From contig NZ_JAJRCG010000003.1 of assembly GCF_028679125.1 (NCBI RefSeq), positions 124,001 to 188,000 of the forward strand: a DNA stretch of 64,000 nt, read 5' to 3'. Both the position numbers and the translations under genes were made by a program. Positions within the stretch are counted from its first letter, which is position 1, and every line of letters begins with the position of its first letter. Source of the DNA: Methanoregula sp. (GTDB taxonomy: Archaea > Halobacteriota > Methanomicrobia > Methanomicrobiales > Methanospirillaceae). The notes under the pieces are model-generated. The model was not told the DNA's origin, searched no databases, and saw only the letters and a list, made by a program, of their open reading frames with translations. Below are positions 1-64,000 of this stretch, one piece after another.

Positions 1-212
1 TCGCTTTTTTCGTGAGTAAAATTGCCCGGTACCAGAAGAACGGGCAGATCCCGGAAGATACAAATCTCGATGATGCTGCCCGGGCCATTTACTGTATGAC
101 CATCGGACTAGCTCTTACCACGCATATGATGAGAAAAGACGGTGCAACATCAAAACGTGTCTGGGTCGAGTCAGCTGAGCGAATCCTGGGGATTGATTCT
201 GTCAGGCAGTAA
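1..212 (+). CDS. C-terminal end of a TetR-family-like regulator (partial)
   Basis: The reading frame is open from base 3 to a TAA at 210-212, so the gene starts left of the window. The visible tail runs from KIARYQKNGQIPED through DDAARAIYCMTIGLALTTH to ERILGI. This resembles the last helices of the ligand-binding domain of TetR repressors (a 'gQi..d.d...aA..i...i.Gl' pattern). The DNA-binding domain is not visible, so the call rests on a weak tail signature. An internal GTG at 12 is probably not the start. What it regulates cannot be told. Confidence 0.45.
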   Translation, partial: AFFVSKIARYQKNGQIPEDTNLDDAARAIYCMTIGLALTTHMMRKDGATSKRVWVESAERILGIDSVRQ

Positions 213-315
213 AGACCGCTTTTGCGTATTCATCCCATGAAGAAACAAAATAAAAAAAGATGGTTCTCTTTCCCGGTCATCGGGAACAGAGATTCATATC
301 GATGGTCTCGTTCCC

Positions 316-1152
316 TTACTTCTTTCCGGACAACAATGCCTGGAGCTGGCTTATCAGGCTGGCAATGACATCCTCCTTTGATTGCTGCTGGGTCTGCATC
401 GGGACAACCTGATCCCCGGAAGTCTGTGTCTGGTTCCTGTCACCCTGCCCGAAACCCGGTCCCATTGCCTGTGCAGTGGTGTTGCCTGCGGTCTCTCCGC
501 GTGGTTCCGGGGGTGTCGTGTTCCCGACTTCATGCATGCCTGACCCATCCATCCTGTCCGGTGGAGTCATATTGCCGGTCTGGTTCATGAAATTCATCGG
601 GGTCATATTTCCGACTTCATGCATGCCTGACCCGTCCATCATGTCCGGTGGAGTCATATTGCCGGTCTGGTTCATGAAATTCATCGGGGTCATATTCCCG
701 ACTTCATGCATGCCCGATCCGTCCATCATAGCTGGCGGTGTCATGTTGCCGGTCTGGTTTTGGAAGTCCGGCGGTGTCATGTTCCCATTGCCCTGCATGC
801 CATCTCCTCCCATCCTGCCGGGGGCAGTCATGTTGCCGCCGTTCTGGCCATTGCCCGGGCCACCAAAAGCAGTCGTGTTTCCCCTGGTTCCGGATGGCGG
901 CGTCTGCATCTGTCCGGTGTTTCCACTGTTCTGTCCGCTGGTCCCGGACTGAGAACCGGATGCTCCGGAATTACCGGATGGCGGGGCGGACATCTGGTTC
1001 ATGCTTCCCTGTCCCCCGGTTGTGTGGCCGGCTCCTGCGGCACCCTGCATTCCAGCCTGCCCCTGTTCCTGGGCTACGGTAAATGGTACAAGCATAACGG
1101 CAATGCACCAGAGTGCCATCAGCACCATGACAGGTCGTGTAAGTATTTTCAT
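316..1152 (-). CDS. Secreted Met/Gly/Asn/Thr-rich repeat protein
   Basis: The 278-aa protein has an N-terminal signal peptide (MKILTRPVMVLMALWCIAVM then VPFTVAQ), so it should be exported. The mature part is low complexity, rich in G, N, M, Q, P and T. It contains three adjacent units of about 29 residues built on 'MDGSGMHEVGNMTPMNFMNQTG', visible in DNA as 87-bp near-identical repeats around 530-720. NxT sequons are frequent. The C-terminus (SKEDVIASLISQLQALLSGKK) is a short amphipathic helix unlike the rest. A GGAGG ribosome site lies about 8 bases upstream of the ATG at 1152. No known domain is recognised; a cell-surface or matrix role is only a guess. Confidence 0.7.
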   Translation of the reverse strand: MKILTRPVMVLMALWCIAVMLVPFTVAQEQGQAGMQGAAGAGHTTGGQGSMNQMSAPPSGNSGASGSQSGTSGQNSGNTGQMQTPPSGTRGNTTAFGGPGNGQNGGNMTAPGRMGGDGMQGNGNMTPPDFQNQTGNMTPPAMMDGSGMHEVGNMTPMNFMNQTGNMTPPDMMDGSGMHEVGNMTPMNFMNQTGNMTPPDRMDGSGMHEVGNTTPPEPRGETAGNTTAQAMGPGFGQGDRNQTQTSGDQVVPMQTQQQSKEDVIASLISQLQALLSGKK

Positions 1153-1434
1153 GGATTATTTCCTCCGTATCCGGCAACTGGTTATAGTCAGTTGTCCTGC
1201 CTCCTCACTATCCATATCAGGGTATAAATTGAATTCATGCAGCCCGGGAAATATATGTACCGGAAATTCCGATCATTGAACCTGTGAGTTCAAGGTATGC
1301 GACTTTTCATGGACGGTTAATGGCCTGGAAAACAGCGTGATGGGAAAAATTCCCGCAGGGAAATGCCGTGTTTCCCTCTTAACGGCAGGAAATATTGACA
1401 AAGTTGATAATCCTTGACAGGAGGATATACCAGT

Positions 1435-2346
1435 ATGAGTGATGATTCCGTAAAAAAGACGCAATCACCGCATTTCCGGGTCCTCCAGGATATTCTCCTT
1501 GTTGCTATCCTTGCGGTGATCGTGTATATTGCGGCCTATTTTATGAACCTGACCGGGGTACTGCTCAGTGTCCTTGAAACCTCCGCTGCACAGTACGCAA
1601 GTGCCCTCATCATTGCGGTTATTTTCCTTATCCTTGGTTTTATTTTCATTGTATACCGGAGATGGAATGAGCTGACGCAGGTGTCCGGTGAGATCATTGC
1701 GACACGGACCCAGATGGACCGGGTCAATGCCAAACTCATGTTTCTCAACAATATTACCCGGTATGATATGCTCAACGAAGTGACCCAGCTTCACAAGGAT
1801 CTCGAACATGCCGACAGGACACCGGAGATCATCCGGGTCGAAGAGTCAATAAACCGTATCCGCAGGCAGATCAAGTTCACCAAGGAGTACCAGGATATCG
1901 GGGCTATGCCGCCTGCATGGCAGAATCTTGCCGATGCGGTCATGCGGGCAAAGGTCGGACTGGATCTCGGCAATGTCAGTTTCGAGATGGACATCCATGA
2001 TGTGGAAGTCTATGCCGACCCGCTCCTTGAGAAAGTCTTCTACTATATGATCAGCAATTCAATGAAATACGGCGGAAGCAAACTCTCGAAGATCCGTATT
2101 TACCGGAAGAAAGTGGATGACCGGCTCACCATTGTCTGCGAAGACGACGGCGTCGGCATATCACAGGAACTCAAGGGCGGTCTCTTTCCCAAGGAATGGG
2201 GCAGCCGCAAGCATGCCGGGTACGGCCTCTTCCTGATCCGGGAGACCCTTGGCGTCACCGGGATCTCCATCTTTGAAACCGGTACGCCAGGTGAAGGCGC
2301 AAAATTCGAGATCAACGTACCAAAAGAAGTGTTCAGGAATCTCTGA
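1435..2346 (+). CDS. Membrane histidine-kinase-like protein lacking the phosphoacceptor His
   Basis: The 303-aa protein has two transmembrane helices (about residues 20-42 and 58-80), a short linker and a kinase core. An upstream in-frame TTG at 1414 was rejected because AGGAGG at 1419-1424 is correctly spaced for the ATG at 1435. The dimerisation motif reads NNITRYDMLNEV, where the related kinase at 53254-58212 has ITRHDINNQL; residue 110 is Tyr (TAT at 1762-1764) instead of the phosphorylated His. The ATP-lid motifs are kept: SNSMKYGG (N box), CEDDGVGIS (G1) and GYGLFLI (G2). It probably binds ATP but cannot autophosphorylate in the usual way. There is no sensor domain and no adjacent receiver. 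Confidence 0.8.
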   Translation: MSDDSVKKTQSPHFRVLQDILLVAILAVIVYIAAYFMNLTGVLLSVLETSAAQYASALIIAVIFLILGFIFIVYRRWNELTQVSGEIIATRTQMDRVNAKLMFLNNITRYDMLNEVTQLHKDLEHADRTPEIIRVEESINRIRRQIKFTKEYQDIGAMPPAWQNLADAVMRAKVGLDLGNVSFEMDIHDVEVYADPLLEKVFYYMISNSMKYGGSKLSKIRIYRKKVDDRLTIVCEDDGVGISQELKGGLFPKEWGSRKHAGYGLFLIRETLGVTGISIFETGTPGEGAKFEINVPKEVFRNL

Positions 2347-2452
2347 TACCGGGCCGATACAATCTTTTTTACTGCATATTTTTACGGTATATTATTCCTG
2401 GCCCGTGCAGGAATTCCAGCGGGTCCCTGGAAATGGGGATGATGCGTCCCGA

Positions 2453-3358
2453 TCATTGGGTTGTTCCTTCGATGGTTACTATTTTTTCCGTAAGCGGAAT
2501 CGTTACTCTGGCCTTTGCAAGCGCTTTTTCCACAATATACCGGACTCCCCCGCAGCAGGGGACTTCCATACGGAGAATTGTGATCGACCGGATGGTGTGC
2601 CCTGAAAAGATCGCAGCAAGTTTTTCGATATATCCTTCGATGTCCTTGTCAAGTTTCGGGCAGAAGATGATCAGAATCCGGCCTTTCAGGAACTCAGCAT
2701 GGAACCCGGGATACGCGAACGGGACACAGTCCGCGGAGATGAGCAGATCGGCATTATCAAAGTACGGGGCCGAGGGATTCACGAGCGCAAGCTGGACCGG
2801 CCATTGCCGGAGTTCGGACGGGCCGGTGCCGGAAGGCTGGCGGGGACCCGCAGGGTGGCTTTCCCGTGGGATACTCCGAGCAGATGATCCCGGGCATCCG
2901 GCAAACGGGTTGGGTTCATGCGGTCCGGCATGACAGACCGGTGCCGGGGATATCCGGGCCGAACGGGTCCCGAACGGTACCGGTTTCTGTCTCTCCGGTG
3001 GCTTATGGTCGGGTATGGGAACATTGTTCTCGATAAGAAACTCGATCGCTTCATTATAGTACGCTGTCTGGCCATGACCTCCAAGATGTTCGAGATGTGC
3101 TTTGATGACCGGTGCTCCCTGCTTCACAATCGTTTCCATGACGGTCTTCTCGTCGTACGGCGCCGCTTCCCGCTCGATAACTTCGATTGCCCCTTCAGGG
3201 CAGGTACCGATACAGGCCCCGAGACCGTCGCAGAAAAGATCACTCACCAGCCGGGCCTTTCCATCAATCAGCTGGAGTGCACCCTCCGGGCAGTCCGGGA
3301 TACACTGGCCGCAGCCCGTGCATTTTGTTTCATCGATACTGATGATCTTCCGTTTCAT
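2453..3358 (-). CDS. 4Fe-4S dicluster ferredoxin-type protein
   Basis: A 301-aa cytoplasmic protein. The N-terminus has a full cluster motif CTGCGQCIPDCPEG (residues 15-28), then CDGLGACIGTCPEG, in which one of the four usual Cys is missing from the CxxCxxC part. This second pattern is typical of a family of archaeal and clostridial redox proteins of unknown partner. The C-terminal half has further conserved Cys (SADCVPF, FCPKLD, PCCGG) that could bind another cofactor. The middle (about 120-190) is Pro/Arg-rich and looks like a linker. It stands alone, convergent with the kinase-like gene on its left. The electron donor and acceptor cannot be inferred. Confidence 0.8.
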   Translation of the reverse strand: MKRKIISIDETKCTGCGQCIPDCPEGALQLIDGKARLVSDLFCDGLGACIGTCPEGAIEVIEREAAPYDEKTVMETIVKQGAPVIKAHLEHLGGHGQTAYYNEAIEFLIENNVPIPDHKPPERQKPVPFGTRSARISPAPVCHAGPHEPNPFAGCPGSSARSIPRESHPAGPRQPSGTGPSELRQWPVQLALVNPSAPYFDNADLLISADCVPFAYPGFHAEFLKGRILIIFCPKLDKDIEGYIEKLAAIFSGHTIRSITILRMEVPCCGGVRYIVEKALAKARVTIPLTEKIVTIEGTTQ

Positions 3359-3690
3359 AGCATCTTCCCGCGTTCGTTATGCGCCGGGCTGGCAATCAAT
3401 CTTGCGGACGGGGCACCCTTGTCACTGTCAGATCCCGGGATTTTTTTCCGGTTTTTTTTAGAACTCTACAAAAAGGCCCGGCCGGCACGGTACTGGCCGG
3501 GCTGGTGCAGGTCTCCGTATCAAGGTAACTGAAACCGGTCTTTGCCGGATTTGATACCTATGCAAGATTTTCTGGAATAATCGTTTCACCAGGTTCCCGT
3601 TTTTGACATGACGAAATGGGAAAAGAGTTCCGGATGATACTACGAAGTAAAATTCACCCGGGAATCCGGATTAAAAACACTGGACCCGTC
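3359..3690. other. Intergenic stretch with a terminator
   Basis: No gene is visible between the Fe-S protein start and the receiver stop. The stretch holds T-rich tracts likely to be the promoter of the Fe-S gene (3440-3470) and the hairpin terminator listed separately. Confidence 0.5.
3470..3502 (-). terminator. Hairpin plus T-run terminator of the kinase-receiver operon
   Basis: GCCCGGCC at 3476-3483 pairs perfectly with GGCCGGGC at 3495-3502 (8 bp, 11-nt loop). Read on the minus strand the hairpin is followed by five T residues. It lies about 190 bases past the stop of the receiver gene, where that transcript should end. Confidence 0.55.
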
Positions 3691-4071
3691 TCAGGCAGCT
3701 GTCCGATCCAGCGCCCCGCGGATCGCTGCAAGCAGGTCGTCCTGCATCACCGGTTTCGTAAGATATCCGAACGGCGAGACGGCATGTGCCTCGTCAATCC
3801 GGTTCTGGTTTGAATACGCGGAAAGGAAAATAACCGGGATCGGGTACTTCGAGCGAATCTGCCGTGCGGTCTCGATCCCGTCGAGCGATCCGGCAAGGGC
3901 GATATCCATCAGGATCAGGTCGGGAAGCGGTGCGGATGCGATATCCCGGAGCACCCTCTCGCCGGAATATGCCGGGCCGGCGATGTTGTAGCCGGCGTTT
4001 TCCAGCAATTCAGTCAGGTGGAGAGCGATAAGGCCCTCATCCTCCACAATCAGGATCGTTTCGCCGGTCAT
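3691..4071 (-). CDS. Stand-alone response regulator receiver protein
   Basis: A 126-aa single CheY-like domain. Acidic residues sit in ILIVEDEGLIA, the phosphoacceptor Asp in LPDLILMDIALAG (about residue 53), the conserved Ser in VIFLSAYS and the Lys in GYLTKPV. There is no output domain, so it probably passes the signal by protein contact. Its ATG overlaps the TGA of the preceding kinase gene by 4 bases (4068-4071), so the two are translationally coupled and almost certainly a cognate pair. Confidence 0.93.
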   Translation of the reverse strand: MTGETILIVEDEGLIALHLTELLENAGYNIAGPAYSGERVLRDIASAPLPDLILMDIALAGSLDGIETARQIRSKYPIPVIFLSAYSNQNRIDEAHAVSPFGYLTKPVMQDDLLAAIRGALDRTAA

Positions 4072-6521
4072 GTATCCTCATTGATAGTGTGCAGCCGGAA
4101 AATAAATTCCGTACCCTGTTCAGTACTGATTTCAATATCCGCCCGGAGCTGGTGGCGGGCAAGGAAGTTCACCAGCTTGAGGCCCAGCGATCTGGTGGAA
4201 GCGATATCGATCTTCGGAGACATTCCGCAGCCGTTATCCGACACCCTGAGACAATAGGTCCCTTCTTCGCGGGCGAGCATGACCCGGACCGTGCAGGGTT
4301 CCTTCCGTACGGCCATGCAATCAAATCCCGGCGGGAACGCATACTTGAACGAATTGGTCACCAGCTCGTTGATGATCAGGCCGGCCGTTGTGGCCCGGGC
4401 AAGATCGAGAACCACGCCTTTGGCATCGACAAGGGTCCTGACAGGGATATTTCCAGCGTACGATCCGGCAACCTGGCCGATCAGGGTCGTGAGGTAGACA
4501 TCCATATCCACGCTCGAGAACCTGCCGGTCCGGTACAGGGTCTCGTGGATCAGGGCCATGCTCCGGGCCCGGTTCTGGAGATCTTTCCTGAGCGCCTGGC
4601 CGGCATCGGTCTTCTCGTACGTACCGTCAAGGCTCAGGAGCGAGATGAATGCAGTCAGGTTGTTCTTGACCCGATGGTGGATCTCGGAGAGCAGGATCTC
4701 TTTTTCCGCCAGGGCATCTTTCAGCCGGGACTCGTTCTGCCGCAATTCCTCCTCTCTCCGGTTCAGTTCGCCGACATGCCGGTGCAGTTCCTCCTGCGCT
4801 GCAGTAAGTTCTTCGTTGAGAGATGTCAGTTCTTCATTCCTGACCACCAGCAGGTGTTCATTCGCGACAAGATCTTCATTCGTTGCCTTCAGTTTTTCAT
4901 GGATCTCAAAGAGTTCCTCGTTTGCCGTATTGAGGGCCCGGTTCTTCTCCAGCAGTTCCGCCTCGGCTCTCTTGCGGTCCGTGATGTCGTGTGCAACATG
5001 GACCGTGCCGATCAGGTTCCCCTCCGGGCCGGAGAGCGGGGTCGTGCTCACGATGAAGGTTCCGCCAAGGGCGGGCTCGTCCATCTCGCAGATGTGCTGC
5101 TTCCCGTCAGTACAGGTCTTTGCATGCGGGCAGAACTCCGGCGGGACCGATGTGCCGTGAACGGTCTCGTAGCAGAGATTCCCGATGCATTTCTCCGGCA
5201 GGGTTCCGAGCCGGTCGGCAATTGCCTTGTTTGCCCTGATGATCCGGTGGTTCGTATCGAGAATCGCGATCAGGTCGGGAACCGTATCGAAGGTCCGCTC
5301 CCACTCTTCCCGGGCACGGAGGTTCTCCTCTTCCACAATCTTGCGCTTCGTGATGTCACGGATCACGATCTGTACGGCGTCCTTCCCGTCCCAGCTGATC
5401 GGCCCTTCAGTGGCCTCGGCCATTATGGACTTTCCTCCGGCAATCACCCGTAGTTCCCGAAGCGGGGCGTTTCCCATCTCTTCCTGCACAGAGGTAATCC
5501 GGATCGCGGAGACGGCCCGATCGTCAGGATCGATAAAGTCCATGAAATCCTTACCGATGATAGAATCTGTACCGGATCCTTCGAACATGAGGAGACCGGC
5601 CCCGTTTACGTAACGGATAAGACCGTCCCGGGTAACAATGATCGCATCCGGCGAGAGTTCGGAGAGCGCCCGGTATTTCTTCTCGCTCTCGGTCAGGTTA
5701 TGGTACAGGAGATTGTAGGGTTTTTCCTGGCCGACTTCGATGATGGCACGGTAGAAGAAATAGAACGACAGCAGCCGGAACACGTGGCCGAGCAGGCTGA
5801 AGACGTCGACGAAACTTGCATATTCCGTGAAGGTCAGTTCAGCAGCAATGGTCAGGAAGATGGCGATCGCAAGATTGTTCAGCACCTGCCGATCGAATGC
5901 GTCCCGGTTCCGGTAAAGGAGAACGACCGATGCGATCAGGAGAAGAGAGATGACGTATTCGCTGACTATCTTGAACGGTGTGAGACCCAGGCCCTCGATG
6001 TAGGTTGCGGGAAAGACCCTGAAAACAAAGATCGAACTGATGATGATGATATCTGCCACAAGGTAGACGATCGCTACGAGATCGAGGCGGAGATTCCTGC
6101 GGATGAAGAGCGGGGCGACAAGGAGCGTGATGGCCTGCATGTACCGGGCCGCAATCCAGAACCGGGTCGAGAGCGTTCCTCCCCCGTCAGGAAATATCCC
6201 GACACCCTGGTACACGAGTGTATGGAGGTAGTCGAGGATCGCGATGAAGACGAAGGCGACGCCAATGAAGAGGAGGTAATTATTGTCGATGATCTTCCGC
6301 GATTTCCAGACAAGAAGGAAGATTGCAACCGAGATGGCGATGGTGGTGAACTCGACGGTTGTGTGATAGAGTGCGAAGTTGTAGAGGCTGATGAGCCAGA
6401 GGAATACGGTGACAAAGATCACGACAACAAGCGGGATGAGGTATTCGCGGAGATCGATTCCGACAGTGCCGGTCGGGGTGCCGGATGGCTGGGAGACGGA
6501 AGAGTCCGGTTGGGGAGTCAT
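4068..6521 (-). CDS. MASE3-PAS-PAS sensor histidine kinase (HisKA_2 type)
   Basis: An 817-aa membrane kinase. Residues about 25-275 form a multi-helix MASE3 sensor domain (ILDYLHTLVYQGVGIF and TRFWIAARYMQAITLLVAPL are hallmark stretches). Two PAS domains follow (about 285-400 and 410-535; the second has a Cys-rich patch CIGNLCYETVHG...CPHAKTC). Then come a Glu-rich coiled coil (about 535-610), an H-box SEIHHRVKNNL of the HisKA_2 class and an HATPase domain (ELVTNSFKYAF, VSDNGCGM). The PAS cysteines could sense redox state or metal, but that is inference. It is first in an operon with the receiver at 3691. Confidence 0.92.
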   Translation of the reverse strand: MTPQPDSSVSQPSGTPTGTVGIDLREYLIPLVVVIFVTVFLWLISLYNFALYHTTVEFTTIAISVAIFLLVWKSRKIIDNNYLLFIGVAFVFIAILDYLHTLVYQGVGIFPDGGGTLSTRFWIAARYMQAITLLVAPLFIRRNLRLDLVAIVYLVADIIIISSIFVFRVFPATYIEGLGLTPFKIVSEYVISLLLIASVVLLYRNRDAFDRQVLNNLAIAIFLTIAAELTFTEYASFVDVFSLLGHVFRLLSFYFFYRAIIEVGQEKPYNLLYHNLTESEKKYRALSELSPDAIIVTRDGLIRYVNGAGLLMFEGSGTDSIIGKDFMDFIDPDDRAVSAIRITSVQEEMGNAPLRELRVIAGGKSIMAEATEGPISWDGKDAVQIVIRDITKRKIVEEENLRAREEWERTFDTVPDLIAILDTNHRIIRANKAIADRLGTLPEKCIGNLCYETVHGTSVPPEFCPHAKTCTDGKQHICEMDEPALGGTFIVSTTPLSGPEGNLIGTVHVAHDITDRKRAEAELLEKNRALNTANEELFEIHEKLKATNEDLVANEHLLVVRNEELTSLNEELTAAQEELHRHVGELNRREEELRQNESRLKDALAEKEILLSEIHHRVKNNLTAFISLLSLDGTYEKTDAGQALRKDLQNRARSMALIHETLYRTGRFSSVDMDVYLTTLIGQVAGSYAGNIPVRTLVDAKGVVLDLARATTAGLIINELVTNSFKYAFPPGFDCMAVRKEPCTVRVMLAREEGTYCLRVSDNGCGMSPKIDIASTRSLGLKLVNFLARHQLRADIEISTEQGTEFIFRLHTINEDT

Positions 6522-6861
6522 TTTTGTTGTACCGCGGGTGCTGATGCAATCCGGATATGACAGGTGCTGGCTTTAAATGATCGATTTGTCCGGGCTGAAC
6601 CGGGAATGAATGATGTTCTTTCCTGCGGTCTTTTTGAAATTCATAATCCTTTTGTCATTCTGCCGACAGGGAGTGCCCGGTACCCGGGCTCCGGGCCAGG
6701 TACCGGTAAATTATGAGCGAAGGCGGAGACTTCCCATAATACTTGGCAGAGATCTGGCAACATCGATAGGGAAGTAACGTCTCATTTGTACCAAAAATAA
6801 AAATAAGAACATTTATAAAAATATAATTCCCAATAAAAAATATTCAGATTCGCCATCCGCC
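6522..6861. other. Divergent intergenic region with possible RNA structure
   Basis: The region separates the kinase operon (left, minus) from a lipoprotein gene (right, plus). CCGGTACC at 6677-6684 pairs with GGTACCGG at 6699-6706. Just downstream, GACTTCCC near 6730 can pair with GGGAAGT near 6770 within an outer TGAG/CTCA pair. From about 6790 it is very AT-rich (TTTATAAAAATATAA) and should hold the promoter of the gene at 6862. No protein gene is seen. Confidence 0.4.
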
Positions 6862-7938
6862 ATGAAAATTTCACCAATGTATATTCTCGCAGGAACGATC
6901 TTCATTCTTCTCGTGCTCCCGCTGCTTTCGGGCTGCACGACCAGCGAGCCGGCAAACCGGACCGTAACGGAACTGAGTACCGATATACCGGAGATCTCGC
7001 ACAACCCAACGGAAAATTTGGAAATCCAGTGCGATCGGGCCGATACCGGAACGACCGCTTTTGATGCCGGAACAATCAGCCCGGCGCTCCAGCCTGGTTG
7101 CACGAACTGTACTCTTAGCCTGCTCACGCACCCGGTCGGCGGTTTTCACGGGAGCCCGTTCCTGATATCCTTGATCGGGTACAACGGAACAACCCGGTTC
7201 CCTGTCAGTGAGCCGTCCGGATCTGTCACCTATACGTTCTACGCACGTCAGATGAACCCGGGAACGGTGAAGTACCGAATCTTCCGGGTCGATGGGTTGT
7301 ACGAAACGAGCCCTCGTCCCCTGCCCCCTAATTTCACGGTGTCGATCGAACCGGATAGTTTCACAGTACAACCGGGGGGAACGTATAATTCAACCGTGAC
7401 CGTACATCTGCAACCCGATTCCCATCCGCATAATATCTGGCTGTACCTCCATGCTGATGTGGACGGGTCACCGGATGCCGTAGCCGACGACTGGATCCGG
7501 GTAGACGTGGATGATGGTTCGACCATGGCCGGTGCTGGTCTCTGGCATTTCTTCCATGGGATGGGAGGGAACTGCCAGGACCTCATTGTAATTCCCCAGG
7601 GAGGATCCGGTTCTGTGCCGTTTCTCATCCAGACCGGCGAACGCGATACGGGCATGGTGTCGGTAAACCTGACAACCTATCCCTGCAAGCCGGATCATGG
7701 GCCGCTGCGCCCGGACGAACTCCCCAAAAAACCGGCTGGAATCCACGAAAGCGTGAAGCCTGACCTGTTCACGGCCAGAAGTTTTGCAAACTACATCGCA
7801 ACACTGTCGTTTTCTGTTGATCATTCAGCCATGCCAGGGGATTATTGTTACAGCGTCCAGCTGAGGACGCCCACCGGGGGTGGCGATTATTCCCCGGTAA
7901 CCGTCCGGGTAATCCCCGGGATGAGTCCACGACAGTGA
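6862..7938 (+). CDS. Secreted lipoprotein, unknown function
   Basis: A 358-aa protein with an N-terminal hydrophobic signal ending in a lipobox LLSGC, so it should be lipid-anchored outside the cell. The mature protein is rich in Thr, Pro, Gly and NxT sequons, with beta-strand stretches such as SFTVQPGGTYNSTVTVHLQP that look like an immunoglobulin-like fold. A few Cys (GCTNCTL, NCQDL, YPCKP, YCYSV) could form disulfides. An AT-rich promoter lies at 6790-6840. The next gene on the same strand is also a lipoprotein, but a separate promoter is likely. No enzyme motif is visible. Confidence 0.75.
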   Translation: MKISPMYILAGTIFILLVLPLLSGCTTSEPANRTVTELSTDIPEISHNPTENLEIQCDRADTGTTAFDAGTISPALQPGCTNCTLSLLTHPVGGFHGSPFLISLIGYNGTTRFPVSEPSGSVTYTFYARQMNPGTVKYRIFRVDGLYETSPRPLPPNFTVSIEPDSFTVQPGGTYNSTVTVHLQPDSHPHNIWLYLHADVDGSPDAVADDWIRVDVDDGSTMAGAGLWHFFHGMGGNCQDLIVIPQGGSGSVPFLIQTGERDTGMVSVNLTTYPCKPDHGPLRPDELPKKPAGIHESVKPDLFTARSFANYIATLSFSVDHSAMPGDYCYSVQLRTPTGGGDYSPVTVRVIPGMSPRQ

Positions 7939-8033
7939 GTTCAGGATAACCGTTCACCCCATCGATCCGTTCCATGAAACCAGAAAAATTATTTAGTAAG
8001 ATATAATGGTCCAAAAATCCTGATATTCCCTTT

Positions 8034-8885
8034 ATGAGACGGATCTTTTTTGACGGTATCCTTATCGTTTTTCTCCTGCTGGCCGGATGCGTTACCCGGG
8101 ACACGAATCTCACGGTGACCGGTCCACCCCCCGCTACCCCGGGCGAACCGCAGATACAGTACGGCGGATCGGCACTGGCGATCTCATTCAGCAGTGACGG
8201 GATTTCAACAACGTCTCCCGAAGCAAAAGAGCTGTTCATCAAAGGACTGGCGTACTCGACACAGTATGCCCGCTACAATGAATCGCTTGAATTTTTTGAC
8301 GCTGCTCTTGCAATCGATACGAATTTTTCCGAGGCATGGGTGGCAAAAGGGGTTGCCCTTCACAATATGAAACGCTACGATGAGGCAGTCCGGAACTATG
8401 ACCGGGCTCTCCTGATCAGTCCCGGGGATGCGGAAATCTGGCACGTGAAGTGTATTACGCTTAACGACGCAGGCAGGTCCGGTGAGGCTGTGGAATGCGG
8501 GGGGAATGAAACGGAACCGGATCTCTCCGGTTACCGGAATACCCCGGTCACCACAATCACTCCTATCCAGACACAATCATGCGATAGTAACCGGTTCTCT
8601 GTCCCGGCCGGTGGGGATATATTCCTTGGTGAACGTTGCCTGGACGTGAGTGCCGGGGTTTCTTCCGGGCAGGTTATCTCATGGTATAAAAATGGCCGAA
8701 ACGCAGGGAATTCCACACCCGATGTACAACGAATCATTCATGATTCGGGAAATTTTTCTGTAAACCCCGATGACTTTCTGGATTTTGAAGGACCCTGGTA
8801 CGTCGGAACCACGGATAAGGTCGCCTTCATTGTCTGGATGCCGGTACTTAACTCCCGGTCAGGAACGAACAGAACAGGATCCTGA
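8034..8885 (+). CDS. TPR-containing lipoprotein
   Basis: A 283-aa protein with signal sequence and lipobox LLAGC. Residues about 60-160 form two tetratricopeptide repeats (YARYNESLEFFDAALAIDTN, then RYDEAVRNYDRALLISPGD). The rest of the mature protein, including VPAGGDIFLGERCLD and a Gly/Asn-rich part, is unassigned. The promoter is AT-rich (ATTTAGTAAGATATAAT near 7990). TPRs usually mediate protein contacts, so a scaffold at the outer face of the membrane is plausible. Confidence 0.75.
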   Translation: MRRIFFDGILIVFLLLAGCVTRDTNLTVTGPPPATPGEPQIQYGGSALAISFSSDGISTTSPEAKELFIKGLAYSTQYARYNESLEFFDAALAIDTNFSEAWVAKGVALHNMKRYDEAVRNYDRALLISPGDAEIWHVKCITLNDAGRSGEAVECGGNETEPDLSGYRNTPVTTITPIQTQSCDSNRFSVPAGGDIFLGERCLDVSAGVSSGQVISWYKNGRNAGNSTPDVQRIIHDSGNFSVNPDDFLDFEGPWYVGTTDKVAFIVWMPVLNSRSGTNRTGS

Positions 8886-9014
8886 CCCGAGATTATTCTT
8901 ATCGGACATGTGGATACGGCAGCCCGAAGATCCCAGTTGACAGGATAACAACAAGCATGTTCAGGCTCAGATGCCACGATACCTGGCAAGGGAGATCGAA
9001 CCGGTAAATTCCGG

Positions 9015-9176
9015 TTATTCCAGATCCAGCAGGTCCCGGATAAGAGTAGAGATCGCGAGCCGGTGTTGCTCTTCAAGCACCCACGTTCCTGCATTGAACC
9101 GCTCCTGCATTTCCCGTGGCGTAAGTTCAGTCAGGTACTCCGCGATACATACGATTACTGCTCGTTTCTGGTTCAA
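9015..9176 (-). CDS. Small hypothetical protein (53 aa) or gene remnant
   Basis: A frame on the minus strand reads LNQKRAVIVCIAEYLTEL, then TPREMQERFNAGTWVLEEQ, then HRLAISTLIRDLLDLE and a TAA. Its composition is that of a real soluble helical protein, unlike the surrounding shadows. The only upstream start is a TTG at 9174-9176 without a clear ribosome site, so this may be the end of a gene whose 5' part is lost. I do not recognise the family. Confidence 0.4.
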   Translation of the reverse strand: MNQKRAVIVCIAEYLTELTPREMQERFNAGTWVLEEQHRLAISTLIRDLLDLE

Positions 9177-9260
9177 AGAACGGGATCATACGAAAACCAA
9201 TCCGCTGATCCTATCGCCAGATCCTAAACTTGTGCTGGAAAAAAACAAAAAACCGGAATA

Positions 9261-9668
9261 TCACTGAGAACTCCGGAACAAATCCTCCGGGACCACTCGT
9301 CCCCTCTCAGTCCGGTCAAAATCCTTATCAAAACTTACAATAGAAAGCCCATACCGTTCTGCCAACGCATATTGGTAAGCATCGTCAAAATCCAGATGAA
9401 ATCGCTTGGCAGCATCGGTGATCTTTGAAAAGTCGTCCGGTACAAGAGATAAAACGTGGATACCGCTCGCCATAATATCCTCATTCACAAACGTCAGGAA
9501 TTCTGAAAACTTGTGCTCCCGCAAGTAAATCACACCAAGAGAGTGTAATGAAAAATCACTTACATGAACCTTGGAAAGATCAGCACGTGAAAAAAAATCC
9601 TTCACTTCCTGCACATGCGAGCGACTGAGAATATATTCCAGAAAAATGTTGGTATCAATAAGATACAT
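9261..9668 (-). CDS. PIN-domain toxin nuclease (VapC-like)
   Basis: A 135-aa PIN domain. It begins MYLIDTNIFLEY with the first catalytic Asp; later acidic residues are in FHLDFDDAYQYALAE and SIVSFDKDFDRTERGRV, the usual four-acid site of VapC ribonucleases. The ATG at 9666-9668 was chosen over an upstream in-frame ATG (9683) because it shares one base with the TGA of the antitoxin gene (TGATG), a typical coupling. The product presumably cleaves RNA when the partner protein is degraded. The RNA target is unknown. Confidence 0.88.
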   Translation of the reverse strand: MYLIDTNIFLEYILSRSHVQEVKDFFSRADLSKVHVSDFSLHSLGVIYLREHKFSEFLTFVNEDIMASGIHVLSLVPDDFSKITDAAKRFHLDFDDAYQYALAERYGLSIVSFDKDFDRTERGRVVPEDLFRSSQ

Positions 9669-9886
9669 CAGGCTCCCCGCCACTCCAGAGCTTTATGCTG
9701 GAGATCTACGGACGAGTACCTGGTGCCAAGATCTGCAAGAGTCCCTTCAGCAGCACACCGGAACGATTTAGAAGATCTCTTTTTCGAACGCTTCACGAGT
9801 TCATCGATGTAATGAATTGCTTCTGCACGTAATTCCGGTGGCAGGGTTTGGATTTTTTCTTCAACGGAACTGAATGATGATGACAT
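9668..9886 (-). CDS. Antitoxin partner of the PIN toxin (DUF2281-like)
   Basis: A 72-aa protein starting MSSSFSSVEEKIQTLPPELR and continuing AEAIHYIDELVKRSKKRS, which matches the 'i..LPpelq.Evl.fieyL..k' helix of DUF2281-type antitoxins. A longer frame starts at 9958, but its first 24 residues look non-coding. It precedes and overlaps the toxin by one base, the normal order for such modules. By analogy it should bind its own promoter and mask the PIN active site. Confidence 0.75.
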   Translation of the reverse strand: MSSSFSSVEEKIQTLPPELRAEAIHYIDELVKRSKKRSSKSFRCAAEGTLADLGTRYSSVDLQHKALEWRGA

Positions 9887-10449
9887 TATACTCAATATTC
9901 TATGGATTCTTGGGAAATACAATTCTTTCGCATGAGCCATCAATGCGCAATGCCACAAATTGTCTGGATCATCACCGGCTTGTTCTCACAATCTCATCCA
10001 TTATCACTCCCGCCTAGCACGACATTCATCCCTTCAAGCATTATTTTCTCAATTTCGTTGTCAGTAAATCCTTTCCTCACAGTCATACCTTAATCCTCGC
10101 GTCGCCATTCTTCATGTTCTCATCAGATTCCACATCCCTCCGCGTTCCTGGCTACACCCACCACGCTTCCCGGGGTTCTCAGCCGCCTTCCCGACATTTG
10201 CCCGACACGCTCCCCGCGTCACCTCGCCCAATCCCGACATCCCCGGTCGCTTGCGGTATCCGACCGGCTACTGCACGGACCCGACCGAGTACTCACAGGA
10301 TCCCGCACGGTGATCACTACGGCCCGCGCCAATGCTAAAGTGGCAAACGGGGCGGGGATTATTGGGGTACGTCAGGAACCTGTTCCAACAAAGACAATGG
10401 GGCAAAGGGATTTTACGAGATGCCTCCCGCGGGAGGGGGGAAGTGTATA

Positions 10450-10514
10450 CCCCCATACCTCCGGAGCGATGAACACCGCCGCCCCCGACGGGGCGCCCCG
10501 CGGTGGATCCGGGA
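10450..10514 (+). repeat. GC-rich hairpin repeat, copy 1
   Basis: The unit begins CCCCCATACC, passes GCGATGAAC and CCGCCGCCCCCGACGGGGC, and ends at a GGATC..GGGA block. The centre (GCCCC-GAC-GGGGC within CCGC..GCGG) folds into a strong hairpin. Copy 2 is at 11081 and a weaker copy on the minus strand at 32479. Confidence 0.65.
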
Positions 10515-10587
10515 AGGATCATCTCCCGGAAAAAACTCTATTGCTCCGCTGTGTCTCGGAGAGGCCCCGGGATGGGGATGGATCAGC

Positions 10588-10997
10588 TGATCCGGAAGAT
10601 CGCCCCTCCTTTCCGGGCACTTACGGTACCATACAAAAGACCCTCCGATAGAAGTAAAAGGGTTCTATTAGCGAAATTTTCTGGTCCGACGTGAAAACCC
10701 CGAATAAACCCTGTTTCCAGAACCCTAAAGTCTGGTTTTTGTGCGAATTCGCCCGGGACCAGGGTTGCCCGAAAGAGGGTGCCGGAAGAGAAACGCCAAA
10801 AATGACCCCCGTTTTCCAAAAGGAGCCATATTTGAGATAACGATCTTCCTGCCTGACTCTCATCCCCCCGGGGAGATGTTCTTCGATGGAGAGGTATTGC
10901 CACGGAACCCCCCGCCAGAAGAACTGCCTGCCCGTGGCGGCAGTTCTGATGGGAGGGGGGATTGGGGGGAGTTGGCTCGTATGCTGAAAATTTTTTG
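10588..10997 (-). repeat. 410-bp dispersed repeat, copy A
   Basis: It aligns along its whole length with the reverse complement of 50335-50739. The best conserved part (about 10630-10710), around GGGTTCTATTAGCGAAATTT and GGTCCGACGTGAAAACCCCG, is nearly identical in both. Both copies start at TGATCCGGAAGAT and end at GCTGAAAATTTTTTG. No inverted ends or target duplication are evident. Two frames are open in both copies, so a coding role is not excluded. Confidence 0.75.
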
Positions 10998-11080
10998 GAA
11001 ATTTCAAATGAAGTATCGGTAACGATGTGCGGATGAAATTTCTGCAAAGAAATTTCGATGACCCAGGATGGGGGCCGATG

Positions 11081-11147
11081 CCCCCATACCCCCGGTTGCG
11101 ATGAACGCCGCCGCCCCCGACGGGGCGCCCCCGCGGCGGATCAGGGA
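11081..11147 (+). repeat. GC-rich hairpin repeat, copy 2
   Basis: This is a direct copy of 10450-10514 with CCCCCATACC, GCGATGAAC and CCGCCGCCCCCGACGGGGC in the same order. Here the outer arms CCGCCGC and GCGGCGG are fully complementary. The two copies bracket the 410-bp repeat. Confidence 0.65.
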
Positions 11148-11276
11148 CTGAAAAATCGCGGCAATGACATCCCCGCCACATTCCGGAATCTGTCACCTAG
11201 ACCATGACAGTACTTTTTTCGATATTTGATATATGGGATTTATTATTGGATGACCCATAAATATTGTAGATCATCG

Positions 11277-11987
11277 ATGATCTCCGAACAAACTAACGAT
11301 TCTAAAAACATTTCCCTGTTGGCTCTTTTTGTTTCGATGTTCGCCTTTATTTCAGCATTTGCAAATTTTTTTTATCAGACATATGGCGAATCTCACAGTT
11401 ATTCAATTGTCAATCTCACTACGAATGTCACGACTACAACCTACATGCCGAAAAGTTTCATTATCGCCGGTACCGGTATCATCATTGATGGGTTAACACT
11501 ATCCTTTTTGGCGGGAATTTTAGCGTTTATAGTGGCGATGGTGGCATTTATCGCAATATTACGATACTCAAAAATAATCAACATCTCGAAAGTTGAAAGC
11601 ACATCCGAGATCACACCGGAATCATCTACAGAAGAAAGAATTCCGTCATCACCAACCGAATTTCCCGAAACTGACATCGATGAATTTTGTAAATCTGTTA
11701 TCGCTTGGAAGGTTTCAGCAACGAAAAAAGAAGAGATTTTTCAACTCTTCAAAGACAACCCGTATTATCTCATGGGATATCTCACTCACATCACCCAACA
11801 AAATATTAATCAGACAAAGAGTCTTCAGAAGAAGACTATCGGATTGACTGCTATCGCTCTGATTCTTGCTGCTGGTTCGATGGCAATCGCTATGTATGGA
11901 ATCGGTTCAGAATTTTTCGGCGGGATTATTTCTGTCTCTGTAGCAGTGATTCTTGGTATGATTGGTGTAATAGTGCTGACTCGATGA
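11277..11987 (+). CDS. Four-helix membrane protein, unknown function
   Basis: The protein (236 aa from the ATG at 11277) has an N-terminal pair of helices (SLLALFVSMFAFISAFANFF and LSFLAGILAFIVAMVAFIAI), a cytoplasmic middle with Ser/Glu-rich and charged segments, and a C-terminal pair (TIGLTAIALILAAGSMAIAM and IISVSVAVILGMIGVIVLT). In-frame starts at 11226 (TTG) and 11250 (ATG) are possible; none has a good ribosome site. It is clearly AT-richer than core genes and lies between repeats and an insertion sequence, so it is probably acquired. No family is recognised. Confidence 0.6.
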   Translation: MISEQTNDSKNISLLALFVSMFAFISAFANFFYQTYGESHSYSIVNLTTNVTTTTYMPKSFIIAGTGIIIDGLTLSFLAGILAFIVAMVAFIAILRYSKIINISKVESTSEITPESSTEERIPSSPTEFPETDIDEFCKSVIAWKVSATKKEEIFQLFKDNPYYLMGYLTHITQQNINQTKSLQKKTIGLTAIALILAAGSMAIAMYGIGSEFFGGIISVSVAVILGMIGVIVLTR

Positions 11988-12154
11988 TTCAATCTGTCAA
12001 AAATGACGTTTATTATTGTTGGTTGACTTTTTTACTAGCACGATAAAAATTTTATGAATGGTGATGGTAGCCCGATAGTTTACGTGATTGGAATAATCAG
12101 GGCATACTTCCTTGTGGGGATTGTTGTGAAGGCGATAACACATATGCCATTACC

Positions 12155-12162
12155 ATTTATTC
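12155..12162. repeat. Left 8-bp target-site duplication of the IS
   Basis: ATTTATTC here is repeated exactly at 13161-13168, directly outside the terminal inverted repeats of the insertion sequence. Confidence 0.85.
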
Positions 12163-13086
12163 TGTTCTGTAGAAAACCTCAATGGCGAGAAATAGTAAGA
12201 ACCTGTGAATGTTACAGACAATCATTTTGGTAGCGATTTCTTTTATCTGCATCAGGAATCTTCGAGCTTTGAGATCACCACTGAACTTTCTTTTCAAGAC
12301 AGAGAATTTATTTTCGACGAGTTGTCGTCTAGGATAAATAGTGTCATTGAACTGTTGAGCCATTTCCTGACGATAAGTACCTCCGATAATTTCGTTATTC
12401 CAAGAACGGATCGGGATAACAGAATTGGCGTGAAGGTCTTCCCGGATCAGCCGGTGAATCGCTTCAGAGTCGTATCCCTTGTCCATGACGTAACAATCGG
12501 ATTTTCGAGTTTTGTGACATTGTCGAAGTAATTTCACTGCATGTCGGGTATCGTGGACTCTGCTGTTCGAGGCAACAAATCCTGTAATCACCTGTTGATC
12601 AGTATCAACTGAGATCGAGGTTTTCAGGAAATGTTTGCGGATCTTGCCGGTTCGTTCAGAGAAATAGTGGCTGCAGTACCCGCTCGTAAAACCGGATGAA
12701 TCGATAGCCGTTATCGGAATATTGTCGTCGTTAGTGTAAAACAGGTTCACTGTTTTTCTGAAGGTCAACCGAAGATAAAGGGTTTTTATCCGACAGAAAA
12801 ATTTCTGGAGCGTCGTGAAATGTGGTACTTCGGATAGATCACGGATCTCCAGAACTCCCTCCATGTCTCCGACATCTTCAATAAATTCCCGGTAGTGCTG
12901 GTTGCAGAAATCTTTAAACAAAACCAGGATGAGTAGCTGATGTTGGGTGTAGACCTTCTTTGAAAATTTACAGGAATATGGATTAAGATGTGTTGACTTT
13001 ACGATTGAAATGGCTGCTTGGATAAACCTGATATTCCGGCTCGCTGATTTCTTTATTGTCTCCTTTCTATTTGACTTCACAATCAA
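12157..13086 (-). CDS. IS5/IS4-type DDE transposase
   Basis: A 309-aa transposase. The catalytic triad is visible: Asp in PITAIDSSGFTSGYC (about residue 126), Asp in CYVMDKGYDSEAIH, and Glu in RRQLVENKFSVLKRKF, the YREK-like signature of the IS4/IS5 superfamily. The gene spans nearly the whole element. Its last codons EVFYRT come from the left inverted repeat, while the final Glu codon and the TAA stop (12157-12159) lie in the duplicated target DNA. A decayed relative is at about 49291-49893. It looks intact and may be active. Confidence 0.92.
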   Translation of the reverse strand: MIVKSNRKETIKKSASRNIRFIQAAISIVKSTHLNPYSCKFSKKVYTQHQLLILVLFKDFCNQHYREFIEDVGDMEGVLEIRDLSEVPHFTTLQKFFCRIKTLYLRLTFRKTVNLFYTNDDNIPITAIDSSGFTSGYCSHYFSERTGKIRKHFLKTSISVDTDQQVITGFVASNSRVHDTRHAVKLLRQCHKTRKSDCYVMDKGYDSEAIHRLIREDLHANSVIPIRSWNNEIIGGTYRQEMAQQFNDTIYPRRQLVENKFSVLKRKFSGDLKARRFLMQIKEIATKMIVCNIHRFLLFLAIEVFYRTE

Positions 13087-13160
13087 GAAAAGGAGACATA
13101 GTACCTTAGATCTTTCAGTCGTCGGTATGACCTAGTTTTAATTAGGAGTTCTACAGAGCA
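12163..13160 (-). mobile_element. Intact DDE insertion sequence, 998 bp
   Basis: The ends are imperfect inverted repeats: TGTTCTGTAGAAAACCTC at the left end, and TGCTCTGTAGAACTCC reading inward from the right end at 13160. Both are flanked by the 8-bp duplication ATTTATTC. One transposase gene fills the element. The matched duplication indicates a fairly recent single insertion. Confidence 0.88.
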
Positions 13161-13168
13161 ATTTATTC
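13161..13168. repeat. Right 8-bp target-site duplication of the IS
   Basis: ATTTATTC is identical to 12155-12162 and abuts the right inverted repeat. Confidence 0.85.
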
Positions 13169-13287
13169 CGTAACCCCAACACTTTGGTCATGTGGAGTCT
13201 TTTTATGAAAAAGGAAAGACTCTGGGTTTGTACGCAATTTTTTTATTTCTAATGAAGCATTTCTAAAAAATTCCCTTTCAAAAAAAT

Positions 13288-13791
13288 TTACTTCCCGCTC
13301 GTCACCGTCTTCGCCCCGCGGAGAATCCCGACAGTCCCCGTCCGGACAAACTCCTTGATCCCGTACTGGCGCAGGAGTTTCTCCATCGCTTCGATCTTGT
13401 CGGTATCACCGATGACCTGGAGGATCAGCGTCTTTGCTCCGACATCGACAATGGATGCCCGGAAGATGGATGCGATCTGCATGATCTCGGCACGGGATGT
13501 CCCGAGTTCGGCCGTCACCTTGATGAGGGCAAGCTCCCGCTCGACCCGCTCGCTGTCGGTCAGGTCAGAGACCTTGATCACATCGATGAGCTTGTTGAGC
13601 TGCTTCATCACCTGCTCGATCTTTTCATCATCGCCAATAACGACGATGGTGATACGGCTCATGTCCGGCTCCTCGCAGGGACCGACCGCAAGGCTCTCGA
13701 TGTTGAACCCGCGCCGGGAGAAGAGTCCCGTGACCCGCGAGAGTACACCGGATTTGTTCTCGACAAGAATCGATAACGTGTGCGGTTTCAT
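13288..13791 (-). CDS. ilvN: Acetolactate synthase, regulatory small subunit
   Basis: A 167-aa protein with an N-terminal ACT domain (MKPHTLSILVENKSGVLSRV, GLFSRRGFNIESLAVG) and the C-terminal ALS_ss domain (ELALIKVTAE, then VDVGAKTLILQVIGDTDKIE). It binds the catalytic subunit and normally confers valine feedback inhibition. Its ATG overlaps the ilvB stop by 4 bases (13788-13791). It is last in the three-gene operon; a T-rich stretch follows. Confidence 0.95.
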   Translation of the reverse strand: MKPHTLSILVENKSGVLSRVTGLFSRRGFNIESLAVGPCEEPDMSRITIVVIGDDEKIEQVMKQLNKLIDVIKVSDLTDSERVERELALIKVTAELGTSRAEIMQIASIFRASIVDVGAKTLILQVIGDTDKIEAMEKLLRQYGIKEFVRTGTVGILRGAKTVTSGK

Positions 13792-15464
13792 GATTGCGGA
13801 TGCCCTCCAATCATGTCGTTGATCGCAGCACCGGCCGGAACCATGGGGAAGACATTCTCCTCGCGCTCGATCCGGAAATCCATCACGAACGGCCCGTCGC
13901 AGTCAAGCGATGCCTGGAGTGCCGGAAGTACCTCGTCCGGGGATTCGATCCGCATCCCTTCGATACCGTAAGCATTTGCGATCTTCACGAAATCAACCGG
14001 CGGGAGTTCCGTGAACGAATACCGGTGATCGTAGAAGAGTTCCTGCCACTGCCGGACCATGCCGAGATACATGTTGTTCAGGATCACGACCTTCACCGGG
14101 ATCTTCTCGGCTGCAATGGTACCGAACTCCTGAATGTTCATCTGGATGCTGCCATCACCGGCAATGTCGAAGACCGGGACATCCGGGCGGGCGAAGTGCG
14201 CCCCCATCGCAGCAGGGAGCCCGTAGCCCATCGTGCCAAGACCGCCCGAGGTGATCCAGGTCCGGGGATTGTGGAAGCAGAAGTGCTGTGCCGTCCACAT
14301 CTGGTTCTGCCCGACTTCCGAGACTATCACGGCCTTGTCCTTCACGAGATCGCTTAAGGTCCGGATGATGAACTGCGGGTGCAGTGCACCATTCGTCGGG
14401 CATTTGAGCGGGTGATGCTGTTTCCAGTGCCGGATCTTCTTGAGCCACTGCTCGCGGGCCTCACGCTTCTTCATCAGCGAGAGCAGATCCTGCAATACAG
14501 CCCTGACATCCCCGACAATCGGAACATCGGCATGCTTGTTCTTGCTGATCTCGGCAGGGTCGATATCGATATGAATGATCTTTGCATGGGATGCAAAGGT
14601 CTCCAGCTTGCCGGTTACCCGGTCATCGAACCGTGCACCGATGGAGATCAGGAGATCGCATTCCGTGACCGCGAAATTTGCATATTCGGTCCCGTGCATC
14701 CCCAGCATGCCGAGGTTGAGCGGGTGGTTGCAGGGAATGCATCCGATTCCCATCAATGTAGTCGTGACAGGGATCGATGCGAGCGTGGCAAATTCCACCA
14801 GTTCGGCAGATGCGTTCGATGAGATGATGCCTCCCCCGGCATAGATGAGCGGGCGCTCTGCATGATCGAGCAGTTCGAGTGCTTTCTCCATCTGGCGCTT
14901 GTGGCCCTTGTAGGTGGGATTATAGCCGCGGAGGGAGACCTTCTCCGGCAGTTTCACGTCCTCTGACAGGCCGGTACTCACATCCTTGGGGATATCGATC
15001 AGGACCGGCCCCTGCCGCCCGGTGCCTGCGATATAGAACGCTTCCTGGACTATCCGGCTGACCTCCCCGGCATTTTTGAGAAGGTAGTTATGCTTCGTGA
15101 TCGGCATCGTGATGCCGGTGATGTCGGACTCTTGGAAGGCATCGTTCCCCAGAAGGTTTGTCGGGACCTGCCCGGTAAGGGCTACGATCGGGACCGAGTC
15201 CATGTAGGCCGTGGCAATGCCGGTAACGAGGTTACAGGCACCGGGCCCTGACGTGGCGAGGCATACGCCTACACGACCGCTTGCCCTCGCAAAGCCGTCC
15301 GCGGCATGCGCTGCAGCCTGTTCGTGCCGTACAAGGATGTGCCGTAATGACGAGTCGTAGAGTTCATCATAGATCGGCAGCACCACTCCGCCGGGATACC
15401 CGAAGATGATCTCGGTCCCTTCGCGCTGGAGTGATTCGACGAGGATTTTTGCCCCGGTTTTCAT
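13788..15464 (-). CDS. ilvB: Acetolactate synthase, catalytic subunit
   Basis: A 558-aa ThDP enzyme of valine, leucine and isoleucine synthesis, joining pyruvate to pyruvate or 2-oxobutyrate. The catalytic Glu is in HILVRHEQAAAHAADGFAR (about residue 50), the FAD/central domain around LMGIGCIPCNHPLNLGMLGMHG, and the ThDP motif GDGSIQMNIQE..IPVKVVILNN near the C-terminus. The length is normal for archaeal IlvB. It overlaps the upstream citramalate-synthase-type gene by 4 bases (15461-15464) and ilvN by 4, so the three are tightly coupled. Confidence 0.96.
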   Translation of the reverse strand: MKTGAKILVESLQREGTEIIFGYPGGVVLPIYDELYDSSLRHILVRHEQAAAHAADGFARASGRVGVCLATSGPGACNLVTGIATAYMDSVPIVALTGQVPTNLLGNDAFQESDITGITMPITKHNYLLKNAGEVSRIVQEAFYIAGTGRQGPVLIDIPKDVSTGLSEDVKLPEKVSLRGYNPTYKGHKRQMEKALELLDHAERPLIYAGGGIISSNASAELVEFATLASIPVTTTLMGIGCIPCNHPLNLGMLGMHGTEYANFAVTECDLLISIGARFDDRVTGKLETFASHAKIIHIDIDPAEISKNKHADVPIVGDVRAVLQDLLSLMKKREAREQWLKKIRHWKQHHPLKCPTNGALHPQFIIRTLSDLVKDKAVIVSEVGQNQMWTAQHFCFHNPRTWITSGGLGTMGYGLPAAMGAHFARPDVPVFDIAGDGSIQMNIQEFGTIAAEKIPVKVVILNNMYLGMVRQWQELFYDHRYSFTELPPVDFVKIANAYGIEGMRIESPDEVLPALQASLDCDGPFVMDFRIEREENVFPMVPAGAAINDMIGGHPQS

Positions 15465-16951
15465 GTCCTGTCCCTCAGTAGTCTGTTCATGCCAGCGATC
15501 ATCGCCTCGACACTTGCCATAATGATGTCGGTGCGGGCGCCGCGTGAAGTAATTATCTTCCCGTCTTTACTTAATCTTACTGTCACTTCGACAAGGGCGT
15601 CGGTGCCGCCCTGGATGGCATCGACATGGTACTCTTCGAGCCGGATATCGGCCACGTCGCCCACGCATTTGCGCAGGACCTGCATTGCCGCATCGACAGG
15701 ACCGTCACCGGTCGCTGCCCCGGTCATCTCCACGCCGTTCACAACCAGCGTGACGGAAGCGGTCGGGATCATGTGGCTGCCGGAGGTGGCCGTGAACTGC
15801 CGCATCTTGATGACCGGCTTGCATTCGATTGCAAGGACGGCATCGGCAACAGCCATCAGGTCCGCATCGGTGACCCGTTTTCCTGCGTCACCGAGCTGCT
15901 TGATCCGTTTTACAATTTCCCGGACCTGTTTCTCTTCGGCCTTGTAATTCATCTCGTGCAGGGCAGCCTCGACCGAGGCGGTGCCGGAATGCTTGCCAAG
16001 CACGATCCGGCGCTTGCGGCCCACCATCTCCGGGTTCACGGATTCATACGTGGAGGGCTCGCGGATAATCCCGTGTGCATGGATGCCGCTCTCGTGCGTG
16101 AAGGCCATCTCGCCCACGATCGCCTTATTCACCGCAAGCGGGACACCGGTGTGCCGGGCGACAAGACTTGAGAGAGGATAGATCTTCTCCTTGTGGATAC
16201 GGGTCGTGTACCCGTAGAGCACCTCAAGGGCCATCACCACTTCTTCAAAGGGCGTGTTGCCCGCCCGTTCTCCCAGACCATTGACGGTCACGTGGGCACA
16301 GGAGGCGCCGGCTTTCAGCGCAGCCATCGTGTTCGTAACCGCAAAGCCGAGATCATCGTGGCAGTGGATCGAGAGCGGGGCTATCTTCGCGATCGGTGGG
16401 ATGAACGCCGCTGCTTTCTCCGGTGTCAGCAATCCCACGGTATCGCAGAAGCAGAGCCGGTCCGCACCGTGTTCAACGCCCGCAGTGAAGATCGAGCGGA
16501 GGAACTCCTGGTCCGCCCGCGACGCGTCCTCTCCGGAGAGCTCGACAATGAGCCCCCGGCTCTTCGCGTACTCCACGGCATCCATCGCCATCGCGACCAC
16601 TTCGTCACGGGTCTTGCGCATCTTCTTTGCGATGTGCAGATCGCTGACGGGCACAACGAGGTGGATCGAATCTGCATTGCAGTCGGCAGCATAATCGATA
16701 TCGATCCGGAGAGCCCGGACAAAAGTACAGATCTCTGACTTCAGCCCGGCATCGGCAATCCTTCTGATTGCTTCACGCTCGCCATCCGATGCAGCGGCAG
16801 AACCAGCCTCGATAACATCGACACCGATGTCCGAAAGCCGTGATGCGATTTCAAATTTTTGTTCTGTGTCCAGCGAGACGCCGGGAGTCTGTTCCCCGTC
16901 CCGTAATGTGGTATCTAAAAAGCGCAGGTTATTGACAAATAAAACATTCAC
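15461..16951 (-). CDS. cimA: (R)-citramalate synthase / 2-isopropylmalate synthase family
   Basis: A 496-aa enzyme condensing acetyl-CoA with a 2-oxo acid. The N-terminal TIM barrel has FLDTTLRDGEQTPGVSL (metal and substrate), EAGSAAASDGE, HCHDDLGFAVTN (metal His pair) and NGLGERAGNT. The linker has FTHESGIHAHGI and VLGKHSG. The C-terminal regulatory domain runs from about 390. Methanogens have LeuA, CimA and AksA paralogues. Stretches such as EICTFVRAL and VELSGEDASRADQEFL fit my recollection of the M. jannaschii CimA type, and the ilvBN neighbourhood fits isoleucine synthesis from pyruvate. LeuA cannot be excluded by eye. It is first gene of the operon. Confidence 0.7.
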   Translation of the reverse strand: MNVLFVNNLRFLDTTLRDGEQTPGVSLDTEQKFEIASRLSDIGVDVIEAGSAAASDGEREAIRRIADAGLKSEICTFVRALRIDIDYAADCNADSIHLVVPVSDLHIAKKMRKTRDEVVAMAMDAVEYAKSRGLIVELSGEDASRADQEFLRSIFTAGVEHGADRLCFCDTVGLLTPEKAAAFIPPIAKIAPLSIHCHDDLGFAVTNTMAALKAGASCAHVTVNGLGERAGNTPFEEVVMALEVLYGYTTRIHKEKIYPLSSLVARHTGVPLAVNKAIVGEMAFTHESGIHAHGIIREPSTYESVNPEMVGRKRRIVLGKHSGTASVEAALHEMNYKAEEKQVREIVKRIKQLGDAGKRVTDADLMAVADAVLAIECKPVIKMRQFTATSGSHMIPTASVTLVVNGVEMTGAATGDGPVDAAMQVLRKCVGDVADIRLEEYHVDAIQGGTDALVEVTVRLSKDGKIITSRGARTDIIMASVEAMIAGMNRLLRDRT

Positions 16952-17078
16952 TCATGGCAATCACCATGACTAATCGTAGGAATGAAGAATATAAAAATGA
17001 TTCCTGCACCACCCGTTCCGTAGAAAATTTTTATATGCCGGCCACAGGAACCTGATATCAGGAAATTTTGTTTGGTGT

Positions 17079-17762
17079 ATGACCCCTTTCTTTTCTGACC
17101 GCACGAATCTCCCCGGGGTGGAAGAAGCCTGTTCACAGGTTGTAGCCGAGTGTCATAATTTACGGCTCGCACCGACCCGTGGCGAGCTGGGCAGGCAGAT
17201 CGCCCGGCTCGTGCTGGCACATACGCCTTTCGATATCCAGCGGATGAAGCGGAACTTTGAAGCAAAAGTTCTGGATCTCACACCCGAATATCGCGACCGG
17301 CTGACTAAAAAGATCACCGAACACCTGCTTGGAACCTACCAGAGAATCCGGCTTGCCGACCAGCAGGGATTGTTCAAAACCCTGCATGAACCACTCTCTC
17401 CCGGGCAGAGGGAGTACTGGGACATGGTTGCCGGGCAGTGCCGGAACAATGACGGGGGGGATGCATCGGAGCTCAGGTTCCTGAAATATCTCCTTGCCGG
17501 CTACTGCATGCTTGTGGAAAATGTTCCCGGTCACCCGGTTGGCATGCCATTCCCCGGTGGAGACGAAGTCGAGTTCACGGACGGGATATATTATTGCCCG
17601 GTGAAGGAGAAATCCGGTGATGTGGATGCGGCTCTCTGCCCGTACTGCCCGGCCCGCCAGACCCCGACAATCGGGTATCTCCGGCCTGCAACCCGGCCAA
17701 CAGAACGGACAAAACAGGAATTTATTGACAACTGTTACCAGTTCCACAATTTCAACGGGTGA
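17079..17762 (+). CDS. DUF2115 (UPF0305) protein
   Basis: A 227-aa protein found mainly in methanogens. The family hallmark near the C-terminus is clear: MPFPGGDEVEFTDGIYYCPVKEK, DVDAALCPYCPARQTP. The three Cys suggest a metal or Fe-S site, but no function is established. The N-terminal part is helical and charged. It is transcribed divergently from the ilv operon, with a short shared promoter region (16952-17078). Confidence 0.85.
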   Translation: MTPFFSDRTNLPGVEEACSQVVAECHNLRLAPTRGELGRQIARLVLAHTPFDIQRMKRNFEAKVLDLTPEYRDRLTKKITEHLLGTYQRIRLADQQGLFKTLHEPLSPGQREYWDMVAGQCRNNDGGDASELRFLKYLLAGYCMLVENVPGHPVGMPFPGGDEVEFTDGIYYCPVKEKSGDVDAALCPYCPARQTPTIGYLRPATRPTERTKQEFIDNCYQFHNFNG

Positions 17763-17810
17763 TTGTCACCACGCAACAGGGGATATTGCCCATCAGCGTC
17801 TGACTATTTC

Positions 17811-18395
17811 TTAAAATTTTTCAATTTTCTGGATTTTGGTATCGAGCACGTTCAGTTTCTCGAGAAGAATATTGAGCCCGGTTTTGATCTCATCCATATT
17901 TTTTCCACCCGTAATAACAATCTTTCCCGATGAGAAGAGAAGGAATACAACCTTGGGTTCAGAAATCCGGCAGACCAGTCCGGGAAAGGCTTCCGGTTCG
18001 TATTCGATCTGTTCATGATCCATCAGCGCCATGGTGATTCTTACCAGGTTGAGAGGAAATCCAAGATCGTAGGTACAGACAATATTGGTGACTTTGACCT
18101 CTGGATTTTCCTTACAGGAGATTCCAGCCGCTTTGAGGTTTTCGAGGAGGAGTTGTAACGATACAGGGATATCTTCAGACCGGTGGTGACCTGTAAGAAC
18201 AATACGGCCCGAGGCAAAGATGAGTGCTGCGGATTTCGGGTTCTGGATATGGTATACAGCGCCGGGGAATTTCTTTTTGGAAAAGGTACAATCTTTAATA
18301 GTAGTTGCAATGGATTCCAGATCGATAGAATCTGCAATCGATCCGGCAGAGACGATATTCTGGATTTTTAATGTACTGGTCTCACTTTTTTTCAT
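17811..18395 (-). CDS. TATA-box-binding protein paralogue
   Basis: A 194-aa two-repeat saddle protein (start at MKKSETSTLKIQNIV; an upstream ATG at 18437 adds a basic tail unlike TBP). Repeat 1 has FPGAVYH and ALIFASGRIVLTG; repeat 2 has FPGLVCR and FLLFSSGKIVITGG. The four Phe that kink the TATA box are all present. The first repeat is divergent (SIADSIDLESIATTIKD). It presumably recruits TFB to promoters. Many methanogens carry several TBPs, so this may be an accessory form. It stands alone with its own promoter. Confidence 0.9.
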   Translation of the reverse strand: MKKSETSTLKIQNIVSAGSIADSIDLESIATTIKDCTFSKKKFPGAVYHIQNPKSAALIFASGRIVLTGHHRSEDIPVSLQLLLENLKAAGISCKENPEVKVTNIVCTYDLGFPLNLVRITMALMDHEQIEYEPEAFPGLVCRISEPKVVFLLFSSGKIVITGGKNMDEIKTGLNILLEKLNVLDTKIQKIEKF

Positions 18396-18536
18396 GGTAT
18401 AAATTGGCCGGAAGTACCTATTTATTAATAACTTCACTGACGTGAGGGCCGTAAAAGATTGTCCGGTATCGTCAGGGAAAACTGAAAAACCGGAGGTGAG
18501 ACAAAAATTTGCCCGGTTACCGCTGATTCCGGATTT

Positions 18537-19295
18537 TCATGGGGGGGATACGGAAATTTCAGGACCCGTCCCCGCATCCTTGTTCAGCATGTACTTGTAC
18601 CAGACGAACCAGATATTGTAGGCAAATCCGATGAGGTTCTTCATGACAATCTGGCCGATCATCAGCGGGATGACCGGCATCAGCCCGGCAAATGCAATAA
18701 CGACAAAGATGACCGAGTCGAGCGTGAGGCTGATCGCATCGCTGGCACTCGAACGCAGCCATACCCAGGGATTTGTCATGGTACTGCGGCTATAGGCTTT
18801 CTCCCGGGCAAGAAACCGCTTTTTTATCCGGTCAAATACGAACGCATCCACATTCGAGCAGATCAGGAATGCGATCCAGCTGGCGATCGTGATCCGGATG
18901 CTCATCGAAAAGAGCGCCTGCCATGCGTCTTCGTACGTGAAAAATGGTGCAGCGGGGAAGGAATTGACCATCGTGATGAAGATGACCCAGAGAACCTGTG
19001 TCACAAATGCGATCAGGATTGCCACGTGCGTCATGGTCACGCCGTACACTTCATTGATCATATCGATGACCTGGGCGATGAACGGGTAGATGAGGACGGA
19101 AGCCGGCGCAAAGAGAACGATGGACAGGAGGTTGAATTCGAGGATCCGGGCTGCCAGGATCTGCGATGCAGCAAGGTAGATGACATAAAATCCGACCAGG
19201 GCCGGGAACGCGTACTGGCGGTAATGCCGGAGGATATACACCGATACGAGCGTGACCAGGGTGAGACTGGCAATCCAGCAGATCCAGAAGAGCAT
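18537..19295 (-). CDS. Queuosine-precursor-type transporter (YhhQ/VUT family)
   Basis: A 252-aa membrane protein with about seven helices. Features of the VUT/DUF165 family are visible: SQILAARILEFNLLSIVLFAPASVLIYPF, the motif DMINEVYGV, and the C-terminal RSSASDAISLTLDSVIFVVIAFAG. Bacterial members import queuosine precursors; in archaea the substrate may be a 7-deazaguanine for archaeosine, which is inference. The gene is alone, divergent from the S9 peptidase. Confidence 0.85.
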   Translation of the reverse strand: MLFWICWIASLTLVTLVSVYILRHYRQYAFPALVGFYVIYLAASQILAARILEFNLLSIVLFAPASVLIYPFIAQVIDMINEVYGVTMTHVAILIAFVTQVLWVIFITMVNSFPAAPFFTYEDAWQALFSMSIRITIASWIAFLICSNVDAFVFDRIKKRFLAREKAYSRSTMTNPWVWLRSSASDAISLTLDSVIFVVIAFAGLMPVIPLMIGQIVMKNLIGFAYNIWFVWYKYMLNKDAGTGPEISVSPP

Positions 19296-19612
19296 GCGGA
19301 GAATTATTTGCCGGTGGATCGGTTATGTATTGTGCCGGAGCCGGATGATTTTTTTCAACTTATTTTTTAAAATAATGGATCTCACGTTGTCCAAAACGCA
19401 AAATAGTTCCGGATGCATTTTCCGGAACCTTTTAGAAATACATCCGGATTTTTTTCGGGCTGTAAATTTTTCATACCGGATATTTTTGTTTTTCCGGGTC
19501 TTTTTAGAGCGAGCAAACGCGGTTGCCGGGTTGCCGTGAAATTCTGGCAGCAGCGACCCGTAAAAAAACATTTCATAACATTTTTACCGTCCTGCATCCT
19601 GACGAAAATAGT

Positions 19613-21652
19613 ATGCCTTTAAAAAAAATCTCATGGCAGATTATTCTCCTTTCCGGTGTTCTGATGCTTTTTGTTCTCACCGGCATTCCGGGCGTTTCGG
19701 CTGCAGAAACAAGGAACCCTGCCGATGCGCAGGCTTCATGGACCATCGCTGACACATTCAGTATTGCACAAATCCCGTCCCTGGATCCATCACCGGACGG
19801 AAAACGAATCGTATATACAGTCCAGAAAACGACAGTGAACGACACCGTGAGCGTGTCCAAATCGGTGATCTATGAGGGGAATGCCGATGGGACCGGTACC
19901 CGGCAGCTCACCAATGATACGGATTCCTGTTCAGGTCCCGCCTGGTCACCGGACGGACAGATGATTGCCGCGCTCTGCACCGAAGCCGGCCTCCCCCAGA
20001 TCCGGGTGATGAACGCCGACGGCTCCGGGGCCTTCACGCTGACAACACAGGAGACGGGAGTCACGCAGTTCAGCTGGGCACCGGACGGGAACCGGCTCAC
20101 GTACTCGGCCATGCTGCCATTGACAGACGAACAGAAACGTGCTGCTGAAACAGAACAGGACGTGATCGTTTCCGGCCCCAATACGTACCGGGCCGGCCTC
20201 TACCTTGTCTCGGATATTTCCCCGGTCCAGAACCGGCCCACGGTAAGGCTCCTGACACCGGACACAACAAGCATTGTCAGCTGGGACTGGTCGCCGGACG
20301 GAAAATCCATCGCGACTATCACTGCGCCAAATACCGATATGCTCTCGTCCAATACGACCCTCTCACATCTGGACCCGGCAACCGGAACGATGAAAAACCT
20401 CGTTCCGCAACCGGATACGGGCAGTTACTTCCAGGCCGTGTTTTCCCCGGACGGAAACACGATTGCCTACAGCACGATCGGCCCCATTCCCTACCAGGCC
20501 CTGTCCGTAATTCCCGCTGAAGGTGGCAACAGCCGGATCATTGCACGCGATCTCGATATCCCGGCCACGCTGCTGCTCAGTTACAAACTTCTCTGGTCGG
20601 GAGATGGCAGGTACCTGTATGTACCGGAATCGAACAGGACCCGGGTATCGGTCTATGCTATCGCGGCAGATGGATCCGGGAAGATAGAACTTTTCACCTG
20701 CGGTTCCATCGGGACACTTGCTGAAAACCGGTGGAAATCAGTCCTTGCCTATACCGCGGAAGATACGGATAGTGCATCCGAGATCTACATTACCCCGTCC
20801 AATACGTTCAGTCCCGACCGGGTGACCCGGCTCAACAGCGATCTCCCCACGGAAAAATTCGGGAAGACCGAGACTGTCCGCTGGACATCGTACGATGGCA
20901 CCGAAATTGAGGGGCTGCTCACCTACCCGGTCAATTATACGCCGGGCACAGCGTACCCCCTCATTGTCGCCCCCCATGGCGGGCCATCGGACAATTATGT
21001 GCACAGTTACACCGGGACTGCGGCTGTCCTCCCGGTTGCCACGTTCTCCTCGCTCGGGTATGCAGTCCTCCGGCCCAATATCCGGGGCTCGACCGGGTAC
21101 GGCCCGAACTTTACATGGGCAAATTACCATGACTGGGGAGGCGGGGACTATAGGGACCTGATGGCCGGTGTCGACGAGATGGTGGCCCGGGGAATCGCGG
21201 ACCCGGACCGGCTTGGGATCATCGGGCACAGTTATGGCGGGTACATGACGGCATGGACCGTGACGCAGACAAGCCGGTTCAAAGGGGCTGTCGCAATCGC
21301 TCCCATAACAAATACCATCAGCCATGCAGGGACCCGGATAGGTCTGGATATGACGCCGCTCTATTTCGGGAACGCATACTGGAATGACTGGGATTACTAT
21401 TCGGATCGCTCGCCCGTCCGGCATATCGGGAATGTCTCGACCCCCACGCTCATTATCACCGGCAAGGAAGATGTACAGGTTCCGCCCGGCCAGGGCAGGG
21501 AGTTCTATGCCGGACTGACTAAACGCGGCATCCCGACGCAACTGATCACCTACCCGCGTGCCGGACATTTCCCGACCGAACCAAAACAGGTTCGTGACCT
21601 CTGGCTCCGGGAGATCGCATGGATGAATCAGTATGTGATGGGAAACACCTGA
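19613..21652 (+). CDS. Secreted S9-family peptidase (acylaminoacyl/prolyl oligopeptidase type)
   Basis: A 679-aa protein. The start was moved to the ATG at 19613 (MPLKKISWQIILLSGVLMLF), which opens a signal peptide ending near VSAAE; the longer frame from 19523 adds no sensible sequence. Residues about 40-400 are WD40-like beta-propeller blades (repeats of WSPDG, FSPDGN). The C-terminal alpha/beta hydrolase has the Ser in GIIGHSYGGYMT, Asp in TGKEDVQVPPGQ and His in YPRAGHFPTEP. It should cleave short peptides outside the cytoplasm. It stands alone with a T-rich promoter region. Confidence 0.93.
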   Translation: MPLKKISWQIILLSGVLMLFVLTGIPGVSAAETRNPADAQASWTIADTFSIAQIPSLDPSPDGKRIVYTVQKTTVNDTVSVSKSVIYEGNADGTGTRQLTNDTDSCSGPAWSPDGQMIAALCTEAGLPQIRVMNADGSGAFTLTTQETGVTQFSWAPDGNRLTYSAMLPLTDEQKRAAETEQDVIVSGPNTYRAGLYLVSDISPVQNRPTVRLLTPDTTSIVSWDWSPDGKSIATITAPNTDMLSSNTTLSHLDPATGTMKNLVPQPDTGSYFQAVFSPDGNTIAYSTIGPIPYQALSVIPAEGGNSRIIARDLDIPATLLLSYKLLWSGDGRYLYVPESNRTRVSVYAIAADGSGKIELFTCGSIGTLAENRWKSVLAYTAEDTDSASEIYITPSNTFSPDRVTRLNSDLPTEKFGKTETVRWTSYDGTEIEGLLTYPVNYTPGTAYPLIVAPHGGPSDNYVHSYTGTAAVLPVATFSSLGYAVLRPNIRGSTGYGPNFTWANYHDWGGGDYRDLMAGVDEMVARGIADPDRLGIIGHSYGGYMTAWTVTQTSRFKGAVAIAPITNTISHAGTRIGLDMTPLYFGNAYWNDWDYYSDRSPVRHIGNVSTPTLIITGKEDVQVPPGQGREFYAGLTKRGIPTQLITYPRAGHFPTEPKQVRDLWLREIAWMNQYVMGNT

Positions 21653-21874
21653 TCTTTTTTTACCGGTTGTTGTTTTGGTCGATGATGAGGAGCTCGTACA
21701 GCCGGCAGCGATCAGCATGACACACACCATGCCGGCCAGGATATTTCTATGGGCTGTTTTACAGCGATCTCCTCCACGTTCCTCTTAATGGAAATATTCC
21801 TGTTGAAATGGTAGGGGCTTTCTCTCTGGATTCCGTAAGAATACCTGTTTGAAATTTAATAAGGAGAAGAATTC

Positions 21875-21934
21875 ATGGTGAAGAGATCTGAAGAACACGG
21901 GAGAACGATTACCTTGAAATTTTCTCAAGACTGA
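21875..21934 (+). CDS. Possible 19-aa leader peptide
   Basis: An ATG at 21875 stands 8 bases after a perfect AAGGAG ribosome site and an AATTTAATAAGG promoter-like stretch. It encodes MVKRSEEHGRTITLKFSQD and stops at 21932-21934, 11 bases before the methyltransferase start. The ribosome site is much better than that of the following gene. It could be a leader, or a remnant of a 5' part joined to the methyltransferase by a frameshift. Confidence 0.3.
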   Translation: MVKRSEEHGRTITLKFSQD

Positions 21935-21945
21935 TTATCTGGGTG

Positions 21946-22590
21946 ATGGTGACGGGAGTACAATACTGGGATAAGACCGCTCGCGGGTACGATGAAGGAA
22001 TCGATCATATCTTTGGGAACAACCTGCGGCAAATCATCCTTGGTAGGTTACAAAAGGAGGAACCACTGGGCCGGACCGTTGAGTTCGGCTGCGGAACTGG
22101 CTTTTTTACCCCGGTTCTTGCGCAGTTATCAACGAGCGTATCAGCTACAGATATTTCAGAAAAGATGCTTGATCTGACCCGTGAAAAGATCAAGGGGCTT
22201 TTCCCTATTGAGGTCCTGCATGCGAACTGCGAGAAGACGTCATTTCCCTCTGCATCCTTCGACACCGCTTTTCTGGGACTGGTCTTTCAGTTTGCCAACG
22301 GTCCTGTGACCATTGCCGAAATGCACCGGATCCTCAAACCCGGTGGAAACCTTATCCTTGCCGTACCTACAACGGAAGGGCTCACTCTTCCTGATAAACT
22401 GCGGGGAGTCATGCGGCAATACCGCACCTTCGGGAGGCTCAGGGCCCCGGGTACAATACTCTATACCCGTCAGTCGCTCACTCCGGTTATCGTTCAGGGT
22501 GGATTTAAAATTCTGGATATTGAGCATCTTGTTGATCCGACCCATGCCGGGGGATTTTCGGGACTCTATGTCCGAGCGGAAAAAATATAA
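21946..22590 (+). CDS. Class I SAM-dependent methyltransferase (Methyltransf_11)
   Basis: A 214-aa cytoplasmic enzyme. Motif I is TVEFGCGTGFFTPVLAQ; then DISEKMLDLTREKIKG, SFPSASFDTAFLGLVFQFAN (motif II/III) and MHRILKPGGNLILAVP are the standard features of small-molecule methyltransferases. The substrate is not apparent. The ATG at 21946 is preferred over the GTG at 21943. It lies just downstream of the 19-aa frame and ends before an AT-rich region. Confidence 0.88.
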   Translation: MVTGVQYWDKTARGYDEGIDHIFGNNLRQIILGRLQKEEPLGRTVEFGCGTGFFTPVLAQLSTSVSATDISEKMLDLTREKIKGLFPIEVLHANCEKTSFPSASFDTAFLGLVFQFANGPVTIAEMHRILKPGGNLILAVPTTEGLTLPDKLRGVMRQYRTFGRLRAPGTILYTRQSLTPVIVQGGFKILDIEHLVDPTHAGGFSGLYVRAEKI

Positions 22591-23104
22591 TTTTCACTAT
22601 AGCACCTTCTGATTTGGCTCAGGGAATTAATACCGGATTATAATCCTCTCACGCAGTAATCCAATTCCCTACCGGATCATTGTGTACCTATACATTTCCC
22701 TGATCCTGATCGGCAGCAATTTCATTCCGGGTATCCTGCCCGCGCCGGGCATCTTCCCACCCGTCCCGCGTCCTGAATCATGTTGCTGCAACCTGTCCTC
22801 AAAGGAAACAGGTTCTACACAGGCCGGTTTTTCTCTATGCATATCTGTCCGTTCCGCTAAAGAGGGGTGCATCGGGTTTTTCTGTGACACTTCTCTTAAA
22901 AAGTCCCGAAACCGGCCGGTCAATTTGTTCCGGAAAGTTGCGATCCGGGGCTGCATTGGGCCCGGAGGGGCAGGATCGGGGGTGCAGGTCTCCCAGCCAG
23001 GTCACTCTTTTTTCCCGTGGAAAATTTTTCCCTGTTTTATTCCAAAAACGAATCAATTATATACAATTGTCCTATAAATAAAAATCAAAGGAAAGGTTAT
23101 CCCC
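22591..23104. other. Intergenic stretch upstream of Cys-rich gene A
   Basis: No protein gene is convincing here, though frames are open on both strands. The right end carries the promoter of the gene at 23105: a GGAAAATTTTTCC palindrome (23019-23031), a TATA-like TTATATAC (about 23058) and a GGAAAGG ribosome site. Confidence 0.5.
23019..23031. promoter_or_regulatory. Palindromic element upstream of Cys-rich gene A
   Basis: GGAAAATTTTTCC is a near-perfect palindrome 73 bases before the ATG and about 28 bases before the TATA-like box, a usual place for an archaeal activator site. The same type of element lies in the equivalent position of the gene at 24536. Confidence 0.45.
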
Positions 23105-23365
23105 ATGGCTGAAACAACATCTCCCCAATCCCCGCTTATGCGCCTGGTACTGTTCATGGTCTGTCTGTCGGTTGCCGGCGCAGTCCTTGCAAGCGTACAT
23201 TATGTTGCCGTGGACCTGCCGCACCAGAAGAACCTGCAGGCCCCGACGAATGAACAAGGTATCTGCGGTGTCTGCTGCCAGTATGACCTGTGCCTGTCAG
23301 TGAATAACCGAAAAACCTGTGATGAGATGTTCCCGGCTGACCAATTACAATATTGTCCGATATAA
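23105..23365 (+). CDS. Small membrane-anchored Cys-rich protein A
   Basis: An 86-aa protein. After a polar start (MAETTSPQSPL) comes one transmembrane helix, MRLVLFMVCLSVAGAVLASV, then HYVAVDLPHQKN and a short domain with six Cys (ICGVCCQYDLC, RKTCDEM, LQYC). Members at 24536, 50989 and 51697 share the helix and linker but differ in the Cys part. Even Cys numbers outside the membrane suggest disulfides. It has a GGAAAGG ribosome site. I recognise no described family. Confidence 0.75.
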   Translation: MAETTSPQSPLMRLVLFMVCLSVAGAVLASVHYVAVDLPHQKNLQAPTNEQGICGVCCQYDLCLSVNNRKTCDEMFPADQLQYCPI

Positions 23366-23592
23366 TGGCAACAGCCCCCTCCCCCTCTACTTATTTCCCG
23401 AATAAAAATCCCTGCACCTGAACCTGAAAGGGATCGGGAGTTTTCGGCCCGTGCCTGAGTACAATGAGCAGGGAGAGAACACCGGAAACACCTGCTGCGT
23501 GAAGGGTGTGCCACTCGGATACAGTACGCCACAGGATATCCTTTAGTTGTGGATTGCAGGGGAGTTTCGTCTGCATATTTTTAAAAAAAGGG

Positions 23593-24228
23593 TTATCGTA
23601 TCTTTGCTGCAGCAATGGCTGCCACCTTTTTGAGGTTCTCGTAATCCACAGGAGTAGCGTTGCACCACAGCTCTTCGTACACATCATATTTTGAGAATAC
23701 AATCACAGTCATCATTTCGGGACTATTCTTGTCGGCCATACTCACGGCCCGGCTCGTATTGCCGATGCCCGGGGCTGCAAGCTCGGTATAGGTATGGTTA
23801 CTATCATCCTGGGCATCGTAAACAACCAGCCCGTCCGCCTGCCAGGATACCACCTGCGAGGCGTTCTCTTTCGGGAATTTGTAAACATAATGCCAGATGG
23901 CCGGGTGGACCGAAGATCCAGGTTCGTTCTTCTGCATCATGACATAATTTCCTTTCTTCCACCCCGCGTTGAGCATCCAGGGCTGTATCTTCGATACATT
24001 CCGCTCCCCGTAATTCACAAGCGTATAATTCCCGGGAAGGTCAGCGAGCCCCAGGATCATTTGTTCGGGTTCGAGAGTCGAGAGGGTCTTTTCCGGTGCC
24101 GGTGGTGCTGAAGGGACCGATGCAGGAGTGTCTGCCGACGTTGCCGGGGATGAGCATCCGGGAAGGACTGCAAAAAGGGCAAGAACTACTGCAAAAAGGA
24201 CAATTATCGTACATGACGAACGTTTCAT
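23593..24228 (-). CDS. Lipoprotein related to the one at 41797
   Basis: A 211-aa protein with signal sequence and lipobox LPGCSS, followed by a Pro/Ser/Ala-rich linker. The domain starts MILGLADLPGNYTLVNYGERN and includes WMLNAGWKKGNYVMMQKN and FPKENASQVVSWQAD. The protein at 41797 has the same plan (LALTPSEVPAGYVLTSTTER, AISLGWQGGYSVVYTN), so the two are paralogues. It lies between two Cys-rich genes but on the opposite strand. Function unknown; it is exposed outside the membrane. Confidence 0.8.
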   Translation of the reverse strand: MKRSSCTIIVLFAVVLALFAVLPGCSSPATSADTPASVPSAPPAPEKTLSTLEPEQMILGLADLPGNYTLVNYGERNVSKIQPWMLNAGWKKGNYVMMQKNEPGSSVHPAIWHYVYKFPKENASQVVSWQADGLVVYDAQDDSNHTYTELAAPGIGNTSRAVSMADKNSPEMMTVIVFSKYDVYEELWCNATPVDYENLKKVAAIAAAKIR

Positions 24229-24448
24229 AGGAAGTGATGGTCTGTTTCGGACAATCTATTAATCTTCGGTTTTTATCCGGGGGACCCGCTGAAGAATAAT
24301 CCTGTTTGCTCTTCGCACAGGCAGGCCGGGGAATTTCGTGCAGGTTTTTTTGGATTACCTGCACCGTGTTTCTCCCCATCTGACGATTCATTCCGGATGT
24401 AAAACGATGGATCTTCCCGGATCATCACGGGATTACCTGTTCCGGGTT

Positions 24449-24460
24449 GGAAAATTTTCC
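24449..24460. promoter_or_regulatory. Palindromic element upstream of Cys-rich gene B
   Basis: GGAAAATTTTCC, a perfect 12-bp palindrome, lies 75 bases before the ATG at 24536 and about 26 bases before a TTAAATATT TATA-like box. The spacing is nearly the same as upstream of gene A. Confidence 0.5.
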
Positions 24461-24535
24461 CTCCTTTTTTCCCAGATAATAAACACTTAAATATTCGCAC
24501 GATTCAATAAAAAAATAATAAGGAAGGGATGGTTC

Positions 24536-24853
24536 ATGTCTGGATCTTACTCGGAAATGTCGCCGTTCACCCGACTGGTATTGTTCATGGTCTGTCTGTC
24601 GGTTGCCGGCAGCGTCGTTGCCGGTGTCAACGCGTGGGCAACGAGTCTGCATAACACCCCAGTCCCCCCGAAAAATGGAGATTGTTCCGATGAATACTGC
24701 GAGGCCGGGGAGATGGACTGCTATTGGAATTATGGTTGTCGCGAGCAATGTCAGTGGTTCGGCCAGTCCAGCGAGGAGTGTTACCAGTGTTATGCACTTT
24801 GCGGTGTGACGTACTACTCGTGCTGTTGGCCGGACGACGGTACAGACGGGTGA
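24536..24853 (+). CDS. Small membrane-anchored Cys-rich protein B
   Basis: A 105-aa protein with MSGSYSEMSPFT, then the family helix RLVLFMVCLSVAGSVVAGVN, then an extracytoplasmic domain with ten Cys in pairs (DCSDEYC, DCYWNYGC, REQCQWF, ECYQCYALC, SCC) and many aromatic residues. A strong AGGAAGGG ribosome site precedes the ATG. The N-terminal half is nearly the same as protein A; the Cys domain is not alignable, so the anchor is conserved while the exposed part varies. Confidence 0.78.
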   Translation: MSGSYSEMSPFTRLVLFMVCLSVAGSVVAGVNAWATSLHNTPVPPKNGDCSDEYCEAGEMDCYWNYGCREQCQWFGQSSEECYQCYALCGVTYYSCCWPDDGTDG

Positions 24854-25211
24854 CGGGCCGGCGGGGCTTTTCACGGGACCTCCGGGAAATACCCGGTCTT
24901 TCCCCCCATACGGGCCCTGCTGCTCCAGCGGTACCCTGTCTGACCCGGGCCCGGTAAATTTTCTTATACGGGCAGAAAATTTTTCCGGAACTTTCAAAAA
25001 CTTTTTCCGGCATTTTTACCCTGTCGAAAAAAATCCACTGCCAAACCCAGTAAAAAATCTGCCGGAAAATCTGGACGCCTTATCCCTTAAATCCCCGTTT
25101 GATACAAAACTCCTGCCGGTATTCAGATACGATCACGATGAAATCCCTTTTTATCTCATCCCCACCAATCGCCCAACCGCTCCGGTCATGAGTATGTCAC
25201 CAACCGGACGA
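24854..25211. other. Intergenic stretch, no gene seen
   Basis: It contains GC-rich sequence after gene B and then AAAATTTTTCC-type and T-rich tracts (24960-25030). No protein or RNA gene is supported. Confidence 0.4.
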
Positions 25212-26282
25212 TTACTTCCTTACCCCAACCGCCACCGTCACCGCAGCAAGCGCCGAAACGCAGAATGCGGTAAAGAATCCCGGCCCATCCGCCACCAGCC
25301 CGGCAAGGAAGGGCAGTACGGCCATGCCAAGATAACTGGTGGTGGAAAAGAGTCCCATGGCAATTCCCTGGTGATCGCGGATGCGGGACAAAAATCCCAG
25401 CTGGGCGATCATGACAAGCCCCGCGAGAAACCCGATGACAAGGAAACCTGCCGGGTGGACGAGCGTGATCATGACCCCGGCTGCCATCGCGATTGCTGAA
25501 ATGCGGATCAACCGGATATCGTCAACGGAGAAGCGCGAGATGAGAAGGACCGCGACGATCGTGGCGACACTCATACCGGCAATCCAGTACCCCAGGATAT
25601 CCGGTTCCGCGCCGGAATATTTCGGGTAAAGGGAGGTAACGACACCCGTGATCCCGATCAGGACAATGGACGAATACCAGATCCACCGGTACTCTTTCAC
25701 CATAGGGAAAAATGCCCCCGCATCGAGATGATCAGCCCCGGGAATCTCCGGTTCCCGGGCGATCAGGCTGGCAGCTGTCGGAATGCCTGCCAAGACCGTA
25801 AACAGGAGAATGCCGGCAACCGGCTGGTCGAGCCATGCAGCAAGCACACCGGCAAGGAGCAGGCCGAGAACGAGACCGGCATTCATGAGCGCCATGAAAT
25901 ACCCGCTCATCTTCGCATGTTCCACCTCCCGGTTGATACCGGCCAGGGCCGGGGGAACAAACAGCCCGGCACCGATCCCCTCCAGGAACCGGGCCGCGAG
26001 CGCAGTTACGGGATCGACCGATGTGAAGAGGATGATCCCGCTGGTGACCGTGAGAACAAGACCGAAGCGCATCATCAGGGTCCGGCCGTACCGGTCCGTG
26101 AGGATCCCGGATGGCAGCGTGCTGATGAATGCGCCGAGGAAATAGGCAGCGTAAATTGCCCCTTCCCACGAGGAAGCCGGGGAAAACGTTGTCAGGACCG
26201 GGACGATGGCGTTCGACAACGCCATGATGGAGAAGACGCCGAGAAAAAGAGTGACCTGGGATCTCAACAGCAACCGGTTCAT
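25212..26282 (-). CDS. Major facilitator superfamily transporter
   Basis: A 356-aa membrane protein with about 11-12 helices. The MFS motif is visible as GILTDRYGRTLMMRFG between helices 2 and 3, with LPSGILTDR before it. The substrate is unknown. Its ATG overlaps the stop of the upstream aCPSF1 gene by 4 bases (26279-26282), so it is translated from the same message, although no functional link to RNA processing is obvious. Confidence 0.87.
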   Translation of the reverse strand: MNRLLLRSQVTLFLGVFSIMALSNAIVPVLTTFSPASSWEGAIYAAYFLGAFISTLPSGILTDRYGRTLMMRFGLVLTVTSGIILFTSVDPVTALAARFLEGIGAGLFVPPALAGINREVEHAKMSGYFMALMNAGLVLGLLLAGVLAAWLDQPVAGILLFTVLAGIPTAASLIAREPEIPGADHLDAGAFFPMVKEYRWIWYSSIVLIGITGVVTSLYPKYSGAEPDILGYWIAGMSVATIVAVLLISRFSVDDIRLIRISAIAMAAGVMITLVHPAGFLVIGFLAGLVMIAQLGFLSRIRDHQGIAMGLFSTTSYLGMAVLPFLAGLVADGPGFFTAFCVSALAAVTVAVGVRK

Positions 26283-28189
26283 ACCATGCGGTAGGTCTCG
26301 AGGTTCATGGGGGAGTGGGTCTCGATATGGTAGCGCTTGTAGATTGAGCTCGCGAGATCGATCGTGTTATTCTCATCGCCATGGATACAGAAGATCTTCT
26401 CCGGGTGAGGAGAGATCTGGCCGATGTAGTTCATCAGCTGCCGGCGGTCGGAGTGCCCCGAGAACCCGTCGACTGTGACGATCTCGAGATTGATGGTGAT
26501 CGTTCCCTTCCGGCCCATCGGCACCTCTCTCCAGCCTTTCTGGATCCGGCGACCGTAGGTCCCGTCGGCCTGGTACCCGACAAAGATGAGGGCATTCTTC
26601 TCATCCTGCGCAAGGTTCAGGAGGTATTCCATGACCGGGCCGCCGTTGAGCATACCGCTCGTGGAGATGATGACACACGGGTCGCCGGCCATCACTTTCT
26701 CGCGGAGGTCCTGGCTGTCCACCTGCGTGAAGCACTCGGCAAGGAAGGGATTCATGCCCTCGCGGAAGATCTGGTTCCGGAGATCGTTGTTGAGGTACTC
26801 GGGATACGTGGTGTGGATCGCGGTTGCCTCGCGGATCATACCATCGAGATAGATCTTCACCTTCGGGATCTTCTCAAGGCGCATGCCTTCCTCAAGGGCG
26901 AGCATGACTTCCTGCGACCGGCCTACCGAGAAGGCGGGGATGATCACCTTGCCGCCCCGCTGAAGAACGGCGTTGATCGTCTCGTAGAGCCGGGCTTCGG
27001 CATCCACCCGGGGCTGCTGGAAATCGTTGCTGCCGCCGTACGTGCTCTCCATGAAGAGGGCTTCGAGCCGGGGGAACTGGTTGACCGCGGGGTTGAAGAG
27101 ACGGCTCTTGGCGTAATTGAAGTCGCCGGTGAAGGCGATATTGTACATGCCGTCGCCAACGTGGAAGTGGGCGATTGCCGAGCCGAGAATGTGGCCTGCG
27201 TTGTGGAACGTCAGCTTGATGTCCGGCGCAATATCGGTCACGCTGCCGTAGTTGAGGGCAATGGAGTGGCGGATATAGGTTTTGACCTCGTTCGAGCTGT
27301 ACGGGATCTTCCGGCCTTCCTTGTTGATCACATCGAGGTAATCGAGCTGGAGCATGACCGAGAGGTCACGGGTCGGGGGGGTCGAGTACACCGGGCCTTC
27401 GTACCCGTATTTGTACAGGAGAGGTACGAGGGCGCAGTGGTCGAGGTGGGCGTGGGTAAGCACCACCGCATCGAGCTGGGAGAGCGGGTGGATCTCCGGG
27501 ACATAGAGATACGGGGTTGCGCTGGAACTGTCGGGTTTCTCACCGCAGTCGATCAGCACCTTGCTGTCCGGGGTCGAGAGAAGGAACGCGGCCCGGCCGA
27601 CTTCACGGCAGCAGCCGAGCGTGGTGACCCGGACCCACTGGTCCTTCCTGGCGGTCTCATCGCCGCGGGAAGGAAGATCACGGTGGATCCTCCGGCCAAT
27701 GGTGCGGAGGAACTGTTTGCGCTCCTCGTTCGCGGACCGGAGGTACTGCCGGACCTGCTTGACCGTGGAACTCTCGATCGGGGGCGTCCGGACAACCTTC
27801 GCGGTCCAGCCGATATGCTTCGTGATCTCACGGAGCGTTGCACCGTTCTTGCCGATCACAACGCCCGGCTTCTCGGCCTCGATGAGCACTTCGCCGGTGT
27901 CAGCATCAAAAAAGATATCGGTGATACCGGCGGTCTCCGGCACAACAGCCTTGATCTCATTGTATGCTTTCTCGGGGTCTTCGAGAATCGTGGGCCTGAC
28001 AACGATCCGCTTGCGCAGGTCCCGGGCAAGGATCTTGATTAAGTCAGCCTCGTCCGCGAACCGTTTGGGGTCATCGGTATAGATGACCAGTTCCGGTCCT
28101 TCAAACTCGACCTGCGTTACCGTAATGCCGTGAGGCACTTTCTCATTGATCTTATCTTTGAGCTCCTTGAGCCGTTCTTCAATTTGCAT
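26279..28189 (-). CDS. aCPSF1: KH-domain beta-CASP ribonuclease
   Basis: A 636-aa archaeal nuclease of the CPSF73 type. Residues 1-140 hold KH-type RNA-binding domains (VVIGKNGATLREITKHIGW is the KH loop). The metallo-beta-lactamase site is VVLTHAHLDHCALVP; further metal ligands are in HNAGHILGSA and GDFNYAKSRL. The beta-CASP domain includes IIPAFSVGRSQEV, and the C-terminal metal His are in GFSGHSDRRQL and FCIHGDEN. This family cuts after U-rich tracts and acts as the general transcription terminator of archaea. It lies 35 bases downstream of psmB. Confidence 0.95.
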   Translation of the reverse strand: MQIEERLKELKDKINEKVPHGITVTQVEFEGPELVIYTDDPKRFADEADLIKILARDLRKRIVVRPTILEDPEKAYNEIKAVVPETAGITDIFFDADTGEVLIEAEKPGVVIGKNGATLREITKHIGWTAKVVRTPPIESSTVKQVRQYLRSANEERKQFLRTIGRRIHRDLPSRGDETARKDQWVRVTTLGCCREVGRAAFLLSTPDSKVLIDCGEKPDSSSATPYLYVPEIHPLSQLDAVVLTHAHLDHCALVPLLYKYGYEGPVYSTPPTRDLSVMLQLDYLDVINKEGRKIPYSSNEVKTYIRHSIALNYGSVTDIAPDIKLTFHNAGHILGSAIAHFHVGDGMYNIAFTGDFNYAKSRLFNPAVNQFPRLEALFMESTYGGSNDFQQPRVDAEARLYETINAVLQRGGKVIIPAFSVGRSQEVMLALEEGMRLEKIPKVKIYLDGMIREATAIHTTYPEYLNNDLRNQIFREGMNPFLAECFTQVDSQDLREKVMAGDPCVIISTSGMLNGGPVMEYLLNLAQDEKNALIFVGYQADGTYGRRIQKGWREVPMGRKGTITINLEIVTVDGFSGHSDRRQLMNYIGQISPHPEKIFCIHGDENNTIDLASSIYKRYHIETHSPMNLETYRMV

Positions 28190-28224
28190 AAAAAAGTCGT
28201 CCTGAATGTTGTCTTAAAAAAGGA

Positions 28225-28866
28225 TTATGCGGAGGATTTGACATGATATTTCTTTATTTCATCCTCGGTGAGGATCTGGAATTTCTCTTTCGTTATCACG
28301 ACAACCTGGATCCCTTCGCCGGATGCAGAATCGCGTTTCATTGCCGATTTCAGGCCGCGGACCGCAAGTTCGATTGCTTCTGCCTCGGTCATCTCCGGCT
28401 TGTACCGGTCTTCCAGCACACCATATGCCATCGGCGATCCGGACCCGGTTGAGACAACCTCTTCTTCCTTTGTTGCCCCTCCCATTGCATCCACGGAATA
28501 GACGCTGGGACCGTGGTCGTCAACGCCGCCGACAAGGAGCTGGACATAGTACGGGAAGTAGCGGTTCTGGTTGAGGTAATTGGACAGGAGCGTTGCCGTT
28601 GCTCCGACCGTGATCGGGCGGGACCTGCGGATCTGGTAGAGGTTGCATTCAACCGTCAGGATGCGGGCAAGCTGCTGGGCATCCCCGACACCGCCGGCCG
28701 TGGTCATGCCAATCCGGTCTGCGACCTGGTACACTTTCTTTGCTTTCTTGCTTGCGATCATGCTGCCCATGGTCGCCCTTTTCTCGGTTGCGAGGATCAC
28801 ACCTCCGGCAAAGACAATGCCGATGGTGGTGGTACCCTTCATGGACTCCTGTAACTGTTCAGGCAT
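28225..28866 (-). CDS. psmB: Proteasome beta subunit
   Basis: A 213-aa precursor. The propeptide [11 protein letters not shown] is cut to expose the catalytic Thr of [21 protein letters not shown]; the active-site Lys is in TEKRAT, with the Asp and Ser in the later conserved stretches [18 protein letters not shown] and [11 protein letters not shown]. It forms the inner rings of the 20S proteasome. It is first in a run with aCPSF1 and the MFS gene. The region 28867-29039 upstream is AT-rich and should hold its promoter. Confidence 0.97.
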
Positions 28867-29039
28867 ATTGACACCCCAAAAAACTAATAAACGCCTAAAA
28901 TATGATAAAAGCGCTTGAAAGTACTGGTGATATTCAAAAACTTAAAGGTTGCTATCGGCGCAGTAGTGAGCATTTTTTGCTATTCTGTCGATAACAAGGG
29001 TATTTGATTATTCGCGCGCTCGTTCAGAAATAAAGGTGG

Positions 29040-29888
29040 TTATTCAGGCTCTTCTTTACAGAAAGCCCGGATAAGCTCCCGATCATAGAGCATGGCAACC
29101 AGTTTCTTGTCGCCGTTCACGACGGGCAGCTGGTCTACGCGGGCGCGGCGCATCTTCAGGGCGCACTCGCTCACTTCTGCATTCTGCGGAACCGCAACCA
29201 CATTCTTGACCATGGCCATCTTGACCGGCCGGTTCGGCAGCTGCACCCGCGAGATACCGAAACTGATCGTGTGGTTGTCCCGGATGCTCTCCCAGGTCCA
29301 CTCGTCATCATCAGTCCCGTTGGAAAAGTCAGAGACACCAACAGAGTCTTCAATGCTTGAACTCCGGATGAGATCGCGTTCGGAGATGATGCCCTGGAGC
29401 TTGTTCTCGGCATCCAGGATCGGGATTGCATCGACACCGGAGATCTCCATGACACGTCCGACTACCGGCAGGGGCGTCTCTTCCCAGAGGGCAAACGTCT
29501 TGCTGGTGTACGTGTCCTTGATCTCGTCCTTGATCTTGAGCTGCGCAAGGGCGTGGACGATATCAGCGACCGAAAGGAGACCTACCAGCTGGTTGTCTTC
29601 GACAACCGGGAGCCTGCGGATGCGTTTTTCGACAAGGAGGCGGGCAGCGTCATGGATATCCGTGTCCGGCCCGACCGTGATCGGTTTTGAGGTCATCAGG
29701 AGGCCGAGCTGGGTCTCTTCGGGTTTCCGCAGCAGGTCTTTTCGTGTGATGATACCGACAAGTTTCTTGTTCTTCTTGACCGGTACACCGGAGATCCCCG
29801 TACGCTTGAGGATCTTCAGGACATCATCGCGGTTTCCCGGGATTTCGACGTCAACAACGTCGGCCGTCATGTAGTCTCTGACAATCAT
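29040..29888 (-). CDS. Four-CBS-domain protein
   Basis: A 282-aa cytoplasmic protein made of two CBS pairs: DYMTADVVDVEIPGNRDDVL, MTSKPITVGPDTDIHDAARLL, TYTSKTFALWEETPL (divergent) and MVKNVVAVPQNAEVSECALK. Each ends in a 'GIITRKDLLR'-like strand. CBS pairs bind adenosyl ligands and sense energy state. It sits 5 bases downstream of a universal stress protein, also a nucleotide binder, so both may belong to one stress response. Confidence 0.92.
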   Translation of the reverse strand: MIVRDYMTADVVDVEIPGNRDDVLKILKRTGISGVPVKKNKKLVGIITRKDLLRKPEETQLGLLMTSKPITVGPDTDIHDAARLLVEKRIRRLPVVEDNQLVGLLSVADIVHALAQLKIKDEIKDTYTSKTFALWEETPLPVVGRVMEISGVDAIPILDAENKLQGIISERDLIRSSSIEDSVGVSDFSNGTDDDEWTWESIRDNHTISFGISRVQLPNRPVKMAMVKNVVAVPQNAEVSECALKMRRARVDQLPVVNGDKKLVAMLYDRELIRAFCKEEPE

Positions 29889-29893
29889 TTCTG

Positions 29894-30322
29894 TTATGAT
29901 CTCACCACCATGGTGGATACCCTGCTGTGGGTGACAACGAATGTGCTGACACTGCCGATAAGGAGACGGTCCGTCTGGCTCTTGCCATGGGAACCTACAA
30001 TGATGAGATCCGCTTTTATTGCATCGGCAAGGGCAATTACTTCGCTGCCGGCATGACCGGACTTGAGATGGGTTGTAAGGGGGATGCCGTGTGCGGCTGA
30101 TTCTGTCTTGGCCTTGTCGAGGACCGCCTCGCCTTCATTCTTGAGGACATTATACATGACTTCCACGGTGTTATCCGCAGGAAGGGAGGAGAAGAGGCCG
30201 GTCTCAACGATATACGCTGCATGCAGCTTTGCGTTTCCTGCCCTGGCGATCTCAATTGCGCGGTCAAGGGCCTGCTGCCCGGCCGGCGATCCATCAAGTG
30301 CTACAAGGATATTAGTAAACAC
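29894..30322 (-). CDS. Universal stress protein (UspA family)
   Basis: A 142-aa protein. The start was set at the GTG at 30322 (MFTNILVALDGSPAGQQALD), preceded by GGTGA; the frame extends to a TTG at 30340 without support. The ATP-binding motif GSHGKSQTDRLLIGSVS is intact, so this is an ATP-binding class Usp. It is upstream of the CBS gene in the same operon. Confidence 0.92.
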   Translation of the reverse strand: MFTNILVALDGSPAGQQALDRAIEIARAGNAKLHAAYIVETGLFSSLPADNTVEVMYNVLKNEGEAVLDKAKTESAAHGIPLTTHLKSGHAGSEVIALADAIKADLIIVGSHGKSQTDRLLIGSVSTFVVTHSRVSTMVVRS

Positions 30323-30351
30323 AGTAATCACCCACAACAAACATGCCCGTC

Positions 30352-31401
30352 TTATAAGACGTCAGGATTAAAAACCCTTTTGGAAACCGTTGCAGAAGAA
30401 AGCCGTTTAACTATGGATGCAACCGGATCGCGGCTGAATTTATGCGCGGTTTTTTCCGGGTCGATCAAAACCAGATTTGCCCGCGCACCGGCCCTGATAA
30501 AAAATGGCGAGCCGGCAAGAACGGATCCCGCGACGGCGGACCGGAGAATGGCAGTGGGATTCATCCGGTAAACCGTTGAGACAAACGCCATCTCTCCCTG
30601 CATCTCCGGCGGAACAAACATCACATTATCGGTCCCCAGCCAGACCGTGCAGCCGAGTTCCTCCATCAGCGCAAGCGGGGGATGGCGTGATGAGGATGCA
30701 ACGCCCAGGGTCCAGTTGGACCGGGGGCAGACGACTAGGGGAATCTGTTTCTCGGCACAGAGACGGAGCTGCTTTCTGGTCGCATGGGTGGCATGGACGA
30801 TGAAGTCCGGGTCGAATGCCAGCGCTGCATCCACATCATCCTTATCCCGCTCCCCGGCGTGGAATGCAATTTTCTTTCCCGCCCGTCGTGCGGCTCCGAT
30901 GATGAGTTCCAGGTCGGGAATGTCGCGGGTACTGCTGATCCCGGCACCGTCGCCGATCATCTCCCCTCCTTCGCGTCCGAAGATACAGGATACGAACGGC
31001 AGCCCGTGACCGGCTTCCCGCAGGGCCGTGACTCCCTCCCTGCCCCCCTCGCGGAAGTCCGCACAGCCGAATGTTCCCCCGGCAATCATCCCCTCCATGC
31101 TCGCCCGCATTCCCGCGAGCAGATCCGAGCGCGGGGCTGCACGGAGCAGCCGGTGTTTCAGGCCGTCCGGGGGAGTGACGAGTGCGGCAAGGTCGCCCGT
31201 GACCCCGCAGTCCATGGCCAGGGTATCACCAAGGTGCGTGTGGGCATTGAAGAATGCCGGACAGATCCATACCGGCGGGGCACGGGGATTCTCTTCAATT
31301 GCTGTGATCCGCCCGTCTTCGATAACGATATCGGCCATGAGGGGCGCGAGCTCCTCACCCACAAATGCCAGACCGGAGAGGACAACGGGCGTTTTTATCA
31401 T
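30352..31401 (-). CDS. Amidohydrolase (cytosine deaminase / chlorohydrolase type)
   Basis: A 349-aa metal-dependent hydrolase. Metal ligands are visible: HTH in CPAFFNAHTHLGD, His in KKIAFHAGE, His in IVHATHATRKQ and Asp in VWLGTDNVMF. A small beta domain precedes (ADIVIEDGRITAIEE) and closes the fold (GARANLVLIDPE). Related methanogen enzymes deaminate adenosine-type compounds, but the substrate here is unknown. The ATG at 31401 has GGAGAG upstream. It is divergent from secG with only 45 bases between them. Confidence 0.85.
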   Translation of the reverse strand: MIKTPVVLSGLAFVGEELAPLMADIVIEDGRITAIEENPRAPPVWICPAFFNAHTHLGDTLAMDCGVTGDLAALVTPPDGLKHRLLRAAPRSDLLAGMRASMEGMIAGGTFGCADFREGGREGVTALREAGHGLPFVSCIFGREGGEMIGDGAGISSTRDIPDLELIIGAARRAGKKIAFHAGERDKDDVDAALAFDPDFIVHATHATRKQLRLCAEKQIPLVVCPRSNWTLGVASSSRHPPLALMEELGCTVWLGTDNVMFVPPEMQGEMAFVSTVYRMNPTAILRSAVAGSVLAGSPFFIRAGARANLVLIDPEKTAHKFSRDPVASIVKRLSSATVSKRVFNPDVL

Positions 31402-31446
31402 GAAGCGTCTCTCTCCTTTATATGTCGAAAAAAGAAATATATTTGC

Positions 31447-31611
31447 ATGGCAAAGAAGCAAGGTGGAAGATTACTCTCCTCAGCAGGACTCGTCAACTAT
31501 TATGAGAGCGAGGACCGGCGGGCTGTCCACATCAGCCCCATCACCGTCATGGTCGTAGCCGCAGCAATCGGCATCATTATCATGGTTCTCAATATCGTGT
31601 TCCCCGGATAA
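31447..31611 (+). CDS. secG: Sec61-beta (SecG) preprotein translocase subunit
   Basis: A 54-aa single-pass membrane protein, MAKKQGGRLLSSAGLVNYYE through HISPITVMVVAAAIGIIIM. It has the archaeal Sec61-beta pattern: a short basic N-terminus, 'aGL..yye.e...i.i.P', and one C-terminal helix. It is a non-essential partner of SecYE in protein export. A TATA-like ATATATTT lies just before the ATG, so the leader is very short. Confidence 0.95.
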   Translation: MAKKQGGRLLSSAGLVNYYESEDRRAVHISPITVMVVAAAIGIIIMVLNIVFPG

Positions 31612-31621
31612 GCCGGAAAAA

Positions 31622-32377
31622 TTACGACCATTCTTTTTTCAGCACGCGCCGCGTGATATCCTCTTCACCGCTGAAGTAGAGGTTGTCATGGCCGGTCCAT
31701 GTCCCACAGTTCCGGAAGATCACCGCGGGCACCCCGTTGTTGCTCTCGCCCATGACAAAGTTGGAGAACCCGGCAATCTCGTCCACGACCGCTTCTTCCG
31801 TGATCTTGAGCACGTGGCCGAAGAGATCGGTGTCGCCCCGGAAGTCGCGGATCGCGGTCATGCCGCTCCACCCGATGGCATTGCCGGTCTGGCCGCGCCG
31901 GAACGAACGCCCGCAGGTATCCGTGATGATCGCCCCGACATTCTTACCGGTCAGTTCAAGGATCCGCTCCCGCACGCCGTCAGCCGCCTTCATCGGCTCG
32001 GGCGGGAGGAAGATCACCATGCCATCCTCGATATTGCTCTGGTCAACACCGGCCCGGACACCGATATGGCCGAACGGGAGTTCGGACAGGATGAACGGTT
32101 GTTCCATGATGATATCCGCAGATGCATCCAGCACAGCCTGCACGAACCTCGGGTCCTCGCCATTCATGCCCCCCAGCCGGACAGCCCGTTCGGTTGGCGT
32201 GATCGATGCAAGGGATTTGGTATAGCCTTTCGATTTCGAATAGATGGTAGAGGCAATGCAGAGGATGTCTCCCTCCTCAACCGGAATGCGTTCGCAGATC
32301 AGTGCCGCAACGTCGTCACCGGCATGGATAAGGGGAAGCCCCCGCACACCCATCACCTGAATCGGGTTTGTCATCAC
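31622..32377 (-). CDS. cofE: Coenzyme F420-0:L-glutamate ligase
   Basis: A 251-aa GTP-dependent enzyme adding two glutamates to F420-0, the last steps of F420 synthesis in methanogens. Typical stretches are GLPLIHAGDDVAALI, GDILCIASTIYSKSKGY, DQSNIEDG and ITDTCGRSFRRGQTGNAIG (nucleotide and metal site). Length is normal. It is convergent with secG and has its own promoter region. Confidence 0.95.
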   Translation of the reverse strand: MMTNPIQVMGVRGLPLIHAGDDVAALICERIPVEEGDILCIASTIYSKSKGYTKSLASITPTERAVRLGGMNGEDPRFVQAVLDASADIIMEQPFILSELPFGHIGVRAGVDQSNIEDGMVIFLPPEPMKAADGVRERILELTGKNVGAIITDTCGRSFRRGQTGNAIGWSGMTAIRDFRGDTDLFGHVLKITEEAVVDEIAGFSNFVMGESNNGVPAVIFRNCGTWTGHDNLYFSGEEDITRRVLKKEWS

Positions 32378-32478
32378 ATCTCTATGAGATGAACTGCCGA
32401 TATAGGGATTTCGGAATGCTTGCGGAATGAGGAAAACCGGAAGAGTGGGACAATAAAAGTAAAAAGGGAGATAGGATG

Positions 32479-32520
32479 GCTCCCCGCGGCGGCGTTTATC
32501 GCTAAAGGGGGAATGGGGGC
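32479..32520 (-). repeat. GC-rich hairpin repeat, degenerate copy 3
   Basis: On the minus strand it reads GCCCCCATTCCCCC, then GCGATAAACGCCGCCGCGGGG, aligning with the copies at 10450 and 11081 in their first half. The right arm of the hairpin is missing or diverged. It lies between divergent cofE and the DUF1922 gene. Confidence 0.45.
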
Positions 32521-32641
32521 CTCACCCCCCATCATTGGCCACAACCCCCCGTGCCTGTGCAGCTTTTCATTGGTGGATACACTTTTCATCCGTCGCTACT
32601 TCCCGACCATTCAAGCGCCGATATATTTTTATGGTGATCGC

Positions 32642-32941
32642 GTGAATGACCTCATGATCATGTACCCTATCATCCGGTGCCCGGGATGCAGGACATTTAC
32701 GTACGTGGACAATTTCCAGCGCTGGAAACTCTGTCCCCACTGCGGGCATGCCTATGAAGTGGCCAGGGCGCCGGTGTATCTCGATGTCGAAGACCACCAT
32801 GAAGCGGAGCATATCGTCCGCCAGATGGAAAAACACCTCCATTCAACCAAGAAAAAGGACTTCACTCCTGAAGAACTGGAGGAACTGCGCCACCACTATA
32901 CGAATGCGCTGAAGCACAAGAGCCACCGCCCGGTGCATTGA
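32642..32941 (+). CDS. DUF1922 zinc-ribbon protein
   Basis: A 99-aa protein with one zinc ribbon, IIRCPGCRTFTYVDNFQRWK then LCPHCGHAYEV, followed by a charged helical His/Glu-rich tail. This matches DUF1922, a small archaeal family without known function. The GTG at 32642 (after GGTGA) is preferred; ATG codons at 32654 and 32660 are alternatives. It is isolated. Confidence 0.82.
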   Translation: MNDLMIMYPIIRCPGCRTFTYVDNFQRWKLCPHCGHAYEVARAPVYLDVEDHHEAEHIVRQMEKHLHSTKKKDFTPEELEELRHHYTNALKHKSHRPVH

Positions 32942-32975
32942 TTCCGCTGCACCCTGGTACTTTTTTATTTCCCTG

Positions 32976-34358
32976 TCAGGCCCCGTCAGGGTGAATTGTC
33001 CCGCGGACAAAGGACGTGACGACCCCTACAAGACAGAGCAGGGTAAAGACGATAAACGCGATGACCACGCTCGTCATGAGCTGGGGGTACACTGCCGGGG
33101 TGACACTGACCGGGCCGATGATAATCGCAAAACAGAACATTGCGATGGCCATCGAGAGGAGCTGCCCGAGCGATCGCATGGTGGCATTCATGCCGGATGC
33201 AATGCCGAGATGCTTCATCTCCACCGAACTCATGATAGCGTTGGTGTTGGGTGACGAGAAGAGGCCATACCCGAGCCCCATCACCATTAGGCATGCAACA
33301 ATCACCCAGACCGGTGTGGACGGGGCGAGGAAGATAAAGAAGAACAAACCCAGCGTTGTCAGTGCCATACCGGCGGTCGCGACAATACGGGGCTCGATGC
33401 GATCGGAGAGCCTGCCCGTGATGGGCGAGAAGATCATCTGGACCACCGGTTGTGCAACCAGGATAAGCCCGGCAGATTCGGCCGGGAATCCCTGGATGTA
33501 CTGGAGGTACAGGGAGAGGAGAACACCGACACCAAAGGTCGAGCCGTAGTTGATCATGGCGGCGATATTCGAGAAGACGAAGGTCCGGTTGCCGGAAAAG
33601 ACCGACAGGTCGATAAGGGGGCTTTTCGTCCGGTGCTCCCACCAGAAAAAGACCGTTCCGGCCGCCAGCGCTGCGAGGACCCATGCAACACCCGCCGGGT
33701 CAGGGAAGAGGAGCATACCGTAGATGAGACAGAAGAGCATGATGCCGTAGGCGACCGCCCCGTACCGGTCAAAGAGTTCACCGGCAGCATCCGCCCACTC
33801 GTGCCGGATCCCATGCAGGGTGAGTGCGATGGTCAGCAGGCCGAGCGGGACATTGACGAGAAAAATTGCCGGCCAGCCGAAATGGTCGGTGAGGATCCCC
33901 CCGAGGAACGGCCCGAGCGAGAGACCCGCATAGACCGTGGCGATGGTGATGCCGAGTGCAGCTCCCCGTTCGCCCGGGCCAAAGACCTGCGTGACAATAG
34001 CAAGTGATGTGGCAAAGAGCATGGCACCACCGATCCCCTGGATGAAACGCCCTCCGATCAACAGGGCCTCATCCGGGGCAAAAGCACAGGCAAACGATGC
34101 AAGGGTATAGATCAACAGGCCGATGAGGAAGATCTTCTTGCGCCCGACAATATCGGCATACCGGCCGAACGGAACAATGAAGACGGCGGCAGCGATGATG
34201 TAGGCCGAAGTGATCCATCCCAGCGTAACTGCATCCGCATGGAACTGTGCGGCCATGGCAGGCAGTGCCACCGTAATGGACGAGCCGGTGAACGGGACGA
34301 GAAAACTTGCAAGGGCCGCAACAACAAGGATAGTCTTCTTTTCCCGTGCATCAATCAT
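32976..34358 (-). CDS. DHA2-family MFS drug:proton antiporter
   Basis: A 460-aa transporter with about 14 helices, starting MIDAREKKTILVVAALASFLV (upstream ATG at 34403 not favoured). The motif GRYADIVGRKKIF and the helix-5 motif QGIGGAMLFATSLAI ... GPGERGAALG fit the EmrB/QacA multidrug group. It is not next to a regulator or membrane-fusion protein, so the substrate is open. Confidence 0.9.
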   Translation of the reverse strand: MIDAREKKTILVVAALASFLVPFTGSSITVALPAMAAQFHADAVTLGWITSAYIIAAAVFIVPFGRYADIVGRKKIFLIGLLIYTLASFACAFAPDEALLIGGRFIQGIGGAMLFATSLAIVTQVFGPGERGAALGITIATVYAGLSLGPFLGGILTDHFGWPAIFLVNVPLGLLTIALTLHGIRHEWADAAGELFDRYGAVAYGIMLFCLIYGMLLFPDPAGVAWVLAALAAGTVFFWWEHRTKSPLIDLSVFSGNRTFVFSNIAAMINYGSTFGVGVLLSLYLQYIQGFPAESAGLILVAQPVVQMIFSPITGRLSDRIEPRIVATAGMALTTLGLFFFIFLAPSTPVWVIVACLMVMGLGYGLFSSPNTNAIMSSVEMKHLGIASGMNATMRSLGQLLSMAIAMFCFAIIIGPVSVTPAVYPQLMTSVVIAFIVFTLLCLVGVVTSFVRGTIHPDGA

Positions 34359-34790
34359 GGCGATACCGGCTCTGTAATATTCTCCTATAAGCCCGGTCGC
34401 CATAAAAATCCGCTCATGAGAGCGGTTTATAGATACCTGGTTCTTAAGAGATCCCGTTCCGTCCTGTAAATACGCCGGGGGTACAAGGATTTCAAAACGC
34501 GCACGGTTACCTTGCGTGCCGGTCTCACTGGTCGGGAGCCGGGTAATCCCGGTAATCTCCCGGGAGAGGAACCGGCCGGAAACGGCATGCCGGACGTGTT
34601 TTTCCGGATACCGATAGATTCCTGCATCCCTCCCACGACACCGCAGCCGTCATTCCCGCAATGGATTCGTTTCTATACCGCTCATTCTCCCTGGCGACAG
34701 AGCGGTTATGCGGGTTGCCCATATCCCCGGACAACGTGAACCGGGCAAACAGAATTCTTCATATCTGATGAACCGGCATACACCGGTAGA
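34359..34790. other. Intergenic stretch, no gene seen
   Basis: It separates the divergent MFS and flavoprotein genes. Several frames are open on both strands, but none has start signals or a protein-like composition. Confidence 0.4.
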
Positions 34791-36047
34791 ATGCATATGG
34801 AGGCAGCGGATTGTATTGTGATCGGGGCCGGGCCGGCCGGTCTGTTCTGCGCGATCCATGCAGCTGCTCCGGAATGCCGGGTCATCATCCTTGAGAAGAA
34901 TGCCCGGCCCGGCGCCAAACTCCTGTTGGCCGGATCCGGCCAGTGCAACATCACCCACGACGGCGAGATCCGGGATTTCCTCACGCATTATGGAAATCAC
35001 GGGAGATTTTTACGAACTGCGCTCATGTCATTCTCCAATAAGGATCTTGTGGAGTTTTTTTATGAACGCGGCCTTGGCATGGAGACGGAGAAGAACGGCA
35101 AGATATTCCCGTCAACCCGCAAATCCGACGACGTCCTGGAGATCCTCCGGGACGAGTGTACAAAGCGTGGAGTAAGTATCCGGTATAGTGAGCCGGTCCA
35201 GGATCTCATACGTGCTGGGGACGGGTTCCGGATTACCACGGAAAACGGCGAGTACCAGGCCAGGACCATTGTCCTTGCCACCGGTGGGGCTTCCTACCAG
35301 AAGACCGGATCCACCGGTGACGGGTACCGTCTGGCAGGAGCGCTTGACCAGCCGGTAACGGAGAGAGCCCCTGCACTCACACCCGTCATTATCCGCGAGT
35401 ACCCGTTTGCCGACCTGGCGGGTATCTCGTTTGAGAACCTGCCGTTCACGGTCTGGCGAAGCGGGAGAAAAGCCGGGACCTGGCGGGGAGATATCCTTTT
35501 TACCCATACCGGGCTCTCCGGGCCGGGAATTCTCGATGCATCGCGGGACATCCGGGCCGGCGACGTGATCCGTATCTCATTCGCAGGCGATCTCACGCGT
35601 GAGACCTTTGCCGGGGAACTCACCGGGCTCGTGCAGGCAAACGGCCCCCGGCTGGTCCGTACCATTATGGCAGGGTTCCCGGTACCGGACCGGCTTCTCA
35701 AAAAGATCCTGCTGCTTTCGGGAATCCCCGATGATCTCACCTGCGCTCACCTCACCGCAAAGCAGCGATCGCTTCTCATTGCCTGCTGCACGGAGTTCCC
35801 GCTGACCGTTGACCGTCTCGGCGATTTCTCCATTGCGATGGCTACCCGAGGCGGCGTTGCGCTCGATGACGTGAACCAGAAGACCATGGAATCCAAGTGT
35901 GTGCCCGGTCTTTTCTTTGCCGGCGAAGTACTGGACATCGACGGCGACACCGGGGGATATAATCTCCAGGCCGCATTCTCGACCGGGTACTGCGCCGCCA
36001 TGGGCATCCGGGCAGCCTGCAACCAGCCCCCAAACCGCAGTGCCTAA
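34791..36047 (+). CDS. FAD-dependent oxidoreductase (HI0933/BaiN-like flavoprotein)
   Basis: A 418-aa protein. The N-terminal Rossmann motif is DCIVIGAGPAGLFCAIHAA, then LEKNARPGAKLLLAGSGQCN (family hallmark), an IVLATGGASYQKTGSTGDGY motif, DILFTHTGLSGPGIL, and the closing FAD motif VPGLFFAGEVLDIDGDTGGYNLQAAFSTG. The family is widespread but its reaction is poorly defined. The next gene follows 25 bases later on the same strand. Confidence 0.9.
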   Translation: MHMEAADCIVIGAGPAGLFCAIHAAAPECRVIILEKNARPGAKLLLAGSGQCNITHDGEIRDFLTHYGNHGRFLRTALMSFSNKDLVEFFYERGLGMETEKNGKIFPSTRKSDDVLEILRDECTKRGVSIRYSEPVQDLIRAGDGFRITTENGEYQARTIVLATGGASYQKTGSTGDGYRLAGALDQPVTERAPALTPVIIREYPFADLAGISFENLPFTVWRSGRKAGTWRGDILFTHTGLSGPGILDASRDIRAGDVIRISFAGDLTRETFAGELTGLVQANGPRLVRTIMAGFPVPDRLLKKILLLSGIPDDLTCAHLTAKQRSLLIACCTEFPLTVDRLGDFSIAMATRGGVALDDVNQKTMESKCVPGLFFAGEVLDIDGDTGGYNLQAAFSTGYCAAMGIRAACNQPPNRSA

Positions 36048-36072
36048 CATCCCGGACTGCAAACATATCCCT

Positions 36073-36873
36073 ATGGATCCATCATTCAGAAAGAAGTGGG
36101 GCATCATGTTCACCGCCGTGATCATGATGCTGGTCCTCCTTATCATACGGACGGCTATCGACCTTCTCGGGTTCGACACGGTCCCCATCACCACCGTTGT
36201 TGGCGCGTTCATCACGGGCGCGATCTTCACGATTGCTATCATTTTCACCGGTACGTTTACCGACTTCAAGGAGAGCGAGAAGGTTGGCGGAGATCTTGCG
36301 GCTTCTCTCAAGGCATTGTATAACGACAGCCGGGTGCTTCCGCTGGCAGATGAAGCACCGGCCCGGGTGTTCCGTACACACCTCCGGAATCTTCTTCACA
36401 CGATCCGGGATGGCCTCCTGGAAAACCGGTTCAGTCTCGCGGAGGTCAACCGGGATCTAAACGTACTGAACGGCGATGTCAGGACCCTTGCGTACCAGAA
36501 CCTTGCGCCACCCCTGGTCGCCAAGCTGAGAAACGAGCTGGGTCTCATCGACAAGACCTGTAACCGTATCGAAGTGATCATCCGGACGGATTTCATTCCC
36601 GCAGCCTATGCGCTCGCAGAAGTCGCCACGAGCGGCGTCATCCTCCTGATGCTCTTCATCAAAATGGATGGGCTTTTCGAGAGCACGATCCTCTTCGCGG
36701 TCATCTGCACGATGCTCATCGGCCTGCTGCTCCTGATCCGCGACATGGACAACCCCTTCGAGTTCGGCCCGACCACCTATGCGGATGTGGACCTGGAAAC
36801 GCTGGTGTTCCTTGAGACGTATTTTGACGAGCAGGATGCAATAATGGCAGAGACTCCCCCGACAAAAGCATGA
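36073..36873 (+). CDS. Four-helix membrane protein, unknown function
   Basis: A 266-aa protein. Helices are at about 12-32 and 37-60 (GIMFTAVIMMLVLLIIRTAI; ITTVVGAFITGAIFTIAIIF), then a long cytoplasmic helical domain (about 65-180, charged), and a second pair near 185-225 (SGVILLMLFIKM; STILFAVICTMLIGLLLLIRD). The plan resembles bestrophin-like or DUF4239-type proteins, but I cannot confirm either. The ATG at 36073 was chosen because the upstream frame overlaps the flavoprotein gene. It is probably co-transcribed with it. Confidence 0.75.
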   Translation: MDPSFRKKWGIMFTAVIMMLVLLIIRTAIDLLGFDTVPITTVVGAFITGAIFTIAIIFTGTFTDFKESEKVGGDLAASLKALYNDSRVLPLADEAPARVFRTHLRNLLHTIRDGLLENRFSLAEVNRDLNVLNGDVRTLAYQNLAPPLVAKLRNELGLIDKTCNRIEVIIRTDFIPAAYALAEVATSGVILLMLFIKMDGLFESTILFAVICTMLIGLLLLIRDMDNPFEFGPTTYADVDLETLVFLETYFDEQDAIMAETPPTKA

Positions 36874-37323
36874 GCGGGCAGATCAATTCCCCTGCAATCC
36901 CTAATTTTCACAACCTCGCACAACCCTGAACGGGGAAGTAAAAGAGACCCGTGTTCTCCGGAACCAAAGAACCATCCTCCCGGGCAGGAATGACCGCAGG
37001 AATTTCTTGGGCAGAGACCAGATCGGTCCCGACCCGGGGGCAGCCCGGGAACCGTTCACTGCAAGGATCAGGAGCTCTGATGCAAAAGGGATCCGTCCGG
37101 ATTTTTCTGCACAGCACCGCACCACCCGATGATCGCGATGATGTGTTCTCCTGTACAGGGAAATGGCATCACGATATCCGCTGATGGTACCGTATCTTCC
37201 GTCTTCATTGCGAAAAAATTCAGAGCACTGCAAAATCGTTGCTGATGAACTGCCGCAGAAAAAAGAATGCTGGTGCAGAAGTATTTCTGGTATTGAAAAG
37301 GGATATCCGGGAAGAGTGAATGC
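36874..37323. other. Intergenic stretch, no gene seen
   Basis: It lies between two convergent genes. A minus-strand frame at 36901-37233 is open but has no ribosome site and an odd composition. A decayed gene is possible but not demonstrable. Confidence 0.35.
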
Positions 37324-37779
37324 TCACTCTTCGGGTTTCCGCATCCCGCCCGGCCCGATCGTGATACCGGCCTTCTTGATTAGGTAATACCCGGCCCCGA
37401 GACCGACAATGATGACGCCGATGCTCATCAGTTCGAACCCGAACTCGAAGCCACTCATCGAAGTGGGATCCATAATGATCACTTTCCGTGACACCGCAAT
37501 GATCGCTAAGAGGACCACGATCTCAACGTGAATCGTGTTCTCATGGAAGTATGCCTTGATCGTCTCAAGCAGTTCCACGCCGATGAGGACCAGCAGGAAC
37601 CCGCCGAGTAACGTGATCATCTCGTGGGCTTCTGCCTGGATGGGAGTGACCTTCACCAGTACATTATAGAGGCCAATAACGAGATCCACAACGGCAGCAA
37701 GGAGAACGATAATAAGCATGATTATCAGGGCTGCATAGATACCCTTCTCAATTTTATCAATGGAATCCAGGAATTTCAT
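37324..37779 (-). CDS. PsiE-like membrane protein
   Basis: A 151-aa protein with four helices. LLGGFLLVLIGVELLETIKAYF, ENTIHVEIVVLLAIIAVSRKVI and the N-terminal EKGIYAALIIMLIIVLL match the phosphate-starvation-inducible E family. Its start lies 2 bases after the cobA stop, so it is the last gene of the tetrapyrrole operon. A role in that pathway has not been described; it may respond to stress or phosphate. Confidence 0.8.
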   Translation of the reverse strand: MKFLDSIDKIEKGIYAALIIMLIIVLLAAVVDLVIGLYNVLVKVTPIQAEAHEMITLLGGFLLVLIGVELLETIKAYFHENTIHVEIVVLLAIIAVSRKVIIMDPTSMSGFEFGFELMSIGVIIVGLGAGYYLIKKAGITIGPGGMRKPEE

Positions 37780-37781
37780 GT

Positions 37782-38540
37782 CTATCCCTCAAATGGGATC
37801 AGGTCAGGTTGTGACGGATCATACAGGTTCACGACATCACCGATAACAATCACGGCAGGTGGTTTCACACCGGCTTTTTTTGCCTCGCCCGCAATCGTGG
37901 CAAGGGTACCAGCGGTTACCCGCCGGTCCTTCCGCAGGCCGCGCTCGATGATGGCAACCGGCGTTGCAGATGATTTACCGTTCTTTACCAGTACGCCGGC
38001 AATCTTTCCAAGGTTGGCAACACCCATAAGGATGACGATCGTCCCGCGGCTCTTTGCCAGCAGTTCCCAGTCCAGCGCCGGTTCCGCTTTGGTCGGATCC
38101 TCGTTGCCGGTCAGGACCGTGACCTGCGAGGCATACTTCCGGTGGGTAAGCGGGATGCCGACCGAGGCGGGAACCGCAAGGGCGCTTGAGATCCCGGGCA
38201 CCATCTCGACCGGGATGCCCGCCGCCCGGACAGTCTCCAGTTCTTCGCCACCGCGGCCAAAGAGGAACGGGTCGCCGCCCTTGAGCCGTACCACTAGGTT
38301 TCCCTTCTTTGCCCGGTCCACCATCAGCGCCTCGATATCATCCTGCTCAAGCGTGTGCTTCCCGCCGTATTTTCCGCAGTCGATCTTCTCGGCCCGGGCC
38401 GGGAGCGTTGAGAGGATATCCTCACCGGGGAGCTGATCGAAGAGCACCACATCGGCCCTGTCGATCACCTCCCGTCCCCGCTGCGTGAGGAGTCCCTCAG
38501 ATCCGGGTCCCGAACCTACCAGATACACCTTGCCGTTCAT
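37782..38540 (-). CDS. cobA: Uroporphyrinogen-III C-methyltransferase
   Basis: A 252-aa enzyme that methylates uroporphyrinogen III at C2 and C7 with SAM, giving precorrin-2, the branch to siroheme, B12 and F430. Motifs are VYLVGSGPGSEGLLTQRG, LPGEDIL, VVRLKGGDPFLFGRGGEE and MVPGISSALAVPASVGIPLTHR. It overlaps hemC by 4 bases (38537-38540). Confidence 0.95.
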   Translation of the reverse strand: MNGKVYLVGSGPGSEGLLTQRGREVIDRADVVLFDQLPGEDILSTLPARAEKIDCGKYGGKHTLEQDDIEALMVDRAKKGNLVVRLKGGDPFLFGRGGEELETVRAAGIPVEMVPGISSALAVPASVGIPLTHRKYASQVTVLTGNEDPTKAEPALDWELLAKSRGTIVILMGVANLGKIAGVLVKNGKSSATPVAIIERGLRKDRRVTAGTLATIAGEAKKAGVKPPAVIVIGDVVNLYDPSQPDLIPFEG

Positions 38541-39421
38541 TGCGTAATCCCCAGTTGCCGGTATGCCTCGTCAATCAGTTCCTGTGCTTTTTCCCGGAAT
38601 GTTCGTCCCAGTGCCCGTGCCTGCTCGATGGATGCTACATCAGCCTCGGTCCGCTCGGTCCGTTTCCCGTCAAGCGAGAGCACTTCGGCAGTGAGATGAC
38701 CTGCCCGGCAGTAGATGCCAAGCGGCGTATAACAGCCGCCACCCAGCTGCTCCATCACCGCCCGTTCGATGAGAACATCAGTCCGGGTCTCCGGGTGATC
38801 GAGCGCCGAGAGGACTTCCATCAGGGACGGGTCGGCCCTGCTGACGACCGCGATCGTTCCCTGGTTGGGCGACGGCACGAATTTGTCGGTGGGAAGTCGT
38901 TCGCCCTGGATCCGGATCCCGAGCCGGGTGAGCCCCGCTTCGGCCAGGATGATCCCGTCGTACTCGCCCCCGCTCATCTTCCGGATACGGGTGTCCACGT
39001 TGCCGCGGAGATCCCTGATCGTGATCGTGGGATCGTGCCGGAGAAGCTGGGCACGCCTCCGGGTGCTCGATGTCCCGATGACACGGACATGGCCAAGCTC
39101 CCCCCGGTGGGCGACAAAATCCGCTGGCGAATCGCGTTTCAGGATCGCTGCCGTGAAGAGGCCGCTCGGGCGGTACGCGGGGATATCCTTCATGCTGTGC
39201 ACGGCACAGTCGATGGTGTTGTCAAGGATCGCATCGTCCAGCGCCCGTACAAAGACACCCTGGCCCCCGATGGCATGCAGCGGCACATGCGTGGTGGTGT
39301 CGCCCTGCGTATTGATGATGATCTTCTCGGCATCGATATCGAGCGCTTTGAGTTTCTGTATGACCGTCTCGGTCTGTGCAAGGGCCAGCTTGCTGCCCCG
39401 GGTCCCGATTCTTATCGACAT
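38537..39421 (-). CDS. hemC: Hydroxymethylbilane synthase (porphobilinogen deaminase)
   Basis: A 294-aa enzyme polymerising four porphobilinogens. Motifs: [53 protein letters not shown], and the Cys for the dipyrromethane cofactor in [12 protein letters not shown]. It overlaps hemL by 10 bases (39412-39421) and cobA by 4. No uroporphyrinogen-III synthase gene is in the cluster. Confidence 0.96.
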
Positions 39422-40671
39422 GATGTATACGCCTGTGCCAGTGCGGCGAGATCGCGATCGGTGTGCGCTTCAGAAAGGAAGTTGGTCTCGAACTGTGAGG
39501 GGGGCAGGAAGATGCCGGCTGCGAGCATCTTCTTCCAGAAGGTGCCAAACGCGGCGGTGTCGCACTCCTTCACATCGCGGTAGTTCTGCGGGGGTGCATC
39601 CCGGTAGAAGTACTTGAACATCGAACCGAGACGGACAAACGAACCGCCGGCCTTCAGGCCAAGGGATTCTTCGAGCGCCCGGGTCTGTTCGTCAAGCGCC
39701 CGGTACATCTCCGGTTTCGCATGAAGCAAAGTGATCGTTGCCATGCCGGCCGCGAGCGAGAGGGGGTTGCCGGAGAATGTACCGGCCTGGTAGACCGGTC
39801 CCTGCGGCGATACCATCTCCATGATCTCCCGGCGCCCGCCAAAGGCACCGATGGGGAGACCGCCGCCGATGATCTTGCCGAGCGTGGTGAGATCGGGCCG
39901 GACACCGTACTTCACCTGTGCCCCGCCGATACCCACGCGGTAACCGGTGATCACCTCATCGAAGATGAGGAGGACATCATGGGCTTTCGTGATCTCCCGG
40001 ATCTCGCGAAGATAATTGTCCTGCGGCAGCACGGGACCGATGTTGCCCATCACCGGTTCGATGATGAGTGCGGCAACATCGTTGTGGGCCGAGAGCAGGG
40101 ATTCCAGCGCATCGGGATCATTGAACGGCACCTGCCGCGTGTGAGCCACGAGATCGGCAAGAACACCGGCAGAGTCCGGGACACCTGTCGTCGTCGCACC
40201 GGACCCGGCTTTGACGAGCACCGCATCATGGGCGCCGTGGAACCCCCCCTCGATCTTCACGATATCTTTCTTACCGGTGAAGCCCCGGGCGAGCCGGATC
40301 GCGGCCATGGTTGCTTCCGAGCCGCTGGAGACGAACCGGATCATGTCCATGCCCGGGTGGTCTCCGGTGATAAGTTTCGCGTACGCCGGTTCAAGCGGTG
40401 TGGGCGTGCCGTACAGCCACCCTCGACTGAGCTGGTCTTCGATCGCGCTTTTGATGGCCGGGCGTGCGTGCCCGAGAATCAGCGGGCCGTACGCCATGCA
40501 GCAGTCGAGAAGATCCGTGCCGTCAACCGTCCGGATATGCGATCCCGCGGCCTGCTCCGTGTAGAACGGGTACGGTTTGATCGCACGGACAGGGCTGCTG
40601 ACACCGCCGGGCATCAGGGTCTTTGCCGTTTCAAAGAGATCGCTGCTGGACTGGCTTGCGTTATGCTTCAT
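39412..40671 (-). CDS. hemL: Glutamate-1-semialdehyde 2,1-aminomutase
   Basis: A 419-aa PLP enzyme making 5-aminolevulinate. Start [20 protein letters not shown] at 40671. Motifs: [42 protein letters not shown] and the PLP Lys in [18 protein letters not shown]. It overlaps hemB by 11 bases (40661-40671), an unusually long overlap that supports coupled translation. Confidence 0.96.
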
Positions 40672-41662
40672 CCAGCCACCCGGCAACCTCGCCTGCAAAA
40701 TACGTGATGATGAGATCAGCCCCGGCCCTTTTTATGCAGGTGAGGCTCTCAAGGATAGTCTCTTTCTCTTTCAGCCAGCCGTTCTGTGCAGCGGCCTTTA
40801 TCATCGAGTATTCCCCGCTCACCTGGTACGCGGCTACCGGCAGGCCGATGGTTGCCACTTCCGAAAGCACGTCAAGGTACAATCCTGCCGGCTTCACCAT
40901 CAGGATGTCGGCGCCCTCGTCTGCGTCCATCTGCGATTCGAGGATCGCCTCGCGGCTGTTGCCGGGCGTGATCTGGTAGGTCGAGCGGTCGCCAAACGAG
41001 TACCCGGAACCGGCCGCTTCCCGGAACGGGCCGTACAGGGCAGAGGAGAACTTGGTGGAGTAGGACATGATCAGGACTTCATCGAATCCCGCATCGTCCA
41101 GTGCCGTCCGTAGAGAGGCAACCATCCCGTCCAGCATACAGGACGGTGCAACGATATCCGCGCCGGCCTTCGCGTGGCTGATCGCGATCTTGTCCATCAG
41201 GAGAAGGGACACATCGTTGAGCAGGTCCATGCCGTTCCGGGTCTTGCCCACGATCCCGCAGTGGCCGTGATCGGTATACTCGCAGGCACAGACATCCGTG
41301 ATGACAACCATGCCCGGCACCTCTGCCTTGACCCGGCGGACCGCCTGCTGCACAACACCCTCCGGGTCGTACGCGGACGTTGCTTCCGGATCCTTGACTT
41401 TGGGGATGCCAAAGAGGAGAACCGCCCGGATCCCTTTTTTCCAGAGATCCGCAGCAACACCGGCAATACCGTTGATCGGGTACCGGAACTGCCCGGGCAT
41501 CGCGTCGATCGGTTTTTGCGCTGTGATCATCTCATCGACAAAAAGGGGGGCGATCAGATCGTTCTTGGTGAGGCTGATCTCGCGGAGAAGCGGCTGGATA
41601 TTCCGGGACCGTGCTCTCCTCATCCGGCGTTTGGGAAAAATGCTCGTGTGAACCACCACCAT
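40661..41662 (-). CDS. hemB: Porphobilinogen synthase (delta-aminolevulinate dehydratase)
   Basis: A 333-aa enzyme joining two 5-aminolevulinates. It has the zinc-binding Cys cluster of Zn-dependent forms ([13 protein letters not shown]) and the two catalytic Lys, in [17 protein letters not shown] and [14 protein letters not shown]. The ATG at 41662 is chosen; MRRARSRN at 41623 is another option, and the frame extends to 41764. It is first of the block hemB-hemL-hemC-cobA, separated from hemA by a lipoprotein gene on the other strand. Confidence 0.95.
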
Positions 41663-41796
41663 CTCGCAGGTTCTGATGAATACATTTTTTGATCCATCGT
41701 ATTTATGGTTGCAGTATCTGTGTGGCAATCGTTCCGGCCCGGTGAATCCGGATTCCGGACGCATATCTTTTTTTTCAGCCGGGTTGACCGGTTAGT

Positions 41797-42465
41797 ATGG
41801 ACCGTTTTCATTCCCTGATCCTTGTCGTCATCGTCATGGCACTCCTTGCCGGAGCCGGGTGCACGACCACGACTCCATCCAGTCCTGCCGACCAGGCTGC
41901 CGCAACACCGGCTCCGGTCTCCGCGCTCGCATCTCTCGCACTCACCCCGTCCGAAGTACCTGCCGGGTATGTCCTCACTTCGACCACCGAACGGACCCCC
42001 GCGGAGATGAGCCCGATGGCCATTAGTCTTGGCTGGCAGGGCGGGTATTCGGTAGTATATACCAACAGTTCCGCAAGCTCGGGAAGCCAGGACAGGATAT
42101 TCCAGAACCTCACCACCTACACCGTAACGAGGATTCCTGAAGTCGTCGCTCTCATCAGCCAGCAGGAACAGGCCGGAACTGACATCGTCATTACGAACAT
42201 CACCCCCGGGTTCGGTGAGAACAGCGGGGGATACATCGGAAAAACACCATCGCAGATGAGTATCAATGCACAACGGGAACTCTCCCTTGACACCCATTCA
42301 CTCCTGGGAGGATCATCATCGGCCGTAGCGCAGCCCACAGAGGATTTCGCCATGGTGTACTTCTCGAAGGGCACGACTATGGAAGTGATCCGTATGACCG
42401 GACCGCACACGAGTGCAGAGGCGATAACTGCCATTGCCCGGACAGCATACGCAAAGATCCCGTAA
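41797..42465 (+). CDS. Lipoprotein related to the one at 23593
   Basis: A 222-aa protein with lipobox LLAGAGC and a Thr/Pro/Ala-rich linker. The domain LALTPSEVPAGYVLTSTTER, AISLGWQGGYSVVYTN parallels that of the protein at 23593-24228. It lies on the plus strand between hemA and hemB, splitting the tetrapyrrole cluster, so its promoter probably faces that of hemB in the 134-base gap. Function unknown. Confidence 0.82.
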   Translation: MDRFHSLILVVIVMALLAGAGCTTTTPSSPADQAAATPAPVSALASLALTPSEVPAGYVLTSTTERTPAEMSPMAISLGWQGGYSVVYTNSSASSGSQDRIFQNLTTYTVTRIPEVVALISQQEQAGTDIVITNITPGFGENSGGYIGKTPSQMSINAQRELSLDTHSLLGGSSSAVAQPTEDFAMVYFSKGTTMEVIRMTGPHTSAEAITAIARTAYAKIP

Positions 42466-42513
42466 GAAATAAAAAAAACCTTTTTTATCCGTCCCGGTGC
42501 ATCCGTATACGCA

Positions 42514-43788
42514 TTATTCCTGCGGGGGACGGGGGGGGATACGATCGCCCCGGGTGATGGCTTTCACCAGGGCTTCGGCAGATACCAGGTCTCCTTCCTC
42601 GGCACTGGTGCGGACGGCAAAGGTTGCGTCGGTTAACAGTTTCTTGGTGAGAACCCGGGTCAGGTCATCGACAACCGCCGCAGTCTTCTCATCGGCACAC
42701 CCGATCCGGCTCAAGGCACGTTCCCGCTCCCGGATCCTGACGGTCTCGGCCCAGGTATGGAGTTCGGCAAGATACCCGTCGGCCGTCTTCCGGTTCAGGT
42801 GCCTGAGGAAGAGGGCGAGTTCGGCTTCGACAAACCCGTGCGCCCGGTCGGCCTCGGCTTTCCTGGTACTCATGGTCTGCTCGTTGACCGATTTGAGGTC
42901 GTCGATCGTGTAGAGCCGGACACCGTCAATCGTGCCGGCCCCCTCTTCAACGTCCCGGGGCTGGGCAATGTCAACAAGGATGAGCGGGCGGGGATGCCCC
43001 TCCACCGGCCAGCAGCGCTCCCGCATGGCATGAGCAAGCTCTGTTTTGTGGATGATCGCGTGCGGGGCGGCAGTGCAGGAGATCACGACATCGGAGAGCG
43101 TGATGTAATGGTACAGTTCAGGGAATTTCACTGCTTTCCCGCCGATCTTTTTCGCCAGGATCTCGGCCCGCTGGTAGGTGCGGTTCGCCACGTACATCGC
43201 GGTCAGGTTCTTGGCAGCAAGGGCCTGGGCAACAAGGAGCCCCATCTCGCCGCTGCCCACAACAAGGATATGCTTGCCGGCAAGCGTGCCGATCTCAGCC
43301 TCGGCCAGCTGGACTGCGGCAGACCCGACAGAGACGGAGCCCCGGTTGATGAGCGTGCGCCGCCGTACCTCGACCCCGACATGGACCGCCTTGTTGATAC
43401 AGGTCTCAAGGAACGGGGTTGCAGTCTCTGCTTCCTGCGCATCGATGAGCGCCTTCTTGAGCTGCCCGATGATCTGGTCCTCGCCGACGATCATCGAGTC
43501 GATGCCGGAGGCCAGCATAAAGAGATGGCGCAGGGCGCCGGATCCATCGTGCACGAAGAATCCTTTGCGGCCCTGCTCTTCCAGGAATGCCCGGAGCCCG
43601 GCCGCATCGCCCTCAACCATCACTTCCACGCGGTTGCAGGTCTGGAGGAGCATAATCCCGGCGAACCGGTCGCGTGCCGCTGCAAGGAACGCTTCCTCGT
43701 TTGCGAACCGGAACGATTCGATGTCGGCAACCTTTGCCGTGTGATGGCTAACGCCGGCAATCGCGAACGGGGCCGTGGTTTCAGCCAT
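42514..43788 (-). CDS. hemA: Glutamyl-tRNA reductase
   Basis: A 424-aa enzyme reducing Glu-tRNA to glutamate-1-semialdehyde. GVSHHTAKVADIESF, the catalytic Cys in MLLQTCNRVEVMVEG, SMIVGEDQIIGQLK, the NADPH motif ILVVGSGEMG and the C-terminal dimerisation helix (RERERALSRIG) are all present. It overlaps the precorrin-2 dehydrogenase gene by 8 bases (43781-43788), the order usual in methanogens. Confidence 0.97.
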   Translation of the reverse strand: MAETTAPFAIAGVSHHTAKVADIESFRFANEEAFLAAARDRFAGIMLLQTCNRVEVMVEGDAAGLRAFLEEQGRKGFFVHDGSGALRHLFMLASGIDSMIVGEDQIIGQLKKALIDAQEAETATPFLETCINKAVHVGVEVRRRTLINRGSVSVGSAAVQLAEAEIGTLAGKHILVVGSGEMGLLVAQALAAKNLTAMYVANRTYQRAEILAKKIGGKAVKFPELYHYITLSDVVISCTAAPHAIIHKTELAHAMRERCWPVEGHPRPLILVDIAQPRDVEEGAGTIDGVRLYTIDDLKSVNEQTMSTRKAEADRAHGFVEAELALFLRHLNRKTADGYLAELHTWAETVRIRERERALSRIGCADEKTAAVVDDLTRVLTKKLLTDATFAVRTSAEEGDLVSAEALVKAITRGDRIPPRPPQE

Positions 43789-44407
43789 GCAGGTACCTCT
43801 TCTTCACGTCATCCCATGCGGCTTTCTCATCGGACAGGAGGTTCTCCCAGACAACCGGATCGTCCAGCACGTCCCGGAGGATCACGTTCCTTCGGGCCGG
43901 GTCCGGTTCCGTATTCTTTAGCGCATCGCGGAGCCGTTCCTGCACGCCAATCATCGTATCCAGCGCCGGGAACTCATCTTCGAGTTCCTCGCGGATGAAC
44001 CGGGCAACCGCCGGGCTCGACCCGTGCGTGCTGATCGCGATCGTATACCGCTCCCCACCGGTCACTGCGGGCAGGACCACGTCACCCGCTTCCCCGTCCG
44101 CGTTGTTGAAGAGGATCCCTTTCGCTTTACAGAGTCCGCCAATCCGGTCATTGATCGCCGGGTCGGAGACCGCAGCGATCACCAGGAACGCACCTTTGAC
44201 GAGCGCAGAGAGTTTCGCATCGGATACGTCAGCGAGATCGAGTTCCTGCCGGGAAAAGACCAGATCGTCAAACGCCGGTACGAACGACCGGCTCACGACC
44301 ACGAGATCGGATTTGCCGGAAAAATAGGCGGCCTTCCGTGCGGCCACGCGCCCCCCTCCGAAGATGACGATGCGCCGTGCGGAACAGTCGACAAAGAGGG
44401 GAATCAT
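43781..44407 (-). CDS. Precorrin-2 dehydrogenase (siroheme synthase N-terminal type)
   Basis: A 208-aa NAD-dependent enzyme oxidising precorrin-2 to sirohydrochlorin. The N-terminus MIPLFVDCSARRIVIFGGGR has the Rossmann Gly motif; NNADGEAGDVVLPAVTGGERYTIAISTHG matches the CysG-N/Met8 family. It lacks a separate ferrochelatase or methyltransferase domain. It starts the hem cluster. Confidence 0.92.
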   Translation of the reverse strand: MIPLFVDCSARRIVIFGGGRVAARKAAYFSGKSDLVVVSRSFVPAFDDLVFSRQELDLADVSDAKLSALVKGAFLVIAAVSDPAINDRIGGLCKAKGILFNNADGEAGDVVLPAVTGGERYTIAISTHGSSPAVARFIREELEDEFPALDTMIGVQERLRDALKNTEPDPARRNVILRDVLDDPVVWENLLSDEKAAWDDVKKRYLHG

Positions 44408-44540
44408 CTGATATTAGATAGTGTGATGATACTCAAAAATCCTATGATTTTCATCTGCTTCATACCTGAAAAAAGGTGCAGGAGATTCCCATTATTCGAT
44501 ACGCTTAAATCGTTTAACTACACACATTGTAGAGCACACT

Positions 44541-44612
44541 GCGCCGATAGTGTAGTGGTTATCACTAGGCGTTGCTAACGCCTAAACCCGGGTTCGAGTC
44601 CCGGTCGGCGCA
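44541..44612 (+). tRNA. tRNA with GCT anticodon on a glycine-type body
   Basis: All four arms pair: acceptor GCGCCGA/TCGGCGC, D-stem GTG/CAC, anticodon stem AGGCG/CGCCT with loop TTGCTAA (anticodon GCT), variable AAAC, T-arm CCGGG-TTCGAGT-CCCGG, discriminator A. GCT reads serine AGY codons, but archaeal tRNA-Ser has a long variable arm and this has four bases. The body (GCGCC acceptor, A73) fits tRNA-Gly(GCC) with one change, C36 to T. CCA is not encoded. A TTAAAT promoter-like box lies about 30 bases upstream. Its 3' end is the attachment site of the element at 44613. Confidence 0.9.
44597..44612 (+). repeat. attL: 16-bp core in the tRNA 3' end
   Basis: AGTCCCGGTCGGCGCA spans the T-loop to the discriminator base and is repeated exactly at 48373-48388, beside the integrase gene. 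Confidence 0.88.
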
Positions 44613-44685
44613 TACTGCCTTGATGTTCAAGGCGCTGCGTTCTTCTTTTAAAATAGTCAAATTCTCCATAGCAGCACTTTTACAC

Positions 44686-45357
44686 TCATGGTTTGATGCT
44701 CTTTTTACAATCATATGCCTCTTCACAAGGCAATTCATTTTCATTTTTTTTTCTGACAAATATCGGATACCAATAAAATACCCAAATAATGGCTACGACA
44801 GGAACCAACAGTATCCAATACCAAATGGAGATTATTTTTTGATTGAAGAGTATCACGATAATTCCAGATAACGCCAATCCGCTAAAAAAGCATGAAAAAA
44901 TGTTATAACATTTATGTGTCTTTTCTTCGAATTTTTCAGGGTTTAATAAGGGAAATAATTTAGGGAAATCTTGAGGTTTTGGTGAAACGTCCAATTTATC
45001 TATAAAATGTTGTGAAATCGATACGTTATACGGAACACCCAAATTATACTCGCAATGAGCCATTCGGCAATAGCCTTTAACGATGTCGTTTTGATAACTC
45101 ATGACAATTCTACGCCAAAGGTACATCGAAATAACAAACAAAAACAAGAAAATTAATAGATTCGTTAATGATGACAAAATTATACTAGAGCACCCTTTTA
45201 CGTCAAATAAATTGTAAAAAGCGAGTCCAAGAAATCCCCAAATCGCGCCGTCAGTTAATCGAATGTAAGAAGCCAAGTTTTCGTTTCTAGTATAAGTCAT
45301 GTCTAGAATCAAACGGTGGTACGCGGTATCTTCCTTGATATAATCGCAGATGGACAT
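44686..45357 (-). CDS. Four-helix membrane protein, cargo of the integrated element
   Basis: A 223-aa protein starting MSICDYIKEDTAYHRLILDM. Helices: WGFLGLAFYNLF, IILSSLTNLLIFLFLFVISM, CFFSGLALSGIIVILF and WYWILLVPVVAIIWVFYWYP. A soluble part (about 95-150) lies between the pairs. AT content is clearly higher than in core genes. It is last in the element, next to attL. No family is recognised; a role in plasmid exclusion, defence or host membrane modulation would be guesswork. Confidence 0.72.
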   Translation of the reverse strand: MSICDYIKEDTAYHRLILDMTYTRNENLASYIRLTDGAIWGFLGLAFYNLFDVKGCSSIILSSLTNLLIFLFLFVISMYLWRRIVMSYQNDIVKGYCRMAHCEYNLGVPYNVSISQHFIDKLDVSPKPQDFPKLFPLLNPEKFEEKTHKCYNIFSCFFSGLALSGIIVILFNQKIISIWYWILLVPVVAIIWVFYWYPIFVRKKNENELPCEEAYDCKKSIKP

Positions 45358-45415
45358 AACTGGCAAGTCATCGTCATATGCGATAAAAATATTGATACAA
45401 TCTCAATTGTATTGC

Positions 45416-46339
45416 TCATATGGCTGTCCTCTTACTTCTACTCCATTCAGATTGTATCTTACATTGCTCCCGCCAAACGCGCTCGGCCCAAAACTCGCGT
45501 TCCCATATCCATTTTGTTACCTCGCCTTCTAGTGTCAGATCATCTTCATCAATCTCTCTGTTTAGATCCGGGAATATCGTTCCATCATTACGGGACCAGA
45601 CCGTATATCGCGCCCCTGGTATCACCAATTCAACGGTATCCCAAGTTACTTCGGATTCTTTTGTTGGTCTCTGCATTATAGCCGTCAATTCCTTTGAGGC
45701 TCCCCACATTCTCGTGCAGGAAGCCCACACCATCGCATTGAACAGGAGTTCCCCATCAGTCCACGGCTCGTCACCGGTCCCGAATTGCTTTGTCATGTAT
45801 TTCATGAGGTAATTCCGGATTGAGTGAATGGATTCATCGGTCTTTTTCGAGGTTACATCAATTCCTCTATCGAAAGATCCCGCGCGGTATTTTTCACTCC
45901 ATAACTGTTTTATGGCCGTTTGTTCATCTTCAGTGAACTCGCGGAATACGATGAGGTGGCAATGAGGATAACCGGTCTCGTGTGGTTCAAGGACCCAGAC
46001 ATAGTTGATTCCCTTGTATCGGTTCCGCAGGACGTTGAGCAACTTTCCACGCGATTCTTTCAGGAGGTTGAAGCAATCCTCGATTGCCAGGTCCTTTCCT
46101 ATGGCTTTGCGGCTGAATGATCCATCATTGAACCGGGATTTTGAACCCTGATAGGTTGTCAGGGTGAACATGGTCACCATGCCGGAGTTATCCTTCATCC
46201 AGTTTTCTAGGGCATAGAATTTTGCCAGAACGGATTTTTGATAGATGCCGGTCCATCGGTGGATATACGGGAGAGTAATCGCAACCTCTCCTTCTGGACC
46301 GGTTCCAGTCAGCCGGAACTCGTAGTTCTTGGTTGTCAT
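45416..46339 (-). CDS. HUH-type rolling-circle replication initiator (Rep)
   Basis: A 307-aa protein starting MTTKNYEFRLTGTGPEG. Three Rep motifs appear in order: motif 1 TMFTLTTYQG, motif 2 (HUH) GYPHCHLIVFRE with the metal His pair, and motif 3 IRNYLMKYMTKQFG with the nicking Tyr and its Lys. It should nick one strand at the origin. The frame continues upstream to a GTG at 46582, but that part (Pro/Arg/Gly-rich) crosses the hairpin block and looks non-coding. A fragment of a second copy is at 49898-50113. Confidence 0.85.
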   Translation of the reverse strand: MTTKNYEFRLTGTGPEGEVAITLPYIHRWTGIYQKSVLAKFYALENWMKDNSGMVTMFTLTTYQGSKSRFNDGSFSRKAIGKDLAIEDCFNLLKESRGKLLNVLRNRYKGINYVWVLEPHETGYPHCHLIVFREFTEDEQTAIKQLWSEKYRAGSFDRGIDVTSKKTDESIHSIRNYLMKYMTKQFGTGDEPWTDGELLFNAMVWASCTRMWGASKELTAIMQRPTKESEVTWDTVELVIPGARYTVWSRNDGTIFPDLNREIDEDDLTLEGEVTKWIWEREFWAERVWREQCKIQSEWSRSKRTAI

Positions 46340-46400
46340 CAGGTATTGCTGGAACCTTTCTTTCAGTCTGCTGTGACTTATTCTATATGAGCCTAGGGAG

Positions 46401-46460
46401 GGACGGCGGCAAGCCGCCGCCCCTCGGGGGGGCAGCCCCCGACTGCCCCCCGTCACGGTC
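46401..46460. other. GC-rich hairpin block upstream of rep, possible nick origin
   Basis: GGCGGC (46405-46410) pairs with GCCGCC (46413-46418). GGGGGGCAG (46427-46435) pairs perfectly with CTGCCCCCC (46443-46451) around a 7-nt loop. Stem-loops just upstream of rep are the usual form of a double-strand origin in rolling-circle plasmids. No nick-site consensus is identifiable by eye. Confidence 0.45.
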
Positions 46461-46470
46461 TTGTGATCCC

Positions 46471-46520
46471 CCCCTCCCCTTCGGGGCCGCTCAGACGCCT
46501 CGTCGGGTCTTCGCTGGGCA
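46471..46520 (+). repeat. Dispersed repeat R2, copy 1 (short)
   Basis: It contains CCCCTCC, CTTCGGG and CGTCGGGTCTTCGCTGGGCA. The same series occurs at 50110-50160, where it continues further, and in diverged form at 58721-58853. Confidence 0.55.
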
Positions 46521-46578
46521 GGATGGTTGAGAGCATCCGCTCCGCTGATTGGATGAGCCTCTTTGCCACTCAAGAGGA

Positions 46579-46743
46579 TCACCCAACGTGCGCTACGTCA
46601 TCGTTTTCAACAATCTTTACTTTGCCGACCTTTTCCAGTGCTTTAGCCGCGAGCTGGTCAAGCGGGCTTAATGCACGGAATACGTTTTTCGAAATCGTGT
46701 ATGGGTCTTTACTACTACATTCTATCCGAGCCAGATGAGGCAT
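46579..46743 (-). CDS. 54-aa protein of the integrated element
   Basis: MPHLARIECSSKDPYTISKN then VFRALSPLDQLAAKALEKVG and KVKIVENDDVAHVG. The composition is that of a real small soluble protein, with a helix likely at 21-40. Its TGA overlaps the GTG of the long Rep frame (GTGA, 46579-46582). Its position before rep suggests a copy-number or DNA-binding regulator, but no helix-turn-helix or ribbon-helix-helix motif is clear. Confidence 0.6.
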   Translation of the reverse strand: MPHLARIECSSKDPYTISKNVFRALSPLDQLAAKALEKVGKVKIVENDDVAHVG

Positions 46744-46834
46744 GGTTTGGTGCCATCCTGGTATCCTTCGAGAAAGAGACGTTAGATTGATACAGAACGG
46801 CAGTATCAGTCACGGAAATAAAAGACAGACGGTT

Positions 46835-46926
46835 TGAGACTATTGCCCGTCTCAGGCTCGGGTAGAAATGGGCTGTTGCCCGCCCTAGGCTCGGGTTCGG
46901 TGAGGTATTGCCCCCTCAAGGCTCGG
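46835..46926. repeat. Three tandem hairpins with conserved loop and tail, variable stems
   Basis: Unit 1: TGAGAC-TATTGCCC-GTCTCA then GGCTCGGG. Unit 2: GGGC-TGTTGCCC-GCCC then TA and GGCTCGGG. Unit 3: TGAGG-TATTGCCC-CCTCA then A and GGCTCGG. Loops start at 46841, 46874 and 46906 (33 and 32 bases apart). The stems differ in sequence yet stay paired, whereas loop T(A/G)TTGCCC and tail are fixed. That pattern means selection for structure. The array sits between the integrase stop and the 54-aa gene. Confidence 0.8.
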
Positions 46927-46942
46927 ACTGGTGTAAGAGATG

Positions 46943-46983
46943 TCCTGTAGAAGTGACCCTGTAGTAGAAAGACCCTGTAGTAG
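46943..46983. repeat. Short direct repeats (iteron-like)
   Basis: GACCCTGTAGTAG occurs at 46955-46967 and 46971-46983, with a partial copy TCCTGTAGAAG at 46943-46953. Spacing is 16 and about 12 bases. Such repeats next to replication genes often bind initiators or regulators. Confidence 0.55.
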
Positions 46984-47096
46984 TTCCTATTCTTGTCTAT
47001 TGTTTTCTGTTTACCTCTTTTTCTATGTAATACCAATACTTTCGTTGGATATTTTGCCTAATAAACGTATAGCACGAAGTGAAAGTAAAAAAAGAA

Positions 47097-48311
47097 TCAG
47101 GCCGGTTGACTCTGCAATTCTTTCAGGAGCTCGAGAAGAACCGTTTGAGCCTGCGGACTCTCTGAAAGGAGTTCGCGGATCTTGTTACTGCCTTCAATGA
47201 CACTATGAGAGGCCTCGCTGGTCAATGGATGGCCGCATGTCGAACAATAAGTCGATGTCGGGGAATTGATAGTAGAACAATGACCGCATTGGTGCGGTTT
47301 TAATCCTCGTTCTTTCTTCTTTTCAGGGACTTCAATTCCATACAGTTTGAGCATCTCATTATCAACATCCTGACCGGTCAGGTGCAGATAGGTTTTGAGC
47401 ATCCTGCTATCTTGTGAACCCCATGCCACGGCCTTGATAACGCTCTCACTTGCACCCTCACGCACAAGGTGAGTAATTCGTGAGTGTCGGAATACATGGG
47501 GATTAACCCGTTTTGTTATACCTGCTCTCTCAGCAATTCTCTCAATTTGTCGTCTTACTTGGGCATGGGTCAATGGATCGCCATTCCTATTGACAAATAC
47601 TAATGAGTCTCCTTCGGGAGTACCGGGATAGATTGAACGCCATCGGGAGAGATAATCAAGAGCCATGACCAGCCGTATGTATCGGGGTTTATCGGTTTTG
47701 AATGAGACATTGGCGATAACACCGTATTCGTCAAACTTGAGATCCCCCCACTTTAACCGGCCAATTTCACCGATTCGGAACGCACCTTCATAGAGGGTAA
47801 GGAGAAGTGCGCGGTCTGAATCTCTCTTGCATCCCTTGATCATTTGAGTTATCTCATCTGGTGTCAGAAGGTCGGATGCGACCGTTGTCATCGGGTCCCG
47901 CCCCGGTGCTTTAATCTCCTCTATCCGGTCACGGGGAATTTTTGTGAACTTGTTTTTTGCAAGCCAGATATAGAACTGTTTGAGGACCTTTAGGAAATCG
48001 CTGATGGTGTTTGGTTTGTATGTTTTTCCCGTGAGTGATTTTGTCTTCTTCAAGTCCATGATGCCCTTGTGGATGTCGTTAACGGTGCACTGGTTGAATG
48101 GCTTGGGGATCACCTTGCGCCAGCCAACAAGAGTGAATGTGATTTTATTGACACGGGATATTGAGACACCTGCGGTGGCTTGTAATTCATTAGTGAATGT
48201 CCTAACAAGTTCTGCATCTTTTTCAGTGAATCGCTCTTCTTTCAGTGCTCTCTGAATTGAGTTTTCTGCATACTCTTCTCGCACCAGATTGAACGAAGCA
48301 TCCACTTTCAT
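47097..48311 (-). CDS. Tyrosine recombinase / integrase with C-terminal zinc ribbon
   Basis: A 404-aa integrase. The N-terminal SAM-like domain spans about 15-120. Catalytic residues: Arg in YEGAFRIGEIGRLKWGDL, His and Arg in NPHVFRHSRITHLVREG, later His/Trp position in KAVAWGSQDSRM, and Tyr in MLKTYLHLTGQD. The C-terminus adds HQCGHCSTINSPTSTYCSTC, a zinc ribbon, seen in some archaeal plasmid integrases. It lies 61 bases from attR with its start toward it. The gene is uninterrupted, so excision may still be possible. Confidence 0.93.
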   Translation of the reverse strand: MKVDASFNLVREEYAENSIQRALKEERFTEKDAELVRTFTNELQATAGVSISRVNKITFTLVGWRKVIPKPFNQCTVNDIHKGIMDLKKTKSLTGKTYKPNTISDFLKVLKQFYIWLAKNKFTKIPRDRIEEIKAPGRDPMTTVASDLLTPDEITQMIKGCKRDSDRALLLTLYEGAFRIGEIGRLKWGDLKFDEYGVIANVSFKTDKPRYIRLVMALDYLSRWRSIYPGTPEGDSLVFVNRNGDPLTHAQVRRQIERIAERAGITKRVNPHVFRHSRITHLVREGASESVIKAVAWGSQDSRMLKTYLHLTGQDVDNEMLKLYGIEVPEKKKERGLKPHQCGHCSTINSPTSTYCSTCGHPLTSEASHSVIEGSNKIRELLSESPQAQTVLLELLKELQSQPA

Positions 48312-48372
48312 ACATGATTGTTGGCCTTTTCGCTATATGAAAATTATGTAAGGGATTCTAACATTTTGTTAA

Positions 48373-48388
48373 AGTCCCGGTCGGCGCA
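48373..48388 (+). repeat. attR: 16-bp copy of the tRNA 3' end
   Basis: AGTCCCGGTCGGCGCA is identical to 44597-44612. Outside it the flanking bases differ from the tRNA locus. Confidence 0.88.
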
Positions 48389-48451
48389 CTTCTTTTGTCA
48401 GTCTTGAAGAGAGAGCAGAAGCGGTTTTCGTTTGGGAAATTAACAACAAAT

Positions 48452-48524
48452 GCCCATGTGACAGAGCCCGGCAGTGTGCCTCCTTGGTACGGAGGAAGTC
48501 GCGAGTTCAAATTTCACCATAGGT
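48452..48524 (+). pseudogene. Decayed tRNA-Thr(GGT)
   Basis: The sequence fits the cloverleaf at every boundary: acceptor GCCCATG/CATAGGT (one mismatch), D region with AGCCCGGCAG, anticodon arm CCTCC-TTGGTAC-GGAGG (anticodon GGT), variable AAGTC, T-arm GCGAG-TTCAAAT-TTCAC (one C.A mismatch and a G.T pair). Archaeal tRNA-Thr has CTCGC in the T-arm and a GCTC-type D stem, so several C-to-T and G-to-A type changes have accumulated. Probably inactive; a divergent but used tRNA is possible. Confidence 0.6.
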
Positions 48525-48611
48525 TTGAATTGAAAAGTTCCAATCGTGAGACTTCTTTGAAAACTTAAAAAATATTGAAACTTTACTGACTGTATCAGTG
48601 TTGGTAAAAAA

Positions 48612-49157
48612 TCATAATGTATCTCTATCAAAGAATTCTCGTATTTTCTGTAGGAATGTTTTCCAATTAATTTTTGATATCACTGCCCCAATTGCAGTGA
48701 TTATGAAAATAATTATCGCAATACCTAGCGCGCCCAAATAATCAGAAAGCCATGCGCTATAAAAACGAGTATCATAGGTATATGTTGAGCGTAATCCCGA
48801 GTAATTCCCTACAATATTGACACGATCATAGCCATTTGGAATCTCAAATATCACTTGCCCAGATTCATTCGATAAAAGGGGACCAGCCAAAAGGATATCT
48901 GAATCATAAGTGTCGATAGAAAAAATTACATCAGAAAGTGGGGCATTATTTGAATAATTCATTGCATTGATACAAAGTTGATTTCCATTTATTTTTTCAA
49001 CAGAAAATTTAAAGGTAGTTTTTTCAGTTATTGGTGGAAATCCCACAAACATGGAAGAGGTCATGGCGATTATTATCGTAAGTTCGAGCATTAGCACAAC
49101 TCCGATAATAGGCGATATACCTGGGCGAATAAGCGGTTCTGGGGTATTTTCTGTCAC
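48612..49157 (-). CDS. Archaeal type IV pilin-like protein
   Basis: A 181-aa protein. The N-terminus RPGISPIIGVVLMLELTIII is the class III signal and hydrophobic stem of archaeal pilins (cleavage expected before the ISPIIG-type stretch). A beta-rich, NxS/T-containing domain follows. Unusually for a pilin, a second helix is near the C-terminus (YLGALGIAIIIFIITAIGAV) with a basic tail, so it may be membrane-fixed at both ends. It is AT-rich and lies in the accessory zone. Confidence 0.72.
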   Translation of the reverse strand: MTENTPEPLIRPGISPIIGVVLMLELTIIIAMTSSMFVGFPPITEKTTFKFSVEKINGNQLCINAMNYSNNAPLSDVIFSIDTYDSDILLAGPLLSNESGQVIFEIPNGYDRVNIVGNYSGLRSTYTYDTRFYSAWLSDYLGALGIAIIIFIITAIGAVISKINWKTFLQKIREFFDRDTL

Positions 49158-49290
49158 AGTATAAAATCAGTCTTAGAAATAATATATTATTCGAGGAGAG
49201 ATTTCACCCAACACAACTCTTGACAATTTTTCTCTTCAAAGAATCTCGAAAACAAGATTACCGAACCCTTATCTATGACATCGAAGGAAG

Positions 49291-49893
49291 GACCGTATTC
49301 GGAAAGCCATCGGACTTACATCAATACCTCACTTCACTACACTCCAGAAATTTATTTGCCTGATCAAACCAATCTATTTTTGCTATTCTCCTAAAATGCA
49401 CCCTGAAAATTTTCTATTCTCCTGATGACATAATTCCCATTACTGCCGTCAATTCATTCGGCTTTCCCGATGGATATTGTAGTCATTATTACTCATTTAG
49501 AACCGGGAAGATCCGAAAAAAGTTCCTCAAAAATTCAATCGTTGTCGATATCTATCAACAGGTTATCACCGGATTCATGATATCGAAAAGCCGGGTCAAT
49601 GATTTCCAAAATGCTTTCTCTCTTATGAATAAAAGTCATAAACTCCATAAATCTGAATGCTATGTCATGGACAAAGAATATGATTCCGAGAAAATGCATC
49701 GATTTATCCGTGAAACCCTAAACGCTGACTCAATCATTCCAGCACAATCTCACAATTACTTTTCGAATGTCTGAAGAAAATATCGTCAGGAGATGACTGA
49801 TCATTTCGATACTAATCGGTACCGAAAACGATTCCTGGTTGAAACACAATTCTCTGTCCTCAAATGAAGGTTCGGGGATGACCTGAAATCCCA
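49291..49893 (+). pseudogene. Degenerate transposase related to the one at 12157
   Basis: Translated in pieces it follows the intact transposase: PITAVNSFGFPDGYCSHYYS, FRTGKIRKKFLKNSIVVD, QQVITGFMISKSRVND, ECYVMDKEYDSEKMHRFIRE and FLVETQFSVLK. The first catalytic Asp is Asn here, and in-frame stops follow FSNV and SVLK. The N-terminal third is missing or unrecognisable. It cannot encode an active enzyme. Confidence 0.82.
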
Positions 49894-49897
49894 AATA

Positions 49898-50113
49898 TTC
49901 CAGAACTGTTTAGTCACATTCCCTTCAGGACATAGATCATTTAGATCTTGTTCAATCGTTTGTTGTTCACCGAGAGAAGGGGCGCGGCGTTCCATCATGA
50001 CGAGACCAGAGTTCAAATTGTGCACCGGGTATAAGCAGTTCGATAGTATCCCATGTAACATCAGATTCCTTTTCAGGTCTCCGCATTACAACCGTTAGTT
50101 CCTTTGATGCCCC
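49898..50113 (-). pseudogene. Fragment of a second Rep gene
   Basis: ASKELTVVMRRPEKESDVTW then DTIELLIPGAQFELWSRHDG parallels ASKELTAIMQRPTKESEVTW and DTVELVIPGARYTVWSRNDG of the Rep at 45416. After a frameshift it continues EQDLNDLCPEGNVTKQFW, matching the Rep C-terminal part. The HUH and Tyr motifs are gone: repeat R2 joins directly to the ASKEL codons, implying an internal deletion. Confidence 0.8.
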
Positions 50114-50236
50114 CTCCGCTTCGGGATCGCTCGGGCGCTTCGTCGGGTCCTCGCTGGGCAACCGACCAGATCAAAAATTAGCGTACAGGTAAGTGGGTAG
50201 CGCAAAACCCGCCGAGGCGTTTTGCGCGTAAGCCAT
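50110..50236 (+). repeat. Dispersed repeat R2, copy 2
   Basis: CCCCTCCGCTTCGGG, CGTCGGGTCCTCGCTGGGCA, then an AT-rich spacer and a hairpin GCGCAAAAC/GTTTTGCGC (9 bp) near 50197-50225. The first part equals 46471-46520; the whole aligns with 58721-58853. Confidence 0.6.
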
Positions 50237-50334
50237 CGCAATAATCGAATTTATTTCCGGAAAAATTTACCCGGCAAATAAAATTTTTATTTAGTTCCCG
50301 AAAATTTCTCCGGCATTGTGTACACAATTTTTTA

Positions 50335-50739
50335 CAAAAAATTTTCAGCATGCGAGCCAACTCCCCCCAATCTCCCCTCCGGACTGCCGCCACGGGCAGG
50401 CAGTTCTTCTGGCAGGGGGTTCCGTGGTAATACCTCTCCGTCGGAGAACCTGCCTTGAGGGTGCTGAGAGTCCGGCAGGAATCTCGTTATCTCAAATATG
50501 GCTCCTTTTGCCAAACGGGCGCCATTATGGCCTTTTTGTTATTGGACCGCTCTTCCCGGGATCCCGTGCCCTGTGGGAATTCGCACGAAAACCAGAATTT
50601 AGGGTCCGGAAAGCGATGGTTATTCGGGGTTTTCACGTCGGACCAGAAAATTTCGCTAATAGAACCCTTTTATTTCGATCGGAGGGTCTTTTGTGTGGTA
50701 CCGTAAGGGCACGGAAAGGAGGGGAGATCTTCCGGATCA
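50335..50739 (+). repeat. 410-bp dispersed repeat, copy B
   Basis: It is the reverse-complement partner of 10588-10997, from CAAAAAATTTTCAGC to ATCTTCCGGATCA. Identity is highest at 50625-50700. In both places a transposase of the same family lies on the 5' side of the repeat in the same orientation. A + strand frame (50316-50852) is open but has no good start. Confidence 0.75.
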
Positions 50740-50988
50740 TTCTCCCGACAATCGGCAGCGGGAAATCCGAGACAGGGATATCAGGGATTCTGTCTGACCT
50801 GACCACTGGCACCCGGGAAGAAGAAAAGATAATCATTTTTTTAGATTCCTGATTCTGGAGGGTGAAGCCTTCTCAAGGATTAACGTGGATTTTTTCTAAC
50901 GCATCTGTTCCGGAACAACCATCCTGATGAATCAGTAATAATTTCCCTGAACAACGGGATATGCACCGCTGAACAGAGAGATCCCCGA

Positions 50989-51261
50989 TCAAAGGCCGCA
51001 CTGAGTCTCGCAGGCAGTCAGATCGTCCATACACTGTTCGTTGTTGCAGTAGGCACCCACGCAGGAGTTCTCGCAACTGAAAGAATTCTGGATGCAGACA
51101 TGCACGCAGCCCGCATCGATATCATTCGCCGGTGCCGTGACCGCCTTCTGTTGCGGCAGATCAATAGCGAAATAATGCACGCCGGCAACAAATGCTCCGG
51201 CAATCGAGAGGCAGATCATGAAGAGTACGAGGCTTGTTAGCGGGGATTTTATACCGGTCAT
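50989..51261 (-). CDS. Small membrane-anchored Cys-rich protein C
   Basis: A 90-aa member of the family at 23105 and 24536: MTGIKSPLT, helix SLVLFMICLSIAGAFVAGVH, linker YFAIDLPQQKAV, then eight Cys as CVHVC, CENSC, YCNNEQC and CETQC (repeated CxxxC spacing). AGGATGG is the ribosome site. A TTTATATT box (about 51317) and GGAATTTTTCCC (51348-51359) lie upstream in the order seen for genes A and B. Confidence 0.76.
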   Translation of the reverse strand: MTGIKSPLTSLVLFMICLSIAGAFVAGVHYFAIDLPQQKAVTAPANDIDAGCVHVCIQNSFSCENSCVGAYCNNEQCMDDLTACETQCGL

Positions 51262-51696
51262 TTTTGAAAACCATCCTGATATATGAATCGTTATTCTAGG
51301 GTAGGCAAAAATCCAATATAAACGAATGCTTTTTGGAAAAAAACTGCGGGAAAAATTCCACCCCGGGTATTCTGGCAGGGAACCTGCCGGGGTAATCCCG
51401 GGTCTGGTGTTCTTTTTCCAGCCGGGGATTCCTTTTACATTATAAAAAAGGAGAGGCTTAACCCCACATCTCTGTTGTTTCCATCTCCATCCCGATACGC
51501 CCGCTCGCCATCCTAAAAGAGCACAGCGGATACATCATGAACCACATCCAGCGCGAGTACCTCATGGGGGGCCTTCACCCTGCTTGTCACGCTGGTCTGG
51601 CTCTATGTCGAGATCATCCGGTTACTGATGAAGATCCGGATGCTGGCACAAGTGCTCCGCCGCTGAAGAGAGGGACCCGCGAACGGGTAAAAAAGA
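51262..51696. other. Intergenic stretch with promoter and a gene fragment
   Basis: The left part is the promoter of Cys-rich gene C. At 51568-51666 a short + frame reads GAFTLLVTLVWLYVEIIRLL, a membrane helix like the end of a Bax-inhibitor-type protein, with no gene in front of it. It is probably a relic. Confidence 0.35.
51348..51359. promoter_or_regulatory. Palindromic element upstream of Cys-rich gene C
   Basis: GGAATTTTTCCC on the minus strand, about 90 bases before the ATG and about 26 bases before the TATA-like box. It matches the elements at 23019 and 24449 apart from a small shift in the A/T run. Confidence 0.4.
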
Positions 51697-51963
51697 TTAT
51701 TTTTCCAGGTATTCGTCCCGACACTTCTGCATGCATGCATCGTCGCCCGGGTTCTGGGGGCCCGTTGGCGAAATGTACACGACATTGGTACGAAGGCATC
51801 CGCTTGTGCAGTGATTATACCCGGTGAGAGCGGCCTGCACCTTTTCCTGTGCGGGCCGGTCAATAGCCGCATAGTGGCTACCGGCAATGATGCAACCGGT
51901 AAGTGAGAGGATGATCATGAACAGTACGAGCCGGGCGAGCGACGATTGGGTAGAGCCTGACAT
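51697..51963 (-). CDS. Small membrane-anchored Cys-rich protein D
   Basis: An 88-aa family member: MSGSTQSSLA, helix RLVLFMIILSLTGCIIAGSH, linker YAAIDRPAQEKV, then four Cys as CTSGC and CMQKC. The start at 51963 follows a strong GAGGAGG; an upstream ATG at 51981 is less likely. The helix contains LTGC, a possible lipobox. The twin CxxxC pattern resembles a two-helix disulfide hairpin. It is arranged in tandem with gene C. Confidence 0.75.
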   Translation of the reverse strand: MSGSTQSSLARLVLFMIILSLTGCIIAGSHYAAIDRPAQEKVQAALTGYNHCTSGCLRTNVVYISPTGPQNPGDDACMQKCRDEYLEK

Positions 51964-52094
51964 TGTGAAAAACCTCCTCACGGGTGTTAACCGTGATGAC
52001 TGATATCCATAATGGTTTCCGGTAACCGGAGAGAGAGAAAATTATTGGGCAGCTATGAGAGCCTGAGAAATAAGTGTATTGCGGTTATATCTCC

Positions 52095-52109
52095 CCGGGA
52101 AAATTCCGG
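52095..52109. promoter_or_regulatory. Palindromic element upstream of Cys-rich gene D
   Basis: CCGGGAAAATTCCGG is an almost perfect palindrome about 130 bases before the ATG at 51963. The core GGAAAATTCC is like those of genes A-C; the distance is longer. Confidence 0.35.
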
Positions 52110-52231
52110 TTCACTACCGGCACACTACACAATTTTCCTCATCGCAGGAACAAGAGAAGATCAAGAAATTATTATGATTTTTTTTAGATTACCATCCATT
52201 ATGCGGGTTAAAATTTTTTCAAAGAAAATTG

Positions 52232-52546
52232 TTACGACTTCACTTCCAGATCCATCTCAATGCCGCCGGTCGCCCCGAGCACAATGTTGTAGACAATGGC
52301 AACGATAACGCCCGCGACAAGCCCGATAATTCCCCCGAGGATGGTCATGAGACAGAGCATGACAAGGCCGCCCGCCAACCCGAGTACCTGCATGCCCATG
52401 ACGGGTCCCATACTGCTGACTCCGGCAGCGACGACAAGTCCCATGATCAATCCCCAGATAAATCCCCAGACCAGGCCGAAGACCGCAAAGAATTTCCCGA
52501 CACTTTCGATGCCGAACTTTTTGATGGTATAGGTTGCAGTTGTCAT
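52232..52546 (-). CDS. Small glycine-rich membrane protein (DUF3566-like)
   Basis: A 104-aa protein, TIKKFGIESVGKFFAVFGLV then WGFIWGLIMGLVVAAGVSSM, and helices GLAGGLVMLCLMTILGGIIG and LVAGVIVAIVYNIVLGATGG, ending IEMDLEVKS. The layout of basic N-terminus, Gly-rich helices and an acidic C-terminal strand resembles DUF3566 proteins of methanogens. A frameshifted relative is at 58905-59091. Function unknown. Confidence 0.7.
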   Translation of the reverse strand: MTTATYTIKKFGIESVGKFFAVFGLVWGFIWGLIMGLVVAAGVSSMGPVMGMQVLGLAGGLVMLCLMTILGGIIGLVAGVIVAIVYNIVLGATGGIEMDLEVKS

Positions 52547-53253
52547 AGGAATTCATACAGATGCCGGAGTGAAAAAGATAGCGATATTCCCAGCTTACCG
52601 GAATATTATCAAATCCAATATGTGCGACAGGTATTGTACCAGACTATAATGGCACAACAGTTTTCCTTTTCATAACCATGCGGGGTTTGCTCAATAAAGT
52701 TTGAGCAATGTCCGGTTGATCAGCGTAACGAACTTTGGCAAGGATTGTGGAGCTCGATTGAAAATATTTTGAAACGATCCGGTAAAAAATTTTCATGGAA
52801 CATCTGTTGAACTATTTTCCATTCATGTCTGTTGAAAAAATCCGGTAAAATATTTTTAAAACCCATCGTCCGCTTGAAAAAGAAAAATAAGTGACCTCGC
52901 GAGTATCCCCAATCAAACAATGGTTAATCCGTTCATTGGTGCAGGTATTTCCCACTGAAGCGGGGGATACACGTGATAACAACAGACTGCTGCGATAATG
53001 TTTCCGGCCCAGAAAGGCCCTGAATAATACGCGCCGGGCAAAAACAATTTCACGAATTCTGGTATTGTACTAACCATCCTGACAATGCATTCATTTTTTT
53101 CCGGCCGGGAAAAATCATGGATACATGCGGGGAATCTGGAAAAAACAAAAAGAAACAATTTCCCCATATTCTGAACGATTGAATGCCCGTTGACAGCATC
53201 CAAGTGGAGAATTCCTTTCATATTCTTTTATCTTGGATACAGAAAGGATAGCA
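52547..53253. other. 700-bp intergenic stretch, no gene supported
   Basis: It is AT-rich. Two copies of ATCCGGTAAAA(A/T)ATTTT lie at about 52780 and 52841. A minus-strand frame at 52913-53221 is open but has no start signals or recognisable domain. The left part must hold the promoter of the gene at 52232. Confidence 0.4.
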
Positions 53254-56200
53254 TCAATATTTTCGCCCGACAACCCGGTATTTCCCGTTCAGCACCGTTA
53301 TTTCGAACCGGGCCCCTTTCCCCGGCACGCCGTTCTCGGTGATCGTGATGCCTGTGATGGAGAGGATCTCCCGGGCGAGGAAAAGGCCCATCCCGGTATT
53401 TTTACCAAATCCGCGTTCGAAGATCTGTTCCTTCTCGTCAACAGGAACCCCCTCCCCGTCATCTTCGCACACAACGACATGGTGGCCATCACGTTCCTCA
53501 ACAGAAAACCGGATAGTCGTGATCTTTCCCCCGTACCGCACAGCATTGTCCATGAGGTTGTAAAAGACCTTGATAATCAGCGGGTCTGCGAACACTTCAG
53601 TTCCGGCTGGCAGATCGTTTTTCACCATAACCTGTCCGAGCGGGGCTTCTTTTGCTGCACTATCTGCCAGTGTCCGGCAATCCTGCCAGACCGGAGCTTT
53701 GACACCTATGTTCTCATATTCTTTCGTGAACTGGATCATGGAGGTGATCCGGTCACTCGCCGTTGTGAGCCGGTTGAAATATCCTTCAAGGGCGGGATCG
53801 GGTACTTTCGTATGCAATAAATCAAGGAACCCGCGCAGTGTAAGGAGCTGATTATTGATGTCGTGCCGGGTGATTTCAGAGAGAAGTTTGAGATTCTTGT
53901 TTGCCTGGCACTGTGCTTCCTCGGCCCGCTTGAGATCCGTGATGTCCTGGTTCACCCCGTGAGTCTTGATTGTCCGGCCTTGTGTATCTTTTGTGATCCC
54001 GACACACATCTCAATGTGCCGGATCTCGCCATCCCCGCGAATAATCCGGTATTCCCGCCGGGACACATAATGCGGGTCGGTTGTGGTTCTGGTTTTTTCA
54101 TCTTCATCGACAAGGACACCAAGATCTTCCGGGTAAACGATATCCCGAAGGTACACTTCTGCCGTCATACGGGTGATGCCGTTGTTCTCCGCTTGCGTTC
54201 CATAGAGGGTTGAGAAACGGGTATCGAACGTTAAGACACCCGTGCTGAGATCACATTCCCAGGTCACCAGATTGGCCAGGTCCATCGCTTCCGCGAGCAT
54301 GCGCTGGCTGTTCCGGAGTGCATTTTCCGCCGCTTTACGTTCAGTGATGTTAACAAAAGATTCTACCAGTACCTCTCTTTCCCCGAGCATCGTTTTTACA
54401 ACACTCTTGAGAATGGGAATTTTTTCCCCATGGGCGGTGAGAAGGACTTGTTCAGAGGAATCAAGCGTCTGTCCCAAATCCATAACCGGGCATTTGCCTG
54501 ATTCGTCGGGACAGATAAAGCAGTGACAGATCGAGCCGATAACAGATTCTTTCATTTCCCCGATCATTTCGAGCGCTTTTGGGTTCACGTCAAGGATCAT
54601 GCGGGTCTGTGCATCGATAATGAGGACGCCGGATTGCATCAGTGTGAGGATCGTGCGGAACCGCTGTTCGCTCTCCAAAAGCGCCTGCCCTGCTGTCATG
54701 ACATCGGTAATATCCCGGCCTACCGACTGGAATTCGACAGGGTTTCCTGCATGGTCATAGATCGCACGGTCACTCCAATGCTGCCACCGGATGCTCCCGT
54801 CCGGGAAGATCACCCGCTGCCGGACAATACCCACCGGGTTTTCCGGTGTGAGGGCAGCAAACATCTCTTTTATTTTCAAGCCGTCTTCTGCGGGTATAAC
54901 CGGGCGGAACCGGTGCCCGAGAATCTTTTCACGGGTCAGGCCAAAATACCGGCAATAGGCTTCGTTGACAAAGACGTGCGTACCATCCGGGAGAAACCTG
55001 CAGATGAACTCGGTCTGGTCCTCGATTACATTCCTGTACCGCTGTTCGCTCTCTCTTAACAGGTTCTGGCTTTTTGCCAGTTCATCGTAATTCTGCCGGA
55101 GTTCTTCTTCTGTTGCAGTCAGCTGCTCGTTTGCTGCATGCAGTTCCTTGTGGCGGCGGGAAATCTCTTCTTCGGCTGCTTTCTGATCCGTAATATCGGA
55201 ATACATCGCAAACGAGCCACGGAACGTACCGTCAGGATCAAAGAGCGGGGTCGAAGATACCTGCATCCACCGGACCTTCCTGTCTTTGGTAATAAAGCGG
55301 CTCGCGTACCGGCCGCTCTTTCCCTGCCTGAGTTCCTTTACCCGCGAGATAGCGACAGGCATATCTTCCGCTGCCACAAAAGAAGTGTAGTTCTTACCTG
55401 TCATTTTCTCCGGCGTGTAACCGAGCATATCCGCCATCCGCCGGTTGACATAGATCGTTTTGAATGTCTCATCCAGCTTACAGATACCCTCACTTGTGGT
55501 CTCGACAATCTGGCGGTACTGCTTCTCGCTCTCTATAAGCAGGCCCTGGCTTTTTGCCAGTTCATCGTAATTCTGCCGGAGTTCTTCTTCCGTTGCAGTC
55601 AGCTGCTCGTTTGCTGCATGCAGTTCCCTGTTGCGGCGGGAAATCTCTTCTTCGGCTGTTTTATGATCCGTAATATCGGAATACATCGCAAACGAGCCAC
55701 GGAACGTGCCGTCCGGATCAAAGAGCGGGGTCGAAGATACCTGCATCCACCGGACCATTCCGTCTTTGGTAATAAAGCGGCGCTCGTACCGGCTGCTCTT
55801 TCCCAGCCTGCGTTCTTTTATCCGACAGGTATAGACGGGGACTTCTTCTGCTACCATGAAAAGAGCGATGTTTTGTCCTATCATCTCTTCCGGAGTGCAG
55901 CAGTGCATTTCAGCCATTCGCCGGTTAACGTAGACTATTTCGAGCTTTTCGTCCAGCTGAGATATACCCTCCTCCGTGGTCTCAACAATCCGGCGGTACT
56001 GCTTCTCACTCTCTTCAAGCAGGTTCTGGCTTTTTGCCAGATTATCGTAATTCTGCTGGAGTTTTTCTTCCGTTGCAGTCAGCTGCTCGTATGCTGCACG
56101 CAATTCCTGGTTGCGGTAGGCAATCTCTTCTTCCGCTGCTTTACGATCAGTAATATCGGAACACATCCCGAAGGAACCCCGGAATGTGCCGTCCGGGTCC

Positions 56201-58212
56201 AGGTGCGGGGTCGCAGATACCTGTATCCACCGGATCCTCCCGTCTTTGGTGACGAAGCGGCGCTCGAACCGGCCGTTCTTTCCCTGCCGGCACTCCTCGA
56301 GCCGGATAATCTGGTCGGACAGATCGTCTTCTGCCACAAAAGAAGTCAGGAGCCGGCCCATCATCTCCTCCGGCAGGTAACCGAACATATCCGCCATCTG
56401 TTGGTTGACATAGACCGTGGCGAACTTCTCGTCAATCTGCCAGATCCCCTCCTTTGCGGTCTCGACAATCCGGCGGTACTGCTTTTCGCTCTCTATAAGC
56501 AGACTCTGACTTTTTGCCAGTTCATCGTAATTCTGTCGGAGTTCTTCTTCCGTTGCGGTCAGCTGTTCGTTCGCTGCATGCAGTTCCTTGTTGCGGCAGG
56601 CAATCTCTTCTTCCGCTGCTTTACGATCGGTAATGTCGGAATGCATCGCAAAAGAACCCCGGAACGTGCCGTCCGGATCCTGGATCGGGGTCGCAGATAC
56701 ATAGATCCACCGGATCTTCCTGTCTTTGGTAATAAAGCGGCGTTCGTACCGGCTGCTTTTCCCCTTCCTGCGCTCTTCCAACCGGGCTGTCTGGTCGGGC
56801 ACATCTTCTGCTGCCATGAACGAAGTGTATCCTTGGCCTATCATCTCCTTCGGGGTATAACCGAGCATGTCCGCCATCCGCCGGTTGACATAGATCGTTT
56901 CGAAATTCATATCCAGTTTACAGATACCTTCATTTGTGGTTTCGACAATCTGGCGGTACTGATTCTCGCTTGCTCTCAGCAGGTCATGGCTTTTTGTCAG
57001 GTCCTCGTAATTCTGCCGGAGTTTTTCTTCGGTTGCTTTACGATCCGTAATATCGGAACACATCGCAAAGGAGCCCAGGAATGTGCCGTCAGGGTCCATA
57101 ATGGGGGTCCCGGAAACCTGTATCCACCGGATCTTTCCGTCTTTGGTAACAAAGCGGCGCTCGTACTGGCTGCTCTTTACCAATCTGCGTTCTTCTTTCC
57201 GGACGGTATGTCCGGGCATATCTTCTGCTGCCATGAACGACGCGATGTTCCCACCAGTCATCTCCTCCGGAGTGTAACCGAGTATATCCGCCATCCGCCG
57301 GTTGACATAAACTATTTCGAACTTCTCATTCATCTGGCAGATACCCTCCTCCGTGGTCTCAACAATACGGCGGTACTGTTTCTCGCTCTCCCGCAGAGCC
57401 TCCTCCGCACGTTTGTATTCGGTGACATCCCGAATGGATTCGATCGCACCGATGATTTCCCCTTGCCGGTTGTAAAGCGGGCTCGCCTTAGCCATGAGAG
57501 TTACCGGCGTTCCTTTCAGGAGGGGAAAGATAGTATCGGCGAGCAGGGTATCCTTCGAGTGAACGATGTGTGCATATTTTTTGGCAATAATCTCATCAGA
57601 TTCAAAGATCAAATCGATCAGGATCGGTTGCCGTTGCCCGTAGAACGGAATCGCGTACTCGTACTCCTTTTTTCCCAGCATCGCCTCGGGTGGAATACCC
57701 GTCATCTCTTCAATGGCACGGTTCCACGCGATAATATGGCCGGACCGGTCGATTGCAAAGGTAGCATCCGGTAGAAAGTTGATGATATCTGCTTCACGGC
57801 GCTCATAGTCACGGATGCTTGCTTCTGCCATTCGTTTCTGGGTCGCCTGGCGGATCTGGTGTGCGAGCTCGGTGAACTGCGAGACCGGCTCACCGCCTTT
57901 CTGAAGATAGAAATCGGCACCTTCATTCAGGGCCTGGATGACAACCTCCTCACGCCCGCGTCCGGTGAAAAGGATAAACGGGATGGTATTTCCTGAAGTC
58001 CTGATCGTTTTTAAAAATTGAATGCCATCCATACCCGGCATCTGGTAATCCGAGATAATGACATCGTAGTTTTTTGTATCCAGCAACGTAAATGCAGCTG
58101 AGGCTGATGTGATGGTATCGACGGTGAATTGCCCTTTTCGCTCAAGAAAGATTTTGCCAATTTCAAGCAAGCCGGGTTCGTCATCAACGTACAGAACAGA
58201 GATCGGAGACAT
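53254..58212 (-). CDS. Receiver-multi-PAS hybrid histidine kinase (1652 aa)
   Basis: An N-terminal receiver domain (VLYVDDEPGLLEIG, phospho-Asp in VIISDYQMPGMDG, ILFTGRGREE) is followed by about nine PAS/PAC units. Units 2-6 are near-identical, each PAS plus a coiled coil built on ELHAANEQLTATEEELRQNY. Their DNA repeats every 480 bp (aligned motif at 55081, 55561, 56041, 56521, 57001). The kinase core has ITRHDINNQLLTLRGF with the phosphoacceptor His (about residue 1460), then LMDNAVRYGG, CEDDGEGVP and GMGLFLA. No membrane helix, so it is cytoplasmic. The PAS ligands are unknown. Confidence 0.93.
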   Translation of the reverse strand: MSPISVLYVDDEPGLLEIGKIFLERKGQFTVDTITSASAAFTLLDTKNYDVIISDYQMPGMDGIQFLKTIRTSGNTIPFILFTGRGREEVVIQALNEGADFYLQKGGEPVSQFTELAHQIRQATQKRMAEASIRDYERREADIINFLPDATFAIDRSGHIIAWNRAIEEMTGIPPEAMLGKKEYEYAIPFYGQRQPILIDLIFESDEIIAKKYAHIVHSKDTLLADTIFPLLKGTPVTLMAKASPLYNRQGEIIGAIESIRDVTEYKRAEEALRESEKQYRRIVETTEEGICQMNEKFEIVYVNRRMADILGYTPEEMTGGNIASFMAAEDMPGHTVRKEERRLVKSSQYERRFVTKDGKIRWIQVSGTPIMDPDGTFLGSFAMCSDITDRKATEEKLRQNYEDLTKSHDLLRASENQYRQIVETTNEGICKLDMNFETIYVNRRMADMLGYTPKEMIGQGYTSFMAAEDVPDQTARLEERRKGKSSRYERRFITKDRKIRWIYVSATPIQDPDGTFRGSFAMHSDITDRKAAEEEIACRNKELHAANEQLTATEEELRQNYDELAKSQSLLIESEKQYRRIVETAKEGIWQIDEKFATVYVNQQMADMFGYLPEEMMGRLLTSFVAEDDLSDQIIRLEECRQGKNGRFERRFVTKDGRIRWIQVSATPHLDPDGTFRGSFGMCSDITDRKAAEEEIAYRNQELRAAYEQLTATEEKLQQNYDNLAKSQNLLEESEKQYRRIVETTEEGISQLDEKLEIVYVNRRMAEMHCCTPEEMIGQNIALFMVAEEVPVYTCRIKERRLGKSSRYERRFITKDGMVRWMQVSSTPLFDPDGTFRGSFAMYSDITDHKTAEEEISRRNRELHAANEQLTATEEELRQNYDELAKSQGLLIESEKQYRQIVETTSEGICKLDETFKTIYVNRRMADMLGYTPEKMTGKNYTSFVAAEDMPVAISRVKELRQGKSGRYASRFITKDRKVRWMQVSSTPLFDPDGTFRGSFAMYSDITDQKAAEEEISRRHKELHAANEQLTATEEELRQNYDELAKSQNLLRESEQRYRNVIEDQTEFICRFLPDGTHVFVNEAYCRYFGLTREKILGHRFRPVIPAEDGLKIKEMFAALTPENPVGIVRQRVIFPDGSIRWQHWSDRAIYDHAGNPVEFQSVGRDITDVMTAGQALLESEQRFRTILTLMQSGVLIIDAQTRMILDVNPKALEMIGEMKESVIGSICHCFICPDESGKCPVMDLGQTLDSSEQVLLTAHGEKIPILKSVVKTMLGEREVLVESFVNITERKAAENALRNSQRMLAEAMDLANLVTWECDLSTGVLTFDTRFSTLYGTQAENNGITRMTAEVYLRDIVYPEDLGVLVDEDEKTRTTTDPHYVSRREYRIIRGDGEIRHIEMCVGITKDTQGRTIKTHGVNQDITDLKRAEEAQCQANKNLKLLSEITRHDINNQLLTLRGFLDLLHTKVPDPALEGYFNRLTTASDRITSMIQFTKEYENIGVKAPVWQDCRTLADSAAKEAPLGQVMVKNDLPAGTEVFADPLIIKVFYNLMDNAVRYGGKITTIRFSVEERDGHHVVVCEDDGEGVPVDEKEQIFERGFGKNTGMGLFLAREILSITGITITENGVPGKGARFEITVLNGKYRVVGRKY
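55060..57400 (-). repeat. Five 480-bp tandem repeats inside the multi-PAS kinase
   Basis: The string TCGTAATTCTG(C/T)(C/T)GGAG recurs at exactly 480-base steps. The unit nearest the 5' end of the gene lacks a stretch of about 75 bases of coiled-coil coding. Differences between units are few, so amplification was recent or is homogenised. Confidence 0.85.
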
Positions 58213-58720
58213 CGTAATAATCGTTCAGCGCAAGCTGCGCAGCATTTGCATCCACAATTTTCAAACAGGTACTGCACATAAGAGCAGGGTCAGGTCTCTG
58301 CCGGTACAACACTGGTGCACATCTCTGGATCCCGGTAATTTCATCTTCCATTATTTGTTTACCACGCGTTTTTTCAGGGTTTCAGATTGATAGATAATCA
58401 TTTTCTTAAAGTATTATTTAAATTTTGATTAAGATGCATATCACTTCTGCAAACAAATATGGTGTACTATGATACAGCGTATGAATGATATTGTTTACAT
58501 CTTCTGAACCGGGATCGGTTTTTCAATAAAAAGGGAGAAATTGGCCGGGTCGGGGACGCTCTTAAAACCTGCCTCCAAGAATTACCATCGCAGAACTGGC
58601 AAACCGCCTGAACCAGAACCGGTTTACCACAACCGGGTTCCGATAGCCCCTATCATAGCAGTAAACAAAAATTCGCCTTTATATCCATAGGTTATCCCCG
58701 TTACTCAATTGCGATTTCAC

Positions 58721-58853
58721 CCACTCCTTGCTCCACAGGGAGTCGCCCGGACATCTCGTGGAGTCCTCGTCGGGTAACCGGCCTAATCAACAGGTTTTGT
58801 AAAAGCAGATGGGTATTGCAAAACCTACCGGAGCGTTTTAGCGCGTAGGTCCT
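58721..58853 (+). repeat. Dispersed repeat R2, copy 3 (diverged)
   Basis: CGCCCGGACATCTCGTGGAG, TCCTCGTCGGGTAACCGGCC, then TTGCAAAACC..GGAGCGTTTTAGCGCG aligns with 50110-50236 through both the GC-rich part and the hairpin part. Confidence 0.5.
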
Positions 58854-58904
58854 TGTATCTGATAAAAAAAGTAAATTGTCCAGAAAATATAATCAATCCG
58901 GTCC

Positions 58905-59091
58905 CTTCGCTTTCAAATCCATCTCCACACAACAGGTCGCATCGACCACAGGAGTATCGATAATCGCAACAACTGCGCCACTCATAAACCCGATATCCCC
59001 CCAATTATTGTCATGAGAAACCTGACGGCAAAGCCTCCGACAAATCCAAATGCATGAATCAGTATCCCGGATCCCATGCTGCTGAATTCAA
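58905..59091 (-). pseudogene. Frameshifted copy of the 52232 membrane protein
   Basis: Minus-strand translation gives SSMGSGILIHAFGFVGGFAV then RFLMTIIGGISGL and a TGA. In the next frame it continues SGAVVAIIDTPVVDATCCVE then MDLKAKG. The intact protein has SSMGPVMGMQVLGLAGGLVM, LCLMTILGGIIGL and GGIEMDLEVKS. The N-terminal half is lost. Confidence 0.75.
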
Positions 59092-59159
59092 CGCGTTCGT
59101 CATGCATTGTGCCGGAATAACCGGATCCCTGGAGATGTCTTATCGCAACCAGGGTCTGC

Positions 59160-59285
59160 TCAAAAAAGGTAACGAACGGCCGGGCTGATTGAGGTAATGG
59201 TGGACGACTCCGCGCTGACAGGCACTGCCAGGATAAGTGACAGGATCAGGCCCGTCAGGAATACCATGATAAAGGTTTGTTTCAT
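59160..59285 (-). CDS. Truncated secreted protein (41 aa, signal peptide plus stub)
   Basis: MKQTFIMVFLTGLILSLILA, VPVSAESSTITSISPAVRYLF, then TGA. The first 25 residues are a complete signal peptide. SSTITSISPA is how mature TIG/IPT-domain surface proteins of methanogens often begin. The frame then breaks, so this is probably the 5' stub of a deleted surface-protein gene. Confidence 0.5.
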   Translation of the reverse strand: MKQTFIMVFLTGLILSLILAVPVSAESSTITSISPAVRYLF

Positions 59286-59537
59286 TTTTTCTTCCCTAGC
59301 TGATGTATAAAATGAACCTGCGGTTGTCATGGGATAAATTCAGTTCATGAACGGGCGGTTAATATGAACTCACGAGTGATACTATTACCCGGCAAGAGAA
59401 CCGGAATGATACCGGTGCCAAGGAACTTTTTTTTAACGGTAAATCCGTATCCCCCGTCAGTAAACCGTCTTCATCATGATCACCCGCCGTTTTGAGGAAA
59501 TCATTATCTGGTACAACGGGCGTTCACTCATCATGGA

Positions 59538-60896
59538 GTGAATCCCGTGGGCACCTATTTCCGCGAACCGGTCGAGACCCTTGAGCGGTCGGATCTCGAC
59601 GCCCTGATCGAAGAGCGTATCCACTACACGGTCCGGTATGCAAACGACCATTCGCCCTTTTACCGGCACTGGTTCCGCGAACACCGGATTGATCCCGCCA
59701 CGATCCGGACGCACGAGGATCTCGCGGGCCTTCCGATCATTGGTGGTGCCGATATCCGGGCCAACCAGCCCCCGAACCGGAAAGACTTCGGGTTCCTCTC
59801 CGCTGCACCGGACGACATCTTCACCATCCACGAGACGAGCGGCACGAGCGGAACGCCAAAAAGTTTCTTCCTCGCGTGGCAGGAATGGGAGCGGCTTGCA
59901 GAGAAGTATGCCCGCATCTTTGTCTCGCAGGGATTCGGACGGGGGGACCGGATGGTGATTTGCGCATCGTACGGCATGAATGTCGGGGCAAACACCATGA
60001 CGCTTGCCGCCCGCGACATCGGCATGACGATCATCCCGACCGGCAAGTGTACCTTCCCGCTCCGGACCATCACGAATTACCGGCCAACCGGCATTGTCGG
60101 GAGTGTCTTCAAGCTGATCCGGCTGGCCCGGCAGATGAAAGCCGAAGGCATGAAACCGGAAGAGTCGGGCGTGAAGAGACTGGTCGTGGGCGGCGAGGCA
60201 TTTGCAGACGAGTCGCGGGCATATCTTGCCGGGCTCTGGGGATGCGAGGTCTTCAACACGTACGGCAGCACGGAGGGGACCATGTGCGGTGAGTGCTCGG
60301 CACGGCAGGGGCTTCACGTTCCCGAAGACCTTGTCCACATGGATCTCTACGACCCGGACAAAAAAGGGTTCGTGAAAGACGGCGAGTGCGGGCGGATCGT
60401 GCTCACAACCCTGCTGCCGGTCGGGGCGAAATGCGGGATGCTGCTGATCAATTACGATACGGATGACACGACCGTTGTCACCAGCCGCGACCGCTGTGCC
60501 TGTGGCAGGACACACATGCGGATCTACACGCCCCAGCGTGAGGCCGAGACGTTCTGGGCCCGCGGGACACCCATGAACCGGGTCGATGTCGAGCGGGGCG
60601 TCTTCCAGCCGGGGAACATGGAGTACCTCACGGGCGAGTACGAGGCGTTCCTGTACGCGGGCGATGACCGGGAGAAGACGGTGATGCGGGTGAGCATGGA
60701 AGCGGAGGATCCAAAGACCTGCGACCGCGATCTGGTTGCAGAGAATTTCAAAAAATCGTTCTTTGCCATGAAACCGCGGCTGAGGCAACAGGAGGAGGAA
60801 GGCCTCTTTACCATTGACTTCAACTTTGTTTTGCCACGCGGTCTTGAACTCTCGTCCCTGCCCGGCCGGCCGAAACGGTTCGTGGACCGGAGGTAA
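59538..60896 (+). CDS. Coenzyme F390 synthetase-like / phenylacetate-CoA-ligase-type adenylating enzyme
   Basis: A 452-aa member of the ANL superfamily. The AMP-binding P-loop is IHETSGTSGTPKSFFLAW; YGMNVGANTMTLAARDIG, NTYGSTEGTMCGE and the Cys-rich RDRCACGRTHMRIYTPQ are typical of the PaaK/F390 synthetase group. F390 synthetase adenylylates F420 upon oxygen exposure in methanogens, which fits the host; an acyl-CoA ligase is the alternative. The start is a GTG at 59538 after GGAG. It is upstream of tspO and a UV endonuclease on the same strand. Confidence 0.8.
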   Translation: MNPVGTYFREPVETLERSDLDALIEERIHYTVRYANDHSPFYRHWFREHRIDPATIRTHEDLAGLPIIGGADIRANQPPNRKDFGFLSAAPDDIFTIHETSGTSGTPKSFFLAWQEWERLAEKYARIFVSQGFGRGDRMVICASYGMNVGANTMTLAARDIGMTIIPTGKCTFPLRTITNYRPTGIVGSVFKLIRLARQMKAEGMKPEESGVKRLVVGGEAFADESRAYLAGLWGCEVFNTYGSTEGTMCGECSARQGLHVPEDLVHMDLYDPDKKGFVKDGECGRIVLTTLLPVGAKCGMLLINYDTDDTTVVTSRDRCACGRTHMRIYTPQREAETFWARGTPMNRVDVERGVFQPGNMEYLTGEYEAFLYAGDDREKTVMRVSMEAEDPKTCDRDLVAENFKKSFFAMKPRLRQQEEEGLFTIDFNFVLPRGLELSSLPGRPKRFVDRR

Positions 60897-60980
60897 CGCA
60901 CCGGGGGATCGTTCATCCCCCGGCCCGCAGGTGATGGCCATGAACTATACTCTTATTATATCTCCGGCAGAATCCGATGC

Positions 60981-61478
60981 ATGGAACATGCGGATACACT
61001 GCACATCCCTTCGTTTCCGAAGCTGGTTGCCGCGGCACTCTCCTGTATTATCGTGGGCAGCCTGGGTTCGCTCGTGACTGTTACCGGTCCCGGTTCATGG
61101 TATGCCTCGCTTGCAAAACCCTTCTTCACCCCGCCCGGATGGATCTTTGCACCGGTGTGGATCATCCTCTTCATTCTCATGGGAATCGCACTCAGCCTTG
61201 TCTGGGATGCCGGCATACAGCGCCGCGAGGTACAGGTTGCCATCGGGATATTCGGCATACAGTTCGGGCTCAATGTCCTCTGGTCGTTCCTCTTCTTTTA
61301 CCTCCGCTCGCCTCTCCTCGGCTTCGTGGACATCATCTTCCTCTGGATCCTGATCGCAGTTTCCATTGCACTCTTCTTCAGGATTCGGAAGAGTGCTGCG
61401 TACTTCCTCATCCCGTACATTGCATGGGTTACTATCGCTACGGCCCTGAACGGCGCAATATATGTGATGAACCCGTGA
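60981..61478 (+). CDS. tspO: TspO/MBR tryptophan-rich sensory protein
   Basis: A 165-aa five-helix membrane protein. Family motifs: GSWYASLAKPFFTPPGWIFA, PVWIILFILMGIALSLVW, GIFGIQFGLNVLWSFLFF and PYIAWVTIATALNGAIYVMN. TspO binds tetrapyrroles and has been linked to oxidative stress. The gap to the F390 gene is 84 bases and to the next gene 52, so the three may be one operon. Confidence 0.94.
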   Translation: MEHADTLHIPSFPKLVAAALSCIIVGSLGSLVTVTGPGSWYASLAKPFFTPPGWIFAPVWIILFILMGIALSLVWDAGIQRREVQVAIGIFGIQFGLNVLWSFLFFYLRSPLLGFVDIIFLWILIAVSIALFFRIRKSAAYFLIPYIAWVTIATALNGAIYVMNP

Positions 61479-61530
61479 TGTTCAGCCGTTTTCAAAAAGC
61501 AGTTTACCAGCCACTATCAGGAAAAACACT

Positions 61531-62421
61531 ATGCGGATCGGGTATCCCTGCATCAACCGGAGCATCGGGTGCAGTGCCAACCGGACATTCCGGCTGGCAT
61601 CATATTCAGAAGACCGTCTGCTCGGAACGGTTGCAGGAAACATTGCCTGCCTCCGGAAGATCCTTGCCTGGAACCAGAAGAACGACATCCTCTTCTTCCG
61701 GATCACCTCCGACTTAGTCCCGTTCGCATCCCACCCGGTCTGCACATTTCCCTGGCAGGAACAGTTCCGGGAAGAATTCGCAGCAACCGGTACGTTCATC
61801 AAAGAGGCGGGGATCCGGATCTCAATGCATCCGGACCAGTTCATTGTCCTCAATTCCCCGGATGAACGGGTGGTCTCGCGGAGCATCGATGAACTCGCCT
61901 ACCATGCCCGGGTACTGGATGCAATGGGGCTTGATGCGAGCGCAAAGATCCAGCTCCATGTTGGCGGCGTGTACGGAGATCCCGTGAAAAGCATTGCACG
62001 ATTTGTCCGGGTGTACGGGCAGCTGGACCCTGCTATCCTCAGGAGGCTTGTTGTTGAGAACGATGACCAGCGGTTCACCGCATCAGACTGCCTGGAGATC
62101 CATGAACTGACCGGCATTCCGGTCCTGTTCGATGTCTTCCACCATACATGCAGGAACAATGGGGAGGATCTCGATGAGATAATCCCGGCGATCAGTAAAA
62201 CATGGCAACGAAGCGACGGGACGATGATGGCGGACTACAGTTCCCAGCACCCGGAAAAACGGGCTGGGAGCCATGCAGAGCATATCGACATCACGGATTT
62301 CAAAAAGTTCCTGGCCATCTCACGAGCCACGGATATGGATATCATGCTTGAGATCAAGGACAAGGAGAACAGCGCTCTTGCCGCAGTTGCGCTTGCCCGG
62401 GCGGATCCACGGTTCGCGTAA
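61531..62421 (+). CDS. uvsE: UV-damage endonuclease (UVDE)
   Basis: A 296-aa TIM-barrel nuclease. RIGYPCINRSIGCSANRTFR at the start, FFRITSDLVPFASHP, ISMHPDQFIVLNSP, QLHVGGVYGDP, VVENDDQRF, LFDVFHHTCRNNG and MLEIKDKENSAL carry the metal ligands and are the family signature. It nicks DNA 5' to UV photoproducts and some other lesions. Placement after tspO and an F390 synthetase-like gene suggests an oxygen and light stress group. Confidence 0.95.
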   Translation: MRIGYPCINRSIGCSANRTFRLASYSEDRLLGTVAGNIACLRKILAWNQKNDILFFRITSDLVPFASHPVCTFPWQEQFREEFAATGTFIKEAGIRISMHPDQFIVLNSPDERVVSRSIDELAYHARVLDAMGLDASAKIQLHVGGVYGDPVKSIARFVRVYGQLDPAILRRLVVENDDQRFTASDCLEIHELTGIPVLFDVFHHTCRNNGEDLDEIIPAISKTWQRSDGTMMADYSSQHPEKRAGSHAEHIDITDFKKFLAISRATDMDIMLEIKDKENSALAAVALARADPRFA

Positions 62422-62662
62422 CCGTACACGGAATTTTTCCGAACATCACCATTTCCTGCCTTGCGGGATCGCCAGGATAGGAATTTCCTGTGGCAGAACG
62501 GTCACGAACGAAAAGAATCAAGGACAGATCCCGGAATCCAACATCACGACGGTACGGTGGCAATCACCGCGGAGGAAACTCAACCGGGATATATGAAAAA
62601 TTGCATCTTTTTAAAAACGCAAGTGGTTGTACCTGAAAAATTGATAGTGGTGTAGACAAAGA

Positions 62663-62743
62663 TTACTTCTTCTTTGCTGCCACCTTCTTTGCGGGTGCCT
62701 TTGCTTCCGGCTTCTTTGCCGCCGCCTTCTTTGCTGCTGCCAT
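62663..62743 (-). CDS. 26-aa Lys/Ala-rich peptide (histone-H1-tail-like)
   Basis: MAAAKKAAAKKPEAKAPAKK, VAAKKK, stop. A near-perfect GGAGGTGG ribosome site lies 8 bases upstream, and an AAATATTTATTAA TATA-like box about 55 bases upstream. No frame disruption. The AKK/PAK repeats are like the tails of H1-like and bacterial Hc1-type DNA-binding proteins, here without any globular domain. It probably binds nucleic acid through charge, which is inference. Confidence 0.7.
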   Translation of the reverse strand: MAAAKKAAAKKPEAKAPAKKVAAKKK

Positions 62744-63121
62744 TCTGGAATCCACCTCCTACCGGATAGGGTTATGTTTTTTGTTATTTTCACAATTAAT
62801 AAATATTTTGGTCGCAATAGCATTTTGGCGCATAGAATCGCTATAAACCAGCACTTTAGCCAAAGAAAACGGGCACTATTTTCCAATAAACAAAGAATCA
62901 AAGTAATACATCAGGAAATGCGCAATCCTTTAAATTTCACTCTGTTTTAAATTTCATTGGCAATTCATTGGATTTTCTTCAAAGGCAGTCCATATACAGC
63001 CGGAAAAAACGCGCAGACGTAAGGCTTCCCGTGCCACATACAGAAACACCCAGATTCATCCGGGCCGCATCGGCCGCATTGCGACAACAACATTTATTCA
63101 CGTCCGCATCTACCGTTAGAT
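62744..63121. other. Intergenic AT-rich stretch
   Basis: It carries the promoter of the 26-aa peptide on the minus strand (62756-62810). The rest shows nothing recognisable. Confidence 0.4.
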
Positions 63122-63463
63122 ATGAAAAAACAGTTCATTCTGGGACTTCTCGGAGGAGCCCTTGGCGTTATTGCTGCCGTCTACGTGATCGCGTCGGCCG
63201 TCAGTAATGACCAGCTGCTCTCAGGAGTCCAGACTGCCCTCTTCTCCAGTCTCGGGCTGATGGGTGCGGTCATTGCAAACAAAGAAACCCGGTTTGCGGG
63301 ATGGATGCTCATCCTTGCAGCGGTCTTCATCACGCTCTCGGTCCCGCTTGCAGGATCATTAAACCTGCTCTTCCTCTACATGCCAGCCATTATCATCCTC
63401 GGAATCGCGGCAGTTCTCTGCTTTTTGGAGCCTGAAGAAATACCGGAATCTGATCCGGAATAA
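63122..63463 (+). CDS. DUF4064-like small membrane protein
   Basis: A 113-aa protein with four helices: ILGLLGGALGVIAAVYVIAS, GVQTALFSSLGLMGAVIAN, GWMLILAAVFITLSV and YMPAIIILGIAAVLCFL, ending in an acidic tail (EPEEIPESDPE). The Gly-rich first helix after a basic start is typical of DUF4064 proteins of methanogens. Function unknown. Confidence 0.7.
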   Translation: MKKQFILGLLGGALGVIAAVYVIASAVSNDQLLSGVQTALFSSLGLMGAVIANKETRFAGWMLILAAVFITLSVPLAGSLNLLFLYMPAIIILGIAAVLCFLEPEEIPESDPE

Positions 63464-63477
63464 GATATTCACGCTTT

Positions 63478-63513
63478 TTTTCCCGCCGGTTTTTCGGCCG
63501 GTTCTTTTTTGTC
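63478..63513 (+). terminator. Hairpin and T-run after the DUF4064-like gene
   Basis: GCCGG-TTTTT-CGGCCGG followed by TTCTTTTTTG, starting about 17 bases after the stop at 63463. It should end that transcript. Confidence 0.5.
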
Positions 63514-63668
63514 CCGGATGTTCAATGGACTGACTCCGCAGAATAAATTCCTGATATCGCAGGTGCAGAGCCGAAGGGAGAGTCCCTGAAAGCGTCATAC
63601 CATGCATCACATGGCATCTTCAGGCACGCATTTCTATAACGGATAAGACGCTACAGAAGAGATAAAAA

Positions 63669-64000
63669 TTATTCCGGTTTTTCCGCAGGAGCCGCGTTTC
63701 CGGCGGTGTCCGTGCAGGTGGTCACTCCGGGCACCTGCTCAAGGAGGATCCGGGAGATGAAGAAGTTCGCAAACGCGAGGATCGCGAAGAGGAAGATCGT
63801 CATACTGACGAGTACCCCATAGGAGCCCGCCTGCCCGTCCAGCAGGGCATTGACGCCGAACAGGAGAACGGCAAGGGAAACCAGGCCGACTGCGATCAGC
63901 GTTGCCCGCGAGGCGGTGAACATCCGGCTCCTGATATCCGGGAAGATCAGAAGCCCGAAGAAGCCAAGTCCCCCGAATCCGACACCCGCAGCCAGCAGGA
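63669..64000 (-). CDS. MnhG/MrpG-like cation:proton antiporter subunit (partial)
   Basis: The frame is open to the window end. It reads LLAAGVGFGGLGFFGLLIFP, DIRSRMFTASRATLIAVGLV, then more helix and a tail ending AAPAEKPE. 'GFFGLLIFPDIRSR..ASRAT' parallels the 'G.iGllRfPD.ytRlHa.tkA' core of subunit G of Mrp antiporters, which in methanogens are also parts of energy-converting hydrogenase modules. The 5' end is off the window. A nearby ATG at 63923 is internal. Confidence 0.7.
   Translation of the reverse strand, partial: LLAAGVGFGGLGFFGLLIFPDIRSRMFTASRATLIAVGLVSLAVLLFGVNALLDGQAGSYGVLVSMTIFLFAILAFANFFISRILLEQVPGVTTCTDTAGNAAPAEKPE

Follow-up and report, generated by a model that had tools for sequence, protein, structure and literature searches.

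The window (the whole stretch of 64,000 nucleotides that was analysed) carries an integrated element in which three tandem hairpin units combine a fixed loop and a fixed tail with stems that differ in sequence and remain paired. With the constant loop and tail as given, stem pairing of this extent exceeds what is expected by chance. The array is probably a lineage-specific variant of a known origin architecture, and its units may, as a tentative reading of the sequence, be lineage-specific accessory sites recognised by the HUH Rep that the element encodes. A second module, adjoining rep, is probably the double-strand origin of the element, and its sequence is better conserved than that of the array.

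The element spans about 3.8 kb and sits in a tRNA-Ser gene, between att-like repeats 3776 bp apart (Table 1), which supports the earlier proposal, made in a first-pass annotation of this DNA, that the array belongs to an integrated element. The gene map, with its tyrosine integrase and its HUH Rep, likewise bears out the position that had been given to the array between integrase and replication genes; more precisely, it falls between the stop of the integrase (47097) and a 54-aa ORF. The C-terminal part of the integrase is weakly zinc-ribbon-like, with zinc-ribbon matches below their cut-offs. Rep matches PF23343 (E=4.4e-11), PF07232 (E=2.6e-6) and phrog_3419 (rolling-circle initiation, E=4.4e-5). 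It contains the HUH metal motif GYPHCH and the catalytic tyrosine motif YxxxYxxK, and the residues H130, H132, Y181, Y185 and K188 are invariant in 10 aligned sequences, its own included. The comparison with solved structures returned one uninformative match (E=0.14). An ORF similar to the 54-aa ORF of the interval was recovered by a one-motif search in four of the five related elements that carry both int and rep (L140, L133, L135 and L137); none was recovered in the fifth, L131, or in L132, L134, L136 and pML. The 226-aa ORF had no tblastn match in the related loci.

Table 1. Features of the integrated element, in window coordinates
Feature	Coordinates	Strand	Remarks
tRNA-Ser(GCT)	44540-44613		3' end corresponds to an att-like repeat
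att-like repeat	44592..44612	+	3' end of tRNA-Ser(GCT); 19/21 identical to the other repeat
226-aa ORF	44686..45366	-	hydrophobic by eye; no confident family
rep, HUH rolling-circle initiator	45416..46351	-	311 aa from the start used; open frame longer
putative double-strand origin	46371..46425	-	12-13 bp GC-rich hairpin, then CTAGGCTCATATAGAATAAGTCACAG
54-aa ORF, integrase-rep interval	46579..46743	-	relatives in other elements
array unit 1	46835..46861	+	TGAGAC(TATTGCCC)GTCTCA, then GGCTCGG, continuing GTAGAA
array unit 2	46870..46894	+	GGGC(TGTTGCCC)GCCC, TA, GGCTCGG; alternative GGGC(TGTT)GCCC
array unit 3	46901..46926	+	TGAGG(TATTGCCC)CCTCA, A, GGCTCGG
tyrosine integrase	47097..48311	-	PF00589, E=1.8e-25
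att-like repeat, other element end	48368..48388	+	19/21 identical

Two further features lie outside the element. Just beyond its end is a low-scoring tRNA-Thr(GGT) (37.9 bits; 48452-48525, + strand), the final 22 nt of which do not recur in the window at up to 4 mismatches. At 49988-50160 (- strand), what is left of a second rep (127 nt, 75%) is joined directly to a stretch that resembles the origin-upstream region (51 nt, 86%); from its sequence, this is a decayed second element beside the intact one.

The description of the array as three units 32-33 bases apart, with the stems TGAGAC/GTCTCA, GGGC/GCCC and TGAGG/CCTCA, was right in both sequence and coordinates. The units are direct repeats, with start-to-start distances of 33 and 32 nt, and their Watson-Crick stems of 6, 4 and 5 bp (units 1, 2 and 3) enclose, in register, an 8-nt loop that reads TATTGCCC, TGTTGCCC and TATTGCCC (consensus T(A/G)TTGCCC). 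The tail GGCTCGG begins at 46855, 46888 and 46920, 0-2 nt after the stem in all three units, and the alignment of the units upholds the constancy of loop and tail beside varying arms. Left-arm shuffling, repeated 200,000 times, never reached the 15 paired bases (best of 4 registers). In an ungapped alignment, five of the six pairs are changed on both sides and 83% of the cells are paired, a proportion that falls to 28-50% when the partner is slid by 1 to 3 columns. On four of five measures of covariation, the observed value was reached by 2 of 500 shuffles, and the fifth, which concerns further pair types, was ordinary (114 of 500).

This covariation is measured among three paralogous units of one element, with no orthologues found for comparison, and the number of compensatory pairs would vary with the alignment from about two to five, being about two if unit 3 lost one pair. 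The outer end TGAG/CTCA is common to units 1 and 3. Unit 2, both alone and within the array, folds better as GGGC(TGTT)GCCC, a hairpin that pairs half of the 'loop' and ends 6 nt from GGCTC. Taken individually, the hairpin scores of the units (6, 4 and 5) are unremarkable, as they are matched by 5.5%, 35% and 12% of random positions, respectively.

Arms that vary but stay paired around a constant loop are typical of RNA recognition, and the 54-aa ORF, which is read on the - strand and has relatives, starts 91 nt downstream of the array. The hairpins might accordingly belong to RNA, either in the leader of a - strand transcript that covers the small ORF and rep or as an antisense or copy-control RNA on the + strand, with a protein reading loop and tail. 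This explanation appears rather unlikely, however, since the whole-array fold of the + strand is no better than that of shuffled sequences (z -0.04; 88 of 200 shuffles at least as stable), the array was not found in relatives, and the search of 44000-51000 against Rfam 15 at E<=1 returned only two tRNAs, so that the array corresponds to no known RNA family. The lack of a promoter-like site is a weak point against it, as the scan did not cover archaeal promoters. The same Rfam result agrees with the earlier statement that no described element has this loop and tail. A conserved RNA family was rejected as a candidate for the array on the basis of Rfam and of a covariance model (R1) run over 232 genomes of the order, where adjacent matches were confined to this element.

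With regard to distribution, Rep matches were detected in 22 of these 232 order genomes, its own included and many of them fragments, and a profile search at E<=1e-10 recovered Rep in 9 of 392 genomes of the phylum, again with its own. The closest Rep among plasmids is that of pML (NC_005563) of Methanohalophilus mahii, with 39% identity; the one haloarchaeal plasmid match was weak (24.8% identity). No relatives of Rep were found by tblastn in viral contigs (4 and 90 candidate stretches), nor in the phage collection. The DNA of the array was found in one of the 232 order genomes, its own, with no match in the 231 others, and gave no blastn match in plasmids. The R1 search, of the kind that the first-pass annotation had proposed, was run with stricter filters over the order and yielded some match at E<=1 in 81 of the 232 genomes. 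Three adjacent matches, of 38.7, 40 and 41 bits, were obtained in the element's own genome and none comparable in the order genomes, where the best score elsewhere was 26.2 bits; where another genome gave two or more matches, these were widely separated or on separate contigs. With the filters off, the highest R1 score among 11 loci with Rep relatives was 11.3 bits, and among ten longer Rep-relative loci it was 12.4 bits. In the nearest element (L140/L004, Rep 72% identical) there is no array, and by eye the interval holds other short ORFs.

Because it was not found in other order genomes or in related Rep loci, the array is not a core part of the family. The existence of related elements without it speaks against a conserved function: the units are real and had been correctly described, but their interpretation as a conserved structure went too far. 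A family-wide copy-control RNA or an essential single-strand origin, both suggested at that stage, is unlikely because the array was not found in relatives, although either could still exist as a lineage-specific feature.

In the case of a single-strand origin, hairpins on the displaced strand would recruit the host machinery that makes duplex DNA, and the array, in an element of the rolling-circle type, does have rep and the putative origin downstream of it. The CS-6 type motif TAGCGT marks bacterial ssoA; it is absent from both strands of 46830-46940, and archaeal origins need not have it. PMC9569500 gives 100-200 bp as the usual distance at which a single-strand origin precedes the double-strand origin, whereas the distance here is 0.44 kb. 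Moreover, the single-unit DNA stability is ordinary on both strands (z -1.58 to +0.18), and the int-rep interval of five related int-plus-rep elements contains neither an R1 match nor a three-copy repeat, which together make a single-strand origin quite unlikely. The whole array folded as DNA is also ordinary (- strand, z 0.28).

Looser searches returned isolated look-alikes. The array in viruses was considered as a candidate and rejected: a loose two-unit pattern picked out 72 viral contigs, and among the loci L055-L128 (these 72 and two genome loci) a stem of at least 4, with G-T allowed, was present in four, of which only L061 had two units. There, the two-unit stretch is a 33-nt repeat in a 510-aa ORF and so is probably coding. 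The strict unit occurred once each in 58 contigs and twice in none, with a stem of at least 4 in one of them. In the phylum genomes, the two-unit pattern was found in 3 of 392, twice in the element's own and once each in G145 and G151, whose copies are of near-identical sequence and lack a stem of 4 or more. A search thin on subscription literature yielded, among the matches listed, no paper on the array or on the pML origin.

The module adjoining rep recurs in relatives as a GC-rich hairpin with a variable stem, followed by a tail near CTWGGCTCATATAGAMTAA. It is probably the double-strand origin, and we infer both this putative identity and the nick position. The module was recognised in 8 of the 10 relatives compared (L140, L131, L132, L133, L135, L136, L137 and pML, the last being L033); L134 has multiplied tails without a hairpin, and L139 has neither hairpin nor tail. 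L140, L131, L133 and the window itself have an exact tail, and of its 19 positions 1 is mismatched in L132, 2 in pML, 3 in L135, 3 in L137 and 5 in L136, giving origin-like tails with 0-5 mismatches in nine elements, the window's own and pML included. Five of the eight tails in relatives were found by an automatic scan (L140, L131, L133, L136 and pML), and those of L132, L135 and L137 by eye. The score of the origin hairpin is 11 for the window, 10 for L133, 9 for L136, 8 for L135 and L137, 7 for L140 and 4 for pML, and no hairpin lies within 10 nt of the tail in L131 and L132. A score of at least 7 is thus reached by 5 of 8 relatives, compared with 1.9% of 3000 random positions. Folded as single-stranded DNA, the origins of the window, L133 and L136 are more stable than their shuffles (z -3.3 to -3.5; 46378-46425 in the window, z -3.54), and that of L140 is no more stable than its shuffles (z -0.51). 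At up to 1 mismatch, 18 of 231 genomes contain GGCTCATATAGAMTAA, at 27 sites in all; the reversed control has 9 sites. Because the module recurs in relatives, this Rep family appears to read a variable hairpin followed by GGC.

Origin tails are also seen in isolation, at L162, L167, L168, L169, L175, L177 and L193 (genomes and one viral contig), several of them followed by GTCACA. The stretches searched at the isolated-tail loci gave no Rep match at E<=1e-3, and a hairpin score of at least 7 was obtained in 1 of the 11 isolated tails checked (L177, AT-rich). A Rep-mobilised transposon was considered for the origin tail and rejected, as hairpin-plus-CTWG ends sought downstream of the tail in 11 loci gave one match, an AT-rich hairpin 6.6 kb off. 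At other loci (L161, L164, L176 and L178), the tail is multiplied in tandem, with copies about 10 to 35 nt apart: as counted by eye, those of G158 (L161) are 35 nt apart, L134/L176 has about five partial copies, and in L178 and L164 the tail is doubled or tripled. The multiplied tails of L164 and L178 lie near rep fragments, and those of L176 upstream of an open rep frame. Extra tail copies appear to be a recurrent theme, and in those loci they have one orientation only.

The array lies about 0.44 kb from the putative origin, in the opposite orientation, and several comparisons make a link between the two suggestive. Unit 2 (CCCGCCCTAGGCTC) agrees with the element's own origin (CCCTCCCTAGGCTC) at 13 of 14 bases, on the opposite strand; this 14-mer has no other place in the window at up to 2 mismatches, and at least 2 matches were seen in 4 of 100 shuffles. 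For the best local alignment between array and own origin, 6 of 3236 background strand-windows did as well, as did 59 of 5000 shuffled arrays. The pattern GGCTCNNNTAGAA, which was picked after its sites had been seen, has 4 sites in the 2.67-Mb genome, compared with 12 for the reversed-pattern control, and 3 of the 4 fall within 487 bp here, at the origin, at 46732-46720 (- strand) and in the tail region of unit 1. Outside the element, 9 of the window's 5562 hairpins with a stem of at least 4 are followed by AGGCTC, which makes this combination rare. The units do not amount to complete origins: the full tail CTWGGCTCATATAGAMTAA is missing in units 1-3, which rank 1536, 598 and 5194 of 127,962 by profile (own origin, rank 1), and the 22-nt origin core at up to 3 mismatches occurs once in the window, with no second copy. 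The comparison with the origins of relatives is uneven, as 2 (L140), 29 (L133), 7 (L135), 56 (L136) and 743 (pML) of 809 windows were as good; for L135, the better array strand was the minus strand. Because the array tails partly match the Rep-adjacent origin motif, a protein-binding array, with putative binding, is favoured among the options that the first-pass annotation had listed.

The partial resemblance to the origin is also what a relic would display, that is, a degenerate origin-like stretch amplified by slippage as a neutral tandem duplication with no present role. The detection of the array in one genome only and the recurrence of tandem tail duplications at other loci fit such an origin, but loop, tail and three stems have been kept paired despite differing arms, which would not be expected from pure decay; a relic is considered unlikely. 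The repeats could alternatively form a duplex-DNA operator with sites three helical turns apart, to which a host factor or the 54-aa protein would bind, and in which the hairpins are incidental. The 32-33 nt spacing and the presence of more short repeats with CCTGTAGTAG adjoining the array would suit an operator, yet its arms should be conserved, and those of the array vary while remaining complementary, leaving this explanation very unlikely. With regard to these neighbouring sequences, GACCCTGTAGTAG occurs twice, 16 nt apart, at 46947-46983 (+ strand), with a third degenerate copy by eye; the short repeats at 46955-46983, just beside the array, contain CCTGTAGTAG, and a similar stretch, TGTAGTAG-AAAGACCC, lies on the other strand near 46715.

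If the units are accessory recognition sites for Rep, each would present a short hairpin and then, after 0-2 nt, GGCTC, which belongs to the 5' half of the origin tail (CTAGGCTC-ATATAGAATAA). Rep, which would read a hairpin and its adjoining sequence in order to nick the main origin, could also bind the array units, and their spacing of 32-33 nt, about three turns of DNA, would set them on one face. Since most of the 3' half of the origin motif is missing from their tails, the units would be bound but poorly nicked. In this manner, they might load or sequester Rep and thereby tune initiation at the main origin as well as the expression of the small ORF and rep. A highly improbable variant makes the array a putative counter-origin, whose three Rep-recognised hairpins, on the strand opposite to that of the main origin, would allow Rep itself to initiate the second strand; if true, both strands would be made by rolling circle and no host-dependent single-strand origin would be needed.

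The origins of rolling-circle elements in methanogens are poorly known, and the double- and single-strand origins in PMC9569500 are, by its own account, proposals awaiting verification. The present analysis points to a putative origin motif in nine elements of the Rep family, which may be a more useful result than the array. The array may show how a rolling-circle element adds Rep sites or copy control. Were Rep to bind it, the array would provide a tractable system for HUH initiators that read hairpins with changing stems; were it not to, the array would be an isolated repeat of modest interest.

Several known systems can be compared with the array. The bind loci of rolling-circle origins such as pMV158 consist of a few direct repeats away from the nick hairpin. 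The array resembles such bind loci, or iterons, in being three direct repeats near a putative origin that are possibly bound by the initiator; we know of no covarying hairpins in pMV158-type bind loci. The haloarchaeal rolling-circle origin TCTCGGCnnnCnnnG, as given in PMC9569500, has CTCGG in common with the array tail GGCTCGG, but only these 5 letters are common and the Rep described here is closest, among plasmids, to that of pML. As for the SNJ2-type archaeal origin, the accessible sections of PMC13107129 place it downstream of rep, describe the Rep-Arvir of this type as distinct from the HUH superfamily and contain no tandem array in their description of the origin; the likeness consists in an inverted repeat and a conserved stem-loop beside a rolling-circle initiator in an integrating element. 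Compared with the putative origin of the Rep family itself, the array tails continue with GG and not ATATAGAATAA, the loops are of 8 nt instead of the 2-4 nt of six strong origin hairpins, the stems are of 4-6 bp instead of 7-13 bp, and the units are present in three copies on the opposite strand. Both belong to the same element, and both appear to present a variable-stem hairpin with GGCTC, or a sequence close to it, a few nt further on.
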